Assembly (NCBI GenBank): GCA_028281535.1 | Contig: JANQJS010000037.1 | Coordinates: 124,001-188,000, forward strand | DNA length: 64,000 nucleotides | Reading direction: 5' to 3' | Source of the DNA: Sedimentisphaerales bacterium | GTDB lineage: Bacteria > Planctomycetota > Phycisphaerae > Sedimentisphaerales > SM23-30 | Shown: piece after piece, positions 1 to 64,000 of the stretch | Layout: the number at the start of each line of letters is the position of its first letter | Numbering within the stretch: the first letter of the stretch is position 1 | Position numbers and translations under genes: made by a program | The notes under the pieces: model-generated | Told to the model about the DNA's origin: nothing | Database searches by the model: none | What the model saw: the letters and a program-made list of their open reading frames with translations, nothing else

Positions 1-324
1 ACTACCTCGACCATAAAGTTTATTGTCTTGCAATATCGGCTTAAAGGGGTCAATGGTCATACCGTCTGTTCCTACGGTATCGGTATGCGCACATAGTAAC
101 AATGTTTTAGATCCATCCTGTCCTGGGGCAGATACGATGACATTGTTTCGCTGATTAGCAACCGGCTGGATTTCGGCATCGAGCGAATGGGTTTTGCACC
201 AATCGCTCACAAAATGGACCATTTGCTCTTCGCCATAGGGTGTTTGGAAATTCTGGCGATCCTGTGGATTCAAGCTGGGGATGGAAATCATTTCCTGGCA
301 AAGGTCTATCAGTTCATTTGACAT
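1..324 (-). CDS. M20-family metallopeptidase, N-terminal part (runs off window edge)
   Basis: The 108 codons visible read from an ATG at 324 towards position 1 and stay open to the edge, so only the N-terminus is here. The segment carries the M20/ArgE/DapE/CPG2 signature: a zinc-ligand motif AHTDTV (about residues 80-85), then TIDPF and YGRGS just before the cut, where the family has the GRG(x)DMKG metal site. Such enzymes hydrolyse N-acyl amino acids or peptides with a dinuclear zinc centre. Which substrate cannot be told from this part. The gene is divergent from the sugar phosphorylase at 448. Confidence 0.85.
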   Translation of the reverse strand, partial: MSNELIDLCQEMISIPSLNPQDRQNFQTPYGEEQMVHFVSDWCKTHSLDAEIQPVANQRNNVIVSAPGQDGSKTLLLCAHTDTVGTDGMTIDPFKPILQDNKLYGRGS

Positions 325-378
325 AAAAACTATGATATCAAAAAAAATAGACGAGAGTATGAAAAAATAGACTTTTAA

Positions 379-414
379 TTTTGCATGATTCACTAAAGCG
401 TTTATGATGCAAAA
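379..414 (+). promoter_or_regulatory. Putative promoter with overlapping inverted repeat upstream of the sugar phosphorylase
   Basis: TTGCAT (381-386) and TATGAT (403-408) are separated by 16 bases and form a plausible sigma-70 promoter. A perfect 8-base inverted repeat, TTTTGCAT (379-386) and ATGCAAAA (407-414), overlaps both boxes, as an operator for a dimeric repressor would. The start codon follows at 448. The elements are visible, but regulation is inferred. Confidence 0.4.
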
Positions 415-447
415 AACGAAAGTATTTATTATTATCAGGGTATACCA

Positions 448-2166
448 ATGATAACATCTGAGATCCAATCGAAAATTACCACCCTTTATGGTGAATCCGC
501 CAGCCAGACCATTCTTAAAAAAATTGAACAACTTTTGCAAAATTATGGTGATATGAGCCGAGAGGATACATCGTTTTTATCTGAAAAAGATATATTTTTG
601 ATCACTTATGGCGATAGTTTGACCTCTGCTGGTTTGCCAGGATTTGTTTGCTTAAATCATTTTGTTAAATCCAAGCTGGAAGATTTGATTAGCATTGTCC
701 ATATATTGCCCTGCTTTCCCTGGACCAGTGATGATGGGTTTTCGGTGGTCGATTATCGAGCGATACATCCGGAGCTGGGTAATTGGGATCATGTGGACCA
801 GTTGGCACAGCATGTTGATCTTTGCTTTGACTTTGTCTTGAATCACTGTTCATCTGAGAGTCATTATTTTAAAGGGTTTTTAGATGATGATCCTCACTAC
901 AAGAATTTTTTTATTGAGTTGGATCCTGACACAGACACGTCCAGTGTGTTGCGACCTCGGACCTTACCTTTGATTCATGATTATGAGAGTGCAAGCGGAA
1001 CGAAATATTGCTGGACGACCTTTAGTCGTGATCAGTTAGATATCAATTTTAAAAACCCGGATGTTCTGATCGAAATGCTGGATATTCTTTTGTTTTATGC
1101 CAAGCGATCTGCACGTATGGTTAGATTGGATGCCATTGCTTATCTTTGGAAAGAGTTAGGCACGAGTTGCGCTCACTTGACTCAGACGCATATGGTGGTT
1201 CAACTCTTTCGTGATATTTTGAACCTGGCAGCACGTCATTTATTGATTCTAACAGAGACGAATGTGCCTCATAAAGATAATATATCTTACTTTGGTGATG
1301 GTTCTAATGAAGCGCAGGTCGTTTATAATTTCCCCCTGCCTCCATTGATTCTACATACCTTGTCATCACAAGATTCAACTCACTTGACACGCTGGGCAAA
1401 AACAATTCAACCTATTTCGGATCAAACCACCTTTTTGAATTTTACGGCTTCGCATGATGGGATTGGTGTACGTCCTGTGGCTGATATTTTAAGCCAGAAA
1501 GAATTTGATGAACTGGTCGAATTGACCACGCGACACAATGGAAATGTTTCCTATAAAAATGATAGTGACGGAACCCCAATTCCTTACGAATTGAATATTA
1601 ATTATTTTGATGCGATTAATAATCCAAATGATACGCGTGTGGATGTTGAGACTCAAGTGGATCGTTTTATGCTTTCTCAAGCGATTGTGCAATCATTGTT
1701 AGGTATGCCGGCAATCTATATTCATTCATTGCTGGGGTCGCGTAACTGGTTGGAAGGCGTTGAGAAAACAGGGCATAATCGAACCATCAATCGTGAGAAA
1801 CTGGACATTGAGCATGTCATCAACGATTTGGATAAACCGACATCGCTTCGTTCTATTGTATTTGGGCGATTTCAAAAATTGATTAGTGTTCGGAAAAATC
1901 AGAAAGCATTTCATCCAAACGCGACGCAGGAAATTTTAGACCTTGGCCCTTCCCTATTTGGATTAAAACGGTGCGATCATACTGTGGGACAAACCATTAT
2001 TGCAATTTATAATGTAACGCAAAATCCTCAGGAAGTTGTGATTCCTGATATGTCATCTTGTAAGGATTTACTGTCACACCAAAGCTTTGAACCTGATGCG
2101 AGTGGTAAGCTTTCGATGACCTTGTTGCCCTATCAGACTTTCTGGCTCGATTGTAAATCTCATTAA
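448..2166 (+). CDS. GH13_18 sugar phosphorylase (sucrose phosphorylase or glucosylglycerate phosphorylase type)
   Basis: 572-aa alpha-amylase-fold enzyme. The four GH13 motifs are present in order: DFVLNH (128-133), RLDAIAYLW with nucleophile Asp228, ILTETN with acid/base Glu270, and ASHDGIG with the transition-state Asp337. This set and the length of about 570 residues fit subfamily 18, which phosphorolyses sucrose, sucrose 6'-phosphate or glucosylglycerate to alpha-glucose 1-phosphate. The exact substrate cannot be decided by eye; a compatible-solute role through glucosylglycerate is possible. No signal peptide is present, so it is cytoplasmic. The ATG follows CAGGG at good spacing. Its stop overlaps the convergent receiver gene by 4 bases. 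Confidence 0.85.
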   Translation: MITSEIQSKITTLYGESASQTILKKIEQLLQNYGDMSREDTSFLSEKDIFLITYGDSLTSAGLPGFVCLNHFVKSKLEDLISIVHILPCFPWTSDDGFSVVDYRAIHPELGNWDHVDQLAQHVDLCFDFVLNHCSSESHYFKGFLDDDPHYKNFFIELDPDTDTSSVLRPRTLPLIHDYESASGTKYCWTTFSRDQLDINFKNPDVLIEMLDILLFYAKRSARMVRLDAIAYLWKELGTSCAHLTQTHMVVQLFRDILNLAARHLLILTETNVPHKDNISYFGDGSNEAQVVYNFPLPPLILHTLSSQDSTHLTRWAKTIQPISDQTTFLNFTASHDGIGVRPVADILSQKEFDELVELTTRHNGNVSYKNDSDGTPIPYELNINYFDAINNPNDTRVDVETQVDRFMLSQAIVQSLLGMPAIYIHSLLGSRNWLEGVEKTGHNRTINREKLDIEHVINDLDKPTSLRSIVFGRFQKLISVRKNQKAFHPNATQEILDLGPSLFGLKRCDHTVGQTIIAIYNVTQNPQEVVIPDMSSCKDLLSHQSFEPDASGKLSMTLLPYQTFWLDCKSH

Positions 2167-2570
2167 GATGATTGATTACTGGCAAGACCAAGTTGTTCAA
2201 TTTCTTGAAAGAGTTTTTCTTTACTGATGGGTTTGACAATGTAGGCTTCGCATCCTTCACGGAAAGAATGCATAATCGTTTTAGCTTCATCAACGGCTGT
2301 TGTCATGATAATTTTTGCACCATCGGCATAAAGAATATTACGATCTTTTTCAATCTGTCGCAATTCTTCTAGTGCTTCCAGGCCATCTTTAACAGGCATC
2401 ATGATATCTAATAGTATTAAATCGTAAGGATTGTTTTCTTCATGAGCCAGTTTAAATGCTTCGATGCCTTCCTGACCATTGGCGGCAACATCACTTTCAC
2501 CAAGTGACTCCACCATTTTTATTAGAAGTTTACGATTCACAAATTCATCATCTATAATTAATATACGCAT
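2163..2570 (-). CDS. Stand-alone CheY-like receiver protein (copy 1)
   Basis: 135-aa single receiver domain with no output domain. Acidic pocket Asp7/Asp8, phospho-acceptor Asp55 in LILLDIMMP, and the switch lysine in AYIVKP are all present. A GTG lies directly before the chosen ATG; the ATG at 2570 follows AAAGGG. It is clearly paralogous to the next gene along almost its whole length, including the AFKLAHEENNPYDL / AVKLSHDQNLPYDL segment, so the pair is a tandem duplication. Such proteins act by phosphorylation-dependent binding to partner proteins; the partner kinase is not adjacent. Confidence 0.85.
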   Translation of the reverse strand: MRILIIDDEFVNRKLLIKMVESLGESDVAANGQEGIEAFKLAHEENNPYDLILLDIMMPVKDGLEALEELRQIEKDRNILYADGAKIIMTTAVDEAKTIMHSFREGCEAYIVKPISKEKLFQEIEQLGLASNQSS

Positions 2571-2592
2571 CACAATGCCCTTTCAGTGTTAA

Positions 2593-3000
2593 TTATGAAT
2601 GTTGTTGCAATGAGAATCCTAATAATTCTATTTGCTTGAATAGGTCCTGTTTTTGAACAGGTTTGACAATATAAGCTTCGCAGCCATTTTCGAAAGACCT
2701 GAGTATACATTCTTTCTGGTCGTTAGCAGTGATCATGATCACTTTAACACCATCCAGGCCCATGATATTAATGTCTTCTTCAGATTGGCGAATTTCTTTC
2801 AGGGTTTGATTGCCATCTTTGATCGGCATCATCATATCCAGAAGGACTAAATCATACGGAAGATTTTGATCATGAGAAAGCTTAACCGCGTCGACAGCTT
2901 GCTGTCCATTTTCTGCCATGTCGCACTGACAGATTGAGCCTAGATATTTTTCTAATAATTTACGATTGGCCGTTTGGTCGTCTACAATTAAAACACGCAT
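2593..3000 (-). CDS. Stand-alone CheY-like receiver protein (copy 2)
   Basis: 135-aa receiver-only protein, tandem paralogue of the gene 22 bases downstream. Phospho-acceptor Asp55 (LVLLDMMMP), the acidic pair Asp7/Asp8 and the lysine in AYIVKP are intact, so both copies should be phosphorylatable. The two proteins differ most in the last ten residues and around residues 20-30. It lies between the radical SAM gene (3021) and copy 1 on the same strand, so the three may be co-transcribed. No kinase or chemotaxis gene lies nearby. Confidence 0.85.
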   Translation of the reverse strand: MRVLIVDDQTANRKLLEKYLGSICQCDMAENGQQAVDAVKLSHDQNLPYDLVLLDMMMPIKDGNQTLKEIRQSEEDINIMGLDGVKVIMITANDQKECILRSFENGCEAYIVKPVQKQDLFKQIELLGFSLQQHS

Positions 3001-3020
3001 TTTAATACCCCCATTAAAAT

Positions 3021-3992
3021 TTAAATTTCGACAGGTACTTGTTTTTCTTTTGGTTTAATTTTTCGCCAAGCTGCTTTGACGGCATCTTGGACCATTTCAC
3101 TTTTTCCTAACGCATATTCACATTTTGAACAGATAAAATCTTTGGAATTTGGACTACCATTATAGAGTCGCTTGACGATGTCTGTACGGGTTTTTCCATT
3201 CCAAACCCCTGCAACACCTTCGTCTCTAACATTGCCCCAGATGACTTCGCGTCCCATGTCCTGGCAGCACATGACCACACGGCCATCATATAGCACGATC
3301 ATTTCATGTAATGGCAAATGATTTTTGCAGCCATATAAACGAACCGATTGATCATGTTTTAAGTTTTCAGGTAGTAACCGTTTGACACCCCCGCAACGAC
3401 TAACAGGTTCCAGATATTCTATTTGCACCCCTTTGGGTTCCCAGAATTCAAACCATTTTTCTTTTTCCCCTTCAGGCCAGTTGTCGTCGACGCCACGGAT
3501 GAGTACTTTTTTAGGATCGTATCGATCTAGTAAATAAAGAATGTTATTCAGGGTTCTTTCATAGTCAAGTCCCATAATTCGCTTGTAAACCTCTGGGTTA
3601 TGACTGTGGCTACTAATCATAAATTCGCCTTGAAAACCTGTTTCAAATACACCGTCCAGTTTTTCGGGCGTCATTTCATAAGCATTGGTATTAAAATAGA
3701 CACTGATATCCTGCTTGATGGCATGCTCAATATATTTGGGCAAATCTTGCGATAGAAAAACCTCGCCCATATAACAAAAGCTTAAAATAGGTGTATAGTT
3801 ATATTGGTGACCTAGTTGAGCAAATTCATCGATTATATCCTTGTAGAGTTGCCAGTCCATAAATCCTTGGGTTTGCTGCCTGGAGTATTTTGGATAAGGA
3901 CACATCGTGCAACGGGCGTTACAGAAAGAATGAATATCCACCAAAATCTTTAGTGGATAGGGTCTCATTTTGTATAGATAAGGATTTATCAT
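3021..3992 (-). CDS. Radical SAM protein with SPASM-like C-terminus
   Basis: About 323 aa. An N-terminal CNARCTMC motif (Cys24, Cys28, Cys31) binds the radical SAM 4Fe-4S cluster. Near the C-terminus YDGRVVMCCQD, a W/GNV segment and CSKCEY provide extra cysteines in the arrangement of SPASM/Twitch auxiliary clusters. Members modify peptides, sugars or cofactors; the substrate here is unknown. The start at 3992 is preferred over an upstream ATG at 4010 because AGGA stands five bases before it. It lies between the polysaccharide genes and the tandem receivers, so a role in surface-polymer modification is possible but unproven. Confidence 0.75.
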   Translation of the reverse strand: MINPYLYKMRPYPLKILVDIHSFCNARCTMCPYPKYSRQQTQGFMDWQLYKDIIDEFAQLGHQYNYTPILSFCYMGEVFLSQDLPKYIEHAIKQDISVYFNTNAYEMTPEKLDGVFETGFQGEFMISSHSHNPEVYKRIMGLDYERTLNNILYLLDRYDPKKVLIRGVDDNWPEGEKEKWFEFWEPKGVQIEYLEPVSRCGGVKRLLPENLKHDQSVRLYGCKNHLPLHEMIVLYDGRVVMCCQDMGREVIWGNVRDEGVAGVWNGKTRTDIVKRLYNGSPNSKDFICSKCEYALGKSEMVQDAVKAAWRKIKPKEKQVPVEI

Positions 3993-4133
3993 AATAATCC
4001 TATCGTCCATTTATAGACAAATAATCAAATATTGATTGAGCTGATTTTACAGAAGATTATGTGGTTTATTATTCGCTCAAAAACGATTGCTTAAGATCCC
4101 ACTTAAAATAAAGGCCAGCTAGTATGGGTGAGA

Positions 4134-5681
4134 TTAGCTTTTTACACCGATTTCTACGGTTGCTTCTTTACCGGACATACTTTCATGCTCTGGTTTCTTT
4201 TGGCTGCTGGCAACATGTTGCATATTCGAGCTGATCTGTTTTAGGAGCCAATTAATCCGCTGTTCATCTTGTGTTAGTTGTGCTGTGGATTCCAGGCGAA
4301 GCGTTGCTTTTTGTGAGGCATCTGTACCGAGTGAGAAACGCTTGGTCCAGCGACTATTCAATAATTCAGCTATCAATTTATCATTTCGAACCCATTGATA
4401 GGTTTCATAATTGGTTCGGCCATCTTCACCCACGCCTTCAAGCGTCAGAATCGCACGATCCAGATTCATTTGTTCAAAGAACGGTTTCATTTTATCCCAA
4501 AGGGCTTCAAGCTCAGCCATACGCTTTAGAGAGTTCTTCTGTGAAAAACTGTTCCAGCGAAAACAGGTCGATAATCGCTGTAGGAATTCAGAGGTATTTA
4601 GGCAACCTAATCGAATACCAAAATATAATTCAACTATGACAAAGCTCAATGCGATGAGCCCAATCGATACACCTGTTTGTGTAAAGCAGGCAAATCCCAT
4701 CAGACAAGCTGTTGCTGTTATTACCCACAAGGTCATGGATGTTTGATTGACAGTCAAACCTAAATGACGCAGACAATGGTGAATATGATTTCGATCACCA
4801 CTGGCAGGTGATTCTGAACTACTGAATCGACGTAAAATCGATAAGAATGCATCAATGATAGGTACACTTAACATTAAACCTGCACAAGGCAGAGCAAAAC
4901 CGCCATTGCTGACTGCAATTTTAATGGTCAATGCACCGAGGATTAATCCAACTAATTGCGAACCGCTGTCACCCAAGAAAATAAGTGCGGGTCGAATATT
5001 GAATAGTAAAATTGCTAACAATCCCCCACTCACCGCTAATGCCAGGATTGCGGGACCATAAGCACCATTATAGAAACCTAATCCGGCTAGTGCGAGAGAG
5101 ATAATGACTCCCAATCCAGAAGCCAAGCCATCTAAGCCATCAATAAAATTCAAGGCGTTACAACTTCCAACCAACCAGAACAAGGTAAATGGTACGGCGA
5201 AAGCGCCCAAAGAAAAATCAAAGACGCCAAAGAAATCACATCGATAAATGACCAAGCCGGAACCAATCAGGACCGTAGAGGCCAGCATTTGGAATAATAA
5301 TTTTGTTCGGGGCATGACATGATGCAGGTCATCCATTATGCCCAATGAGACGATAATGAATGCACTTACTAACAATGCACCGCGTGAAATATTGAGTGCA
5401 AATAAATCGTAAATGCTTTGATCAAATTCCCGTGCGACAAAATAAAGAAACCCGATGCCAAGTACGATAGCGATGATTAATGGAATTCCGCCAAGAGTGG
5501 CTGTAGGATGTCGATGGCATTTCAAGTGTCCGTCTGGATTATCCAATGCTCCAAACCGCCAACTCAGGCGATGTGTGATTGCAGTGAATATCGTCCCGGA
5601 CGCCAAAGACATGAGAAAGACTGCTCCTCCAACAATCAGAGCAATTTCCATTACTGATGACATGGGTACACTGGTGTTCAC
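4134..5681 (-). CDS. WecA/MraY-type polyprenyl-phosphate glycosyl-1-phosphate transferase with extra C-terminal domain
   Basis: 515-aa polytopic membrane protein. Family motifs are clear: DNPD(G)HLKCHRHPTATLGGIP near the N-terminus, DDLHHV, NALNFIDGLDGLASG and FLGDSGSQLVG, the Mg/UDP-sugar and lipid-phosphate sites. Such enzymes transfer a sugar-1-phosphate from UDP-sugar to undecaprenyl phosphate and so start O-antigen, teichoic acid or exopolysaccharide synthesis. Unlike typical WecA (about 350 aa), about 150 residues follow the last membrane segment as a soluble domain of unknown role. Located 21 bases after the Wzc-like gene, it most likely starts the polymer that the neighbouring genes export. 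Confidence 0.85.
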   Translation of the reverse strand: MNTSVPMSSVMEIALIVGGAVFLMSLASGTIFTAITHRLSWRFGALDNPDGHLKCHRHPTATLGGIPLIIAIVLGIGFLYFVAREFDQSIYDLFALNISRGALLVSAFIIVSLGIMDDLHHVMPRTKLLFQMLASTVLIGSGLVIYRCDFFGVFDFSLGAFAVPFTLFWLVGSCNALNFIDGLDGLASGLGVIISLALAGLGFYNGAYGPAILALAVSGGLLAILLFNIRPALIFLGDSGSQLVGLILGALTIKIAVSNGGFALPCAGLMLSVPIIDAFLSILRRFSSSESPASGDRNHIHHCLRHLGLTVNQTSMTLWVITATACLMGFACFTQTGVSIGLIALSFVIVELYFGIRLGCLNTSEFLQRLSTCFRWNSFSQKNSLKRMAELEALWDKMKPFFEQMNLDRAILTLEGVGEDGRTNYETYQWVRNDKLIAELLNSRWTKRFSLGTDASQKATLRLESTAQLTQDEQRINWLLKQISSNMQHVASSQKKPEHESMSGKEATVEIGVKS

Positions 5682-5702
5682 GTTGCTAAATCCTGTCCTT
5701 CC

Positions 5703-7985
5703 TTATAGTGTATTTACATTGGTCGATTGTGACATTGGTGATGAAATTGTATGAGAATTTTCAACAAAGCCAATGCAAACAGCACCTGACAGCTCTACTT
5801 GCTGTGATAATTTTTCATGTTGAGCTTTATCGTTTGACGACGTCACGAGTAAACTCTTTCCAACCGTATTGAGCAATTGTTGCGTGATAGGTTGGTCTAT
5901 GGTTCCTGCATCAAAAATGATCCAGTCAAAAGATTGTTTCAGTTCATGGAGTGCATTTTCAAGCATATCCATATTAATATGCTGTGAATTTGATGTGTTC
6001 ACAGGTAATACTTTAAGTGACATAATATCTGGATCGACTAATGCATTATCAATATTTCGTACATCCATCAGGATGGCAGGCAAATCAGGCTTGCCCGCAG
6101 AGCCAGAAAAGACTTTATGCAATGATGGTGAATATTGATTCACGTCGATGAGCAATACCCGTCGACCGGCTTTGGCTAAACCAATGGCCAAATTACATGC
6201 ACAGGTTGTTTTGCCTTCATTGGCGTTTTTACTAGTCACGACAAACGCTTGTTTGGTTTGACCAAATCGACTCATAAGCCGGTTGCCCATATCACGGAAT
6301 GCCGCTGCTTCAGATGAACTCTGGTCTGCGTGAATAATTCGGCATCGAGCGGCAAAGGCTAAGTCGTTATAGCTGCTATTGCCCAATTCAATATCATTTA
6401 ATTGAGCCATAGAGGTGTTTTGGTTTGCCGTAACGGTTTCATTAAATTGCATGGGATCGACATCCGTTTTTTGTTCCGCTACCGGTTCAGTCACAGGTTT
6501 TGATGTTTCAGGGGTTCCTGCAGCTTGAGCTTGGGTTTCCTGAGGCATACCTGGTTGTGGCCAGAAACCAGGCCATGATGGCATCGCCATTTGTGCCATG
6601 GCTGGATTTTGCATGAACATATCACCGTAGGTTGATGATGTGGTTGCTGGCTGACTCATTCGGTCGATAGCAAAAACAAATGCTAAACTGAACAAAATAC
6701 CCAACAGTAGAATTGAAGCCGCTTGTTTTGATTTACTCAATCCAGCAGGTTTACTGGAGGGTTGTGCTGCATCCACCACGATAACAGGTGACTCAGACAT
6801 CCCTTCACCAAGAGTAAATTCACGAACCTGATTGATACACTGGTTTTTAAAGACACGTGCTCGTTCGAGGTCTCTTTTCAATTCATTGAATAACTGATTT
6901 TTTTGAGTTAATTTTACGCCAAACTCTTTTTGTTGATTCAGCAATGCTAGTAATGAATTCTCCTGCTTAACGATTTCAGTGTACTTTTCTGTTGTACCTT
7001 CTATCATCGCATGCATTAAATTCTGTTTTTTATCGAGAAGTTTTGTTTGTAATCCCGCGATACGCAATCGTAGATCACGGAGTTTAGGATGACCTGGCAA
7101 ATATACATTAGCGAGCTGTGATTCTTTGTCGCTGAGTGTATAAAGATTGCTTGATATAGCACGCACTTCATCATTTTGATCAATTTCAATAAGTGTTGTA
7201 TCGTTTTCACCAAGGCCTCGCCCTGTTGATAACATTTTTTGAATTTGACCGCGTTTCGTTTCTAAGTTTAAACGTGTCATTTGTGCTAAGGTCAATTTTT
7301 CTTCGATTGATCGTATTCGATTTTCAACAGCAGATAAGGTTGTATCACCTGCAGTGATAAGGTTTTCTTGTCGAAACTTATTGACAAGATCTTCTTTTTC
7401 TTGAATTTCATTGTCATATTTTTCAATTTGTTGATTGACACGTTCAATAATACGTTTGTTACCTGCTTTACGAGCAGCGGTTGATGTTTCAATAAAAGCC
7501 GCTGTTATTTGGTTGGCGATTGCCGCAGCCATGGGTGCATCTTCTGAGATGCCGATAATATCAATCAGACGTGAACCTGGCACAGGAATCACAGAGACAT
7601 TGTCGCTTAATGCTTTGAGACCCTCTTCACTTAATTGCCAATTACCGCCAGACATATTTAATTTCTTAGCCGCTGCTGCATAGACGTGACGAGATTGTAA
7701 TAACTGTACTTGTGTTGTAAAATAATCACCACTGTTTTGTAATCCGGCGATACCGCCACCAATACTGGGTTGATCCATAACAACCTGAACACGAGCTTTG
7801 GATTCGTATTTGGGTTTACGCATGAGCGTAGAGGATATGGCCGTTCCGCAAACCAGTAATAAACAAGCGAGTAACTGCCATCGCCGACGCACAAGCATCT
7901 GTATCAACGGATACGAATCGATCGTTCCGCTTGATTTTGCGGTGTTATTTACGTTTCTGTTTTTTGTACCGTTTGGGGCACTCAT
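5703..7985 (-). CDS. Wzz/Wzc-like polysaccharide chain-length and BY-kinase-type ATPase protein
   Basis: 760 aa. Layout: membrane segment about 36-54, periplasmic Wzz domain with long coiled coil (about 180-380), second membrane segment about 422-441, a Met/Pro/Gln/Ala-rich linker (about 444-510), then a cytoplasmic P-loop domain. Walker A reads KNANEGKTT (586-594), Walker A' LLIDVN (611-616) and Walker B-like WIIFDAG (688-694). This is the layout of bacterial tyrosine autokinases that govern capsule or exopolysaccharide polymerisation and export. The last 25 residues contain no tyrosine cluster, so autophosphorylation of the usual type may be absent. It lies between the Wza-like gene and the initiating transferase. 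Confidence 0.85.
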   Translation of the reverse strand: MSAPNGTKNRNVNNTAKSSGTIDSYPLIQMLVRRRWQLLACLLLVCGTAISSTLMRKPKYESKARVQVVMDQPSIGGGIAGLQNSGDYFTTQVQLLQSRHVYAAAAKKLNMSGGNWQLSEEGLKALSDNVSVIPVPGSRLIDIIGISEDAPMAAAIANQITAAFIETSTAARKAGNKRIIERVNQQIEKYDNEIQEKEDLVNKFRQENLITAGDTTLSAVENRIRSIEEKLTLAQMTRLNLETKRGQIQKMLSTGRGLGENDTTLIEIDQNDEVRAISSNLYTLSDKESQLANVYLPGHPKLRDLRLRIAGLQTKLLDKKQNLMHAMIEGTTEKYTEIVKQENSLLALLNQQKEFGVKLTQKNQLFNELKRDLERARVFKNQCINQVREFTLGEGMSESPVIVVDAAQPSSKPAGLSKSKQAASILLLGILFSLAFVFAIDRMSQPATTSSTYGDMFMQNPAMAQMAMPSWPGFWPQPGMPQETQAQAAGTPETSKPVTEPVAEQKTDVDPMQFNETVTANQNTSMAQLNDIELGNSSYNDLAFAARCRIIHADQSSSEAAAFRDMGNRLMSRFGQTKQAFVVTSKNANEGKTTCACNLAIGLAKAGRRVLLIDVNQYSPSLHKVFSGSAGKPDLPAILMDVRNIDNALVDPDIMSLKVLPVNTSNSQHINMDMLENALHELKQSFDWIIFDAGTIDQPITQQLLNTVGKSLLVTSSNDKAQHEKLSQQVELSGAVCIGFVENSHTISSPMSQSTNVNTL

Positions 7986-8083
7986 AATCTTGCCTGCTTA
8001 TCTTTTACTTGGATTCTAGAATTATTAGGTTGCCTTCCTGGCAGTCTCAATCCCTCCGTAGAATCCACGCTAAACAACTTTCT

Positions 8084-9274
8084 TTATCTTCCTATGCCGG
8101 TCGGTTCGCCCGTAGCTGCGTTGTAACTTGCATCCACACCGGTTCGAACACCTGCATTGAATAAACTTGCTAGGTCATGCCAGAATTTTTCATCAGGATC
8201 AATTGGCACAACGACTAGGTCATTTTGAGCCATCAAAATATTACGATGCTCGCCTGATCTAACTTTTGCAATATCTACAACGATTGTTTGTTCGCTGCCA
8301 TTACTTAAACGGCGAATGACTTTACATTCTTGTTCACGCCCTATCTTGGAGATGCCTCCTCCACTGCTAATCGCCTGCAAAATCGTTAACGGCCGATTAA
8401 ATGGTTTGGCACCTGGCTGATTCACTTCACCAGACAAGTATATAAAGCCTTCAGTGGCACTGCTGATTTTGATGACATCACCTGGATATACCAATGGATT
8501 GACCTGTGAACCATCTTCAGCAAACAATTTTGCTACGGGAACGATATCACGATGGAAATAATATTTTCCATTCGTTGAATCCCAGGTTGCAGGATCTGCT
8601 TTACCTGCACCCCTTAAAATTTCAATATTTGGAGCCGCATTATTTCGCACGCCACCGGCCATACCAATCACGTCTAATAATGTCGCATTGTCTTTTTCCA
8701 GGTAAACGGAACCAACAGATCCGACTGAGCCTAGAACCACAACTTCTTTACTACGATAATTCGTGACTTTGACTTCGACTTGTGGGTCACGAAGATATTC
8801 TTGACCTAGACGCTTGGAAATTTCTTTTCGAAGTTGTGAGGTGGTTAAACCTGCAGCTTGAATATGATTTAGGACCGGTAAATAAATTTGTCCCTGTTCG
8901 TTAATTTTGGTAGTTTCAGATGTTTCACGATCCATATCCAGCAATTGCCAGATTTTAACACGTATTTCATCGCCAGGACCAAGGTGATATTCATTACTTG
9001 CCTGAATAGATTGTGTACTTGTTTTTACTAATGAACGACCTACATTATCAACATTACCATTGGTCCAGTGATGACCATCTGCGGGTTTTTGTTGCTGACT
9101 GAGATAAAAGTCATTCGCACCCCGCGGAGCTGTGTAAGCCACTTTGTAAACCCGAGGTGGTTTTGAAGAGCAGCCACATATGATTATGAGCACCAGACTT
9201 AATGTCAGGCCTGTGACCATGTTTTGCCATTTTTTATGTTGTTTTTCTCTAGCCATAATAGCTACTGCTTCCAT
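8084..9274 (-). CDS. Wza-like polysaccharide export outer-membrane lipoprotein
   Basis: 396 aa from the outer ATG; an in-frame ATG at 9256 gives 390 aa, and neither has a strong ribosome site. A signal sequence ends in a lipobox IICGC, so the protein should be lipidated. It holds a Poly_export domain (LGPGDEIRVKIW, INEQGQIYLPVLNHIQAAGLT) followed by SLBB repeats (VVLGSVGSVGSVYLEKDNATLLDVIGMAGG in part, and IYLSGEVNQPGAKPFNRPLTILQAI in part). Such proteins form the outer-membrane channel with a Wzc partner, encoded directly downstream. This supports a Wza-Wzc secretion route for exopolysaccharide. Confidence 0.9.
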   Translation of the reverse strand: MEAVAIMAREKQHKKWQNMVTGLTLSLVLIIICGCSSKPPRVYKVAYTAPRGANDFYLSQQQKPADGHHWTNGNVDNVGRSLVKTSTQSIQASNEYHLGPGDEIRVKIWQLLDMDRETSETTKINEQGQIYLPVLNHIQAAGLTTSQLRKEISKRLGQEYLRDPQVEVKVTNYRSKEVVVLGSVGSVGSVYLEKDNATLLDVIGMAGGVRNNAAPNIEILRGAGKADPATWDSTNGKYYFHRDIVPVAKLFAEDGSQVNPLVYPGDVIKISSATEGFIYLSGEVNQPGAKPFNRPLTILQAISSGGGISKIGREQECKVIRRLSNGSEQTIVVDIAKVRSGEHRNILMAQNDLVVVPIDPDEKFWHDLASLFNAGVRTGVDASYNAATGEPTGIGR

Positions 9275-9996
9275 TGTAAAACTTCGTTTTGTTATTGGAC
9301 CTTATTTTTGGGTCCTTTAGTTTCCTTTTTATCCAGCATGTGTATCGTCACAAAATAATCGTGTCGTGAGGTAAAAACTTATTATCTCAATCACAATAAT
9401 CCTAATTAATACAACAAAAGTAACGTTTGTAACGATTAAGCCGTTTATATGGCTCAAAACGCATAGGAAACTGAGATAAAAATTAGGAATTATACTAGTA
9501 CATATTATTTATGAGACGTAAATGCTCTTAGCTCCTTGATATATAGATACTCCTGTTACAGGAAATAAGTCCGCGCAAACAGATATCGGACCGGCTTACA
9601 GTTCCTTTTGGTAATAAAGATGTCTTATTAATATGAATTGAAAATTGTAATTGAATCGTTCTGCCCTGATTGATTCAACTATTGACGAGTTTGAAACGCT
9701 CCATTTCAAGCTCAGCAATTAGAAATCCCGCCTCTGGAACTTCCATCCGTGACTTAAGATACCAGTTTATATTGCCATCCATGGCAATAAAGCTCTAAAT
9801 AGGCTATAAAATTATCGGGACTTTAACATTGAATCCTTTATCTAGTAAGAAATCGACGATTATAGGACTATTGGGTGGCGGATATCTGGACTGGATTTGG
9901 TGGAAAGGGCTAGTTGGGCACCTTGTAGTTATCGGGCCCTTCAGGCTGATGTGAGTTCAGTAATATATAGAGTTGGTTACTTTGAGGGAAATTATA
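9275..9996. other. 722-base stretch without a convincing gene
   Basis: The part nearest the Wza-like gene is its probable leader. On the minus strand it has a GGACC/GGTCC hairpin (9297-9315) and, near 9421-9437, a tandem CGTTACAAA/CGTTACTTT repeat. No good promoter could be fixed. Between about 9675 and 9957 the minus strand has a protein-like reading frame broken by two stop codons; its last open piece, ATG at 9782 to the stop at 9675, would give 35 aa. This may be the remains of a gene. On the plus strand a TTG-started 41-codon frame (9829-9954) has no support. Confidence 0.4.
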
Positions 9997-10215
9997 CTAC
10001 TCGCGCCAGGTAGCTTTGCGAATGATTGCTGGTGGAAGTACAAAGCCATCTTCATGCATCCTGACTAGGCCGATCAGGCGATATCGAGCTGGAAACCAAT
10101 CAATGGGTTGGCGGTCCTGGCTAACAGGCCAATCTTGTGAATTCGTTGTTTCGATGTTTGTCTGGGTTTCCATATTATTACTCTCATCATTACGTAGGTA
10201 AAATTTCGAACTCAT
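9997..10215 (-). CDS. Small protein of unknown function (72 aa)
   Basis: An ATG at 10215 follows GGGAGAAAAG, a strong ribosome binding site, which is the main reason to accept this ORF. The protein begins MSSKFYLRNDES, has a Thr/Asn/Gln-rich middle, and ends with an aromatic and charged part (IDWFPARYRLIGLVRMHEDG, then FVLPPAIIRKATWRE). No signal peptide or membrane segment is seen, and I do not recognise a family. It is isolated, between the polysaccharide genes and hisA, and the DNA downstream looks like decayed coding sequence. It could therefore be a leftover fragment. Confidence 0.45.
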   Translation of the reverse strand: MSSKFYLRNDESNNMETQTNIETTNSQDWPVSQDRQPIDWFPARYRLIGLVRMHEDGFVLPPAIIRKATWRE

Positions 10216-10505
10216 CTTTTCTCCCATTCATCCATAATCGACATTGAATTGACACGACGTGTTGACTATGAAACCATCCACACAATCTATCGGGTTAGAA
10301 TGCGCGCTACTTTGGTGTTAAAATGGAATTAACAGAAGGTAGCTAAAAAAAAGTGTGTGAGTATAAGGTTCATCCGATTTTAACGATTGTATCGATTATC
10401 CGATTAATCAATTTTTTTTGAATTTGGTGAGTTCAAAACGTCTCAAATCAGCCTGAAAGAAGGTGAAATTATATTATAACTTGGACTAGCGGAGGTCCTA
10501 ATTTC

Positions 10506-10514
10506 TGCTATAAT
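10506..10514 (+). promoter_or_regulatory. Extended -10 promoter for hisA
   Basis: TGCTATAAT is a perfect extended -10 element (TGnTATAAT). No good -35 box stands 16-18 bases upstream, which extended -10 promoters can do without; TTGGAC at 10481 is too far away. Transcription would start near 10521, about 35 bases before the preferred hisA ATG. Nothing else was found in the 300 bases between the small ORF at 10215 and this promoter. Confidence 0.5.
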
Positions 10515-10556
10515 ACTGGATTACATCGAATGAAACAGGAACCATTTGGAAAATTT

Positions 10557-11282
10557 ATGAATTTATTACCAGCGATTGACTTACGTGAAGGAAAATGTGT
10601 TCGTCTATTACAGGGCGACTATGATCGTCAGATCAATTATGGAGATGATCCCGTCGCGCAGGCTCAGCAATTTGAGCAAATGGGTGCTCAATGGCTGCAT
10701 GTCGTGGATTTGGATGGGGCTCTAGAAGGTTCGATGCATAATAAGGAGGTCATCAAGGCCATTGCCAAGGCAACCCAATTAAAAATTGAGGTTGGGGGCG
10801 GTGTCCGTGAGGAAAAAGTGATCTCTGAATTACTCGATTGCGGCGTCCAGCAAGTGGTCGTGGGGACTCGAGCGATGGAGGATATGGACTGGTTTAAGGA
10901 TTTAGTCCATCAGGAAAAGTACCAAAACCGCATTGTTTTGGGATTGGATGCTCGCGATGGGCATATAGCAACACGAGGGTGGACTCAAACCGGCGAGATA
11001 ACCGTATCAGACATGGCGAAAATCGTAAATGATTGGCCGCTCGCGGCAATCGTTTATACTGATATCGCTTGTGACGGGATGCTGACCGGGCCGAATGTTG
11101 AGGCGACCGGGCAATTGGCAAGACAGTGCCAGGTGCCAGTGATTGCATCTGGGGGAATAGGGCAATTATCGGATATTGAAGCTTTGGCACAATTACCCAT
11201 TTTTGGAATGATTGTTGGCCGAGCTCTGTATGAAAAGAAATTTACATTACAGCAGGCGTTAAGCACCATCGATATTTCTTAA
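10557..11282 (+). CDS. hisA: 1-(5-phosphoribosyl)-5-[(5-phosphoribosylamino)methylideneamino]imidazole-4-carboxamide isomerase
   Basis: 241-aa TIM-barrel enzyme for the fourth step of histidine synthesis, opening ProFAR to PRFAR. Catalytic Asp8 lies in LLPAIDLREGKCVRL and the second acid in VYTDIACDGMLTGPN. Both phosphate-binding halves are present (IEVGGGVREE; IASGGIGQLSDI). An ATG nine codons upstream (10530) is in frame, but the family normally begins at the chosen residue and the extended -10 promoter would leave almost no leader for the earlier start. No other his genes are adjacent, so the pathway genes are dispersed. Confidence 0.95.
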   Translation: MNLLPAIDLREGKCVRLLQGDYDRQINYGDDPVAQAQQFEQMGAQWLHVVDLDGALEGSMHNKEVIKAIAKATQLKIEVGGGVREEKVISELLDCGVQQVVVGTRAMEDMDWFKDLVHQEKYQNRIVLGLDARDGHIATRGWTQTGEITVSDMAKIVNDWPLAAIVYTDIACDGMLTGPNVEATGQLARQCQVPVIASGGIGQLSDIEALAQLPIFGMIVGRALYEKKFTLQQALSTIDIS

Positions 11283-11331
11283 TTGAATTTATAGCTCTAT
11301 TATTTTGATTTTACCAGTATGAGGTTTCATT

Positions 11332-11781
11332 ATGCGGGCAGTGCTCCAGCGTGTTAAATATGCAAAAGTTCAAGTCGACCAGAAAACCATCGGCCAGATT
11401 GAAAAAGGCTTATTGGTTTATTTAGGTGTAGGACATAAAGATAAACCTGAAGATATCGAGTGGATTGTCGATAAAGTAGTACATCAACGTGTGTTTGCTG
11501 ATGACGAAGGTAAAATGAACTTAAGCGTCAATGATGTCGAAGGTCAGATCCTTCTTATTAGCCAGTTCACCTTGTATGGCGATTGTCGAAAGGGCCGCCG
11601 TCCCAGTTTTACTAAGACGGCTAAACCCGAAGTTGGTGAGGAAATATTCAATCAGGCCATCGAAGCTTTCAAAGCCACAGGAATCAAAATTGAAACCGGT
11701 GAGTTTGGTGCTGATATGCAAGTTGAAAGTATCAACGATGGACCAGTCACTTTTCTTTTAGATAGCAAAAAGTTATTTTAA
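11332..11781 (+). CDS. dtd: D-aminoacyl-tRNA deacylase
   Basis: 149 aa, the standard length. Both DTD signature motifs are present: SQFTLYGDCRKGRRPSF around residues 78-94 and the C-terminal Gly-Pro motif in NDGPVTFLL. The enzyme removes D-amino acids (and glycine from tRNA-Ala) from mischarged tRNAs in the cytoplasm. GAGG stands seven bases before the ATG. The stop codon overlaps the stop of the convergent tpx gene by four bases. Confidence 0.95.
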   Translation: MRAVLQRVKYAKVQVDQKTIGQIEKGLLVYLGVGHKDKPEDIEWIVDKVVHQRVFADDEGKMNLSVNDVEGQILLISQFTLYGDCRKGRRPSFTKTAKPEVGEEIFNQAIEAFKATGIKIETGEFGADMQVESINDGPVTFLLDSKKLF

Positions 11782-12293
11782 AGTAATGCTTTTGCTGCGG
11801 CCAATGCTTCATCATAATTTGGTTCAGCAGCAATTTCAGGACAAACTTGTGCGTAAGTCACTTTTCCAGTTTTATCCAGTATAAATAAGCCACGTGTTAA
11901 AATACGCAAGCCTTTCAAGAGCATGCCATAAGCTTCGCCAAATGCGGCCTCACGGTGATCAGATAACGTTTGAACTTTTTCGATGCCTGCTGCACCGCAC
12001 CAGCGTTTTTGTGCAAAGGGCAAGTCAGTACTTACAGTGACAATCACAACATCATCACCCAATCCTGCAGCTTCTTCATTAAAGCGGCGAGTTTGCGTAT
12101 CACAGACTGGGGTGTCTAATGATGGAATGACTGAAAGAATACAGACTTTTCCCTGGAATGAAGAAATAGAAACTTCTGATAAATCATTCGCGACTAAAGT
12201 GACATCAGGGGCTTGGCTGCCTACGGTTAATTCATCACCAATGAGTGTCATTGGATTGCCTTTCATGGTGACTACACCTTCACGTTCTGACAT
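11778..12293 (-). CDS. tpx: Thiol peroxidase (atypical 2-Cys peroxiredoxin)
   Basis: 171 aa. Peroxidatic Cys64 lies in SLDTPVCDTQTRRF and resolving Cys99 in KRWCGAAG, the spacing of Tpx enzymes that form an intramolecular disulfide and are recycled by thioredoxin. It reduces hydrogen peroxide and alkyl hydroperoxides. AAGGA precedes the ATG at eight bases. No redox regulator is adjacent. Confidence 0.95.
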   Translation of the reverse strand: MSEREGVVTMKGNPMTLIGDELTVGSQAPDVTLVANDLSEVSISSFQGKVCILSVIPSLDTPVCDTQTRRFNEEAAGLGDDVVIVTVSTDLPFAQKRWCGAAGIEKVQTLSDHREAAFGEAYGMLLKGLRILTRGLFILDKTGKVTYAQVCPEIAAEPNYDEALAAAKALL

Positions 12294-12404
12294 AGGATTG
12301 ATCCTTTCATATTTTGTTAAATCGATTCATTATATATTAAGAATATGAAGATGGTAGGCACTTAGGGGAAGAGGAGCAAGGGGTTAAAAAATATTTTTTG
12401 TCTT

Positions 12405-12905
12405 TTATTTATCTTTATGCATGACGCGTATATCGCCAGTGTCGTGAAAAATATGATCGACACCTAAGGGGATTTTTTTAAGTCGTTCTGGCAGAAAGCT
12501 TGGGTACAATTTAATGCTATCTAGCTTATCCAGATCAAACCATTGGAAGGTTAAATCGACATTCTCTTCCAGGCCCGGATATGTTTTGGATAAATCAAGA
12601 AATGGACTCTTTGGCTCAAGATGTATCAAAAAATAGAGAGCGATTTCATGATAATTTTTGTTTCGATAATTATAATGATCTTCCACGACCCAGATCAACC
12701 GCTCCACGGTGACGGGTGCTCCAAGTTCTTCGACCATTTCACGGGAGACCGTTTGGGCTGCCGCTTCTTTTAGCTCAGCCCGCCCGCCGGGCAGCGCCCA
12801 AAAATCATCGACCACATCATTATGCAGCAACACATGATTTTCATGCAACGCTACCCCCACAACCCTGTAGTTAAATCGAATATCACCTTGATCGAATGTT
12901 ATCAT
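12405..12905 (-). CDS. Nudix hydrolase
   Basis: 166 aa with a complete Nudix box, GGRAELKEAAAQTVSREMVEELG (residues about 40-62, given in part: GGRAEL...REMVEELG), matching Gx5Ex7REUxEExGU, which binds the metal and catalyses cleavage of nucleoside diphosphates linked to another group. Substrate unknown. The N-terminal INFNYRV-type strand (IRFNYRVVGVAL) is common in the ADP-ribose/NTP group. It is 30 bases downstream of the rhodanese gene on the same strand, so the two are probably co-transcribed. Confidence 0.88.
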   Translation of the reverse strand: MITFDQGDIRFNYRVVGVALHENHVLLHNDVVDDFWALPGGRAELKEAAAQTVSREMVEELGAPVTVERLIWVVEDHYNYRNKNYHEIALYFLIHLEPKSPFLDLSKTYPGLEENVDLTFQWFDLDKLDSIKLYPSFLPERLKKIPLGVDHIFHDTGDIRVMHKDK

Positions 12906-12934
12906 ATGACTTAATGGATTTTTAAAAAGTTAAC

Positions 12935-13276
12935 CTAATATCGAGGTAAGCTGGTATCGACATCAATGGCCCATTGGTCGATACCGCCTTCCATATTGGC
13001 TAAATTGGTAAAGCCTTGTTGTTGGAAGTACAGCGCTGCAGACATACTTCGCATGCCATGATGGCAATGTAAAATAATGGGGGTGTTTTTGTCCCAGCTG
13101 TTTACGATTTCTTGTGCCAGCTCATCATTGACTAACACAGCCTGATTGATATTAACCAGGTCATATTCATGTTGCTGGCGAACATCAAGTAATTTTATGT
13201 CCGGGTTTTCTTCAAGTCGCTGCTTAACTTCCAAAGGCGATAGTTTTTCTATTTCACCTTGCGATGATTCTGTCAT
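12935..13276 (-). CDS. Rhodanese-like single-domain sulfurtransferase
   Basis: 113 aa. The active-site loop reads CHHGMRS, matching the CxxGxR pattern with catalytic Cys near residue 82; the usual LLDVRQQHEYD and GGIDQW segments flank it. Single-domain rhodaneses of the GlpE type move sulfane sulfur or act as sulfur carriers in the cytoplasm. A charged tail of about 12 residues (TESSQGEIEKLS) precedes the domain. AGGAGA lies upstream of the ATG. Confidence 0.9.
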   Translation of the reverse strand: MTESSQGEIEKLSPLEVKQRLEENPDIKLLDVRQQHEYDLVNINQAVLVNDELAQEIVNSWDKNTPIILHCHHGMRSMSAALYFQQQGFTNLANMEGGIDQWAIDVDTSLPRY

Positions 13277-13416
13277 AGTTATTTTCTCCTATGTAGTGTA
13301 AACAACTTTTACTAAAAATATGAAAAAAAGCAATAAAAAAGGGTTTTATCGTGGTTTGCCCCATATTCTCTAAAAAGCCTCTGTTCAATCCGGACTTAGG
13401 CACGTAGAATCATATT

Positions 13417-14403
13417 ATGGCCAACAAATTAGAAAATGCATATGGTAATCTTGCAACCATGCTGGATGGCGGTGTACCCATCTTGAAAGCGTTGCGTACC
13501 TCGAGCAAAACCCCTGGAAAAATTTCACGTGCATTTAAAGGGATGGCTGATGATGTGGATCAAGGGGCAACGCTTGCTGGTGCCATGAAAAAATATCCAA
13601 AGGTCTTTTCTCCGACGGATGTTCAATTGGTTGATGCAGGTGAGACGTCAGGACATTTAGCCTATGCACTAAAAGAACTTGGAGTATGGTATGGTGTTTT
13701 AAATGAAGTGACTCGGCAGATTCGATCCGGATTAACATTGCCGTTCTTTATTTTTCATTTTGTCTCATTTTTTTACCCTTTGTTTAAATTTATTCGAGCG
13801 GCATTAATAGATTCCCATACATATAGTTACCATCAGTTCATGATGGATATTATTTTCTTCCTAAGTTTTTTATACATACCAACAGGTCTGATTTTATTTA
13901 TCATATATTTTACACCAAAGCAGGGACCTTTACGTTGGTGTTTGGATACGTTTGTATTGTTTATTCCAGTGATGGGGCTTGCTTTTAAGCGGTTGGCTAT
14001 AAGTAGATATTGTCGAAACTTTGGACTATGTTATAGTTCGGGTGTGCCAATGCTTAAAACTTGTGAAGTGGCTCGATTGAGTACAGGCAATTCATTTGTT
14101 GGTAGCTGGTTCAAAAATACAGAGGAGGTTGTCAGGCAAGGGCAACCTGCTATTGAGGGGTTTCCAAGAAGCCGGCTATCCAGTGATTTTCTTTCGCAAT
14201 GGGAAGCGGGCGAAGTTGCAGGCAAACTCGAAGAGGTCACCGATAGACTTGCTACAGAGTATATGGAAAAATCTAAAACGCTGTTTAAAGAAATTTCGAT
14301 ATGGTTGCCTCGAATTGTTTATGGCATTATTTGTGGATTTGTTATTTATCTTATCTTTTTGGTCGCGCAAGCATACCTAGGTGCTATTAACTCTGTCATG
14401 TAG
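13417..14403 (+). CDS. Type II secretion/type IV pilus inner-membrane platform protein (GspF/PilC family)
   Basis: 328 aa, shorter than GspF (about 400) because the N-terminal cytoplasmic part is trimmed. Two T2SSF domains are visible, each with the four-helix signature: LATMLDGGVPILKALR with FSPTDVQLVDAGETSGHL, and GLCYSSGVPMLKTCEVAR with LSSDFLSQWEAGEVAGKLEE. Membrane segments lie near 110-130, 145-165 and 300-322. Such proteins couple the cytoplasmic ATPase to pseudopilus assembly. No ATPase, pseudopilin or secretin is adjacent; the HEAT-repeat gene follows after 190 bases. It may serve a system encoded elsewhere or work with the next two genes. Confidence 0.85.
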   Translation: MANKLENAYGNLATMLDGGVPILKALRTSSKTPGKISRAFKGMADDVDQGATLAGAMKKYPKVFSPTDVQLVDAGETSGHLAYALKELGVWYGVLNEVTRQIRSGLTLPFFIFHFVSFFYPLFKFIRAALIDSHTYSYHQFMMDIIFFLSFLYIPTGLILFIIYFTPKQGPLRWCLDTFVLFIPVMGLAFKRLAISRYCRNFGLCYSSGVPMLKTCEVARLSTGNSFVGSWFKNTEEVVRQGQPAIEGFPRSRLSSDFLSQWEAGEVAGKLEEVTDRLATEYMEKSKTLFKEISIWLPRIVYGIICGFVIYLIFLVAQAYLGAINSVM

Positions 14404-14593
14404 TCAACAAGTTAGTTTATGGGACTTTGGTGAGTGAAGGGGTTACTCATTATAATATCTATTACGACATTAGACTATGTATCATGCCCGTGAATATTCA
14501 TGTTAAACAGGGTTATTATCGGGCCATTCTTTTTTGTTTGCTGTAATGAAGAGAGCTTGATTAAACAACCGATAAAACACTTTGAGGTTGTCA

Positions 14594-16438
14594 ATGAGTC
14601 AAGCAAGTAAGATATATAAGTTTTTGGAAAACGTTCGATACCCAGCAGCGGATCAAGTGTTGCTAACAGCGATGCGTCGAGCCGAAGAGCCTTATCGGAC
14701 CAGTGCGTTAGAGTCCATTCTTGAAGCGCAGCGCCCAGCAGGAACAACTGAACTGGTTAAACAGTTTAATGAGTATCCAGATATCTGGAAAGAGATGATG
14801 ATCCAACGGGCGAACCATCTTCATCATGGCTTGCGGCAGTCGGGCAGTGAAGCGGATACACAAACCAAACTCAATACACTTGATATCATCAAAAAATCGC
14901 ATTACAGTCGGTTAGCAGATGTTGCAGGGATTTTGTTACGAGACAAAAATAATGTTGTCGCTAAGTCTGCTGGTGATGTCTTTATCGAATTTGGCAATCT
15001 CAACGCCAATTTGAAAATTAACTCCAATGATGATTTAGTCAAACAATCGATTCCTGGTGGTAAAGAATCACAGGGGCGTAGTAGCTGGATCTTGATTTCT
15101 GCGATTGATTCTGCTCTACAAAATTATAAATTACATCGTCGTCGCGAATCGATTTATGCCGCGATGTGTATTGTCTCTGCTCATGTCGATCACTTTTGGA
15201 AAAATATGCTCCAGCCTTTTCATCCGGTGGGTAAATCTGTACGTGAGATTCTGCAGAAAATTAATCGCCCACAATTAGCACGATTTACGATTACAGCTTT
15301 GGCATCGAATGATCTGAGAAGTGCAGCATTTCATAGCATCAATCGTCAAAAAGATTTGCCGACGTTAGGGATGCTGGCCCAGGAATATCTCAATCATAAA
15401 AAACGCGAACAGGTGGTCTATGGCATGACGTTGATTAAAACCCCTGTTTGGATGAATCCTTTGGAAGTGGCTCCTGAAAAAATGGATAAACCGTCTCAGC
15501 TGGCGATGCCAGAATTTGTGTTGGCAACGGGAGCACCTGAGGAAAAGAAAGCGTTGTATTTTTCTGCGATTTGTGAAAAGTCTGTCGAGCAGGCAGGGCT
15601 TGCAGCCCTCAGTTTAATTAAAGAGTTTTCTCCAGAGCAGCGTGATATCATTTTGAAACACTCGGTAGAGTCTAATAATGAAGCGGTGGCTATGAAAGCC
15701 CTTGATATTATTCTGGAAAAGAAGAATTCGCAGGTTCGAAAGTTTATTGCTAAATTAATTAAGTCGCCTCACCCTCGAGTCAGAGCGAGGATTCGAACTG
15801 AATTAAAAGATTATATTTTTTCTACTTACTGGCGAAACTTTGATAGCCTCAACGATGATAAACGGCTTGCTGCCGGAAAAACAATATTCAAAGTTGATGA
15901 AAATCTAGCGCATCAATTTTGGGTTCAACATGCGAACTTACCCCAATCCTCCGATCGCCTGCAAGCGATTCGTATGGCCTGCATGTTGAATCGGGTGGAT
16001 CAGTGTCTGGACCAAATTTTTCAAATGACCACTGATAAAGATGAGTATGTACGTAGTGCTGCTGTGATGGCATTGGGACGGGCACATAATAAAAAATCAA
16101 ATATGGTTCTTCAACGATTACTTGTTGCACTTAAAGATCGGAATCCTCGTGTGAAAGCGAATGCTATTGAAGCGATTGGAAATATCGGCGAAGAAATCGT
16201 GGCACCTGTTCTTGCACAATATATTCAAAGTCCGGAAAATCGTGTGAGAGCGAATGCCATTAAAGCATTAATGAATTTTGACAAAGAACTGGCTAGCAAA
16301 GCCATGCAGAAAATGATCAAAGACCATCGTCCTAATCATCGCCGTAGCGGTTTGTGGGTTTATAAGCAAACAAAAAGCTCATTAAAAATTCCCAACATTC
16401 TTAAGAAAGCTCAGGAGACAACGCATGTATCTGTTTGA
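14594..16438 (+). CDS. Large HEAT-repeat protein
   Basis: 614 aa. The ATG at 14594 follows TTGAGG; a TTG four codons upstream is a less likely start. Helical repeats are clearest at the C-terminus: EYVRSAAVMALGRAHNKKS, NPRVKANAIEAIGNIGEE and NRVRANAIKALMNFDKE are three consecutive HEAT units of about 31-37 residues. No signal peptide or membrane segment is seen, so it should be a cytoplasmic scaffold. Its 3' end overlaps the start of the next gene by 14 bases, so the two products are probably made together. The function is unknown. Confidence 0.8.
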   Translation: MSQASKIYKFLENVRYPAADQVLLTAMRRAEEPYRTSALESILEAQRPAGTTELVKQFNEYPDIWKEMMIQRANHLHHGLRQSGSEADTQTKLNTLDIIKKSHYSRLADVAGILLRDKNNVVAKSAGDVFIEFGNLNANLKINSNDDLVKQSIPGGKESQGRSSWILISAIDSALQNYKLHRRRESIYAAMCIVSAHVDHFWKNMLQPFHPVGKSVREILQKINRPQLARFTITALASNDLRSAAFHSINRQKDLPTLGMLAQEYLNHKKREQVVYGMTLIKTPVWMNPLEVAPEKMDKPSQLAMPEFVLATGAPEEKKALYFSAICEKSVEQAGLAALSLIKEFSPEQRDIILKHSVESNNEAVAMKALDIILEKKNSQVRKFIAKLIKSPHPRVRARIRTELKDYIFSTYWRNFDSLNDDKRLAAGKTIFKVDENLAHQFWVQHANLPQSSDRLQAIRMACMLNRVDQCLDQIFQMTTDKDEYVRSAAVMALGRAHNKKSNMVLQRLLVALKDRNPRVKANAIEAIGNIGEEIVAPVLAQYIQSPENRVRANAIKALMNFDKELASKAMQKMIKDHRPNHRRSGLWVYKQTKSSLKIPNILKKAQETTHVSV

Positions 16439-16973
16439 TCATCTATGGTCATCCAATTTTGTGCAAAGCCAAAGTTATACCAATTATATGACTGGAGTGA
16501 AGAATTCATTTGATGGTGAATTTGAAAACTTCTATTGGGTATTCATTTTTCTTGTTATTGCAGTGGCTGTTGTCGTCGTAGCCAATAAATTGATTAGCAA
16601 CAAGAAAATCAAATTTTCTTTTAAACGAAAAAAATCACAACCCGAGCTTCTGTTTGAACAGATGTTGGGTGAGTTGGATTTGAATGAATCAGATATCAAA
16701 TTACTGAAAGATATGGCAAAAGCAACGCGTTTACGTCATCCAGCGGTTTCTCTGCTGAGTCCAGGCATGTTGGATTGGAGTCGTGATATTTGGATTAAAG
16801 AAACGACGATTGCCCCTTTGTCTCAAACCAAAATTAAACAGATTGATGATATCTCGGTAAAACTGTTCGATCAACCTGCTACACGTAGCAAAAACTTTGA
16901 CCGGCAAGCCAATCTACATAAAACCCTCGAGAAATCTCAACAAGAGAATACCTCAGACGTTTTTGCATTCTAA
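16425..16973 (+). CDS. Single-pass membrane protein of unknown function, coupled to the HEAT-repeat gene
   Basis: 182 aa. One strong membrane segment (FYWVFIFLVIAVAVVVVANK, about residues 37-56) separates a short outer N-terminus from a basic cytoplasmic region and a helical domain (PELLFEQMLGELDLNESD and what follows to about residue 135), then a polar tail. The ATG lies inside the end of the HEAT-repeat gene (overlap 16425-16438), showing translational coupling. It could anchor the HEAT scaffold to the membrane. I do not recognise the family. Confidence 0.7.
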   Translation: MYLFDHLWSSNFVQSQSYTNYMTGVKNSFDGEFENFYWVFIFLVIAVAVVVVANKLISNKKIKFSFKRKKSQPELLFEQMLGELDLNESDIKLLKDMAKATRLRHPAVSLLSPGMLDWSRDIWIKETTIAPLSQTKIKQIDDISVKLFDQPATRSKNFDRQANLHKTLEKSQQENTSDVFAF

Positions 16974-17002
16974 ATAGATTTTCTAATTCCTATTTTTTTA
17001 CT

Positions 17003-18790
17003 TTATACAAAAAATAAAGTTAATGCAGTCCAACCTATCGCTGCGATTAATGCTGCAACAGATGCTTGAGGAATTTGAGTCTTGACGTGATCCATCAGAT
17101 CGCAACCGGTACACATCGAACTTAAAACTGTTGTGTCTGAGATCGGTGAACATTGATCCCCAAAGACACTGCCATCCATGACCGCGGCAAAGCAGATTGT
17201 CATAAAGAAGCGTGGGTCTTCCAATCCCTGACTATTGGCGATCGCCCAGGCAAGCGGCATGGCCAAAGGAAACGCTACAGCATAGGTTCCCCAACTGGTT
17301 CCTGTCGAAAATGCAATCACAATCGTTAATAATTGTAATACGACAGGTAGTAGCCAATAAGGTAGATTGTGTTGTAATAGTTCTACCAGATAAATGCCCC
17401 CACCCGTTTCTTTACTCAGTGTTCCAATAGTCATAGCTAGCAGCAGAATGACAAGACCAAGAACAACACCTTTTAATCCGTCACCAAAACCGATCATGAC
17501 GTTCTTTAATGACATGCCCCGAATCAGTGCTAGAAAGATACCCAACATGACTGCTGCACCAAATGCCCAACGAACATTAGGTGAACCATAGAAAATAAAT
17601 GTGCCTATTGCAATACCGATTAATGTGATCAAAGGCAAAAAGAAATCAATCACATGCGGTTTATAACCTTCTGGCACATGCGATGTTTGTAGTTCTTCTG
17701 CGGCCAGTGGCTCGGCATCAGGAGCGTCCAATTGCCCGGTTTCTCTGGAACGTTTTATTGCCGCTTTCATCTTTTTGCCGAGGAAAGGTGATTTTTCGAT
17801 GCTTAGTAAAAAGGTAAATAGTACCGCAATGATGGCATAAAAACAGAGCGGTACACTGTCAAAGAAAAATTCGATACGATCTTCTTCCGTCGCCAGCCAA
17901 CTAACGCCTGCGACAAAAATGAAGGCTTGAATATATCCCGGCCAGGCATTGAATGCTAATTGTGAGGCTATTGGAGACGCCGTCGAATCAACGACATACG
18001 CTAATTCTTCATGACTGACTTTTTCTTTGTCAGCCAAAGGTTTAACAGTCGTCCCCACTAAAACGGTACTCACGGTACCGCCTTGAAAAAAGATGATTCC
18101 TAAAAACCAGGCTACCAGTTTCGCCGTCCGAGGACCACGTACCACTTTGCGGGTCATTAAATCGGCAAAGGCTTGTGCCGCTCCCGTTCGTGACCAGATT
18201 CCCATCAAGCCACCTAATAACCAAAGATACAATAAAAGAACACCTGCAGAATCTTTCGTGGCAAGATTTCGTACCAGCACCGCATCAGTAATATTATATT
18301 GGCCTAGTATTAGCGCCGCTACGACAATACCACCAAATAGTGAACTGATTGGTTCACGTGTTAGCCAGCATAGTAGAACAGCCGTTAATGCCGGTAATAA
18401 TGACCAAAGCTTCCAATGACAACGTGCGATCAAATGATAGTATTGCGTTTGTTCTCCAGAAGTATCGATAACATAAGCTTCTTTTTCTGATGGTGATGAC
18501 TGAATCGTATTATGATAAAGTATGGAATCAGGATGAAGCTGCGAGTCTGTATACTTTGAAATATTTGTCAGATAAACTTCTTTGCCGCGAGAAATATAAT
18601 ATGGCTTTTGATCTTGATCGAATTGTACATCAAGAGTGATTTTTTCAACCGTCCAGGTCGGACTGGATTTACCAATATAATAACCCGCGATGGCGGTAAG
18701 GAGAAATACCCAAAACGCGGGTGCTTTGAGAAAATGTTTGGTTGGCTTGTTAGTTGTTTGATCCGATTTTTGTGATTTGTTTTCGGTCAT
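17003..18790 (-). CDS. NhaC-family Na+/H+ (or organic anion/Na+) antiporter with N-terminal extracytoplasmic insert
   Basis: 595 aa from the ATG at 18790, which has GAGG seven bases upstream; an ATG at 18802 lacks a ribosome site. A first membrane helix (about 25-42) is followed by about 90 residues likely outside the membrane, with [13 protein letters not shown]-like beta strands, then the NhaC core of about 11 helices. Core signatures include [57 protein letters not shown] and [17 protein letters not shown] (the last in part). Family members exchange Na+ for H+. It is 24 bases after the sigma-54 regulator gene, so it belongs to the kinase-regulator operon. Confidence 0.85.
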
Positions 18791-18814
18791 CCTTGACCTC
18801 ATTATTGTAAAAGA

Positions 18815-20212
18815 TTATTTTGCGGCAGAGACCATGGGGTCCACTTCCAGGTTATACCGCTTCATTTTCTTATAGAGAGTTGTACGATTGATCTCTAGCG
18901 CTTCAGCTGTCACCTGCCGATTCCAATTATGACGACGCAGTGCGGCTTCAATAATCTGCCGTTCAGGTTCTTCCAATGCATCTCGTAAACTCATTGGCTT
19001 TGTAGAAATTTCCGTATTGATGCTTGATGACTGTGAAACAATATTTGCAGGTAAATCTTCTGCCATGATCTGGCTTTGACGACTTAAAACGACCGCACGT
19101 TCGATCGCATTTTCAAGCTCACGTACATTACCCGGCCAGCTGTAATTTTCCATATGATGCAAAGCCTCGTCGCTAAAGCCTGTTTTCGTTTTGCCATGCG
19201 TTTCGCACATGGTTTTCAAAAATTTATCAGCGAGTAAAGGTACATCTGTCCGACGTTCAGCTAATGGAGGTAATTCAATATTCACGACATTGATTCGATA
19301 GTATAAATCTTCACGAAAACGACCTTCGCGCACTTCTTCCTGAAGATCCTGATTGGTGGCTAAGATAATTCGTACATCAACCGTTTCGGTTTTGTTGGCA
19401 CCGACTGGTTCGAACTGTTTTTCCTGAATCACACGTAACAGTTTTAATTGGAAACTTGGTGTTGCCGAATTGATCTCATCTAAAAAGATCGTACCGCCAT
19501 CGGCTGCCAGGAATTTACCTTTTTTGTCACTTACTGCCCCGGTAAAGGATCCCTTCACGTGACCAAACAACTCGCTTTCCAGTAATGTTTCTGGTAATGA
19601 ACCGCAGCTTACCTCAACAAATGGTTTTTCCATCCGATCACTTTGATGGTGAATGCCACGTGCGATTAAACTTTTACCCGTACCACTCTGACCTGAAATT
19701 AAAACCGTTGCTTTACTATCTGCAACAGCTTCCACCAGATCAAAGATTTTTAACATTTTATAATCATGTCCCACTATATTGTTGAGACCGTAATGTGATT
19801 TTAATTGGTTTTTAAGATTGCGATTTTCTTCAAGCAACGATTGTTGTTCCAGTGCTCGATTAACAATCATGCGTATTTCGTCATCGACAATTGGTTTGGT
19901 GAGATAATCGTAGGCTCCCATCTTAATCGCTTCAACGGCACTTTCAATGGTGCCATATCCTGTGATGATAATCGTAACGATTTCAGGATAACGTTTGCGC
20001 ACAACGCGTAGCAATTCAAAGCCATTGGTTTCGGGCATATTCACATCTGTGATCACGACATTGTAAACCTGCTTTTCCAATTCAATGAGCGCTTCATTAA
20101 AACAGCTGGCACCATTGCATTCAAAGCCTTCCAGTTTTAGAAATTCACAAAGTGAATCGCGAATAATCTGATCATCATCTACAATTAAAATTCGTTTTTT
20201 ACTACTTGCCAC
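18815..20212 (-). CDS. NtrC-family sigma-54-dependent response regulator
   Basis: 465 aa with GTG start after AGAGG. Receiver domain 1-120 with phospho-acceptor Asp56; AAA+ domain with Walker A GQSGTGK (174-180), the sigma-54 contact loop GSFTGA (221-226, one change from GAFTGA), Walker [11 protein letters not shown]; Fis-type HTH at the end ([20 protein letters not shown]). It activates RpoN-dependent promoters when phosphorylated, presumably by the kinase encoded 28 bases upstream. I saw no clear -24/-12 promoter in the window, so its targets may lie elsewhere. Confidence 0.93.
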
Positions 20213-20240
20213 GAGTACCTCTTAAACTCTTTCTATAAAT

Positions 20241-21326
20241 TTAATGTCCACGACTGGTTCGTGCTAACGGAATGGTTACCGTAAAAACGCAGCCACCTTC
20301 AGGACGATTATTCACATCTATTTTTCCATTGAACCTTTCGACAATATCTTTACAGATCGCAAGTCCCAGCCCTGTTCCTTTGCCAGTGTCCTTGGTCGTA
20401 AAAAATGGCTCAAATAACCTTTCTATTAAATCTTCACTAATACCAGGTCCGGTGTCATGAATTTCGATCAACGCATTATGATCATCGCAAAATGTTTTGA
20501 TTGTCACCTGGCCGCCCTGGTCCATTGCATCAATCGCATTTTTGATAAGATTACAAAAAACCTGAAACAGATTACCGCTTCGAATTTGCGGCATGCTTGG
20601 GCTGTAATCACAGTGAATATCCACCTGATTTTTAATTGCCAGTGATTCCATACTCTTGACGGCATCATCGACGATTTTGTTAATCTCGGTTTCTTCAAAC
20701 GCAGAAAAGGTACTGCGTGAAAATTCCAGCAATTCACTGATGATCTGCACCATCCGCATCAGGCCCTTGCGGGATTCCTGTAGATATTGACTGGCCTGCT
20801 CAGGCCCATCCTGATCGACCAGTCGAAGTGCCAAATTGATATAGCGTAAAATCCCATCCAATGGATTGTTCAATTCATGGGCAACCTTCGCGGCAAGTTT
20901 TCCTACAGCGGCTAAACGTTCTGCCGCAGCCAGATCATTTTCCATACCAACCTTCGAAGTGATATCTTCAATCACCAAGGTGCCCCCAGCTAGTGAATTT
21001 GTTTTTTCATCTTTCAGGGGGGTACATATAATATGTAGGTTGTAATTTCGCCCATCATGACTGTATGGAATGTTTTCGAAAATCGACGGCTCTGTGTGCG
21101 TCAGTGCCTCATTTAGTATATCATCCCATTTAAGCTTTTCACGTCCGCGGTAGCCATCTGACAATGCCGAAGCAATATGCCTGCTATTGCCAAAAAAATG
21201 ATGAGCAGATGAGTTTAAGTCTTTTATTGATAAATCTTTATCAAATAAAACCACGCCCAGTGGTAGCGCATCAAATAAGTGATGCGATAAATAATCCAAA
21301 TGTATGGCGCGATCCATTTTCGTCAT
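20241..21326 (-). CDS. PAS-domain sensor histidine kinase
   Basis: 361 aa, no membrane segment, so a cytoplasmic sensor. PAS domain about 12-125; dimerisation domain with H-box KVAHELNNPLDGIL; ATPase domain with N-box NLIKNAIDAMD, G1 IHDTGPGI and G2 GKGTGLGLA. The HELNNPL form of the H-box is typical of NtrB-type kinases that partner sigma-54 regulators. AAGGG precedes the ATG. It heads the operon kinase-regulator-NhaC antiporter, which suggests control of ion or pH homeostasis (inferred from linkage only). Confidence 0.93.
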   Translation of the reverse strand: MTKMDRAIHLDYLSHHLFDALPLGVVLFDKDLSIKDLNSSAHHFFGNSRHIASALSDGYRGREKLKWDDILNEALTHTEPSIFENIPYSHDGRNYNLHIICTPLKDEKTNSLAGGTLVIEDITSKVGMENDLAAAERLAAVGKLAAKVAHELNNPLDGILRYINLALRLVDQDGPEQASQYLQESRKGLMRMVQIISELLEFSRSTFSAFEETEINKIVDDAVKSMESLAIKNQVDIHCDYSPSMPQIRSGNLFQVFCNLIKNAIDAMDQGGQVTIKTFCDDHNALIEIHDTGPGISEDLIERLFEPFFTTKDTGKGTGLGLAICKDIVERFNGKIDVNNRPEGGCVFTVTIPLARTSRGH

Positions 21327-21587
21327 TGACTGCCCTTAAATGTTGATTTACATAAACTTATCGGACGGAAAATCCCGCCAACTCTTTATATTACAATAAA
21401 TAACATCTAATTTTGTTGCAGTCAAGCAACAGGTTGATTTTTTACAACGTATTTAAAAAGTTTGCAGAAAAATAACAACATCTATATCAAATATTAACAA
21501 CATTCAGCTTGGTTTGGTAGATAAGCTATAAAAATACCCTCTAAAACCTTAATAAATGATGTTATTTGGCAACAAAGATGGAATTTT

Positions 21588-22142
21588 TTACTCAGGAAGA
21601 TGCTCTGCTGGGATTTCAGACAACTTAGGTAGTGGTAGGTCTTTTTCAGATAATAATGGAGAATCTATAGGCCAATCAATGCCAATGTCAGGATCAGACC
21701 ATAAAACGCCATAATCATCACCTGGATGGTAAACATCAGTGCATTTGTACATCACATCCGCTGTTTCGCTAATCACGCAAAAACCATGTGCAAATCCTTC
21801 TGGGATGTAAAACTGACGCTTGTTTTCCTCACTTAAATGCACGCCAGTCCATTTGCCAAAGGTGGGTGAACTTTTGCGGATATCGACGGCAACATCAAAA
21901 ATTTCGCCCCGCATACAATAAATGAATTTTCCCTGAGGATGCTTGAGCTGATAATGCAAGCCACGTAAAACGCCTTTGCTGGATTGGGAGTGATTATCTT
22001 GGTGAAAGGTCACATTAAAACCCTGCTCGGAATATCGCTTTGTATTATAGATTTCCATGAAAAAACCACGTGGATCTGGAAACCAGTCGGGTTCAAAAAT
22101 CAAAACACCGGGTAAGTCCGTTTCAATAATGTCTAATGCCAT
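21588..22142 (-). CDS. rfbC: dTDP-4-dehydrorhamnose 3,5-epimerase
   Basis: 184-aa cupin epimerase of dTDP-L-rhamnose synthesis. Signatures: FEPDWFPDPRGFF, FHQDNHSQSSKGVLRGLHYQ with the catalytic histidine in RGLHYQ, VDIRKSSPTFG, YIPEGFAHGFCV. It supplies rhamnose to cell-surface polysaccharide and fits the Wza/Wzc/WecA set 12 kb away; rfbA, rfbB and rfbD are not adjacent. It is 27 bases downstream of the FtsB-like gene on the same strand. Confidence 0.93.
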   Translation of the reverse strand: MALDIIETDLPGVLIFEPDWFPDPRGFFMEIYNTKRYSEQGFNVTFHQDNHSQSSKGVLRGLHYQLKHPQGKFIYCMRGEIFDVAVDIRKSSPTFGKWTGVHLSEENKRQFYIPEGFAHGFCVISETADVMYKCTDVYHPGDDYGVLWSDPDIGIDWPIDSPLLSEKDLPLPKLSEIPAEHLPE

Positions 22143-22169
22143 AGATATCTCTTTTAGGATTCCAATTAG

Positions 22170-22715
22170 CTAGAGGTTCGTCTGTTTGCCTGTCGCAAAG
22201 GTGGGGCGTGGCCGATGGAAAAATGTTAAACAAATGACAACCAAAACTGATCCAAATAGCATGAGCAAGTCTTTGCTAAGTGGTTGCGTCGATAATGTCT
22301 GAATAAAATTTAAATAAGAATACCCCACAGTTGCCTGCGAGGTACTCTTGTTGTCTGCTAGTGCAATGGCACGTTGAAGATCGGGCCAGCTGTCTGCCAG
22401 TGCGATCTGTTCTGCGCCAGCTTCATCCAGTGTTTGGTAGTTGAGCTGATTAATAGCCACTCGCTCAATGACCGACGGATGGTTTGCATTTGCTAAAAGC
22501 CTGTCTTGCTGCTCACGTAAATCTTCTAGGTCTGCAACAAGAGCCTTTTGATTTTGGATCAATGCCTGATCTTGAAAATATTGTGTCAAAGGGTCCGCCA
22601 ATACAGAGAGCCCAATGGCTCCCATGGCTACCAGCGACAAACAAGTAAAGCTGATCAAACGCAAGAGCCCATCCAGGGCACTGGTATCAACCTTGTTTGT
22701 CGTTTCATTTAGCAC
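22170..22715 (-). CDS. FtsB/DivIC-like septum formation protein with second membrane helix (putative)
   Basis: 181 aa, GTG start after AAGGA. Membrane helix about 16-40, then a coiled coil with a repeated Gln/Leu pattern (about 45-75), then HPSVIERVAINQLNYQTLDE (in part), which resembles the FtsB/DivIC segment 'DPxYIExxAREELGxVxPGE'. Bacterial FtsB is usually about 100 aa and has one membrane helix; here a polar stretch and a second helix (about 149-166) follow. The position next to eno matches the eno-ftsB neighbourhood of many bacteria. The call rests on this context and the short motif. Confidence 0.55.
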   Translation of the reverse strand: MLNETTNKVDTSALDGLLRLISFTCLSLVAMGAIGLSVLADPLTQYFQDQALIQNQKALVADLEDLREQQDRLLANANHPSVIERVAINQLNYQTLDEAGAEQIALADSWPDLQRAIALADNKSTSQATVGYSYLNFIQTLSTQPLSKDLLMLFGSVLVVICLTFFHRPRPTFATGKQTNL

Positions 22716-22785
22716 GTCTTTGCATCCTTACAATAGAGCGATGGCACTCTTTGACAATCAGGCCTGATCCATTAATAAATCAGGC

Positions 22786-24111
<1,326 letters not shown>

Positions 24112-24293
24112 TTATTTGATATCGACGGAATGCACACGATTCCTGTACAAATACAACTTTACGAATATCAGAAATTTAGGGATTTTTTTGTGTCCCAGAC
24201 GGTTCTTGATTATTGTCGGGACAAAATAGATAATACATAGTTTAGATGATATTGCAATCCTTCTTTATTGAATTTGGAGCCAAGAAAGCACTG

Positions 24294-24965
24294 ATGAGAA
24301 TTCCCCTGACAAAATACGGTTTACGTGAGCTAATTGCCCTTCCTGTACTGTTTTATGGCATCGCTATTTTGGTAGCGGCCTTGAGCAGTTCGGGTTGGAT
24401 CTGGCCCATGGCGATTGCCTCGATTCTGACATTGGCGGGCTGGGCCTTTTTCCGAGATTTTGAACGTGAGATTCCTTCTGATGATAATATCCTGATTGCT
24501 CCAGCAGATGGTAAAGTGACTGATATTAAGGATTTAGAGGAAAGTGAATTTATCAATCAGGATGCGACTCGGATTGGCATTTTCCTTAGTGTCCTGGATG
24601 TGCATGTCAATCGTACGCCCTGCACGGGTCAGGTCAAATTTATCAAGGAAGTACCAGGTTTATGCCTGAACGCTTTGAATTCAGAAGAGGCCTCTAAGCA
24701 CAATCAGTCTACCCAGATGGGCCTCGATTGCCCTGACCATCCGGCCGGTAAAGTATTGGTGAAGCAAATTACAGGAGCGATTGCTCGACGGATCGTCTGT
24801 GCGGTCAAGCCTGAAGATAAACTCGTTGCAGGTCAGCGCTATGGTATGATAAAATTTGGGTCGCGAACGGAGCTTTACTTTCCCAAAAATGAGAAAGCAC
24901 AGATTCTCGTAAAACCAGGGGATAAAGTTCGGGGCGGAAAAACCATTATGGTTCGATTTGAATAG
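24294..24965 (+). CDS. psd: Phosphatidylserine decarboxylase, short form
   Basis: 223 aa from the ATG at 24294, or 239 aa from 24246; neither has a good ribosome site, and the later start fits the usual N-terminus IPLTKYGLRE. Membrane segment about 17-50, then the catalytic domain with VLDVHVNRTPCTG and the self-cleavage site KFGSRTE, where Gly-Ser is split to create the pyruvoyl prosthetic group. It makes phosphatidylethanolamine from phosphatidylserine. Nine bases separate it from pssA, which supplies its substrate. Confidence 0.92.
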   Translation: MRIPLTKYGLRELIALPVLFYGIAILVAALSSSGWIWPMAIASILTLAGWAFFRDFEREIPSDDNILIAPADGKVTDIKDLEESEFINQDATRIGIFLSVLDVHVNRTPCTGQVKFIKEVPGLCLNALNSEEASKHNQSTQMGLDCPDHPAGKVLVKQITGAIARRIVCAVKPEDKLVAGQRYGMIKFGSRTELYFPKNEKAQILVKPGDKVRGGKTIMVRFE

Positions 24966-24973
24966 GGAAAACG

Positions 24974-25864
24974 ATGCCAGAGAAAAAGAACAGAAAACGG
25001 TTGAAGCCTATTGCAGCATTGCCATCTTTGATGACGTTGCTAAATGCAGTGTGTGGCTTTACCGCGATTAATTTCGCAGCTCGAGGGCTGGAAAATCCTC
25101 ACGAATTATTTATTCAGAAGCCAGAATTAACATTTTTTGCCGCGGCAGCCATCATGATTTTTCTCGGCATGATCGCAGATGCGCTTGATGGCCGATTAGC
25201 ACGCATGGCACAAACCACCAGCAGTTTTGGCGGTCAGCTTGATTCCATGTCAGACATGCTGACTTTTGGCGCTGCTCCAGCCATTTTGATGCTATGGATG
25301 GTGGAAAGCTCAATCTCAGAAATTAGGCTGGCGACCCCTGTTTTTGGTACGCCAACTGGAAAACTCCTTTGGTTGACGGCTGCATTGTACATTAGCTGCT
25401 GTGCACTGAGGCTTGCCAGGTTTAATGTACAAAATGAATTGGATGAATCGGCTCATATGGATTTTGAGGGATTACCTTCTCCGGCAGCAGCAGGTGTTCT
25501 TGCCTCATTGGTGCTATTGTTATCAGATATTTCGTCGCCTGGAGTAACCAGCTTGGGAGTAAAAATAATCATCTACAGCCTTCCCTGTATAGCGGTGATT
25601 TGTGGTTTATTGATGGTAAGCCAGGTGCCATACCGTCACGTTGTGAATCATTTGATTAGGGGGGCCAAACCCTTTAACGATTTTGTGAAACTGGTCTTTG
25701 TTATTTTATTGCTATTCTGGAAGCTAAAATGGACTTTAGCCGCCTGTTTTCTCTTTTTTGCCTTTAGTGGTGCGATTCGCTGGATTTGGCAGAAATACAT
25801 CAGGAAATCACCGGCGAGTCTGGGAGAGGATCACTTGGCAAGTGAACAGGATGTCGAGATATAA
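24974..25864 (+). CDS. pssA: CDP-diacylglycerol-serine O-phosphatidyltransferase
   Basis: 296-aa polytopic membrane enzyme. The CDP-alcohol phosphotransferase motif is complete: DALDGRLAR, then FGGQLDSMSD, matching DGx2ARx8Gx3Dx3D with the metal-binding aspartates. It joins serine to CDP-diacylglycerol to give phosphatidylserine, which Psd then decarboxylates. AGGG lies before the ATG, and it is co-transcribed with psd. Length is within the family's range. Confidence 0.93.
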   Translation: MPEKKNRKRLKPIAALPSLMTLLNAVCGFTAINFAARGLENPHELFIQKPELTFFAAAAIMIFLGMIADALDGRLARMAQTTSSFGGQLDSMSDMLTFGAAPAILMLWMVESSISEIRLATPVFGTPTGKLLWLTAALYISCCALRLARFNVQNELDESAHMDFEGLPSPAAAGVLASLVLLLSDISSPGVTSLGVKIIIYSLPCIAVICGLLMVSQVPYRHVVNHLIRGAKPFNDFVKLVFVILLLFWKLKWTLAACFLFFAFSGAIRWIWQKYIRKSPASLGEDHLASEQDVEI

Positions 25865-25899
25865 CCCTTTTTTATATAAATATTTACTGTAATTATTTT

Positions 25900-25927
25900 T
25901 TGGTAAAAATCTTTGTTATTTTACCAA
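25900..25927. repeat. 9-bp perfect inverted repeat upstream of the ECF sigma gene
   Basis: TTGGTAAAA (25900-25908) and TTTTACCAA (25919-25927) flank a 10-base spacer between pssA and the ECF sigma gene. There is no U-tract on either strand, so a classical terminator is unlikely. It could be an operator or a transcript end without U-tract. A short palindrome CTAATTAG follows near 25940. Confidence 0.4.
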
Positions 25928-25987
25928 CGTTCTATGTAAAAAGCTGTCTAATTAGATAGCCTAAGTTCAACAATTTGGGCAAGACAA

Positions 25988-26575
25988 GTGAACAATGACG
26001 TCGTAAATTGGGTCAAGGCCGCACAAGGGGGCGACCGTCAGGCATTTGACCAATTAATTCAGACATACCAACGTCAGGCCGTATCAGTGGCCTATCGTTT
26101 GTTGTCGAATATGGACGATGCGCTGGAAGTCGCTCAAAATGCATTGGTCAAAGCCTACCAGGCGATGGATCAGCTGGAGAACCCGGAGCGATTTGGCCCT
26201 TGGCTGATGCGAATTGTGACCAATCAGTCGCTCAATTTTCGGCGTAGTCGCAGCAAACAACGTCATTTAAGTTTAAGCTCGCAGTTGGAGAGTGATGATG
26301 AACAGAATGAGTCAGGACTGCAACATGTTATTGAGAGCAAAGAATCATCTCCCATTGAAGCCTTGTCTGCTGGAGAACTGGATGGAAAAATTCAACAGGC
26401 CATGGATGAGTTACCCGAGAACCTTCGCACAGCACTATTGTTATTTAGCGTAGAGCAATTACCGCAAAAGGAGATTGCTGACATCATGGACTGCAGTGTC
26501 CAAACCGTAAAATGGAATATATTTGAAGCTAGAAAACGCTTGAAAAAACTGTTGCAAGATTGGATAGAAGAATAG
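25988..26575 (+). CDS. ECF-type RNA polymerase sigma factor
   Basis: 195 aa with GTG start and weak ribosome site. Region 2 (about 8-80: GDRQAFDQLIQTYQRQAV, DDALEVAQNALVKAYQAMDQ) and region 4 (about 130-190: LRTALLLFSVEQLPQKEIAD and CSVQTVKWNIFEARKRLKKL) are present and regions 1 and 3 are absent, as in ECF sigmas. The next gene, 24 bases on, is a membrane protein with the look of its anti-sigma. The pair probably responds to an envelope signal and may control the STN-repeat gene that follows. Confidence 0.9.
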   Translation: MNNDVVNWVKAAQGGDRQAFDQLIQTYQRQAVSVAYRLLSNMDDALEVAQNALVKAYQAMDQLENPERFGPWLMRIVTNQSLNFRRSRSKQRHLSLSSQLESDDEQNESGLQHVIESKESSPIEALSAGELDGKIQQAMDELPENLRTALLLFSVEQLPQKEIADIMDCSVQTVKWNIFEARKRLKKLLQDWIEE

Positions 26576-26599
26576 ACGATTTTCGCAGTGAGATAAGCC

Positions 26600-27166
26600 A
26601 TGATAAATGAACAACAAGAATTTTTAATCAGTCGTTATGACGATCCCGATTTAACAGATCAGCAGCGCCGGGAGCTGGATGAGTTATTGGCAGATCATCC
26701 AGATGCTCGAGACTTGTTGGAGCAGTATAAAGCTTTAGATGATCGCTTCGATCAATGGCCCAACGAATCTCAAGAGTGGGATTTGTCTGATTTTGCAAAA
26801 CAGGTTAATCAGAAAATTGATGGCGGCTCAGAAAAATCAGAGTCAAAAATTCCATTTTGGAAGATCCTGGTTCCCATTGCTGCTGCTGCAATGATTGCGA
26901 TTGTGATATGGCCTGATCAGTCACAAACGACTCATCAAAACAATCTTCCAATTGTTACGAGTCATTCTCAAAACATAGGGGTGGTGCAACCCATGAATGA
27001 AAAACAGCCAGCAGTCCATTTTGTAAAGCTGTCGTCTAATAAGCCAACAAAACCCATATTAAGCACGATTGTAATTTCTAAAAATCAAACGCTACAATCC
27101 GAAAAGAAAGGTGGCATTATTGTTGTGGCGAGTCCACTTCGTCAATCCAGTAGTTTTGATTTATAA
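26600..27166 (+). CDS. Putative membrane anti-sigma factor
   Basis: 188 aa. The N-terminal 70 residues are acidic and helical (ISRYDDPDLTDQQRRELDEL; HPDARDLLEQYKALDDRFD), the form seen in planctomycete and myxobacterial anti-sigma domains that lack the zinc motif. One membrane helix (IPFWKILVPIAAAAMIAIVI, about 84-103) follows, and then a low-complexity extracytoplasmic tail of about 80 residues. The role is inferred from this layout and from its place directly after an ECF sigma gene. Confidence 0.65.
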   Translation: MINEQQEFLISRYDDPDLTDQQRRELDELLADHPDARDLLEQYKALDDRFDQWPNESQEWDLSDFAKQVNQKIDGGSEKSESKIPFWKILVPIAAAAMIAIVIWPDQSQTTHQNNLPIVTSHSQNIGVVQPMNEKQPAVHFVKLSSNKPTKPILSTIVISKNQTLQSEKKGGIIVVASPLRQSSSFDL

Positions 27167-27222
27167 AAAGAAACCATTTTTAATTTCAGTATAAGTATTA
27201 AACCATCAGGAGCTAGTTTCAG

Positions 27223-28410
27223 ATGAGTCCATTTAAAGATAAAAAGTTTTCCCTCATTGGGGTTTGTTTATGTTTTCTCGCATCAGCCACTTTATTGGCA
27301 GATGATGATATTGATGCTGATTTGGTTCAGGCAGTGCTTGCGGATCAAGCAACCTATCGAGCAAACAATGTTACATTAGAAAATGTATTTATTGGCATGA
27401 GCCAACGTATGGGTGTGAAAATTGATCTCAAGCAAGCGGTGCCGGCCTTTGCACAATTACCTCAAGGCCGATTAATGGAAATTGAATCTCTTCAATTTGA
27501 TGGGTTAACCTGGCGTCAAGCATTGAACAATTTGCTGAAACCTTTTGCATTGACTCATCAAGAGGGAGAGGATTCTATTATCATTTTGGGAACCCCTGAG
27601 CTGTTACGCCAACCCCGTCGACTAACCCTATCTGAGTTAGATGCATTGGTTCAGTTACAAAACACCTCTCTTGATTTTTCGGATGATAAGTTGGTTGATC
27701 AAATGCAACAACGTAGCGGGCTCAAGTTGCGTTTATATGTACATAACAAAGGTGTGAAACGAATTGATCGAGAAGATGTGCGGCGTGTGTTAGATGCTGG
27801 ACCTGAGAATATTTGTCAAGCGTTGGATTTTTACAGTAAACGTATTTATCGACGTGGAGAACCGAGTGTTTGGTTTTTTAAAGAAGTCATCGAAAACAAC
27901 GAAGCGTTTATTGACATCCGAATTGTTAGTAAAGAAGAGATGATTACTTTGAAGTTGGATCAACGTATTGATATTCAGTTTAACGGCATACCCGTTAAAA
28001 ATGTTTTACTTCGATTAGCTCAGCGAGCTGCTGTTGATATTCGATTTGAACCAGGTTGCATCGCTTTGGTTGATCCAGCTATTCGTGATCATATGACTTT
28101 GAGTATGCAGAGTGGCTCGATTAAAGAAGCGCTCGAGCTGATCGTCGGAATGACAGGGTTAACCTATCATTTCAATTATGATGGCCTGTTGATCCTGGCA
28201 AGTGAAAATCTAAAGAAAATGGCCACCGCGCCGCGAACCGTCTCTTCAGGCGATAAATCATATGTATTCTTGATGGAGTCAGGGGGGATGATCATGCCGA
28301 TTTGGCCAGAAGATATTCCTGAAAAAGAGCTTTTAGAGAAAATTAAAGAGCTTCGAGGTAAAAACTTAGAGATTTTTAAACAAATGTTAAGAGATTTGCC
28401 GATTAACTGA
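27223..28410 (+). CDS. Exported STN-repeat (secretin/TonB N-terminal-like) protein
   Basis: 395 aa with a signal peptide ending near LLADDD. Two regions look like STN modules: about 42-125 (VTLENVFIGMSQRMGVKIDL ... LTWRQALNNLLKPFALTHQE ... SIIILG) and about 247-330 (IDIQFNGIPVKNVLLRLAQR ... GSIKEALELIVGMTGLTYHF ... LLILAS), with a weaker related stretch between. No secretin or barrel domain follows, so it is not a secretin itself. STN modules take part in signalling through the periplasm or in secretin contacts. It follows the ECF sigma/anti-sigma pair by 56 bases and ends in a terminator. Confidence 0.65.
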   Translation: MSPFKDKKFSLIGVCLCFLASATLLADDDIDADLVQAVLADQATYRANNVTLENVFIGMSQRMGVKIDLKQAVPAFAQLPQGRLMEIESLQFDGLTWRQALNNLLKPFALTHQEGEDSIIILGTPELLRQPRRLTLSELDALVQLQNTSLDFSDDKLVDQMQQRSGLKLRLYVHNKGVKRIDREDVRRVLDAGPENICQALDFYSKRIYRRGEPSVWFFKEVIENNEAFIDIRIVSKEEMITLKLDQRIDIQFNGIPVKNVLLRLAQRAAVDIRFEPGCIALVDPAIRDHMTLSMQSGSIKEALELIVGMTGLTYHFNYDGLLILASENLKKMATAPRTVSSGDKSYVFLMESGGMIMPIWPEDIPEKELLEKIKELRGKNLEIFKQMLRDLPIN

Positions 28411-28443
28411 CAGACGTTGTTTTTTAAAACAGCTGTGCAGATA

Positions 28444-28483
28444 AAAGCCCGGAGCATCTGAGAAGGATTGTTCGGGCTTTTTT
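28444..28483 (+). terminator. Rho-independent terminator after the STN-repeat gene
   Basis: AAAGCCCG (28444-28451) pairs with CGGGCTTT (28473-28480), followed by a run of Ts to 28483. It closes the ECF sigma/anti-sigma/STN unit, so the LysM lipoprotein downstream needs its own promoter or read-through. Confidence 0.8.
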
Positions 28484-28514
28484 AGTAGGAATTTGGATTT
28501 TCTGGAAGATTAAC

Positions 28515-28934
28515 TTGAATCGACTTATTGTCATAGTCTTAGCTCTTTTATCACTACTTGTTGTCAGTTGTCAGCAATCAGATTCTGCATACACATATAG
28601 CTCGCAAAAGAAACAATCACTGAGCCAACTTCCAAAACGATCATTGGAAAAATTACTTCCTCCTTTAGGCCAGCGACCAGCAGAAATTCCTTCACGGGTT
28701 ACTTTGCTGCATCAACCTTTGCCAGCTCAACAGCTCCAAAAGCAATTTGCAACCATATCGCCCAGGACAACACATCAAAGAAAACATTTTGTTCAATCTG
28801 GGGACACGCTTTATAGTATTGCCAAATACTACTATGGCCGAGGCAATCAGTGGGATGTTATTGCCCAGGCAAACCATACCATCATTCATAATCCAGCCGA
28901 TTTGAAAATTGGCATGCAGATTATCATTCCATAA
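28515..28934 (+). CDS. LysM-domain lipoprotein
   Basis: 139 aa. TTG start after GGAAG. A lipoprotein signal with lipobox VVSC (Cys19) is followed by a Ser/Gln/Pro-rich linker and one C-terminal LysM domain (about 93-139: HFVQSGDTLYSIAKYYYGRG ... NPADLKIGMQIIIP). LysM binds the N-acetylglucosamine backbone of peptidoglycan, so the protein would tie a membrane to the wall. It comes after the terminator of the STN gene and converges with recG. Confidence 0.85.
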   Translation: MNRLIVIVLALLSLLVVSCQQSDSAYTYSSQKKQSLSQLPKRSLEKLLPPLGQRPAEIPSRVTLLHQPLPAQQLQKQFATISPRTTHQRKHFVQSGDTLYSIAKYYYGRGNQWDVIAQANHTIIHNPADLKIGMQIIIP

Positions 28935-28951
28935 TTCGTTAACATTCGGTT

Positions 28952-31078
28952 TTAACCGACGTCCACTAAATCAAGTGAATCGCCGAATTTTTTGAGGAGT
29001 TCTTTGCGAAGAACCTGATGTTGTGGTTTAGTTAGAAAAGGATCGTCTTGGGCAAGTGCGAAGGCATCTTTTCTAGCCATGCGTAACAGATCGAGATCTT
29101 CAAGGATATTGGCAATTTTTAAGTCTGGCAAACCATGTTGAGCTGTGCCAAATAAATGACCAGGCCCCCGCAGTCTCAAATCCTCTTCGGCAATTTTGAA
29201 GCCATCATTGGTCTCTGCCAGTACGGATAATCTTTGCGTGCCTTCTTCTGTGGTCGGCTCGCCAAAGAGTAAACAGTAAGATTGTTTGTCGCCTCGACCA
29301 ATGCGTCCACGTAATTGATGGAGTTGTGCCAAGCCAAATCGTTCAGCATGTTCGACCACCATGATCGTGGCATTAGGAACATCGACGCCTACTTCAATGA
29401 CCACGGTTGCTACAAGGATATCTATTTTACCGTTGCGAAATTGATCCATGACCATTTGTTTTTCTTCGCGGTCCATCTGGCCATGCAAAAGCCCAACTTC
29501 AAATTCAGGGAAGATGTTGTTTTGTAGTTGTTGATGTTCCGCGATGGCCGCTTTGATCTGGCCGCCGTTGTAGGGATCTTCAGAATCTGATTTGAGTAAA
29601 TCTTCCTCCAGTCGAGGGTAGACAAAATATGCCTGCTGACCCTGATGAATTTTATCACGAATAAATTCATAGGCATTATTTAATTTTTCCGTAGCTACCC
29701 ATTTCGTTTTGATATCTTTGCGTCCTGGAGGTAGGTGATCAATGGTTGAGATATCCAAATCGCCAAAAATTGTCATGCCCATGGTTCGAGGAATGGGTGT
29801 TGCCGTCATGACCAAATAATGCGGTGCAATATCCTTACCGCGGATGGCTTCGCGTTGACGAACCCCAAATTTATGTTGTTCATCAATGATCACCAGGCCG
29901 AGTTGTTTAAACTGGATATCTTTTTGTAACAACGCTTGTGTACCAACGACAATATCAATCTCGCCTTGTGCGATTTTCTCCAACGTCTCTTTTCGTTTTT
30001 TTCCTGTGAATCCCCCTGTCATTAAGAGGCGTTTTACCTGGCTGTTTCGCAAGTAGCGTTCAATACTCAAATAGTGTTGTTCTGCTAAAATTTCAGTGGG
30101 TGCCATGATGGCAACTTGTTTGCGATGACCAATTGCCAATAGGGCAGCATAGAGTGCGACCACTGTTTTACCGCTACCAACATCGCCTTGTACCAGGCGG
30201 TTCATTGGTTCAGTACGTTTCATATCTTCGCAGATTTCTGCAATGACTTTATCCTGATCCTTTGTTAATAAAAAGGGAAAGAGGTTGCGGATGCGTTTAT
30301 CGAGTGTTTCATTTATTTCCAGACAAAACGCTGGCTGAGTTTGTTTGAGTTGATGACGACGGATGCCAATGCCTAATTCCATCAGGAAAAATTCATCGTA
30401 GGATAGACGTCTTCGGGCCTGAACAATCTGATCCATCTCTTTGGGTTGATGTATCCAGTGCAATGCCTGGCGTAGTGAAGGGAGTTTTTTTTCTTGATGA
30501 AATTCGTCTGTGTAACGTTCTTCAACTAAATCTAAAAGTGTATTTAATGATCCTCGAATAATTCGAGCGATGTCGTTAGAAGAGAGTTGGCCACTGGCAG
30601 AATAGACAGGATATCCCTGGTCGGCTCGTTCAAAAATTTCCTGAGCACTTTCTACCTTCATCCATTTGGGATTCACCATTTGTAACGTATTTTTGTATTT
30701 GGTGACTTTGCCCCATGCGGCCATTTTGTCGCCTGGGATAAATTTGTCTCGCATATACCCGCCATGAAACCAGGTCAATTTGCAGCTACCTGTATCATCT
30801 TCCAATTGGATTTCAAATCGCGCCGGTCTGGAACGACGGATCAGATTCATACTGGTGATTTGCCCCACAATTGCGAGCTGTTGGTTTTCTTGTAATTCTT
30901 CAATCAGTTGTAGGGGAGGCATGAATTCATAGTCTCGCGGATAGAGATCTAACAATTCACGTGGATAACGTACGCCGAGTTTGGCTAAATGTTGAGCGCG
31001 TTTTGGGCCAACCCCTTTGATATATTGAACTTGGCTGTCGGGTTCAACCGAGGTTTTGGTATGGTCATCTAAGGTCAT
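28952..31078 (-). CDS. recG: ATP-dependent DNA helicase RecG
   Basis: 708 aa, normal length. N-terminal HhH/wedge region ([22 protein letters not shown]-fold about 65-150), helicase core with Walker [17 protein letters not shown] box ([14 protein letters not shown]), TATPIPRT, and motif [11 protein letters not shown]. RecG unwinds branched DNA and remodels stalled forks in the cytoplasm. Genes on either side are unrelated. Confidence 0.96.
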
Positions 31079-31137
31079 TCAATGCTCGAGGGGCCAGAAT
31101 GTAGAAGGTTTTCTAGAGTTTAACTATCCAGATTTTT

Positions 31138-31638
31138 TTACGTATTTTCTGTGACTGGTGAGGTTTCACTTTTAGGCACCGCACCTGTTTTACTTACGAG
31201 CTCATCTAGTAAAAGACCTAAATTGTCATAGGTTCGATCAGACAATTTAAGTGTTTTTTCTGAATTATTAAGTTCATATCCAATCGTAATGAGCCCTTTT
31301 TCCTTGAATTTACGATGATCGATGTAGGTAATATCTTTGTAACTTATTAATTCTTTATCGCATACGTTCAATCCATCCTCTTGTGCAACGAGACGTTTTT
31401 TCGGATTTCTGACCGCGGCAATCAGGCAGTAGGTAGCAATAAGCCCAAGTGGAATGGGGGCATATTGGTTGAATAACAGGTTGGCCGTTGGTTTACCATT
31501 TTCATCAGTTTCTTTGGCACGATAGCTTTCACTGAAGTAGCCATCATAAACACAATAGATACCAAATCCAAAAAACATTGCCGCAATCATCAAATTATTA
31601 TTGCGATTAAAACGACTTCCTTTTGCTTCAACAGCCAT
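31138..31638 (-). CDS. Two-helix membrane protein of unknown function
   Basis: 166 aa from the ATG at 31638, which has GGAGAG at the right distance; a GTG four codons upstream is the alternative. Two membrane helices (about 18-34 and about 65-82) are followed by a small beta-rich cytoplasmic part (LNVCDKELISYKDITYIDHR ... IGYELNNSEKTLKL), which resembles the PH-like domains of bacterial membrane proteins. A Ser/Thr/Glu tail ends it. No family was recognised. Confidence 0.7.
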   Translation of the reverse strand: MAVEAKGSRFNRNNNLMIAAMFFGFGIYCVYDGYFSESYRAKETDENGKPTANLLFNQYAPIPLGLIATYCLIAAVRNPKKRLVAQEDGLNVCDKELISYKDITYIDHRKFKEKGLITIGYELNNSEKTLKLSDRTYDNLGLLLDELVSKTGAVPKSETSPVTENT

Positions 31639-31809
31639 TAAACTCTCCACGAAGTGAAAAAAAAGTTAACTTTATCAGACGATAACCGTGCTGAATTATA
31701 GTGCTTAACTTAATAAATTGCAAGTAGATCAGCATTGATCTGGCCAGATTTCGAATACCCAAATAGTCTTTGGGCTCACCGCTTTTAGTGATAAATCAGT
31801 CTGGAATTC

Positions 31810-31838
31810 TTGATTTTTAGGCTAAAATGTTGTATACT
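31810..31838 (+). promoter_or_regulatory. Sigma-70 promoter driving the structured RNA
   Basis: TTGATT (31810-31815) and TATACT (31833-31838) are 17 bases apart, the ideal spacing. A start site near 31845 would give the RNA that ends at the terminator at 32290. No coding gene lies on the plus strand in between. Confidence 0.65.
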
Positions 31839-31844
31839 AATTAG

Positions 31845-32290
31845 TGAACAAGTTAATAAACGTTTCTTCTAAGCCATTCAATAAAGATAACAGACAGTAA
31901 TTTTTTTAATCTTTTCTTTTCCGCGTGATTTATTTGTGTCTGTTTAACAGGCACATTTTCCGCGTGCGTCCCCTTGAGTTTGGGATGCTGCGTACATATA
32001 TTTAGGCTGCGTCATCTGCAACCTGGCGCAGCCGTGAACGATATCTGGTAGAGAAAGTGACCTGCTAGTTCGTTGTAATATCGTGAAAATGATTGTGAAG
32101 TGGTATGCAGAGGAAACTTAAAATTTGACATATATCAAACGAGGCGATTCTGCCTCAACCATAACGACTGTGTGAAAGCACAGCCCAAAGAACGCAGCAT
32201 TGAGCTGCCGCCACTACGACAATGGATTCGTAAAAGTGGCTAACAAAACAGGCAAGCCCGGCCCCGTCATCGCTGGGCTTGCATTTTTTT
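31845..32290 (+). ncRNA. Candidate structured non-coding RNA (about 450 nt), class unknown
   Basis: A promoter (31810-31838) and a strong terminator (32252-32290) frame a stretch without a plausible ORF. Nine local hairpins can be read in it: 31935-31955 (8 bp), 31966-31988 (7 bp), 32005-32033 (7 bp, GGCTGCG/CGCAGCC), 32039-32083 with an inner stem, 32124-32139, 32141-32156 (GAGGC/GCCTC), 32168-32183, 32194-32208, and 32211-32239 with an inner stem. I searched by eye for marks of tmRNA, RNase P RNA, SRP RNA and 6S RNA and could not establish any. It lies in the 690-base gap between two minus-strand genes. Confidence 0.6.
32252..32290 (+). terminator. Rho-independent terminator of the structured RNA
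   Basis: GCAAGCCC (32252-32259) and GGGCTTGC (32275-32282) form a perfect 8-bp stem, followed by A and seven Ts. The T-run is on the plus strand, so transcription comes from the promoter at 31810. The minus-strand gene converges on it from the other side. Confidence 0.85.
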
Positions 32291-32336
32291 AAGATAGAAA
32301 GAACTGGGGAGCTCTCTTCAAGAAAGCATCAAATCT

Positions 32337-33089
32337 TTAGCGACGTTGTGCAATCGCACCAACAATCGGCTGAATAAATGAAGGAACAAGCCTATCCGTC
32401 ATCAATTCAATGCTGACGTGTCGTTGGTTTTCATAAGATTCCATGCAATTAAATTGTTTGGCAGGATCTGGGTATTGCCGAACGGATAAATACAAACTGA
32501 TTTGATCTTCTTCTTTATATTTTCCAGTTCGTACTTGATACGCACCCGTACGAGACTCAACAGAAATTCGTGCTTGTAGTCGGCAATCTTCCGACAGGCT
32601 CACTAATATGGCTGGGTCAAATCCCAGCGGTTTTGAATTAGGTAAATCGAGAAGTGAGACGAAAGGTGTACTTTGGAATAAGGCTTCAGCCAAAATTTCA
32701 TCATGGTTACCTTCATAATCAAAATCCATTCCGAACATAACATCCAGAGAATTGATATCTAAATGATTGACCCCTAACGCAAAAGGAATTTGCTCAAGAA
32801 TCAGTTTGTTCAATTGGTCAACCTGCTCAAAACTTTCAGGATTAACAATGCCGCTACAGATGCGATCTTTTTCGATACAGATCCAACGATAGCTTCCACT
32901 TTCGCGATCCTCATCTAAACAAAAATCGCCTGATTCCCGTTGATAAAAGGTATTCATCGTTGGGTATTGTCTTTGGATGCGTTCGAAAAAATGCAATATG
33001 GTATCACGATCGCTTGGCAATTCAAGCTCAGTGTTTAAGGTCATGTTCACATAAAAATCATCACACAAAGAATTAAATGATATGGACAT
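32337..33089 (-). CDS. Conserved planctomycete-type protein of unknown function
   Basis: 250 aa, soluble, without signal peptide or membrane segment. From memory it closely resembles a protein conserved across planctomycetes, beginning SISFNSLCDDFYVNM and containing SGSYRWICIE, the acidic stretch FGMDFDYEGNHDEILAEALF and ARISVESRTGAYQVRTGKY. An N-terminal helical and a central alpha/beta part are followed by beta strands with conserved Arg/Tyr. Its role is not known to me. It is monocistronic, with 165 bases to uppP and the structured RNA's terminator directly beyond its stop. Confidence 0.7.
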   Translation of the reverse strand: MSISFNSLCDDFYVNMTLNTELELPSDRDTILHFFERIQRQYPTMNTFYQRESGDFCLDEDRESGSYRWICIEKDRICSGIVNPESFEQVDQLNKLILEQIPFALGVNHLDINSLDVMFGMDFDYEGNHDEILAEALFQSTPFVSLLDLPNSKPLGFDPAILVSLSEDCRLQARISVESRTGAYQVRTGKYKEEDQISLYLSVRQYPDPAKQFNCMESYENQRHVSIELMTDRLVPSFIQPIVGAIAQRR

Positions 33090-33254
33090 GGTAAGGTTCC
33101 CTTAAGAAGAGTTTGTGTTCTCCCGAATCGATTAATGCATCGATTTTTATTCTGATGTCACACATGCTAGATTTCATGTTAGGGTAAATCTTAACCAAAA
33201 ACAGCGATAAAAAAAACTAAAAATATGTTAATTTTATATTTTTCAAGCTCGTCG

Positions 33255-34109
33255 TTAACCTGTTGATTTAGGCAAATATACGACAATTAATGTGACAATT
33301 GCAATCAGATAACAATAGATCGCAAAGATTTTTAGTTTGGCTTTTTTGACTGCCCAGATCAACAAGGCCAATGCCAGAAAACCCACGATGGCACTGACGA
33401 TCGCCCCAACGATAAATGGCCCCCATTGGATAGCTTCTTGAGGCTGTGGATGGTTGAAATAATCCATGCCTTCTAATAAAGACGCACCAGAAATCGCAAT
33501 CGATCCAATCAAAAAGCTGAATTCTCCAGCCCATCGTCGACGCAGGCCTAATAACACAGCAACACAAATGGTTGAACCGCTTCGTGAGATTCCGGGAAAC
33601 ATTGCCAGGCCTTGCGCCAGGCCGATGAGAAGGGCTGTGACAATGGTAAAGTTGCGAAGGCTTCCTTTTGTACGCCCCTTTTTATCTGTAATTAATAACA
33701 CTGTGGCTGTCACGAACCAACAAATGGCCACGGTTGTAATTGAATTGAATCCTTCTTTGATGGTATCTTTTAAAAAGACATAGACAATTCCGGTGCCAAA
33801 GGTTGCTACCATGGCGAGTATGGTAAAACGAATACTCACAGATTTTTTGTATAATTCAACAGGCTGGTTTAATCCTGACAAACTTTTTCGTAAGTCTAAC
33901 ACATAGTTTTTTACACTGTTTCGATAATAAAATAATATCGCTACAACCGTACCCAAATGAACGGCTAGGGCAAAAAGTATATTCGAAGGATCACCAGGAT
34001 CATGTTTAAGCCATTTTTGAAATGCCACCAAGTGACCACTGCTGGAGACGGGTAAAAACTCTGTGAGTCCTTGAATGATGCCTAATAATATTGCTTCCAG
34101 ATATCCCAT
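33255..34109 (-). CDS. uppP: Undecaprenyl-diphosphatase
   Basis: 284-aa polytopic membrane protein with both active-site motifs: EFLPVSSSGHL near the N-terminus and PGISRSGSTI near residue 170. It recycles the C55 lipid carrier used for peptidoglycan and for WecA-started polysaccharides. GGAGC precedes the ATG. Only three bases separate it from the end of pgpA, so they are one transcript. Confidence 0.95.
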   Translation of the reverse strand: MGYLEAILLGIIQGLTEFLPVSSSGHLVAFQKWLKHDPGDPSNILFALAVHLGTVVAILFYYRNSVKNYVLDLRKSLSGLNQPVELYKKSVSIRFTILAMVATFGTGIVYVFLKDTIKEGFNSITTVAICWFVTATVLLITDKKGRTKGSLRNFTIVTALLIGLAQGLAMFPGISRSGSTICVAVLLGLRRRWAGEFSFLIGSIAISGASLLEGMDYFNHPQPQEAIQWGPFIVGAIVSAIVGFLALALLIWAVKKAKLKIFAIYCYLIAIVTLIVVYLPKSTG

Positions 34110-34112
34110 AGA

Positions 34113-34607
34113 TTAGCTCCAAAGTGATGTCAATGTATTTGTATGCCAGAGGATCTGTAAACAAATCGCGGCATACACACCTGCCATGACATCATCTAAT
34201 AACACGCCCCATGCGCCTTTGATTTGTTCGAGCTGGCGAACGGGTGGGGGTTTAATAATATCAAAGAGTCGAAATAAAATAAAACCAATCAACGAGATAA
34301 CAATGATCTGTTTTATGTTGTCAGTAAATGGCCAAATCCACAGATATGTAATCGCTTGGCCGGTTTGTTCGTCGCTGACAAACTGCTTTGGGTCTTTGCC
34401 ATATTCAGCAATGAATTTGTCGCCATATAAAACGGAGACGACAAAACCATGGAGTGCGATGATCGTTGTGATCCCTGCCAATGTCCATCCTGTTGCACCC
34501 AGCCAAGCCGCGATGAAAAAAAGAAGCGTTACGACGGCGCTACCGCAAGTACCAGATGCGATTGGTGAATAGCCTGTTCCAAAAACACTAAGCCAGATTC
34601 GATACAT
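34113..34607 (-). CDS. pgpA: Phosphatidylglycerophosphatase A
   Basis: 164-aa membrane protein. Hallmarks: GTGYSPIASGTCGSAV at the N-terminus, DKFIAEYGKDPKQFVSDEQTGQ (in part: DPKQFVSDEQTGQ) with metal-binding acids, and the C-terminal RLFDIIKPPPVRQLE and GVLLDDVMAG. It dephosphorylates phosphatidylglycerophosphate to phosphatidylglycerol, complementing the PE branch encoded by psd/pssA. It stands between top6B and uppP on the same strand. Confidence 0.93.
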   Translation of the reverse strand: MYRIWLSVFGTGYSPIASGTCGSAVVTLLFFIAAWLGATGWTLAGITTIIALHGFVVSVLYGDKFIAEYGKDPKQFVSDEQTGQAITYLWIWPFTDNIKQIIVISLIGFILFRLFDIIKPPPVRQLEQIKGAWGVLLDDVMAGVYAAICLQILWHTNTLTSLWS

Positions 34608-34650
34608 TCACTTGTCCAGTTGATGCGATTTCATATTGAGATTCGCTTGC

Positions 34651-34684
34651 GGTGCTATGTCCACACAAGCGTGGGCATGGCACC
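34651..34684. repeat. Intergenic hairpin between top6B and pgpA
   Basis: GGTGC-ATGTCCAC (34651-34664) pairs with GTGGGCAT-GCACC (34671-34684), a 13-bp stem with one internal mismatch and a 6-base loop. No U-tract follows on the minus strand, so it is more likely an mRNA processing or stability element than a terminator. Confidence 0.45.
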
Positions 34685-34706
34685 GATAAAACATGCAATA
34701 ATGCAA

Positions 34707-36521
34707 TTACTTTGCAGACGATTGTTTCGTTCTGGATTTTTCCAGGACGACTTCTAAATTTGTAAGCACTTTTTTGACTTGAGGTTCTTTCAAGGCAAGA
34801 ATGTCTTTTAATGCTTCGCCAATAGCCGGCATATATTTTTCGATATAGCTTCGTTTGAGCGCCTCTTCTTTGGCACGCTTAACACCGCGAAGATATCGAC
34901 CTAATTTTCGGCCTGCATCTGAAAGAGCCAATTTGATTTCTTTAATGATTTCAGGATAGTGCGCTACCGCTTCTTTACTTTCCGATGTAAACGGAACCCA
35001 GACCGAGGCAATATGAATAATAACTGTCACTGGACCTGATGGTAATGCACCGCGACTTTGGGATAAACCGTAAAGTCGCCAGTTGGTTTGCACGATTGAT
35101 TGAAACGTTGCACAAGCCGATTGTTGATATTGCAGAGGCACACGGTTGGCAAAACGCAACACCCGCATCATTTCACCTTCCACTTCTTCTTCAGATTTTT
35201 CTTTACCGTTATTGATATCTGCGTTGTAGCCACTGCCACCATAGGCAATTCCCACTTCAATTTGAAATGGATTACCGCGATAAACGTTTGGTGGACGGGT
35301 ACAAGTTGAATAGAAGTCAGCCTGAACCACTTGCTCCAAACCTTTTTCTAACGCTTCCTGCCCAATCGGTTCAACACAACTGGTGCTCGGTGCCATGATT
35401 TTTGTTTTGTTAATCGCTTCGTGAAGTTTTTCGGCATCACTATGAGATAGAGTATGCGGATTTTTTCGTGATGTTAATTTGGCTTTGTCCAGAATTTGTT
35501 GACTGACTTTACTGCTGACACGAGAAAACTCTTTCATTAGAAAAGCCGTCATGGTTTTTTCGCTGGTGTCTTTGGCCATTTTAATAAGAATACCCAGTTC
35601 CACACCATATGGGTGAGGCTTGACAGCTTTGGGGCTTTTGACGGCTTTTTTGACTGAACGTTCAAACAAACGTTCTTGTCCATCAGGTGGAATGTATTTA
35701 ATTTGAGCATGCGGATTGACAATCGCTGTTTGTGCTAAATATTCATCAACGCCCTGTCGACCTTTTTGATACTTGGCCACCATCTCAATTTCTACGCGTG
35801 TTCCCGTGCGAGCATCCCATTCGACCACGTCATCTTTAATAATTTCAGGTTTGTTCTTTTTGGTATTGATTTGCAATTCATAATAATGTGCTTTGCTTCG
35901 CGGGCCGGTTTTACTATGAATCTTGACACTTTTACCTGTCGTAATCAATCCATACATTCCCGCAGCAGAGATACCGATTCCTTGCTGGCCTCGACTCATC
36001 TTTAAGGCATGGAATTTACTGCCATACAATAGACGACCGAAGATATTGGGGATTTGCTGTTTCACAATGCCGGGACCATTATCTTGAACCCAAACAGTAT
36101 AACGTGTTTCGGAAAGTTGCTTAATCCCTACTTCAAGATCAGGTAGAATGTGTGCTTCTTCACACGCATCGAGTGAGTTGTCAACCGCTTCTTTTACTGT
36201 TGTAAGTAAAGCTTTTCGTGGATTATCAAAACCTAACAAGTGGCGGTTCTTGGCAAAGAATTCACTGATACTGATTTCTTTTTGATTGCCAGCCATTTCA
36301 TGAGCCTTGGCTTCAATCTTATCTTCGGAAATAGGATCGACATGTCGACTTGAAGCTTTGGCTTTTTTTTCGGTTGTTTTTTTCGCCTTAGCTACTTTTT
36401 TAACCACCTTCTTTTTAGCGACTTTTTTCTTTGTCGTCTTTTTACTCTTCGAAGCTGGTTTTTCATCCCCGCCAAAAAGCTCCATCTGGCCTTTTGCAAC
36501 TTTTACTTTTTTCTTTGCCAT
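34707..36521 (-). CDS. top6B: DNA topoisomerase VI subunit B with lysine-rich N-terminal tail
   Basis: 604 aa from the ATG at 36521. Residues 1-60 are an Ala/Lys/Val-rich basic tail like histone-H1-type tails. The GHKL ATPase follows: N-box EAVDNSLDA (111-119), G1 DNGPGI (147-152), G2 GQQGIGISAAGMYG (178-191); then H2TH and transducer regions to about residue 590. Top6B binds ATP and works with Top6A (Spo11-like) to pass DNA duplexes; the pair is typical of archaea and plants and scattered in bacteria. No Top6A gene is adjacent. Downstream lie pgpA and uppP. Confidence 0.92.
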   Translation of the reverse strand: MAKKKVKVAKGQMELFGGDEKPASKSKKTTKKKVAKKKVVKKVAKAKKTTEKKAKASSRHVDPISEDKIEAKAHEMAGNQKEISISEFFAKNRHLLGFDNPRKALLTTVKEAVDNSLDACEEAHILPDLEVGIKQLSETRYTVWVQDNGPGIVKQQIPNIFGRLLYGSKFHALKMSRGQQGIGISAAGMYGLITTGKSVKIHSKTGPRSKAHYYELQINTKKNKPEIIKDDVVEWDARTGTRVEIEMVAKYQKGRQGVDEYLAQTAIVNPHAQIKYIPPDGQERLFERSVKKAVKSPKAVKPHPYGVELGILIKMAKDTSEKTMTAFLMKEFSRVSSKVSQQILDKAKLTSRKNPHTLSHSDAEKLHEAINKTKIMAPSTSCVEPIGQEALEKGLEQVVQADFYSTCTRPPNVYRGNPFQIEVGIAYGGSGYNADINNGKEKSEEEVEGEMMRVLRFANRVPLQYQQSACATFQSIVQTNWRLYGLSQSRGALPSGPVTVIIHIASVWVPFTSESKEAVAHYPEIIKEIKLALSDAGRKLGRYLRGVKRAKEEALKRSYIEKYMPAIGEALKDILALKEPQVKKVLTNLEVVLEKSRTKQSSAK

Positions 36522-36627
36522 CCTGGCATGATCTCCTGAGATTTCCAAGTGAGTGTGAAGGCTCACTCATTACAACTTATTGATTCCACAGAAATAATAT
36601 CGGCACAAAAGGGCCCGTACAAGTAAA

Positions 36628-36656
36628 AAATTAGGCCTTGCTGGTTTGGCAAGGCC
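36628..36656 (-). terminator. Rho-independent terminator of serA
   Basis: A perfect 8-bp stem GGCCTTGC (36634-36641)/GCAAGGCC (36649-36656) is followed on the minus strand by TAA and a run of Ts. It lies 58 bases past the serA stop and separates serA from top6B. Confidence 0.75.
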
Positions 36657-36713
36657 CATGAAAAAGAGTTGGTCTACTCTTTTAAAAACGAGTTTTTGTA
36701 AATCGATTTCACC

Positions 36714-38303
36714 TTATGGCAGGTCGCAAACATAAACGCTATTCACAAAGTCCTGTGCGTTTAGCTCATCAATGGCTTCCTGAGGTGGCATGGCATCGGT
36801 ATCAATCGCTAGTAGTGCTCGATTTTCATCTTTCACACGACCGACACCCATAGTGCCAATATTGATGTTGTGTTTACCACAAATGGTACCAACATGACCA
36901 ATGACGCCAGGCTTGTCATTATTAAAGACAAATATGACGGAACCCTCAGGTGTCATTTCCAAAGCATAATCATCAACACCAACAATTCGCAGGCTACCCT
37001 GGCCGTAAATCGTTCCAGTAATGCATCGGTCTGCGCTATCAGTGACCACGCGAATCGAAAGGGTGCTTGAGTAATCTTTGATATCGCTATTTTTTGTTTC
37101 ATCAATACTGATGCCGCGCTCTTTTGCTAAAGAGGGGGCGTTGACAACATTGACATTGGTTTCAAAGTGTTGTTGAAGCAAGCCAACAAGACTCGAGGTT
37201 GTGACCGCAGATGTATCCTGTTTGGCGATATCTCCGCGATAGGTTACTTGAACCTGCTGAACTTTGCCAGGTGTAATACTGCTGATTACCATACCTAGGC
37301 GTTCTGCAAGATTTTTGTACTGTTTAATAATTTCAGGAAGTGATTTGTCCAAACCTGGCACGTTAACGGCATTACGCATTTGGGTGTCACGTAAAGCATC
37401 AACCAGTTCCTTAGCAGCATCAACGGCGACTTCGATTTGAGCTTCTTCGGTGCTCGCACCCAAGTGAGGTGTGACGATACAATTGCTTAAACCTTCAAAT
37501 CCACGATTTTCAGGAGGTTCAACAGCAAACACATCTAATGCGGCACCTGCAATTTTGTTCTCTTTCAACGCAGCATACAGATCATCTTCAACAATGACTG
37601 GACCGCGCGCCACATTAATAATGCGAGCATTGGGTTTCATCATGGCAATGCGTTCTGCGTTAATCAAACCGCGCGTCTGATCGGTCACAGGCACGTGAAG
37701 CGTTAAATAGTCCGCCTGTTTAATGACTTCTTCAACATCATCAATAATAGTAATGCCTGCTTCACTGGCCGTTTCTGGTGCAGCTAAAGGATCGAAAGCG
37801 ATAATATTCATTTCTAATCCAATGGCTCGAAGAGCTACAGCCATACCAATACGGCCCAGGCCAATAACACCAAGGGTTTTACCCATAAGCTGAGTACCCA
37901 TGAATTTTTTACGGTCCCATTTACCTTCACGCATGGTATTGCAACCATCAACCACGTGACGAGACAATGATGTCATCAGAGCAATGGTATGTTCCGCTGC
38001 ACTGATGGTATTGCCATCAGGTGTATTCATCACGACGATCCCTTTTTGGGTTGCCTCTGGAATATCCACATTATCAACACCGACACCTGCACGAGCTATG
38101 CCGCGAAGTTTGCCGCTATTTTCTAAAACTTTGGCGGTCACTTGGGTGCCGCTACGAATAATCAAGCCATCATATTCACCGATCATCGCAGCAAGTTCAT
38201 CTTCGCTGACACCTGTTTTTACGGTCAACTCTACATCATCCATGCCTTCTAATAAGTCAAGCCCCTCCTGGGCCAACTTGTCTGTGACCAGAATTTTTAG
38301 CAT
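36714..38303 (-). CDS. serA: D-3-phosphoglycerate dehydrogenase (long form with ACT domain)
   Basis: 529 aa, the type 1 length. Catalytic/NAD domains carry GVIGLGRIGMAVALRA, NVARGPVIVEDDLYAAL and TPHLGASTEEA (catalytic Arg, Glu, His); the allosteric substrate-binding domain and a C-terminal ACT domain (VIFVFNNDKPGVIGHVGTIC) follow, which usually bind serine for feedback control. It starts serine synthesis. The annotated start matches the family's LKILVTDKLAQ N-terminus; an ORF reaches 60 codons further upstream but has no support. Divergent from alr. Confidence 0.96.
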   Translation of the reverse strand: MLKILVTDKLAQEGLDLLEGMDDVELTVKTGVSEDELAAMIGEYDGLIIRSGTQVTAKVLENSGKLRGIARAGVGVDNVDIPEATQKGIVVMNTPDGNTISAAEHTIALMTSLSRHVVDGCNTMREGKWDRKKFMGTQLMGKTLGVIGLGRIGMAVALRAIGLEMNIIAFDPLAAPETASEAGITIIDDVEEVIKQADYLTLHVPVTDQTRGLINAERIAMMKPNARIINVARGPVIVEDDLYAALKENKIAGAALDVFAVEPPENRGFEGLSNCIVTPHLGASTEEAQIEVAVDAAKELVDALRDTQMRNAVNVPGLDKSLPEIIKQYKNLAERLGMVISSITPGKVQQVQVTYRGDIAKQDTSAVTTSSLVGLLQQHFETNVNVVNAPSLAKERGISIDETKNSDIKDYSSTLSIRVVTDSADRCITGTIYGQGSLRIVGVDDYALEMTPEGSVIFVFNNDKPGVIGHVGTICGKHNINIGTMGVGRVKDENRALLAIDTDAMPPQEAIDELNAQDFVNSVYVCDLP

Positions 38304-38462
38304 TTTATTCTTGTACCTTTCAAACCGGGGTGTTCCTGCACTTGTGTTTAACATTTGCAAATAATTATCTAAAACAAAGATCGTTATTATCTCATTTTTT
38401 ACCTTGTTGTCCAGTTTTTTACTTGACGAAATTTTAAATCTGAAGATTCTATATAGATAACT

Positions 38463-39704
38463 ATGATGAACAAACGTTGGCAAGGAGTGCTTAGAAAAAA
38501 ACCCTCACCGGTTGAAAAACCGTCCTCATCTCCTGCGCTCAATAAAGTTGAAATTCGTTCCCAGCAGCTCGTCAGTAAACCGACAAATACTGTCAAAGCA
38601 TCTATTTACAAAAAAAACCTCCAAGCAAACGCCCACTTTATCAAGCAATCGATCGGAGAATCGGTCAAATTATGTGCTGTGGTCAAAGCCAACGGCTATG
38701 GTCATGATGCTCGATGCGTGGTTTCCAGCGTGGCAGGGATAGCAGATTTTTTTGCTGTTTCCAGTCTTCAGGAAGCTCAGCACATCCAGCCTTTTGTCAA
38801 AGATAAGCCAATTCTCATTACCATTCCGATTTATGCCCAATTTCACACTGAATGGCTCGCCACCATTGCCAACCTGGGAATTCATGCAACGGTTTGTTCT
38901 CTAGACGCGATTAATTATATCTGCGAGCAAACCCCCTATTTCGCCGGAACGTTAAAATTGCATTTGAAAATTGAAACCGGGATGAATCGCTGCGGAGCTT
39001 ATGAACAAGAAGCCTTAGAAATTCTAGATATAATTCGCCAGCATGAAAAACTGTCGTTAACCGGTGTCTATACCCATTTTGCAACTGCCGATCATGACGA
39101 AACCGGTTTTGCTTATCAGCAGTTTGAAGCGTTTCAGCATTTTCTTACTGTAAGTGGTTTGGATCAGGATCCTTCTGTGATTAAGCATGCATGCAATTCA
39201 GCTGGGACATTTAATCTGCCTGAGGCTCGAATGGATATGGTACGTTGTGGATTATCTTTATATGGTATATCCAATACCAATGCATGTAACCAAAATCAGC
39301 TTAAACCCGTGATGAAGGTACAAGCCCCTATTATTCATACAAAAACGTTGTACCAAGGTCAAACGTGTGGTTATGACCGCAGTTTTGTTGCTCCAAGAGA
39401 GATGAAAATTGGTATTGTCCCATTTGGATATTCCGATGGTTTGATGAGAATGCTGTCAAACCGAGCATCAATGATGATCGAAGATATTCCTGTGGGCGTT
39501 TTGGGCAATGTTGGTATGGATTTAACCGCAATTGACCTAAGCTCAGCAGAACATATTGGTGAAGGTGATCTCATTACCATATTAGATGACCGACAAGAAA
39601 GTCCTTGCTCAATCACAGCTCTTGCCCAACTTGCACACACCATTCCATATGAAATCATGACCCGTGTAGGTGAGCGGGTCAAACGCGTACTTATCGAAGA
39701 ATAA
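38463..39704 (+). CDS. alr: Alanine racemase with N-terminal extension
   Basis: 413 aa. The PLP lysine lies in VVKANGYGHDA (about residue 77), the second catalytic base Tyr in CGYDRSF, and PLP-binding segments in KIETGMNRCG and MVRCGLSLYG. It converts L- to D-alanine for peptidoglycan. About 45 residues, basic and Ser/Pro-rich, precede the first family strand, which is unusual. No clear ribosome site; the first two codons are both ATG, so the start is uncertain by one codon or more. The intergenic region to serA is 159 bases. Confidence 0.93.
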   Translation: MMNKRWQGVLRKKPSPVEKPSSSPALNKVEIRSQQLVSKPTNTVKASIYKKNLQANAHFIKQSIGESVKLCAVVKANGYGHDARCVVSSVAGIADFFAVSSLQEAQHIQPFVKDKPILITIPIYAQFHTEWLATIANLGIHATVCSLDAINYICEQTPYFAGTLKLHLKIETGMNRCGAYEQEALEILDIIRQHEKLSLTGVYTHFATADHDETGFAYQQFEAFQHFLTVSGLDQDPSVIKHACNSAGTFNLPEARMDMVRCGLSLYGISNTNACNQNQLKPVMKVQAPIIHTKTLYQGQTCGYDRSFVAPREMKIGIVPFGYSDGLMRMLSNRASMMIEDIPVGVLGNVGMDLTAIDLSSAEHIGEGDLITILDDRQESPCSITALAQLAHTIPYEIMTRVGERVKRVLIEE

Positions 39705-39710
39705 ATCCCA

Positions 39711-40253
39711 TCAAGAATTTCGCATACTTCGAATATAAGCATAGTTTGTGTTGGAATTATATATAAATAGTATCGATCCAGTTAAATTGCGACCATCCTC
39801 AACATGTATTTCATAACTTTGATCAGCTGAACCTACGTAATTATTAAACATTTCCTTTGCATTTCCATAAGCGTTATAAATTTTAGAATCTTGAAATTGC
39901 CGATCATAGGTTTCTGTTAGAATTCGTTGTATGGTTTGAGTGTCTGTAGAAAATATCAATTCTATTACCGAACCATCTGAGAGAATCTTGCATTCATGCC
40001 AAACTATATTGGTATGCTGATTGGGGGAAAAGCCTAATTCCATTTGAAAGGCTGATTCAGCTGAGTTGCATTTAAGATTGGTTAAAGGAATAAGTGAAAT
40101 TCTTGTGAAAACAAGGAGAATAAATATTCCCAAAATCCATTGACGTTTCTTATGTTTCCTACGAATTAACCATACTAAAAGCAGAAACACAAGTATGGGT
40201 ATCCAGAAAAAGATTGTAGGTCCATCAAGTAGCATTATTATATTATTCATCAT
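39711..40253 (-). CDS. Membrane protein of unknown function
   Basis: 180 aa. Two membrane helices (about 13-31 and about 39-55) are followed by about 120 residues that probably lie outside the cytoplasm and contain two cysteines (LKCNSAES and VWHECKIL) that might pair. No family recognised. The last bases run up to 6 bases from the convergent alr stop. The codon use looks more AT-rich than that of its neighbours. Confidence 0.6.
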   Translation of the reverse strand: MMNNIIMLLDGPTIFFWIPILVFLLLVWLIRRKHKKRQWILGIFILLVFTRISLIPLTNLKCNSAESAFQMELGFSPNQHTNIVWHECKILSDGSVIELIFSTDTQTIQRILTETYDRQFQDSKIYNAYGNAKEMFNNYVGSADQSYEIHVEDGRNLTGSILFIYNSNTNYAYIRSMRNS

Positions 40254-40378
40254 GGTCTAACCTTAGATCGAATTGCGTGTCCATTAAATTATAGGCTAGT
40301 AAAAAGTTACTGGCAAATGTGAATCTACTGATTTAGACTAGTTGGAATAACTATTAATTATGAAAGGATATTTAAGTC

Positions 40379-41383
40379 ATGGTTAAATCTTCTCAATCGA
40401 AACTTTTAATCGTTGCTTATTTGATAGCGATATGCCATTTCACTTCTGTTTCAGTATTGGCTCAACCAGGTTTTGAGGCAATCTTTGATCCCCGTTTTGG
40501 TCAACTCAAGACAACTCTGTCTGTTGAATCAGAGAGTCATGATAGCCGTGCTATTAAGGGGTCTGCTGAAGATATGGCGTATCATTTCGAGCAGCTACGG
40601 CTCTCTTTGCCCATCAAACAAGATGAGAATTCGGAATTAGCCTTTCGGTTTCAAGGCAGCGTGATGGATATAGCCAGCGATGTGACGTTGCCGGATACGG
40701 GCGAAAAATTTCCAGATCATCTCTGGGACCTTCGATTTGGCGGCTTGTATCGCAAGAATCTTGGACAAGGTCAATTTTGGGGGCTTATGGCAGATATTGG
40801 TTCGCCTAGTGATCGACCGTTTGCCAGTTTTGATGAAGTCAGTCTGAATATATCTGCATTTTTACATAAACCCAAAAGCCGAAGTGAAGCTTGGGTTTAT
40901 TTTCTAAATGTTTCAAATAATCGAGAATTCTTACCCTGGGTGCCGCTTCCAGGTGTGGGGTATCTTTGGAATAAACCCAATCAATCCAGAGGTCTAATTG
41001 GGCTCCCAGCCAGTTTTGTGAATGTTGCGATTAATGAAAATGTAACTATTCAAGCGAGTTACTTTTTAATACGAACCATTCAGGCCCAAATTAATTTTGC
41101 CATCACTGAGCAATTAAAGCTTTATAGCAGGTTTAATTGGGGGAGTCGGCGATATTTTCGTGATGCGCGAAAAGATGACGATGATCGTCTATTTTATTAC
41201 GAGAAGAAAGTCACGACAGGTGCCAATGTTCAACTCTCTGAGAATGTTGTATTAGACCTATTTGCGGGATATGCTTTTGATAGATTTTATTTTGAGGGAG
41301 AAGAATATGATGATCGAGGCGACAATCGACTATCAATTTCAGACGGACCTTTTGCAGGGGTCAGTGCAAAAATCAGCTTTTAG
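40379..41383 (+). CDS. Predicted outer-membrane beta-barrel protein (DUF6268-like)
   Basis: 334 aa. Signal peptide 1-28 (cleavage near VLAQP). Alternating-hydrophobicity strands with aromatic girdles run through the mature part (QLKTTLSVESES ... LWDLRFGGLYRKNLGQGQFW ... VTIQASYFLIRTIQAQINFA), and the chain ends in a strand with C-terminal Phe, the signal for outer-membrane insertion. The WVPLPGVGYLW...RGLIGLPAS segment is reminiscent of DUF6268 proteins. Transport substrate unknown. It is convergent with the small PEP-CTERM gene; an inverted repeat lies between. Confidence 0.7.
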   Translation: MVKSSQSKLLIVAYLIAICHFTSVSVLAQPGFEAIFDPRFGQLKTTLSVESESHDSRAIKGSAEDMAYHFEQLRLSLPIKQDENSELAFRFQGSVMDIASDVTLPDTGEKFPDHLWDLRFGGLYRKNLGQGQFWGLMADIGSPSDRPFASFDEVSLNISAFLHKPKSRSEAWVYFLNVSNNREFLPWVPLPGVGYLWNKPNQSRGLIGLPASFVNVAINENVTIQASYFLIRTIQAQINFAITEQLKLYSRFNWGSRRYFRDARKDDDDRLFYYEKKVTTGANVQLSENVVLDLFAGYAFDRFYFEGEEYDDRGDNRLSISDGPFAGVSAKISF

Positions 41384-41423
41384 CTATATCGTGAAATAAA
41401 TAGAATTGCTTGTAAGATTTCAC

Positions 41424-41456
41424 CAATAAACGGATGATAGAATCATTCGTTTATTG
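41424..41456. repeat. 15-bp hairpin between convergent genes
   Basis: CAATAAACGGATGAT (41424-41438) pairs with ATCATTCGTTTATTG (41442-41456) over 15 bp (one G-T) with a 3-base loop. It sits between the barrel gene's stop (41383) and the PEP-CTERM gene's stop (41473), where a two-way terminator would be expected, but no U-tract follows on either strand. Confidence 0.6.
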
Positions 41457-41472
41457 ATGGAAACCAAAAGTT

Positions 41473-41622
41473 TTATATACGTTTTTTGATTCGTCGAGAC
41501 AAAAGAGGAATGCATCCCAGCGTTAATAGCATAATCGTTGCTGGTGCGGGGACATTATTCCAATTAGAGGCCATGATGGCGAGAAAAAGCATCGCCAAAA
41601 TAGTAAAATACATCTTCTTCAT
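41473..41622 (-). CDS. Tiny PEP-CTERM-type protein (49 aa)
   Basis: An ATG at 41622 follows AGGAGAAGG at good spacing. The 49 aa read as a signal peptide (MKKMYFTILAMLFLAIMA, about 1-18), a five-residue link (SNWNN), then a sorting tail: VPAPATIMLL-like turn at 24-33, hydrophobic helix to 41 and RRIKKRI at the end. This is the VPxP/helix/Arg-rich layout of PEP-CTERM (VPEP-type) signals, which exosortases recognise, although here Ala replaces the usual Glu. Almost no mature protein would remain after cleavage at both ends. No exosortase lies in the window. A long hairpin-terminator stands 70 bases upstream. Confidence 0.65.
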   Translation of the reverse strand: MKKMYFTILAMLFLAIMASNWNNVPAPATIMLLTLGCIPLLSRRIKKRI

Positions 41623-41692
41623 TTATCCTTCTCCTGTTTCCTCAAAGCTAGAATTGCTTCTTTTTTCAGTTACTTCTGGATATGGTGCGCAA

Positions 41693-41749
41693 TAAAAAAA
41701 CCCGAGGGAAAGATACATCGCTTGCGCGATATGTCTCTCTCTCGGGTTT
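41693..41749 (-). terminator. Long hairpin with U-tract (terminator of the AsmA-like gene or attenuator of the PEP-CTERM gene)
   Basis: Outer arms AAACCCGAG (41698-41706) and CTCGGGTTT (41741-41749) pair perfectly; the inside continues as ACATCGC/GCGATATGT with a small bulge and a TTGC loop. On the minus strand seven Ts follow directly. It lies 120 bases after the AsmA-like stop and about 70 before the PEP-CTERM start codon. Confidence 0.75.
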
Positions 41750-41870
41750 CTCTAAAGTAGATGATATCACAAGTAATATTGTGATGTCAAGGTTGAATTA
41801 GAATAAAAACAGGTTGGATTCATATTTGGGTTAGAATAGGGTGTAAGTTGTTGTTTTACAATGATATAGG

Positions 41871-43427
41871 TTAGTTTTTGTGAGGGCTTTGGTTTTGAGT
41901 TGGTTGAATAATTTTTTCAACTTGTTGAATCAGACCGCCACCGAGTTCGCCCCCTAAATTGAGTACGCCACTAATGAATTCAGTAATACCTTCACTAACA
42001 TCTTTAATGGGTTCTTTTTTAACGAGTAATATGGGGTCATCCTGGATATGGCCCTTTATACGAAAGCGAATTAATTTACTTTTCAAGTTAAGCAGAAGGT
42101 CTACGATCGGGACTTTTGCAAGTAGATTTTCAACTTGAGCAAGCGGTGCAACGATGATGTAAAAGTCAATTTCACCACTATCCAAATTAATCTTGCCACC
42201 ATTTTCGGTGCGTAATGCAACCAGTTGACTGGCCATTTGGGCATGAGTAATTTTGATTTCCGGGCCTTGATGCTCAAAGGCAATGGATGAATCAGATTCA
42301 TTGTCATTTTTCTTTGAGGTTGTCGTTAATTGATATATATGGGAAATAATAGGTATTCGCCATAGATCGGCATCATCAAAAAATAGATGTCCTTGCCCGT
42401 TTAACATTTTCTGACTTTCCCAATGACTATCAAAGGTATATTCAAGGGTAACACTTCCTTTCTGAAGCTTTTGTGGAAGATCCCAATAGTCAGACACTTG
42501 TTCAAGCTCACATCGATAGCCATAAATAACACCACCATATTGAAAAGAAGTGCCAGGTTGAAAGTTGAGATTTACATGGCCCTGAACTTGTCCGCCTAAG
42601 AAGTCGGCTTGTGTTATATTGATTTCAATTTTTGATTGTTCTAATTTAAAATCGACCTCAATGTTTTGGCTTTTGGTTTCTTCATCAAAAAGAATTTCAC
42701 CTTGGGTCAATTGTATTTGTCCCGTAGGCAATAAACTATTGATCTGATTTAAATTACCTTTTGCTTGTAGGGTCCCTTCTGCATGTCCCTGGAGGCGGTT
42801 AAAATAATTGGATTTCAATGGTTTTAGAATTGTCCCCATGAAGCCTTCATGGACTGTTTTACTAATCGTCATGTTCATATTGATGTCTGCGGTTTTAGTA
42901 TTTAATCGTCCTTCTAATAATAAGGTGTCTGTTTGACTTGATATGTGTTGATCCAGTTTGAATCTGCAGTAAGGATGATTAATGGTTGTTGTAAAAGCTA
43001 ATTGGCCACACAACAAATCCTGATCTGTATCAGAAAAGGTATGTAGCGACATTTCTTGAGCATGAATCGCTTTAAATGGAATGTTTGTAAAATTGAGTGG
43101 GGCATTTGATGTTTGGTTAATTTTTAAAGGTAAACCCAGGTTTGGTTTGTCAGGTTCGATATATAAACGGACTTTATTGAAATCGAGTTCTGTCGCTTTT
43201 GGCATTATTTTTTGCCAGCCGCTTAATGTAACTTTACAAACACCAACTTCTAGATAGACATTCCCTTGATAATCTTTCAAAGTCATACCGCGAAGTTCTG
43301 ATGGTGAGAAAAAATTAAAGAAAACCTTTTCAACAAGAACTTCACCTTCCCAAACTTTACTAATATCCTTATAAAACTTTTGATATAGGACTGAAGGGAA
43401 ATAGTAAAACTTTAAAATAGCAATCAA
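41871..43427 (-). CDS. AsmA-like/DUF3971-type envelope protein
   Basis: 518 aa from a TTG at 43427. The body is a long run of beta strands typical of AsmA/YhdP-like proteins that form bridge-like grooves between membranes (LQAKGNLNQINSLLPTGQIQ; LEQSKIEINITQADFLGGQV; LDSGEIDFYIIVAPLAQVEN). The TTG lies inside a hydrophobic helix; in frame upstream are 28 more codons completing it (RKIGLLLCLTILLIAILKF), preceded by GAGGTGA and an ATT at 43511 as a possible rare start. With that start the protein is anchored by one N-terminal helix. Exact role unknown. Confidence 0.65.
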   Translation of the reverse strand: MIAILKFYYFPSVLYQKFYKDISKVWEGEVLVEKVFFNFFSPSELRGMTLKDYQGNVYLEVGVCKVTLSGWQKIMPKATELDFNKVRLYIEPDKPNLGLPLKINQTSNAPLNFTNIPFKAIHAQEMSLHTFSDTDQDLLCGQLAFTTTINHPYCRFKLDQHISSQTDTLLLEGRLNTKTADINMNMTISKTVHEGFMGTILKPLKSNYFNRLQGHAEGTLQAKGNLNQINSLLPTGQIQLTQGEILFDEETKSQNIEVDFKLEQSKIEINITQADFLGGQVQGHVNLNFQPGTSFQYGGVIYGYRCELEQVSDYWDLPQKLQKGSVTLEYTFDSHWESQKMLNGQGHLFFDDADLWRIPIISHIYQLTTTSKKNDNESDSSIAFEHQGPEIKITHAQMASQLVALRTENGGKINLDSGEIDFYIIVAPLAQVENLLAKVPIVDLLLNLKSKLIRFRIKGHIQDDPILLVKKEPIKDVSEGITEFISGVLNLGGELGGGLIQQVEKIIQPTQNQSPHKN

Positions 43428-43572
43428 TAATATGGTTAGGCAAAGAAGTAAACCAATTTTTCGATTAGACGATTTGTTTTTTTGCGAAGATATATTAATG
43501 TCCGTTTGAATGACTCACCTCATTACTGGATGACATAATAGGTTTGTTGCATACTATTTAATGGATGCATAA

Positions 43573-44346
43573 TTATAGCAGGCCGGCCATCAGAGCCCAG
43601 CGACCCGCCGTTTGCCCGTCTCGCCGGTAAGAGTAGAATAGTTCATTTTCTTCAAAGGTGCAATAGCCGCTTTTTTCAACCTTGGATTCTTTAAGGCCGG
43701 ATCGTAAAAGTTGGCGGTAGTTGAATTCGATTAAGTCAAAGTGCCAACGATCATTATGAGGTTTAAATAAATCTTGATCATTAGGGGAGTTTTGTTGTAC
43801 CGCATCAACAACTTCTTGCCCTACTTCAAAACAATCCCCACAAATTCCTGGCCCAATACCTGCAAGGCAATGTTCGGGATCACAATTAAATTCTGATTGC
43901 ATTGAGTCAATCAGTTTTTCAGAAATACCTTTGACGCTACTTCGCCAGCCCGCATGGGCCAAGCCAACGGCGTGTTGGCTTGGATCATAAACAATGATTA
44001 ACGGACAATCGGCACCGATTAACATGACATTACATCCTGGTTGATTAGTAACGACGCCATCGGCTTTTTCGATGTTGGTTGTTGGGTGATTGGCATTGAT
44101 AATATGATTGTCATGAACTTGTTGGACGCGAACGCGTTGATTAAAATCCAGAGCCAATGCTTTGCAAAACCATTGTTGATGTTTAAGAGATCGCTTAGGG
44201 GTATCAGAAGAAAAATTAAAATCGATGGTTTTTTGATTGAACGGATCTATTTGATGGCGAAGTGAAAGGCCATGTGATAATTTTAGCTGATGATTGAGTT
44301 GATCAAAGACGAGGACATCCAAACCTTGTCGTGTGATTTTTTTCAT
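43573..44346 (-). CDS. pgeF: Peptidoglycan editing factor / purine nucleoside phosphorylase of the YfiH-LACC1 family
   Basis: 257 aa. The Cu-oxidase_4 (DUF152) signature is present: LIGADCPLIIVYDP with the metal Cys, VGLAHAGWRSSVKG with the His, and GPGICGDCFEVG. Family members act on purine nucleosides; E. coli YfiH also removes wrongly placed L-serine from peptidoglycan precursors. C-terminal YSYRRDGQTAGRWALMAGLL is typical. It is 24 bases downstream of the zinc dehydrogenase gene. Confidence 0.9.
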   Translation of the reverse strand: MKKITRQGLDVLVFDQLNHQLKLSHGLSLRHQIDPFNQKTIDFNFSSDTPKRSLKHQQWFCKALALDFNQRVRVQQVHDNHIINANHPTTNIEKADGVVTNQPGCNVMLIGADCPLIIVYDPSQHAVGLAHAGWRSSVKGISEKLIDSMQSEFNCDPEHCLAGIGPGICGDCFEVGQEVVDAVQQNSPNDQDLFKPHNDRWHFDLIEFNYRQLLRSGLKESKVEKSGYCTFEENELFYSYRRDGQTAGRWALMAGLL

Positions 44347-44370
44347 GATGAACTCAAGTGGGAGGTCTGT

Positions 44371-45333
44371 TTATTTATTTTCCAAAACGACTTTGATCTG
44401 ATTATGGTCTTTTGCTTTATCCAATGCCACAAGTCCTTCTGATAATTTAAAACGTGATGTGATCATGCCATTGACAACTATTTCTTCTGCCGCCAAAGCA
44501 TTGATGGCATCTGGAAATGGACCACAACGTGAACCAATGAGAGAGACTTCATTTATAACTAATGCTGATAAATCCACTGGTTTATCAGCAACCCAGGTGC
44601 TTTTCATGACTAGCTGGCCACGTGGACGAACCAGTTGGCAAGCCGTATTAAATCCTTCAACACAACCACTGCAATCGACAACAACATCCCATTCGGGCTT
44701 TTTGATCATATCATCCAATAGAATGGTTCGGATACCGCGTTTTTCACAGAAGGTTAATTTTTCTTCATGTTTTCCCAGAAGTGCCACGTTGGTTTTATTA
44801 CCATGAGCTGCCATGACTTGTACGGTTAATAATCCTAAGCGTCCATCTCCGACAACAATAACTTTTTGACGACTTTCTATTGGGACTTGCTTAACAATTT
44901 GCATTGCCGCGGCAAGCGGTTCAATAAAGACTGCCTCATCGCTGCCAATTGAATCTGGCAATACATGGATATTACGTGCGGGGACGGCTAGAAATTCTGC
45001 AAATGCACCATCACGGCCCTCGATACCCACCACAGTGCGTTGGCGACAATGATTGCTTAACCCAGATAAGCACATATCGCATTTACCACAGATACAATTA
45101 ATGCTGGCAACCACACGTTTTTCCATGAGATTTTCTGGGCCACGGATGACCTTGCCAACAAACTCATGTCCCAATACGCCATTAAATCCCATATATCCTT
45201 TGATGATTTCAAGATCTGTTGAACAAATACCAGCCATTTCGATTGCAATTAAGACTTCATCATTGGCTGGGGTTGGTTCTGGGTAGGTTTTGACAAAGTT
45301 GACTTGTCCATTTTCAACCGTCAATGCTTGCAT
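44371..45333 (-). CDS. Zinc-dependent MDR-family dehydrogenase
   Basis: 320 aa. Catalytic zinc site Cys in MAGICSTDLEI and GHEFVGKV; the structural-zinc lobe CGKCDMCLSGLSNHC; Rossmann segment VIVVGDGRLGLLTVQ. This is the polyol/threonine/glucose dehydrogenase branch of medium-chain dehydrogenases, using NAD(P). The substrate cannot be inferred; the TPANDEVLI, GRDGAFAEFLAVPARNIHVL and EPLAAAMQIV segments are like those of sugar- and threonine-dehydrogenases. GAGG lies upstream of the ATG. It starts an apparent two-gene unit with pgeF. Confidence 0.87.
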   Translation of the reverse strand: MQALTVENGQVNFVKTYPEPTPANDEVLIAIEMAGICSTDLEIIKGYMGFNGVLGHEFVGKVIRGPENLMEKRVVASINCICGKCDMCLSGLSNHCRQRTVVGIEGRDGAFAEFLAVPARNIHVLPDSIGSDEAVFIEPLAAAMQIVKQVPIESRQKVIVVGDGRLGLLTVQVMAAHGNKTNVALLGKHEEKLTFCEKRGIRTILLDDMIKKPEWDVVVDCSGCVEGFNTACQLVRPRGQLVMKSTWVADKPVDLSALVINEVSLIGSRCGPFPDAINALAAEEIVVNGMITSRFKLSEGLVALDKAKDHNQIKVVLENK

Positions 45334-45365
45334 TAAAATCTTTTCCTCTCGATTGATAAGATCAA

Positions 45366-46055
45366 TTAGCGACTGATTAAATCACTATTGGCATCGAGCC
45401 AATCTTTCCATGCTTTGGAGTCGTATTCAAAATCGACACTGGTCACTGAAACAAGTCCGTTGCGGCACGCATATCGAACGCGAAAATTATTATCATTCAA
45501 ATGATCCAATAGAATTCGTGTTGCGCGTTTTTCATTATAATCACTAATCGCCATCAACGCTTCAGATTTTACGTTGGGTTCTTTTTCTGATGATACCATT
45601 GAGATAAGGCAATCCAGGTGTTTACGATTTAGTTGTTTTTGTAATGCCCGTACCGTTTCAAGACGAACTTCACTGCTGGGGTCTACACTGGTTGCCTCGA
45701 GAGTTTTTAAAAGGTTTTCCCACTCACTAAATTTTGATAAACTTTTGACGGCTTCTGCTCGAACAAGACCATCTGGGTCATCCAATGCGACAACACCAAG
45801 AAGCTCAGGAGTCGATTTTAACCGAGAAAATTTTTTGCCTGATAGTTTGCCAATCGCATCTCGTCTGATATCGGCGTCAGGATGAGTGAGTTGCACAGAA
45901 AGTTTCTCAAATTGATCTTCAAATGTCAGCAGTTTACCAATCATGACGCTACCCAAAGTTTGATCTTCTGGTATATTCATTTCGCAGCCTACCAAGCAAA
46001 CTGCCATAGCTGAAATCAATAATAGTTGGGTGGATTTTTTCGTTGTTCTATACAT
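45366..46055 (-). CDS. HEAT-repeat lipoprotein
   Basis: 229 aa from the ATG at 46055; an in-frame TTG four codons earlier is less likely. The signal ends in lipobox CLVGC, so the mature protein is lipid-anchored. At least four HEAT units follow (PDADIRRDAIGKLSGKKFSR; DDPDGLVRAEAVKSLSKFSE; DPSSEVRLETVRALQKQLNR; EPNVKSEALMAISDYNEKR; DNNFRVRYACRNGLV). It would be an extracytoplasmic protein-binding scaffold. It is the second HEAT protein in the window but unrelated in layout to the 614-aa one. Confidence 0.8.
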   Translation of the reverse strand: MYRTTKKSTQLLLISAMAVCLVGCEMNIPEDQTLGSVMIGKLLTFEDQFEKLSVQLTHPDADIRRDAIGKLSGKKFSRLKSTPELLGVVALDDPDGLVRAEAVKSLSKFSEWENLLKTLEATSVDPSSEVRLETVRALQKQLNRKHLDCLISMVSSEKEPNVKSEALMAISDYNEKRATRILLDHLNDNNFRVRYACRNGLVSVTSVDFEYDSKAWKDWLDANSDLISR

Positions 46056-46203
46056 ATTTCTGTTCAATATCTTAAAGATCCCCTGGCGGAAAAGCCATAG
46101 GAATTCTGGGTTTTTTATAATAATTATTTACACAAGCATAATTCAGCAAAGTCTTTATATGCGTTATCGTTTAGGTGAAACTCTTGGGAATTGATTAGGA
46201 AAC

Positions 46204-46276
46204 AGCCGATGATGGGACTCGAACCCAAAACCCCAGCTTTACGAAAGCTGTGCTCTACCAATTGAGCTACATCGGC
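46204..46276 (-). tRNA. tRNA-Thr (anticodon CGU)
   Basis: A full cloverleaf reads on the minus strand: acceptor GCCGATG/CATCGGC, D arm GCTC/GAGC, anticodon arm CAGCT-TTCGTAA-AGCTG with anticodon CGT (decodes ACG), 5-base variable loop, T arm with loop TTCGAGT. Pair 49-65 is T-T. The discriminator base is T and no CCA is encoded, so it is added after transcription. Confidence 0.95.
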
Positions 46277-46333
46277 AATTAAAATTCAGCTATATATTAG
46301 CTTTAATCAATTTTTGGGTCAATCCATAACGAT

Positions 46334-46366
46334 AAAAAAAGCTGCCGAGACTATATCGGCAGCTTT
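46334..46366 (-). terminator. Rho-independent terminator of the porin gene
   Basis: GCTGCCGA (46341-46348) pairs with TCGGCAGC (46356-46363), extended by AAA/TTT to 11 bp. On the minus strand seven Ts follow (46334-46340). Five Ts follow on the plus strand as well, so it can stop transcription both ways. It separates the porin from the tRNA. Confidence 0.85.
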
Positions 46367-46406
46367 TTGTAACTAATAACTTAATAAAAAGTTATATTAG
46401 TGGGTT

Positions 46407-47867
46407 TTAGAATTGGAATTGCAGCTGGGATCTGACAAGCAGCAAGCTGTTATTCTGGATTCCGTCAAAATTGGGGCTACCAGAAACCAATGGCAAGTCA
46501 TCAATATAGGTGACATCCATACTTAGCTTGGTATTTTGGCCATCCAAATACCAGTTCCAGCCGCCAGCAAATTCATATGAGCCGTTGGAGTTATCCACGC
46601 AGACACCGCTGACACGGCCAACGATCTCAAATTTCTTTGGAACAAGGAAAAGACCACCTTGGCAGCTCCATCCATAATTATCAAATTCGTCACCGACCAT
46701 GGCTGGACGCGTGGTACCGAAATCACCTTCGTCGCCAAGTTCACCCGAATCTGCATTGATATGTTGATAAAACCCTTCAATGGTCAAGGATTTACCTTCG
46801 TGTTTCCACGCATAATCAATACCAATTAATGTTGCTTCGCCACCGAGCTCATAGATATCTGTGCGACCATCGCCTGCTCGGGCTAGGAATTCATAGTTGT
46901 CATCCTGGCCGCTACCTGGAGCAAAGTTGTCCTCATCGCGGTCGTTGCTATAAGCAGCACTGAAACCAATTTGAGAGACTGGGTTTTCATGATACGCTAA
47001 ATCAGACTCATTTTTGAAGTCAGATGTTTTAGATCCATTTAAAGGTATAACAAGTCGTCCGGCAAATGCAGGAGTATTATCATTACTACCGATAGGAACA
47101 TTCGTGTCACCTTGGAAACCATTAAATACACCTACTCGGTATACTGCACCATTGTTTAGTTTACCAAAGGCTTCAATACCTGTCATGCGACTCAAATTAA
47201 AGATTTCATTTGCTAAACTACGGTCGATGAGTTGTTGCCGGCCACTACTGGTTGTTTCGGCTTTGCCAAATGGTCCTTTCAATCGACCAACTTTTAACCC
47301 AAATTTTGAGTTAAATGCATAAGATAAGATATATTCGTAGAGACGAGTATTGTTTGTAATGGCGTCATCATCACCCATGGATAATGCGACCATGTATTTG
47401 AGCTTTTTATTCACATGACCTTTGAAGTACATACGAGCCCGTTCCAGTTCAAAACCACTGGCACTGGTGTCAACACCTGTGCTGCCGGGAGCTGGGGTGC
47501 CATCCTTCATTAAACCGCCTTTGTGCTCATCGGCTAATTGATAAGAATGACGAAATTGTAATCGAGTGTTGATTTGTAATTTGAATTTATCATCATCGCT
47601 TTTGATGAAAAATCCCTTTTTATACCCAGCTGTGATGCCGCTGCCAGAGTCAGACTGGGCATCTTTGGCATACTGTTCAACCAGCTGTTTGATGAGTTCG
47701 CCATGGCGTTTTTCAAATGATTTTGTCTGGTTACCTTCTAGCTGCTCTAGACGTTGCTTAAGAAGGTATATTTCTTCTTTCAAATCATCTATATTCTCCT
47801 CAGCAAAAGCCATAGACGATAAGCTAATGCCAAAGAGCAATATGAGAAAACTCCTCAATTTTTTCAT
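46407..47867 (-). CDS. OprP/OprO-type (phosphate-selective) porin
   Basis: 486 aa with a signal peptide (cleavage near AFAEE). A short coiled coil (IDDLKEEIYLLKQRLEQLEG) that probably trimerises in the periplasm is followed by the barrel: FKLQINTRLQFRHSYQLAD, RARMYFKGHVNKKLKYMVAL, AFNSKFGLKVGRLKGPFGKA are typical of Porin_O_P. The chain ends in LVRSQLQFQF with C-terminal Phe. Such porins pass phosphate, polyphosphate or other anions. AAAGGG precedes the ATG. No Pho box was recognised upstream. Confidence 0.88.
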   Translation of the reverse strand: MKKLRSFLILLFGISLSSMAFAEENIDDLKEEIYLLKQRLEQLEGNQTKSFEKRHGELIKQLVEQYAKDAQSDSGSGITAGYKKGFFIKSDDDKFKLQINTRLQFRHSYQLADEHKGGLMKDGTPAPGSTGVDTSASGFELERARMYFKGHVNKKLKYMVALSMGDDDAITNNTRLYEYILSYAFNSKFGLKVGRLKGPFGKAETTSSGRQQLIDRSLANEIFNLSRMTGIEAFGKLNNGAVYRVGVFNGFQGDTNVPIGSNDNTPAFAGRLVIPLNGSKTSDFKNESDLAYHENPVSQIGFSAAYSNDRDEDNFAPGSGQDDNYEFLARAGDGRTDIYELGGEATLIGIDYAWKHEGKSLTIEGFYQHINADSGELGDEGDFGTTRPAMVGDEFDNYGWSCQGGLFLVPKKFEIVGRVSGVCVDNSNGSYEFAGGWNWYLDGQNTKLSMDVTYIDDLPLVSGSPNFDGIQNNSLLLVRSQLQFQF

Positions 47868-48174
47868 ACATCTGCCCTTTCGTTACTTTATAGGTTTACA
47901 GTTCCTTGCTACAATGAACTTTGTATAGATTTCAAAAGTATTTTTTTCTTCTAGATGTGAGCTAAAAAGTGCCTGCAGCTCACAAATAATGATGTTAAAG
48001 ATTATCGACATGAATGTTAGTGTTGTATTAGTAAACGATTAGTTTAAGGCGAGCCAGCCTTGTTCTTGAAGGAAAAAAAGTCATTTTTAGGAAATAGTTA
48101 GAGGTTTCTAATATTAAATAATTAGCCTAATACCGCATTAACAATACTGATAAATAGTTTTTTAAAGGATGTTT
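47868..48174. other. 307-base divergent intergenic region
   Basis: It contains the upstream regions of the porin (minus) and the HAD gene (plus). Only a weak -35-like TTGAAA on the minus strand near 47930 and AAGGC/GCCTT (near 48047-48062) stand out. No small gene or RNA was supported. Confidence 0.4.
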
Positions 48175-48861
48175 ATGATTAAATTGGTGATTTTTGATTT
48201 TGATGGCGTTATTGCTGACAGTGAACGTGGTCACTACGAATGTATTAGTGAAAGTTTTAAGCAAAAAACGGGTGTTGAAGTTACCTGGGATCGTTATTGT
48301 GAACATTACCTTGGGTATGATGATCTGACCTGTTTTAAAGTATTGCTAAAAGACTTTAACCAACCGTCTTCCCAGGAGATTTTGGATCAACTTTGTCAGC
48401 AGAAACAGCAGCTGTTCATCGAGTATGTCCAAGGTAAAAGTGTTATTATTCCGGGGATTCCTGAATTTTTACAGTTGCTGGAATCTAACCAGATTCCCAG
48501 ATCTATATGCTCAGGAGCCGTTCGACCGGAAATTGATGTGATTTTAGAGCATGCCAATTTGGCTGGATATTTTACTGATATCGTCACTGCGGAAAATGTG
48601 ACTGAATGTAAGCCACATCCAGAAGGCTATTTTCTGAGCTTAAAGCAAACCAATGAATTATTAAAGTTAGATCCGCCAATTACAGCTGATGATTGTGTTG
48701 TGATTGAAGATAGCAAATGGGGAATTACTTCAGCAAAAGCGGCTGGAATGAAATGTATTGCTGTCCAGACATCCTACAATGAAGAGGAGCTTAAAATCGC
48801 AGACTATGTGGTCAAAGAGATTGCTCACATAGATATGAAGCTACTTAATTCACTATTTTAA
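48175..48861 (+). CDS. HAD-superfamily phosphatase (beta-phosphoglucomutase-like)
   Basis: 228 aa. Motif I DFDGVIADS (nucleophile Asp and general-acid Asp), a helical cap as in subclass IA, motif II ICSGAV, motif III lysine in CKPHPEGY and motif IV VVIEDSKWGITSAKAAG. Acts on small phosphorylated sugars or similar; the substrate is not deducible. AAAGGA sits five bases before the ATG at 48175, so this start is preferred over the ATG two codons earlier (48169). Its end overlaps nuoN's stop by nine bases on the opposite strand. Confidence 0.85.
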   Translation: MIKLVIFDFDGVIADSERGHYECISESFKQKTGVEVTWDRYCEHYLGYDDLTCFKVLLKDFNQPSSQEILDQLCQQKQQLFIEYVQGKSVIIPGIPEFLQLLESNQIPRSICSGAVRPEIDVILEHANLAGYFTDIVTAENVTECKPHPEGYFLSLKQTNELLKLDPPITADDCVVIEDSKWGITSAKAAGMKCIAVQTSYNEEELKIADYVVKEIAHIDMKLLNSLF

Positions 48862-50553
48862 ACTGTGAGCTTGAGTCAATTGTGTGATGTTTGCAGCTGT
48901 CTTTCTGAGATAACTTTGTCGAATTTGTACTTCAAGATCATATTCTACAGGATCGCCACCCTGAACAAATGCTGGCTTACCACCTTGCTGTTTCTGATCG
49001 TGTACTTGAATGTCTTGTTGCATAGGATCGGCTAGTAATCCAGGCATTAATCCTAAAACCAGAGTGGCGACACATGCTAAACCAACACCCAACAATTGAG
49101 GGTTTTGACGACTAACGTTACTACCTTCAAATTGTCCTTCCTGTAAGTAACAAGCTCCCAATATTTTAAGATAATAATAAGCAGCAACAGCGGCATTGAT
49201 AAGTGCTACCACAAGTAAAGTTATTTTTAATGGGACGCTACTTTGTACTAAAGATGAGAAGACATATAGTTTACCTATGAACCCACCTGTAAATGGCATA
49301 CCAATTAAACTGAAGACACAAATGGCCATCGCGGCAGCTAAACCAGGATATTTTTTAGATAAACCATATAAATCGCTAAGTTCTTGAACTTCATCACCAT
49401 TTTTTTGTAGAAGTGATAAAACACCAAAAGCACCCAGAGTAGATACCGCATATACCGCGACGTAGAAGAAAATAGCAACAGTACCATCAGTAAATGAACT
49501 GGTTCCAGCAATCAAAGCTAACATCATATAACCCGTATGAGCAACACTGGAGTAAGCCAGGATCCGTTTGACATTACTTTGACGAAGAGCCAGAATATTT
49601 CCAACGGTCATGGTGCCAGCTGCCAGCCACCATAAAATATCACCTGATAATGAGGTTAATGATGTAAAATCGACGGCTTGTTGCCATAGGGGATATCCAA
49701 TAGCTTTTAAAATGATGTATAAACTGTAAAATCCCGCAAATTTTGGTAAGAAAGCCAACATCGCTGTCACAGCGTTTGATGCTCCTTGGTAGACATCCGC
49801 CACATAAAAATGTAGCGGTAAGGCTGCAACTTTAAAGCAAAGCCCTGCAATGATAATAACAAGGGCCAGGAAATAATATGGATTAGGATTTGAGAGTATT
49901 TGCTGCTGGATAATCATGGTATCGGGCCTAGAGATTGGGCTATCGAAGAAAATTGTCCCGCTGATACCATAGATCAAACTGAAACCATATACTAATAAGC
50001 CAGCTGCCATGGCACCTAGGAAAAAGTATTTTAACCCAGCTTCGCGAGCTTGGCCTACAGGTCTTGATAATGTGACCATCACATAGGTGGGAACAGAAAC
50101 CAATTCCAATGCTAAAAAGAGCACAACCAGGTTATTTGCCATAGTGACAAGCACAACACCACTGAGTGAGAAGAGGAACATACTAAAAAATTCAGCTGAT
50201 ATAGGAACTGGGTCTCCCTTTGGATCATGATTGTCATCAGGATACCAGCCGATGAACAATAAAAAGGCTCCAATAACGAGCGTTATGAGAGACGCGTAAA
50301 AGCTTCGAGTCGTTACATGAAGCGAATTATCTTCTGAGTACATATTTATATGTGAATCAGTCCATTTAACACAATCACAATAGAGCAACATTCCAATGGC
50401 GGTACCAATAGAAATTAATGATATCCATGGCAGCAAATGACGGAAAGCCCCATTTTTTGCGACACCTACCAACAGGCAAAGCGAAGCACCCGTCATTAAA
50501 ATAATTACAGGTATCAGTACTTGTAATAAGACAATGTAACTTTGTTGTTCCAT
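48853..50553 (-). CDS. nuoN: NADH-quinone oxidoreductase subunit N
   Basis: 566 aa, about 14 membrane helices, one of the three antiporter-like proton-pumping subunits of complex I. The Proton_antipo_M core is clear: LALELVSVPTYVMVTL, KYFLGAMAAGLLVYG, KVAALPLHFYVADVYQGA, ILAYSSVAHTGYMML with its channel lysine and histidine residues. A hydrophilic C-terminal tail of about 65 residues is longer than usual. Last gene of the operon. Confidence 0.95.
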   Translation of the reverse strand: MEQQSYIVLLQVLIPVIILMTGASLCLLVGVAKNGAFRHLLPWISLISIGTAIGMLLYCDCVKWTDSHINMYSEDNSLHVTTRSFYASLITLVIGAFLLFIGWYPDDNHDPKGDPVPISAEFFSMFLFSLSGVVLVTMANNLVVLFLALELVSVPTYVMVTLSRPVGQAREAGLKYFFLGAMAAGLLVYGFSLIYGISGTIFFDSPISRPDTMIIQQQILSNPNPYYFLALVIIIAGLCFKVAALPLHFYVADVYQGASNAVTAMLAFLPKFAGFYSLYIILKAIGYPLWQQAVDFTSLTSLSGDILWWLAAGTMTVGNILALRQSNVKRILAYSSVAHTGYMMLALIAGTSSFTDGTVAIFFYVAVYAVSTLGAFGVLSLLQKNGDEVQELSDLYGLSKKYPGLAAAMAICVFSLIGMPFTGGFIGKLYVFSSLVQSSVPLKITLLVVALINAAVAAYYYLKILGACYLQEGQFEGSNVSRQNPQLLGVGLACVATLVLGLMPGLLADPMQQDIQVHDQKQQGGKPAFVQGGDPVEYDLEVQIRQSYLRKTAANITQLTQAHSLK

Positions 50554-50559
50554 AGCGTT

Positions 50560-52164
50560 TTATTTTTCCGTATGTATTGCAACGACAGGCGTTTGCGAAT
50601 TATTGTCCTGCTCGATTTTTGCGACGATTTTATTTTGCAGTAAATGATCAATCGCAGGATCGGTTGATTTAAAATAAATTTTAGGATAAACACCCAAGAT
50701 CAAAACTAAAGCGGCAAGAGGGACAAGCAATCCCCACTCACGTTTATTCAAGTCCGTTGGGAGTTGTTCTTCATCTTCATTGTGGTGAACTTCTGGTTCT
50801 TTCAGTGGGCCAAATAAGACGCGTTGGCACATCCATAACATATAGATGGCTGAAAGAATCACACCAGTTGCAGCAATGATAGCAAAGGTTGGGCCGAGTG
50901 CAGATCCTTCGACACCTGCTAATCCTGTTGAAGTGAATGTTGAATAGAGAATCACAAATTCACTTACAAAACCATTCAAGCCCGGAAGGCCAATACTACT
51001 AAAGCTAAAGTACAACATAAAGAATGCCATGATGGGCATTTTTTTCGATAGACCACCAATTTTAGAAAATTCACGTGTGTGGTAGCGTTCATAGAACATA
51101 CCGATCACAAGGAATAAGGCTCCGGTGGATAAGCCGTGGTTGACCATATATAGTAGTGAACCACTTAAGCCTTCATGATTAAAAGCAAAAAGACCTAACA
51201 TACAGAATCCCAAGTGAGAAACTGAAGAGTAGGCGACCAGTTTTTTGACATCGGTTTGTACCCAAGCGGCCAGGGCAGTGTAGATAATTCCGATGAGTGC
51301 TAGGATCGCAACAAAATGCGCCATTTCAGCACATGCTTGCGGGATCATTGGCAGCATCAATTTCATAAATCCATAGGTACCTAATTTCAAGAGCACGCCA
51401 GCTAGAATAACTGAACCAGCTGTTGGGGCTTCGGTATGAGCCAGGGGTAACCAAGTATGAAATGGAAATACGGGAACTTTGACTGCAAAACCAGCAAACA
51501 GAGCGACAAAGATCCAAAATTGTTCTTCTGGAGTTAGACTCGTTGCATAAAGTGAAATTATATCAAATGTAATTATATCGGTTTGAGTATAATATTTCCA
51601 AACGACGAATAATAGTCCACCAAAGGTGAGTACTCCGCCGGCCATGGTATAAATGAATAATTTATAGGCAGCTTTTGAGCGATTAGGTCCACCCCAGATA
51701 CCCACAAGTAGGAACATGGGAACGAGTGTGAATTCGAAGAACATGTAGAAGAACAGAAGGTCCATGCTCAAGAAAACACCGGTCATCCCTGCTTGTAAAA
51801 GAAGCATCAAGCTATAATAGGTTTTGGGTTTGTTTGAGATCCCACTGAAGCTGCCCAGGATGGCAATGGGCGTTAAAAAATTAGTGAGTAGAATCAGCCA
51901 TAAGCTAATGCCATCCACGCCTAAGTGGAAGGAGCTACCAATCATGGGAAGAAAGTTTAGTTTATATTCTAGTTCTGCTGTCGCTGAGATGCCATTGGGC
52001 ATAATATGAAAGAGCATTAGAAGCGAGATGACAAAAGCCAATGTACTCACGCCTAAAGCTGTTTTTGCGGTTTTGCATCTCTCGTTGGAACCAAAAAAGC
52101 TAATGCCAATGGCACCGGCAACAGGAACGAGTAACATAAAAGGTAACAAAGCACTATAGTTCAT
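50560..52164 (-). CDS. nuoM: NADH-quinone oxidoreductase subunit M
   Basis: 534 aa, about 14 membrane helices, antiporter-like proton-pumping subunit. Signatures: FYMFFEFTLVPMFLLVGIWG with the conserved channel glutamate, KVPVFPFHTWLPLAHTEAPT, KKLVAYSSVSHLGFCML. Only six bases separate it from nuoN. The C-terminal 40 residues are polar and extend beyond the last helix. Confidence 0.96.
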   Translation of the reverse strand: MNYSALLPFMLLVPVAGAIGISFFGSNERCKTAKTALGVSTLAFVISLLMLFHIMPNGISATAELEYKLNFLPMIGSSFHLGVDGISLWLILLTNFLTPIAILGSFSGISNKPKTYYSLMLLLQAGMTGVFLSMDLLFFYMFFEFTLVPMFLLVGIWGGPNRSKAAYKLFIYTMAGGVLTFGGLLFVVWKYYTQTDIITFDIISLYATSLTPEEQFWIFVALFAGFAVKVPVFPFHTWLPLAHTEAPTAGSVILAGVLLKLGTYGFMKLMLPMIPQACAEMAHFVAILALIGIIYTALAAWVQTDVKKLVAYSSVSHLGFCMLGLFAFNHEGLSGSLLYMVNHGLSTGALFLVIGMFYERYHTREFSKIGGLSKKMPIMAFFMLYFSFSSIGLPGLNGFVSEFVILYSTFTSTGLAGVEGSALGPTFAIIAATGVILSAIYMLWMCQRVLFGPLKEPEVHHNEDEEQLPTDLNKREWGLLVPLAALVLILGVYPKIYFKSTDPAIDHLLQNKIVAKIEQDNNSQTPVVAIHTEK

Positions 52165-52199
52165 AAAATAACCTGTTATCCATTAAAGGGTTATTAATA

Positions 52200-54128
52200 T
52201 TATTGCATCGATTTCATGGCATAATAAACCATGATGGCCAGTCCTAACAACATTGATAATGCATAGGAAGAAACGATTCCTCTTTGGAAAAACATCTGAA
52301 AAGCTACACCAAAGGCATTCGGGGTAATTTTTACGATACCAATGACGCCATTGATAATATTGTTATCAGATCCGACAAAGAACTTGCCTGACCAGCGTAA
52401 TGGTCGGACAATAATAAAATCATATAGCTCATCAACATACCATTTGTTTAACAGTGCGGTATGTAGTGGGTTGTTGGTAAATTTTTCGGCAAAGCCTCGT
52501 CCTTTAGCATACATAATGACGGCAAATAGAACGAATAGCACGGCGATGACACCACTAATTAATGCGACTTGACCATGACTATAGGCATGATCATCATGTA
52601 CTAGAGCGGTATATTGTTGCACGCTGGCTGACTGGCCTAGAAAATGTCCAAACCAACCACCGTATGCACCCTCATATTTTCCTGCACCTGCATAAGCAAC
52701 GGTAAAAACACCAATCGCTAAAAAGATCAAACTAAAGTTCATCCATTTTGATTCATGAATGTCATGGGCGTCACTTGGCACCATCCTTGGACCCCAGAAG
52801 GTCATCATATAACATCGGAATGTATAAAACGCCGTCATCGCTGCGGTAATGACTGCCAGCCAGCCTACCCAACTTAATGAATGATGGTTCAGAGCTGCTA
52901 AAAGAATGGCATCTTTACTGAAAAAGCCTGCGGTGTAAGGCAATCCTGCCAGAGCAATGGAGCCAATTAAAAAGGCAATATGTGTAACAGGAATATCTTT
53001 TCTCAAGCCGCCCAAAACTTTCAGGTCGATGTGATGATGCATGGCGTGCATCACCGAACCGGCTGATAAGAAGAGAAGGGCTTTGAAAAAAGCGTGGGTA
53101 TATAAATGATACATACCCGCAGTTGCAGATCCAACACCCACTGCTAAGAACATGTAACCTAACTGACTTACTGTGGAGTAAGCTAAAATTCGTTTAATAT
53201 CGGTTTGAGCAAACGCAATCGTCGCGGCGAAAAAGGCCGTTAACCCCCCAACAACAGCGACAACCGCCATGGCCGTTGGTGATGCTGTAAAAATAGCTCC
53301 GCAACGTACGGTCATATAGACACCCGCGGTGACCATGGTGGCTGCGTGAATCAACGCACTAACAGGTGATGGACCTTCCATCGCATCTGGAAGCCAGACA
53401 TAAAGTGGCAATTGTGCACTTTTACCCGCGGCACCTAAGAATAAACAAAGGGCAATCGTGGTCATTAAACCTGGGTCATCTGCTGCCATTTTCGGAACCA
53501 TAGCAAAAACTTCTTGGAAATTAATCGATTCAAAATTTAAAAAGATCAATAAGATACCAATTGCAAAGCCAAAGTCACCTACTCGGTTGACAACAAACGC
53601 TTTTTTTGCCGCTGCGGCAGCAGATGGTTTGTTGTAGTAAAATCCGATGAGTAGATAACTGCAAAGCCCCACAGCTTCCCAGAAGACATAGAGCATCAGA
53701 AAGTTATCACTTAAAATCAGCATTAACATGCTGGCGACGAACATGCCTAAATAAGCAAAAAAGCGGAAAAATCCGGGATCGCCAGACATATAACCTTTTG
53801 AATAAATGACAACGAAGGTTGCTACCACCGAGACCATGGCCAGCATGATGGCACTTAAAGGATCAATTGCGGCACTAATTAAACTTTGTAAATTTCCGAC
53901 GGTAATCCAGTCGTAACCAGGGATTGTCGCGGTAAGCGTATCACTCGAATTATCGCCATTGACTTTGAATAATACAATTAATGAAAGAATAGCTGAGCCA
54001 GCAACACCAGCAATGACAGGAATGTGACTATTTTCCTTGAGTGTTTTGGCGCCAAAGATACCAATAATGATGGCCGCTAGAAACGGTAGTGCAGGTATCA
54101 GCCAGATCCAGGAGCTTAATGAATCCAT
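52200..54128 (-). CDS. nuoL: NADH-quinone oxidoreductase subunit L
   Basis: 642 aa, about 16 membrane helices, the distal antiporter-like subunit that also carries the long lateral helix of complex I. Signatures: LYVFWEAVGLCSYLLIGFYY, KSAQLPLYVWLPDAMEGPSP, AATMVTAGVYMTVRCG, KRILAYSTVSQLGYMFLAVG. The C-terminal AEKFTNNPLHTALLNKWYVDE segment is typical. It starts nine bases before the stop of nuoK, as expected for one transcript. Confidence 0.96.
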   Translation of the reverse strand: MDSLSSWIWLIPALPFLAAIIIGIFGAKTLKENSHIPVIAGVAGSAILSLIVLFKVNGDNSSDTLTATIPGYDWITVGNLQSLISAAIDPLSAIMLAMVSVVATFVVIYSKGYMSGDPGFFRFFAYLGMFVASMLMLILSDNFLMLYVFWEAVGLCSYLLIGFYYNKPSAAAAAKKAFVVNRVGDFGFAIGILLIFLNFESINFQEVFAMVPKMAADDPGLMTTIALCLFLGAAGKSAQLPLYVWLPDAMEGPSPVSALIHAATMVTAGVYMTVRCGAIFTASPTAMAVVAVVGGLTAFFAATIAFAQTDIKRILAYSTVSQLGYMFLAVGVGSATAGMYHLYTHAFFKALLFLSAGSVMHAMHHHIDLKVLGGLRKDIPVTHIAFLIGSIALAGLPYTAGFFSKDAILLAALNHHSLSWVGWLAVITAAMTAFYTFRCYMMTFWGPRMVPSDAHDIHESKWMNFSLIFLAIGVFTVAYAGAGKYEGAYGGWFGHFLGQSASVQQYTALVHDDHAYSHGQVALISGVIAVLFVLFAVIMYAKGRGFAEKFTNNPLHTALLNKWYVDELYDFIIVRPLRWSGKFFVGSDNNIINGVIGIVKITPNAFGVAFQMFFQRGIVSSYALSMLLGLAIMVYYAMKSMQ

Positions 54129-54137
54129 TCTGTAAGA

Positions 54138-54461
54138 TTATCCTTTCATTTCTGCATAGGCTAGTGAATCGAGCGTATGCTTCTGACGTTGTAAGATCAT
54201 GACTAGTGCCATTGCCAAAGCAGCTTCTGCCGCGGCAACGACCAGCAAAAAGACGGTGAATGCTTGACCTTCCAAGCCGTGACGCCCATCCGTTTCAATC
54301 AACCAATAGCGATTAAAACCAACGAGTGTTAAGATGACACCCTGGAAAATAAGTTCGGTGCAGAGAAACATCAAAATCAGGTTTCGTCGTGTGACAAATC
54401 CGATGAGTCCAAGGACGACTAAAATCGCACCCACCAATAAATAATATGTTACATCAATCAT
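54138..54461 (-). CDS. nuoK: NADH-quinone oxidoreductase subunit K
   Basis: 107 aa, three membrane helices, standard length. The conserved membrane glutamates lie in LMFLCTELIFQGVILTLVGF and VAAAEAALAMALVMIL; both take part in the proton path of complex I. It is packed between nuoJ and nuoL with gaps of nine bases on each side. Confidence 0.96.
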   Translation of the reverse strand: MIDVTYYLLVGAILVVLGLIGFVTRRNLILMFLCTELIFQGVILTLVGFNRYWLIETDGRHGLEGQAFTVFLLVVAAAEAALAMALVMILQRQKHTLDSLAYAEMKG

Positions 54462-54470
54462 TTGTTTGCC

Positions 54471-55169
54471 TTATAACTTGATTTTCATATGTTTGACGAT
54501 TGCGATTCCGCCCACCGCTGCGACTAAAAGTAATACGCCAGACAATTGAATGGCTAACATATGTTTGGTAAATAGTTCGCGTCCCAATTCTTTAGCGCTG
54601 CCAAAGAGAGCCAGGTCCATGCCTTCTGGAATGGCTTGTATCTCATTGGTTCCAGCTCCGACGGTTAAAAGCAGGTGAATCATACCCATCATGAGTGTGC
54701 CACCTACAAAGATTGCAAGAAATGGTGAACGTGCTTTCGTGTCATAATCTTCCAATTTTTCCTGCTTACTTAGTGTAAGGGCGAAAATGTATGTTACTAG
54801 AATCGCACCACCATAAATCATAATGAGTGCAACACAAAGGAATTCAGCACTTTGGAGCATCAATAACAATGCTACAGCAATAATCGTCAGAACAAAGAAG
54901 AGAGCACAATAGATTGTTTTCTTCTGAGTGATCATCATCACCGCAGAAAAGAGAGCGATGCCACTGAATAGACTAAAGAAAAATTCGGTGTTGCCATCTT
55001 GATCGCCTTTAAAGATCTTGGTAATAAAAGCTACCAGTACAATACCGCTGACTAATGCTCCTATTTTGCCAAGCTTTCCTTTGCCTCTACCGGGCATCAT
55101 TAAAAACAGACCGATAGCTGCTGCGATCATAAAATAGAAATAGACATTATAATTGCTTAAAGATTCCAT
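54471..55169 (-). CDS. nuoJ: NADH-quinone oxidoreductase subunit J
   Basis: 232 aa, five or six membrane helices. The signature EFLCVALIMIYGGAILVTYI corresponds to the conserved NuoJ TM3 region with the pi-bulge that changes during turnover. An extra N-terminal part of about 60 residues precedes the family core, longer than in E. coli NuoJ (184 aa). A gap of about 70 bases separates it from nuoI upstream. Confidence 0.9.
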   Translation of the reverse strand: MESLSNYNVYFYFMIAAAIGLFLMMPGRGKGKLGKIGALVSGIVLVAFITKIFKGDQDGNTEFFFSLFSGIALFSAVMMITQKKTIYCALFFVLTIIAVALLLMLQSAEFLCVALIMIYGGAILVTYIFALTLSKQEKLEDYDTKARSPFLAIFVGGTLMMGMIHLLLTVGAGTNEIQAIPEGMDLALFGSAKELGRELFTKHMLAIQLSGVLLLVAAVGGIAIVKHMKIKL

Positions 55170-55240
55170 GAGAATGTGCTATCTACCTTTCGCGGCCTTT
55201 CAGCCAAACCTTTTATGTTTTTGGGATGAACAGGCATCCA

Positions 55241-55858
55241 TTATAATTCGCGTTCGAATTCTTCTACTTTTTCACGATGTTCAACCGCTTGTTCTTTGTA
55301 ATCACAGCTGTAACCTACAATCAGTGGATTTTTACGCGGTTTTATATCGATGGTTTTATCATATTGTTCCAATAATTTTTCTTTATCGAACATCATTTCA
55401 TCACGAGAAAGACCTGTTGTGTTGTAAACAGGTGTTAATTCAATCGCATCGACCGGACAGGCATATTCGCACATGCCACAGTAGATGCATTTTAATTCAT
55501 CGATAACAAAAGAGACTGGATATTTTTCACGATCTGGCCAAGGTGCTTCATCACCAACAATATCAATACAATTAGCCGGACAGGCGGTTGCACACATAAA
55601 ACATGCAACGCATTCGACGCGTCCTTGATCATCTTTATTCAGGCGATGCAAACCACGGTAATTTTTACCACGAAGTCCACCATCTGGTACGGCAACTTCT
55701 TCACGTCGTTTTTCAGGGTATTGCAGCGTACGTTTCTTTCGGAAAATGTGTTTGAATGTGAGCATCAAACCCATGATCACGGATGGAAGATAAATTTTCT
55801 CCCAAAACGAAAGTTCAGGTTCTTTGACTTCGACAATATCTGATTCTTTTATGGCCAT
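55241..55858 (-). CDS. nuoI: NADH-quinone oxidoreductase subunit I
   Basis: 205 aa, peripheral-arm subunit with two 4Fe-4S clusters (N6a, N6b): CVACFMCATACP and CIYCGMCEYACP, each with CxxCxxCxxxCP. PEKRREEVAVPDGGLRGKNY is close to the family's 'YPEExxxxxxRFRGRHRL' segment. It passes electrons from NuoG to NuoB. Confidence 0.96.
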   Translation of the reverse strand: MAIKESDIVEVKEPELSFWEKIYLPSVIMGLMLTFKHIFRKKRTLQYPEKRREEVAVPDGGLRGKNYRGLHRLNKDDQGRVECVACFMCATACPANCIDIVGDEAPWPDREKYPVSFVIDELKCIYCGMCEYACPVDAIELTPVYNTTGLSRDEMMFDKEKLLEQYDKTIDIKPRKNPLIVGYSCDYKEQAVEHREKVEEFEREL

Positions 55859-55893
55859 GGTTTATTTACCAAATCGTTATAAGTTTATTTTGT

Positions 55894-57081
55894 TTAATTC
55901 TGTGTTTTCATCCCGCGGGCATATTCTTCCAGCCGGGCGTTATTCTTGGCAACGCGTATTTCACCGATCGCGACGATTGCCAGAAGTACTAATAGCATGG
56001 CAACATTTCCACCCAACTGATACCAGCGTAATTTAGAATCCATCATTGGATTTTCAAAGTAAGCAATGCCTGCATTAATCATCAATAATCCTAGTCCAAC
56101 GGGTACCATGCCATACCAAGCCATACGCATGAGTTGATCATAACGGAAGCGAGGCAATGTCCAACGAACCCATAGGAAAAAGAAGATAAAGGCCCAAACT
56201 TTAATATAGAAAATACCAATACCTAATAAAGCCATACCCAGTGAAAGCGGCTGATCAATTCCGGTTGGTAAACCTGGTACATGCCAACCACCAAAGAAAA
56301 GAACCACTGCCAGACAGCTGGCTACGATGATGTGAGCATATTCTCCTAAAAAGAACATCGCAAATTTCATCGAAGAATATTCTGTATGGAAACCGCACAC
56401 CAATTCCTGTTCACATTCAGCTAAGTCAAATGGAGCACGGTTGGTTTCGGCAAAGAGACAAGTTAAGAAAATAATGAAGGTCAGTGGTTGAGAAAAGACA
56501 TTCCACCAGCCACTTTCAATTTGTTGGTTGACGATGACCTCCAATCGCAAGGTTCCACAAAGAACGATCATGGAAATAACGGTCAAAGCTAAAGGTACTT
56601 CATAGCTGATCATTTGTGCCGCGGCACGAAGACCACCCAAGAAAGAATATTTACTATTACTGGCCCAGCCGCCGATTACCACGCCATACACCGCGAGTGA
56701 TCCGATTGCTAAGATGTAAAGAATACCAATATTCACAGCACCGACCTGCATGTCAAAGACACGTTCACCAACTTGTACCTGGCCACTAAATGGGATTACC
56801 GCCATGGCAATAATGGCCATGAGCATCGCGATACATGGAGCAAGTGGGAAAAGAATTTTGTCTACTCCATCGGGTGTATAATCTTCTTTGAAGAAAAGTT
56901 TTAAACCATCAGCAAAAGGTTGAATGATACCTTTTGGACCTGCACGGTTGGGACCGATACGATCCTGAATCCAACCAGAGACTTTTCGTTCGGCTAAAAT
57001 CATGAATGGCACCGTGAGTTTAACTACACCAATGATGCCGAGGATTTTTGCTAATATAATGACAAGATCTACCCAATCCAT
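55894..57081 (-). CDS. nuoH: NADH-quinone oxidoreductase subunit H
   Basis: 395 aa, eight or nine membrane helices; joins the peripheral and membrane arms and forms part of the quinone chamber. Signatures: ERKVSGWIQDRIGPNRAGPK, LIFFKEDYTPDG-like segment (FKEDYTPDGVDK), GWASNSKYSFLGGLRAAAQM, NRAPFDLAECEQELVCGFHT. Longer than E. coli (325) by a C-terminal tail. Confidence 0.96.
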   Translation of the reverse strand: MDWVDLVIILAKILGIIGVVKLTVPFMILAERKVSGWIQDRIGPNRAGPKGIIQPFADGLKLFFKEDYTPDGVDKILFPLAPCIAMLMAIIAMAVIPFSGQVQVGERVFDMQVGAVNIGILYILAIGSLAVYGVVIGGWASNSKYSFLGGLRAAAQMISYEVPLALTVISMIVLCGTLRLEVIVNQQIESGWWNVFSQPLTFIIFLTCLFAETNRAPFDLAECEQELVCGFHTEYSSMKFAMFFLGEYAHIIVASCLAVVLFFGGWHVPGLPTGIDQPLSLGMALLGIGIFYIKVWAFIFFFLWVRWTLPRFRYDQLMRMAWYGMVPVGLGLLMINAGIAYFENPMMDSKLRWYQLGGNVAMLLVLLAIVAIGEIRVAKNNARLEEYARGMKTQN

Positions 57082-57083
57082 AA

Positions 57084-58685
57084 TTATGCACCTACTGTAT
57101 CTGCTTGTTGCTCTTTGGAGCAGGATTGATTTTTAATTTCAGACAATTCTTCACGTACCAATTCCAAATCGGCAGGGCCAACTCGCCCGGCTAGTTGCCA
57201 AAAGACGGTTAGGTCATTGACGCCGACTTCAAAGGTTTCGATACCTTGTTCAAAAGGTTGGCACATGTTTTGGTCATTAATGAATGAGCCGGATTTTTCC
57301 GCCCAAACAGCACTGGCAAAAACAACGTCTGCCCGCTGACTTAATTTACTATCTAATATATCGCTAACGATAAGCACTTTGGCATTTCGTAGTTTTTCAA
57401 CCATCTCATCAGGGCACCAGTTCTGCCAAGGGTAACCGCCTTGAACGAAGATGCCTTCGATTTCATTTCGACCTGCAGCCTCAACCAAATCGGTAAAGGT
57501 CATTTGGTCACCACCGAATGTTTCAAGTATTAACTCCATGCCGCGACGGTTAGGAGCTTTTTCTTTGCTAATGGTAAAACCTGCTTTAAAGGTTTCATCA
57601 TTTTCTGCATTAAAGACAGGGCCGCGAACCAGAATCGCCTGTTCATTGAGTTCTCTTGCCCAACTTGCTGCAAGCCATTGTTCTTCCAGGCTTGCCATGG
57701 GGCTAATGACAACAGCAAGTTTACGTCCTGTTTCAGGAGTAAATTCGCTGAACATTTCTTTTGCAGAATCTACAGCATTTTCAATTGAACTGTCATACAT
57801 CGCACTATCACGACGTACCTGGCAACGTTTGATACGTTCATCGGCATGAACATATTTAAAACCGTGACGACCTTCATCACACATCCAATAGTCATTGACT
57901 TCTGGATTGTGACGAGGTTTTAATCGGTAAATCACACCTTTGTTATAGTCGACGGTGATATTGCAACCTTTGCTGCAACCTGCACAAACGCTATCTGCTG
58001 ATTTGAGTTCCCAAACACGCTGTTTGAATAAGAATTCATTATCTAACAATGCACCGACAGGACAAAGATCGACAACGTTACCAGCAAGTTTGTCATTGAC
58101 GCCAAATCCTGGGAAAACATCGATTTCACTGCCATTGCCACGTTCGTGGACATATAGTTCGCCACCACCTGATATTTCACGGGTAAAGCGAACACAGCGT
58201 GTACACATAATGCAACGATCGCCATAGAGTAGCACTTTTTCGCCGACTTGCTTTTTGGGTTGTTTGATTTTATCTTCACGGAATCGGCTTTCGCTTTGTC
58301 CATGATTATAACTATGATCTTGAAGACCACATTCACCAGCTTGATCGCAGACAGGACAATCAAGTGGATGATTGATGAGAAGAAATTCCATGATTTCTTT
58401 TCGATGTTGTTTTGATTTATCGGTATGGGTATTGACGACCATGTTGTCAGTCACTTTCATTTGACATGACATCATGACCTTAGGAAACATTTTGACATTG
58501 CCATCGGCATCTTTGCTACCGGCTTCAACGGCACATAGACGACAAGATGCTGCAACACTTAAACCTGGATGATAGCAATAATGAGGAACTTCTTCTTTGA
58601 CGTTTTCTTTAATCACGTCAATCAGCTGCCTACCTGCTTCGGCTTCAACATCCTGGCCATTTATTGTAACTGTAACTTTTGACAT
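57084..58685 (-). CDS. nuoG: NADH-quinone oxidoreductase subunit G (short form)
   Basis: 533 aa from ATG 58685; an in-frame TTG three codons upstream is possible. It binds N1b (CYHPGLSVAASCRLC with a later Cys), N5 (HPLDCPVCDQAGECGLQDHS with a His ligand), N4 (CIMCTRCVRFTREISG) and a CAGCSKGCNIT motif for the N7-like cluster. The molybdopterin-like domain that follows is much shorter than in E. coli (908 aa) or Thermus (783 aa). It is two bases from nuoH. Confidence 0.93.
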   Translation of the reverse strand: MSKVTVTINGQDVEAEAGRQLIDVIKENVKEEVPHYCYHPGLSVAASCRLCAVEAGSKDADGNVKMFPKVMMSCQMKVTDNMVVNTHTDKSKQHRKEIMEFLLINHPLDCPVCDQAGECGLQDHSYNHGQSESRFREDKIKQPKKQVGEKVLLYGDRCIMCTRCVRFTREISGGGELYVHERGNGSEIDVFPGFGVNDKLAGNVVDLCPVGALLDNEFLFKQRVWELKSADSVCAGCSKGCNITVDYNKGVIYRLKPRHNPEVNDYWMCDEGRHGFKYVHADERIKRCQVRRDSAMYDSSIENAVDSAKEMFSEFTPETGRKLAVVISPMASLEEQWLAASWARELNEQAILVRGPVFNAENDETFKAGFTISKEKAPNRRGMELILETFGGDQMTFTDLVEAAGRNEIEGIFVQGGYPWQNWCPDEMVEKLRNAKVLIVSDILDSKLSQRADVVFASAVWAEKSGSFINDQNMCQPFEQGIETFEVGVNDLTVFWQLAGRVGPADLELVREELSEIKNQSCSKEQQADTVGA

Positions 58686-58727
58686 ACGCTTCAATGTCCC
58701 TTTAGGTGATCAATCGTTCAAAGCGAT

Positions 58728-60005
58728 TTAGACCGCAACCGCTGATGCGGATTCGATTTTTGCTTCAAATTCCTCACGATATTTTTGAATAAAGTTTTTC
58801 GCTGCCCATGCGGTACCGTCAGCCAAACCACATATAGTTTTACCCGGCATAGATCCTTGTGCATCACACAACTCAATCATATTATCCAGGTCATCTTTCT
58901 TGCCTTCACCGGCCAGGATACGATCTAATGTCTTGAGCATCCAACCCGATCCTTCACGACACGGTGTACATTGACCACAACTTTCATGCTTAAAGAAGTG
59001 AACAATGTTTCGCAATGCACTGACCATACAGGTGTCTTCATCCATAACAATGACACCTGCGGTTCCCAGTCCCATGCAACCTCGTTGGCCGGGACCATCA
59101 AAATCCAGTGGGCAATCCAACTCGTCGGCATGCAGCACACCCATGCTGACACCACCAGGGATCGCACCTTTGCATTTTTTTCCGTTACGCATGCCGCCGG
59201 CATACTTTTCAATGAGATCGCGACAGGTCACACCCAACGGTAATTCATAAACGCCAGGTTTATTGACATGTCCACTGATGCCATAAAGTTTTGGGCCAGC
59301 AGATTTTTCTGTTCCTATAGAGGTAAACCAATCAGCACCATTATGAATAATATGTGGTACGCAGCAAAGCGTTTCGACATTATTCACAACCGTAGGTTTT
59401 CCAAAGGCACCTTCGATCGCAGGGAAAGGAGGTTTGATACGCGGCCAACCGCGTTTACCTTCCAAGGCTTCCAACATGCCAGTTTCTTCGCCGCAAATAT
59501 AAGCACCTGCACCACGATGCACATAACATTCTAAATCATATCCGCTGCCCTGGATGTTTTTTCCAAAATAGCCAGCTTCGTAGGCTTCATCGACGGCTTT
59601 TTGCAAGATCTTGGCTTGCAAGTGAAATTCACCGCGAATAAATATGTAAGCCACTGTTGCACGCGTGGCATAGCTACTGACAATAATGCCTTCCAGAATC
59701 TGATGCGGATCATGATCACATAAGTAGCGATCTTTGAAAGTTCCTGGTTCCGATTCATCAAAATTGACCGCCATGTAAATGGGGCCAGGATGATCTTTAG
59801 GCAGGAAAGTCCATTTCATACCGGCACTGAAACCTGCACCACCGCGGCCACGCAAGCCACTGGCTTTGACCAGATCGGTCAGTTCATCAGGTTTCATTGC
59901 AAAGGCTTTGGGCAAACTACTGTAGCCGCCTCGCTCAACATAAACGCTGAGTTTCTGCGAATCTTTGACGCCAACATTTTTTGTTAATACGGGTTCAAAA
60001 CTCAT
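58728..60005 (-). CDS. nuoF: NADH-quinone oxidoreductase subunit F
   Basis: 425 aa. FMN/NADH site GLRGRGGAGFSAGMKW and the N3 4Fe-4S motif SCGQCTPCREG are present, with EETGMLEALEG between. It oxidises NADH and hands electrons to FMN then the cluster chain. The gap to nuoE is 14 bases. Confidence 0.97.
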   Translation of the reverse strand: MSFEPVLTKNVGVKDSQKLSVYVERGGYSSLPKAFAMKPDELTDLVKASGLRGRGGAGFSAGMKWTFLPKDHPGPIYMAVNFDESEPGTFKDRYLCDHDPHQILEGIIVSSYATRATVAYIFIRGEFHLQAKILQKAVDEAYEAGYFGKNIQGSGYDLECYVHRGAGAYICGEETGMLEALEGKRGWPRIKPPFPAIEGAFGKPTVVNNVETLCCVPHIIHNGADWFTSIGTEKSAGPKLYGISGHVNKPGVYELPLGVTCRDLIEKYAGGMRNGKKCKGAIPGGVSMGVLHADELDCPLDFDGPGQRGCMGLGTAGVIVMDEDTCMVSALRNIVHFFKHESCGQCTPCREGSGWMLKTLDRILAGEGKKDDLDNMIELCDAQGSMPGKTICGLADGTAWAAKNFIQKYREEFEAKIESASAVAV

Positions 60006-60019
60006 AGTGTATTTGGCCC

Positions 60020-60538
60020 TTAAGCGGTTTTATCGATGAGATCATCGAGTTGTTCAACCGATTCAATTTTATGTAAATCTTCGTTCATTAATATTGCCGG
60101 TGCCATTTCGCAAGCACCGATGCATTCCATAGGGATTAGTGTGAATTTACCATCTTCAGTGGTTTCGCGAGGTCCGATGTTCAGTTTATCTTTCACTTTT
60201 TTCATCAGATCTTTGCAGCCACAAATATCACAAGAAAGTGAAACGCAAACACCGATCAGGTTTTTGCCTAACTTTTCGCGGCTATACATATCGTAGAAAC
60301 TCAATGTGTCCAGCACTTCGCCGGGACTGATCTCATGAATTTCAGCGAGTTCGCGAATCGCTTGGTCACTGATCTGTTTATATTTGTTTTGTACCATGTG
60401 CAACGAGGTCAAGAGCACCGCTTGCTTGGTAGGGTATTTAGCAAACTCCGCTTCGATTTTTTGTCGCATCTCATCGGTGACGACTTTATCAGCTGAGTCT
60501 GGAGTTCCTTTTAGTCGGTCAACTATTTGCCAGGCCAT
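60020..60538 (-). CDS. nuoE: NADH-quinone oxidoreductase subunit E
   Basis: 172 aa, thioredoxin-like fold with the N1a 2Fe-2S cluster: the first two ligand cysteines lie in VCVSLSCDICGCKDL and the others in CIGACEMAPA. A helical N-terminal region binds NuoF. Forms the NADH-oxidising module with NuoF and NuoG. Confidence 0.96.
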   Translation of the reverse strand: MAWQIVDRLKGTPDSADKVVTDEMRQKIEAEFAKYPTKQAVLLTSLHMVQNKYKQISDQAIRELAEIHEISPGEVLDTLSFYDMYSREKLGKNLIGVCVSLSCDICGCKDLMKKVKDKLNIGPRETTEDGKFTLIPMECIGACEMAPAILMNEDLHKIESVEQLDDLIDKTA

Positions 60539-60562
60539 TGTTTGTTTTTAACCTTTCAAAAA

Positions 60563-61819
60563 TTATCGATCTAATTCTGCGGCGATCACATTCATACTTG
60601 CCAGTGCTACCACCACTTCAGAAATGGTATGGCCGCACATGAGTCGTGCAGCGGCTTGCAAGTGAATAAATGAAGGCCCACGTGTTTTTGCTCGCCAGGC
60701 TTTATTCGTTCCATCAGAAACCAAAAAGAAACCAAGTTCACCATTGGCTGTTTCTTGTGCACCGTAACATTCATTCACGGGTGCATGGAAGCCACGGTTG
60801 GTCATCACTGTTTCAAAGTGATGGATCAAACCTTCGATACTGCCATAGGTTTCGGTTTTTTCTGCCAAGGGCACGCGTAGATCACTGTCTACATTAATAG
60901 GACCAGAGGGTAAATTTTTTACCGCCTGTTTTATAATCGAAATACTTTGTTCAATTTCTTCCATACGAACCAAGTAGCGACTGAAGACATCACCATCTGA
61001 GCCGATGGGGATTTTGAATTCCAGTTCAGGATAAGCCAAGTAAGGTTCATCTTTACGCAAGTCGCGTTTGACACCTGAGCCGCGAGCCATTGGACCAGTC
61101 CAGGAATAGTTTATCGCTTCTTCGTAGCTCATCACGGCAACGTTACGTGTTCGTTCCTGGAAGATACGGTTGCGGTTGAGCAATTTGCGAAACTCTACCA
61201 GAGTTTTTGGTAGGTGCTTGCAGAAATCGAGCACCATTTGATCCCATCCGTCTGGAATATCTGCCATCGCACCGCCGGCACGTGTCCAGCTGGTTGTAAA
61301 CCGAGCACCGCATAATGCTTCAAATAAATCATAAATATGTTCGCGATCATTAAAGCAGAAAATAAACGCCGTAAATGCTCCGACTTCCAATGCAGCTTCA
61401 CCGACATTCAGGAGGTGGTCCTGAATACGAGCGAGTTCAGCGACAATGGTTCGGGCATATTTACATCTGGGGGTAATTTCAATATCGAGTAATTTTTCAA
61501 CCGCATGGTGCCAGGCGATATTGTTGGCCATGGGTGAAAGATAATTCATACGATCAGTGACAGTCACATATTGATCATAGGTATGATGTTCTGCGAGCTT
61601 TTCAAATCCACTATGTAGATATCCAATATGAGGGGTAATATCTACGACACGTTCGCCATCGAGCTTCATGACCAAGTGAATGGTCGTATGTGTTGCCGGG
61701 TGTTGTGGCCCAAAATTTAATGTCCAATGGTCCGGGTTTTCCTGGTCCTGGATCATTTGCGGAGGTTGAGCAACCTCTTGCGGTGGCATTTTGTCTGGCG
61801 GTAATTGTGTTTGTGTCAT
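60563..61819 (-). CDS. nuoD: NADH-quinone oxidoreductase subunit D
   Basis: 418 aa from ATG 61819. The family's NFGPQHPATHTTIHLVMKLD start, HIGYLHSGFEKLAE, ITPRCKYARTIVAELARIQDH and the C-terminal LDR are intact. The subunit lines the quinone site with NuoB and is related to the large subunit of [NiFe] hydrogenases. A proline/glutamine-rich stretch of about 30 residues precedes the core. NuoC is a separate gene here, unlike the NuoCD fusion of E. coli. Confidence 0.96.
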   Translation of the reverse strand: MTQTQLPPDKMPPQEVAQPPQMIQDQENPDHWTLNFGPQHPATHTTIHLVMKLDGERVVDITPHIGYLHSGFEKLAEHHTYDQYVTVTDRMNYLSPMANNIAWHHAVEKLLDIEITPRCKYARTIVAELARIQDHLLNVGEAALEVGAFTAFIFCFNDREHIYDLFEALCGARFTTSWTRAGGAMADIPDGWDQMVLDFCKHLPKTLVEFRKLLNRNRIFQERTRNVAVMSYEEAINYSWTGPMARGSGVKRDLRKDEPYLAYPELEFKIPIGSDGDVFSRYLVRMEEIEQSISIIKQAVKNLPSGPINVDSDLRVPLAEKTETYGSIEGLIHHFETVMTNRGFHAPVNECYGAQETANGELGFFLVSDGTNKAWRAKTRGPSFIHLQAAARLMCGHTISEVVVALASMNVIAAELDR

Positions 61820-61844
61820 GGACAACGCTCTTATATTATAGTGT

Positions 61845-62360
61845 TTATGCAGATTCTGTTGTGATTGGGGTAAAACTTTCGCGTTCGCCTTGACCTTTCA
61901 GTGGATAGGTTTTACGCAGTGGGTACTTACCTTCAAATAAATCACACAATAAAATACGGCGCGGATCAGGGTGGCCTTCAAACGTGATACCATACATTTC
62001 AGCGGTTTCGCGTTCGGACCATTCGGATCCTTTGTAAATTCCGTTTAAGGTCGGCACCGTTAAATCGTCTTCAGAAAGAAATACTTTGATAATGATTCTG
62101 CGGTTTTTATCGATACTTAATAGTGGATAGAGTACGCCAAACCGAGCATTTTGTTCTTCGGGGTAGTCCAGATAGTCCACGCCCCATACATCGGTTAATT
62201 GTTTGTAACCGCATGCAGGATCATTATATAAGAAAGTGATGACATCAACCAAAATGGATTTAGGTATGACGACTGTTGTGTTGCCGTTGAATTCACGCAC
62301 ATCAATATGCTGCTGTCCAAATTTTTCAATAAGCAACGGTACCGTTGGATGATCACTCAT
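61845..62360 (-). CDS. nuoC: NADH-quinone oxidoreductase subunit C
   Basis: 171 aa, 30-kDa-subunit family. Signatures: FLYNDPACGYKQLTDVWGVD, RIIIKVFLSEDDLTVPTL, and the family stretch GSEWSERETAEMYGITFEGH with the conserved WxERExxxMFGI pattern. Structural subunit of the peripheral arm between NuoB and NuoD. Confidence 0.96.
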   Translation of the reverse strand: MSDHPTVPLLIEKFGQQHIDVREFNGNTTVVIPKSILVDVITFLYNDPACGYKQLTDVWGVDYLDYPEEQNARFGVLYPLLSIDKNRRIIIKVFLSEDDLTVPTLNGIYKGSEWSERETAEMYGITFEGHPDPRRILLCDLFEGKYPLRKTYPLKGQGERESFTPITTESA

Positions 62361-62387
62361 AATAGTTTGTCAAGCTCCTTGCAAGTC

Positions 62388-62987
62388 TTAGCACATTGAA
62401 CCAGGTGGTTTTAGAATATCTTCTTCTTTAGGCTTTAAGCTTAAAGGAACCGGCGTACGTTTTGGTTCAATGACAACGCCAAGCGGTTTAGAACGACTTT
62501 GAGTTTTGCCTTCTGCGGCAATTTTCTGAATTTGCATCAAACCTTCGATGAGCTGTTCCGGACGCGGTGGGCATCCTGGAATATAAACATCGACGGGGAC
62601 ATACTGATCAATCCCCTGGACAACAGCATACGTATCAAAGACACCGCCGGTACTGGCACAGGCGCCCATGCTAACGACCCATTTGGGTTCGCACATCTGT
62701 TGATAAATTCTTTGTAAGACCGGCAACATTTTGACTGTTACTCGACCTGCGACAAATAATAGATCGGATTGTCTGGGAGTAAAACGCATGGCTTCGGCGC
62801 CAAAACGAGCCAGATCAAATCGACTACAGGCCACGGCCATGAATTCAATACCACAGCAGGCGGTAGCGAAGGGCATGGGCCACAATGAATATTTGCGACA
62901 CCAACCTACGGCTGTATCCAGTGTGGTTGTCAGGATAGGGAGTTTGTCAGCTAATGCATCCGGTAAATTGTTTCTGTTACCATCCAT
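62388..62987 (-). CDS. nuoB: NADH-quinone oxidoreductase subunit B
   Basis: 199 aa. The N2 cluster ligands are present: [13 protein letters not shown] (adjacent Cys pair), the Cys in [15 protein letters not shown] and the Cys in [11 protein letters not shown]. It passes electrons to ubiquinone or menaquinone. The [17 protein letters not shown] stretch is the usual one. It starts seven bases after nuoA. Confidence 0.97.
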
Positions 62988-62994
62988 ATTTTAA

Positions 62995-63375
62995 TTACCG
63001 CCAATCAAAGACACCGCTTGCAATATCGTAAAGCAGTGCAATTACAAGGAATAAGGTGAATATCACGATAGCTACAAACCATGCTATATTCCCGCTGCCG
63101 CTATAGAGGACGGCCCATGGATAAAAGAAAATAAGTTCCACGTCAAAGACAAGGAACATAATTGCGATCATATAAAATCGTGCGTGGAATGGTCGATGAG
63201 CACTGCCGACAGGATCAATGCCTGATTCGTAGGGAATCCCTTTGATTTTTCCTTTTCGGCCAGGACCGAGGATAAAACTGGCAAAGAGCATACCGACAAC
63301 CACGGCAATCGTAATACCAATCATAAGGAGAACGGCAAAATACCCAGAACTTTCGGCTAGTATCAATTGATTCAT
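62995..63375 (-). CDS. nuoA: NADH-quinone oxidoreductase subunit A
   Basis: 126 aa, three membrane helices. Family loop YESGIDPVGSAHRPFHARFY and FLVFDVELIFFYPWAV with conserved Asp and Glu are present. First gene of the operon; a promoter lies about 130 bases upstream. Confidence 0.96.
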   Translation of the reverse strand: MNQLILAESSGYFAVLLMIGITIAVVVGMLFASFILGPGRKGKIKGIPYESGIDPVGSAHRPFHARFYMIAIMFLVFDVELIFFYPWAVLYSGSGNIAWFVAIVIFTLFLVIALLYDIASGVFDWR

Positions 63376-63509
63376 TTATTTATTACCGATCTTTGTACAC
63401 TTAGGTTATAAGTTTTACGCTTCGGTGATTCCTATTGTTTACACTTTTGCTGACTGAGATGATGTAAATATCAAATAATTAAGAGTACACCATAATTTAA
63501 AAGCCCAAT

Positions 63510-63537
63510 AGTATATCCGAACTAAAGGACGGGTCAA
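63510..63537 (-). promoter_or_regulatory. Sigma-70 promoter for the nuoA-N operon
   Basis: On the minus strand TTGACC (63537-63532) and TATACT (63515-63510) stand 16 bases apart. A start near 63503 gives a leader of about 128 nt before nuoA. No other promoter as good was seen in the 373-base region between nuoA and the next gene (63376-63748), and no small gene was found there. Confidence 0.7.
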
Positions 63538-63748
63538 GTCCCCTTAGCCAAGATTCCATGTGAATTCACAAACTTTATTTATGTGAAGTAAACTGTAGGA
63601 TGAAATGCTATAAGTTTTACGCGTCCAATAACTAACGGTATGTGCTTGCATTGGTTTTCGTCTGAGAATATATTTCTACTATGACGTTTGATAAGTTGAC
63701 TTATATAAGTAACTGTTATCTGCTTTTTTAGTATTAAAAAGGGCTATC

Positions 63749-63979
63749 ATGTCGCAACCAACTGTCCAATTGGCTAAGCTTTTTCTGATCTTGGGAGCCA
63801 TTCTAATTTGCCTGGGATTATTGATATTGTTGGCAGGTCGGTTGGGATTTTTTAAGCTGCCCGGTGATTTTTCATTCGAAACAAAAAATGTAAAAATCTT
63901 TTTCCCGCTGGTAAGTTGTCTCATAATTTCTATTTTACTCACCCTTATCCTGTGGATTATCAACCACTTCCGACACTAG
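63749..63979 (+). CDS. DUF2905-type small membrane protein
   Basis: 76 aa with two membrane helices (about 9-27 and 51-72). The family pattern is clear: AKLFLILGAILICLGLLILL, then RLGFFKLPGDFSFETKNVKI and FFPLVSCLIISILLTLILWI, matching the GxLPGDxxxxxxNxxFYFPL core of DUF2905. AAAGGG is at the correct distance before the ATG. Function unknown. It is divergent from the nuo operon. Confidence 0.85.
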   Translation: MSQPTVQLAKLFLILGAILICLGLLILLAGRLGFFKLPGDFSFETKNVKIFFPLVSCLIISILLTLILWIINHFRH

Positions 63980-64000
63980 ATAGATTTTACTCACAGAATG

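Follow-up and report, generated by a model that had tools for sequence, protein, structure and literature searches.

The window, a stretch of 64,000 nt, lies on contig C20 of a 4.44-Mb planctomycete genome (G000). Two minus-strand genes within it, tm170 (31138-31650) and p250 (32337-33089), are separated by a gap of 686 nt. Its plus strand carries a promoter (31810-31838) and an intrinsic terminator (32252-32290), and the ~450 nt after the promoter hold no convincing ORF. An earlier note on this DNA had described 31845-32290 as an ORF-less unit of ~450 nt with hairpins and its own promoter and terminator. This was confirmed, as the unit is intergenic and no ORF is conserved across the homologues described below; for example, a 47-aa frame at 32100-32243 has no counterpart in them. 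The predicted product is a non-coding RNA of ~446 nt (31845-32290, plus strand, as are all RNA features below), based on the promoter-to-terminator span, the predicted fold and homologues in nine other genera, with its ends inferred from the positions of the promoter and the terminator. A search with the covariance model R2 found a single copy in G000.

The gene tm170 encodes a small membrane protein that no Pfam or NCBIfam family matches above cut-off. It is located just upstream of recG and is present in 148 of the 161 genomes of the order. In each of the ten genomes where the RNA was found, tm170 lies next to it in divergent orientation. On the other side, p250 encodes a conserved planctomycete protein of 250 aa (42-78% identity over 42 loci across Planctomycetota), also without a Pfam or NCBIfam family, and is the convergent neighbour in seven of the ten. 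The gene downstream is convergent to the RNA at every one of the ten loci, and is a different gene in the genomes G011, G006 and G009.

The promoter, TTGATT-17-TATACT, is no better than chance if considered alone, with five promoter-like sites found against 5.8 expected. Its significance comes from conservation across homologues, not from the window scan alone: the hexamer positions and the 17-base spacer are the same in ten homologous loci, with the -35/-10 spacing exactly 17 bases before the RNA in 10/10 genomes, and the 17-base-spaced promoter proposed earlier is indeed present. The homologue promoters were, however, chosen for mutual likeness among several candidates upstream of each core, so that the uniform spacing is partly a selection effect. 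Judged from the sequences, the stronger point is the shared letters TTGC...TGTGTTA; the homologue consensus is TTGC-(N)-TGTGTTAnAAT, and TTG[C/A] with an extended -10 (TGTGTTAnAAT-like) is found in all ten.

At the other end, the terminator (32252-32290) reads GCAAGCCCGG-11-CTGGGCTTGC followed by T7, giving a 10-bp stem, an 11-nt loop and a U-run. Six of its ten pairs covary and 99% of the base-pair cells are paired. The terminator scan of the window missed it because that scan permits loops of at most 8. Inverted repeats of the form CAAGCC...GGCTTG, like the stem of this terminator, also occur at 43960-43982 and 57671-57694 on the plus strand, making three in the window where 0.2 would be expected; terminators in this lineage may habitually use such a stem.

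Between these two signals the RNA is predicted to form many hairpins. Its 446 nt give a folding energy of -141.6 kcal/mol, where shuffled sequences average -112.2 (z -4.57; none of 100 shuffles was as good), and the 3' 171 nt have a fold z of -5.32. In all ten homologues the core folds with z between -3.6 and -7.0, or between -1.8 and -5.3 if the terminator is removed. The nine local stems counted previously are a fair tally of the predicted stems, of which comparison supports HB, H1 to H4 and the terminator. In the 5' domain, the variable, CGCG-closed hairpin HA (31961-31992) comes from predicted folds, and a similar hairpin can be seen by eye ahead of HB in most homologues. HB itself (GGCTGCGTC/GGCGCAGCC, 32005-32033) has 62 of 63 cells paired in seven homologues aligned by hand, and eight of its nine pairs show changes on both sides, a count reached by none of 2000 shuffles. 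Elsewhere the 5' domain is variable, and the total length ranges from ~245 nt (G011) to ~515 nt (G010).

The 3' core consists of four hairpins with short A-rich linkers between them, followed by the terminator stem. Directly 5' of it lies an unpaired ACAUAU (32128-32133), which in the alignments is kept in several homologues and is found exactly in six of ten. H1 (32141-32156) has both-side changes in four of five pairs and 96% of cells paired. H2 (GACUGUG/CACAGCC, 32166-32185), which contains a recurring non-standard pair, mostly A-C, is supported by the covariation count and by RNAalifold on a sequence-only alignment. H3 (GCAGC/GCUGC, 32194-32208) covaries in 5/5 pairs with every cell paired, and H4 (32210-32240), the apical part of which is variable, has both-side changes in six of seven pairs and 90% of cells paired.

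Searching with the whole RNA by DNA BLAST returned short pieces only, and the homologues came instead through synteny and the covariance model. One short match, with 79% identity over the terminator region, was located in another genus, at the same place between orthologous genes. Collecting the p250 loci of the family yielded six other genera with the RNA at the same place, where sequence similarity is low and the order of hairpins recurs. A search of 161 genomes of the order with R1, a covariance model of the 3' core built on seven hand-aligned sequences, then returned all seven together with three unseen members of the family, in G011 (E 3.3e-18), G006 (E 2.6e-17) and G009 (E 3.0e-9). Each of the three adjoins tm170 in divergent orientation, with other neighbours differing. 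Since the model held no position information, these finds beside tm170 are the strongest independent evidence.

In total, the RNA was found in 10 of the 13 genomes of the family, and in 10 of the 11 in which tm170 is assembled. Two of the others, G008 and G012, are incomplete assemblies with no RNA match and no detectable tm170, and in G003, which also gave no match, a coding-like stretch fills the place of the RNA. Most of the named relatives are metagenome-assembled. No convincing RNA was found outside the family in 161 genomes of the order (R1) or 397 of the class (R2), searches whose stricter filters can miss weak matches, such that distant members may escape; nor did a scan with the filters off detect anything convincing at 30 tm170 loci, of which 29 belong to other families. 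At the locus L041, where tm170 is near p250, there is no sign of the RNA between the two genes. As far as found, then, the RNA appears restricted to one family. Of the weak matches that other families gave (E 1e-7 to 1e-2), the eight best full-length ones were examined and rejected: their scores came from GC-rich terminators, and none of these has tm170, recG or p250 nearby. A second match in G009 (on C120, E 3.5e-4), which resembles a coding end plus terminator, was also rejected.

Both conservation and covariation, the checks that the earlier note had proposed, were present. In a ten-sequence alignment of the core, 24 of 35 pairs have both-side changes and 94.5% of base-pair cells are standard, none of 500 shuffles scoring as high and slid partners pairing in only 27-44% of cells; the alignment had itself been adjusted to the structure, and the values are plain pair counts, not R-scape statistics. 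Hand alignment with N padding was used because plain MAFFT misaligned H1 and H4. With the sequence-only MAFFT alignment, RNAalifold recovered H2, part of H3 and the terminator, with both-side changes in 9 of 20 pairs, but neither H1 nor H4. Over the ten genera, all from a single planctomycete family, the RNA has kept its shape but not its sequence.

The RNA very probably is new, matching no known RNA family tested. Rfam 15 gave no gathering-score match for the window, and for the window and six homologous loci there was only noise at E<5, so that no family could be named. The earlier note had argued by eye against tmRNA, RNase P RNA, SRP RNA and 6S RNA, while allowing for either an unknown structured class or a diverged housekeeping RNA. 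Its exclusions were borne out, and the first option is the one supported: the RNA region has no match to the models for class A RNase P RNA (RF00010), 6S RNA (RF00013) or SRP RNA (RF00169), nor to tmRNA (RF00023) with Rfam or ARAGORN, and genuine genes for all four, above cut-off, are found elsewhere in the genome, which argues against a diverged copy of any of them. These are RNase P RNA at C43:83724-84077, tmRNA at C61:38802-39156, SRP RNA at C23:82540-82637 and, on the same contig as the RNA, 6S RNA at C20:207307-207487. Like the predicted gene here, that for 6S RNA is a stand-alone bacterial ncRNA gene, but 6S RNA forms a single long interrupted hairpin of ~185 nt, whereas the RNA at 31845-32290 is predicted to be an array of separate hairpins. 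OLE, GOLLD and ROOL are large structured ncRNAs, long and intergenic, with a narrow range and a structure conserved beyond sequence. The present RNA resembles them in all these respects, but it is shorter, its core is a simple open hairpin array, and it matches no Rfam family. Structures of large ncRNAs of this type are given in PMC12286853. Planctomycete structured RNAs have received little study, and among the open-access titles and abstracts found on them none describes this RNA.

Taken together, we are confident that 31845-32290 is a real new ncRNA gene. Comparison of the genomes shows that its promoter, structure, terminator and position are all conserved, and presence in 10 of the 11 genomes with an assembled tm170, compensatory evolution and a fixed promoter together imply a maintained function. 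How that function is exerted is less certain. The account we lean towards is that of a free-standing, trans-acting multi-hairpin RNA with its own promoter and terminator that works by binding protein. It would be transcribed from a sigma-70-type promoter of its own and stop at its own terminator, giving a product of ~245-515 nt, and the hairpins of the 3' core would be presented to a putative protein partner, as an RNP scaffold or a protein-titrating RNA, rather than serving as a fixed antisense seed. We infer protein binding from the persistence of the structure despite drift in the loops and in most of the letters, every core helix having compensatory changes on both sides; as a mode of action it is put forward tentatively. 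Against this account, some unpaired letters (ACAUAU and the A-rich linkers) are kept too, as a pairing sRNA would show, the RNA is restricted to one family, and the alignment is fitted to structure, with two core hairpins missed by the sequence-only one. A narrower version, a lineage-specific planctomycete RNP in which a housekeeping-grade structured RNA that arose in one family has a dedicated protein partner and there is no detected Hfq, is doubtful.

The main rival is an Hfq-independent base-pairing sRNA acting in trans, with ACAUAU or the A-rich linkers pairing with mRNAs and the hairpins merely stabilising it. Short conserved unpaired stretches do sit between the hairpins, and a promoter and terminator of its own are typical of an sRNA gene, but every unpaired stretch is less well kept than the structure, ACAUAU occurs exactly in only six of the ten homologues, and Hfq was not found; we consider this reading somewhat unlikely. 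An Hfq-dependent sRNA is disfavoured since the Hfq model matched none of the 13 family genomes, compared with 5 of 14 control genomes. The constant divergent adjacency to tm170 would also fit regulation of tm170-recG in cis, by the RNA or by its transcription through a shared promoter region. However, the RNA and tm170 do not overlap, transcription interference has no need of a covarying 3' core, tm170 is widespread in the order with no RNA found next to it at those loci of other families that were inspected, and G003 has a coding-like stretch at the RNA's place, making such regulation improbable. A sponge for CsrA of the CsrB/RsmY type would likewise be a row of several hairpins with its own terminator and presumed protein binding, and CsrA is present in 12 of the 13 family genomes, but GGA motifs show no enrichment (their counts mostly equal or fall short of expectation, with 3 observed and 6.1 expected in the window RNA) and the loops of H1-H3 lack it, which leaves this reading very improbable. 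Equally remote is a leader, riboswitch or attenuator of the gene that follows, or a small-peptide mRNA: a structured RNA ending in a terminator would suit the former, but the next gene is always convergent and not always the same one, which also speaks against a fixed antisense to p250, and the lack of a conserved ORF speaks against the latter. For experiments, the conservation of this RNA in bacteria where Hfq was not detected offers a defined family that has both a covariance model and a known place in the genome.

Some minor observations concern the protein-coding genes. The tm170 homologue in G005 (L002:2163-3062) has a long internal insertion, giving two separate matching pieces within one 300-aa frame. 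In G006, p250 (C33:8643-9372) is split into neighbouring matches to residues 1-127 and 137-250, which suggests a frameshift or an assembly error. Further along the window, at 34707-36566 on the minus strand, lies a gene resembling that for topoisomerase VI subunit B, here in a bacterium.
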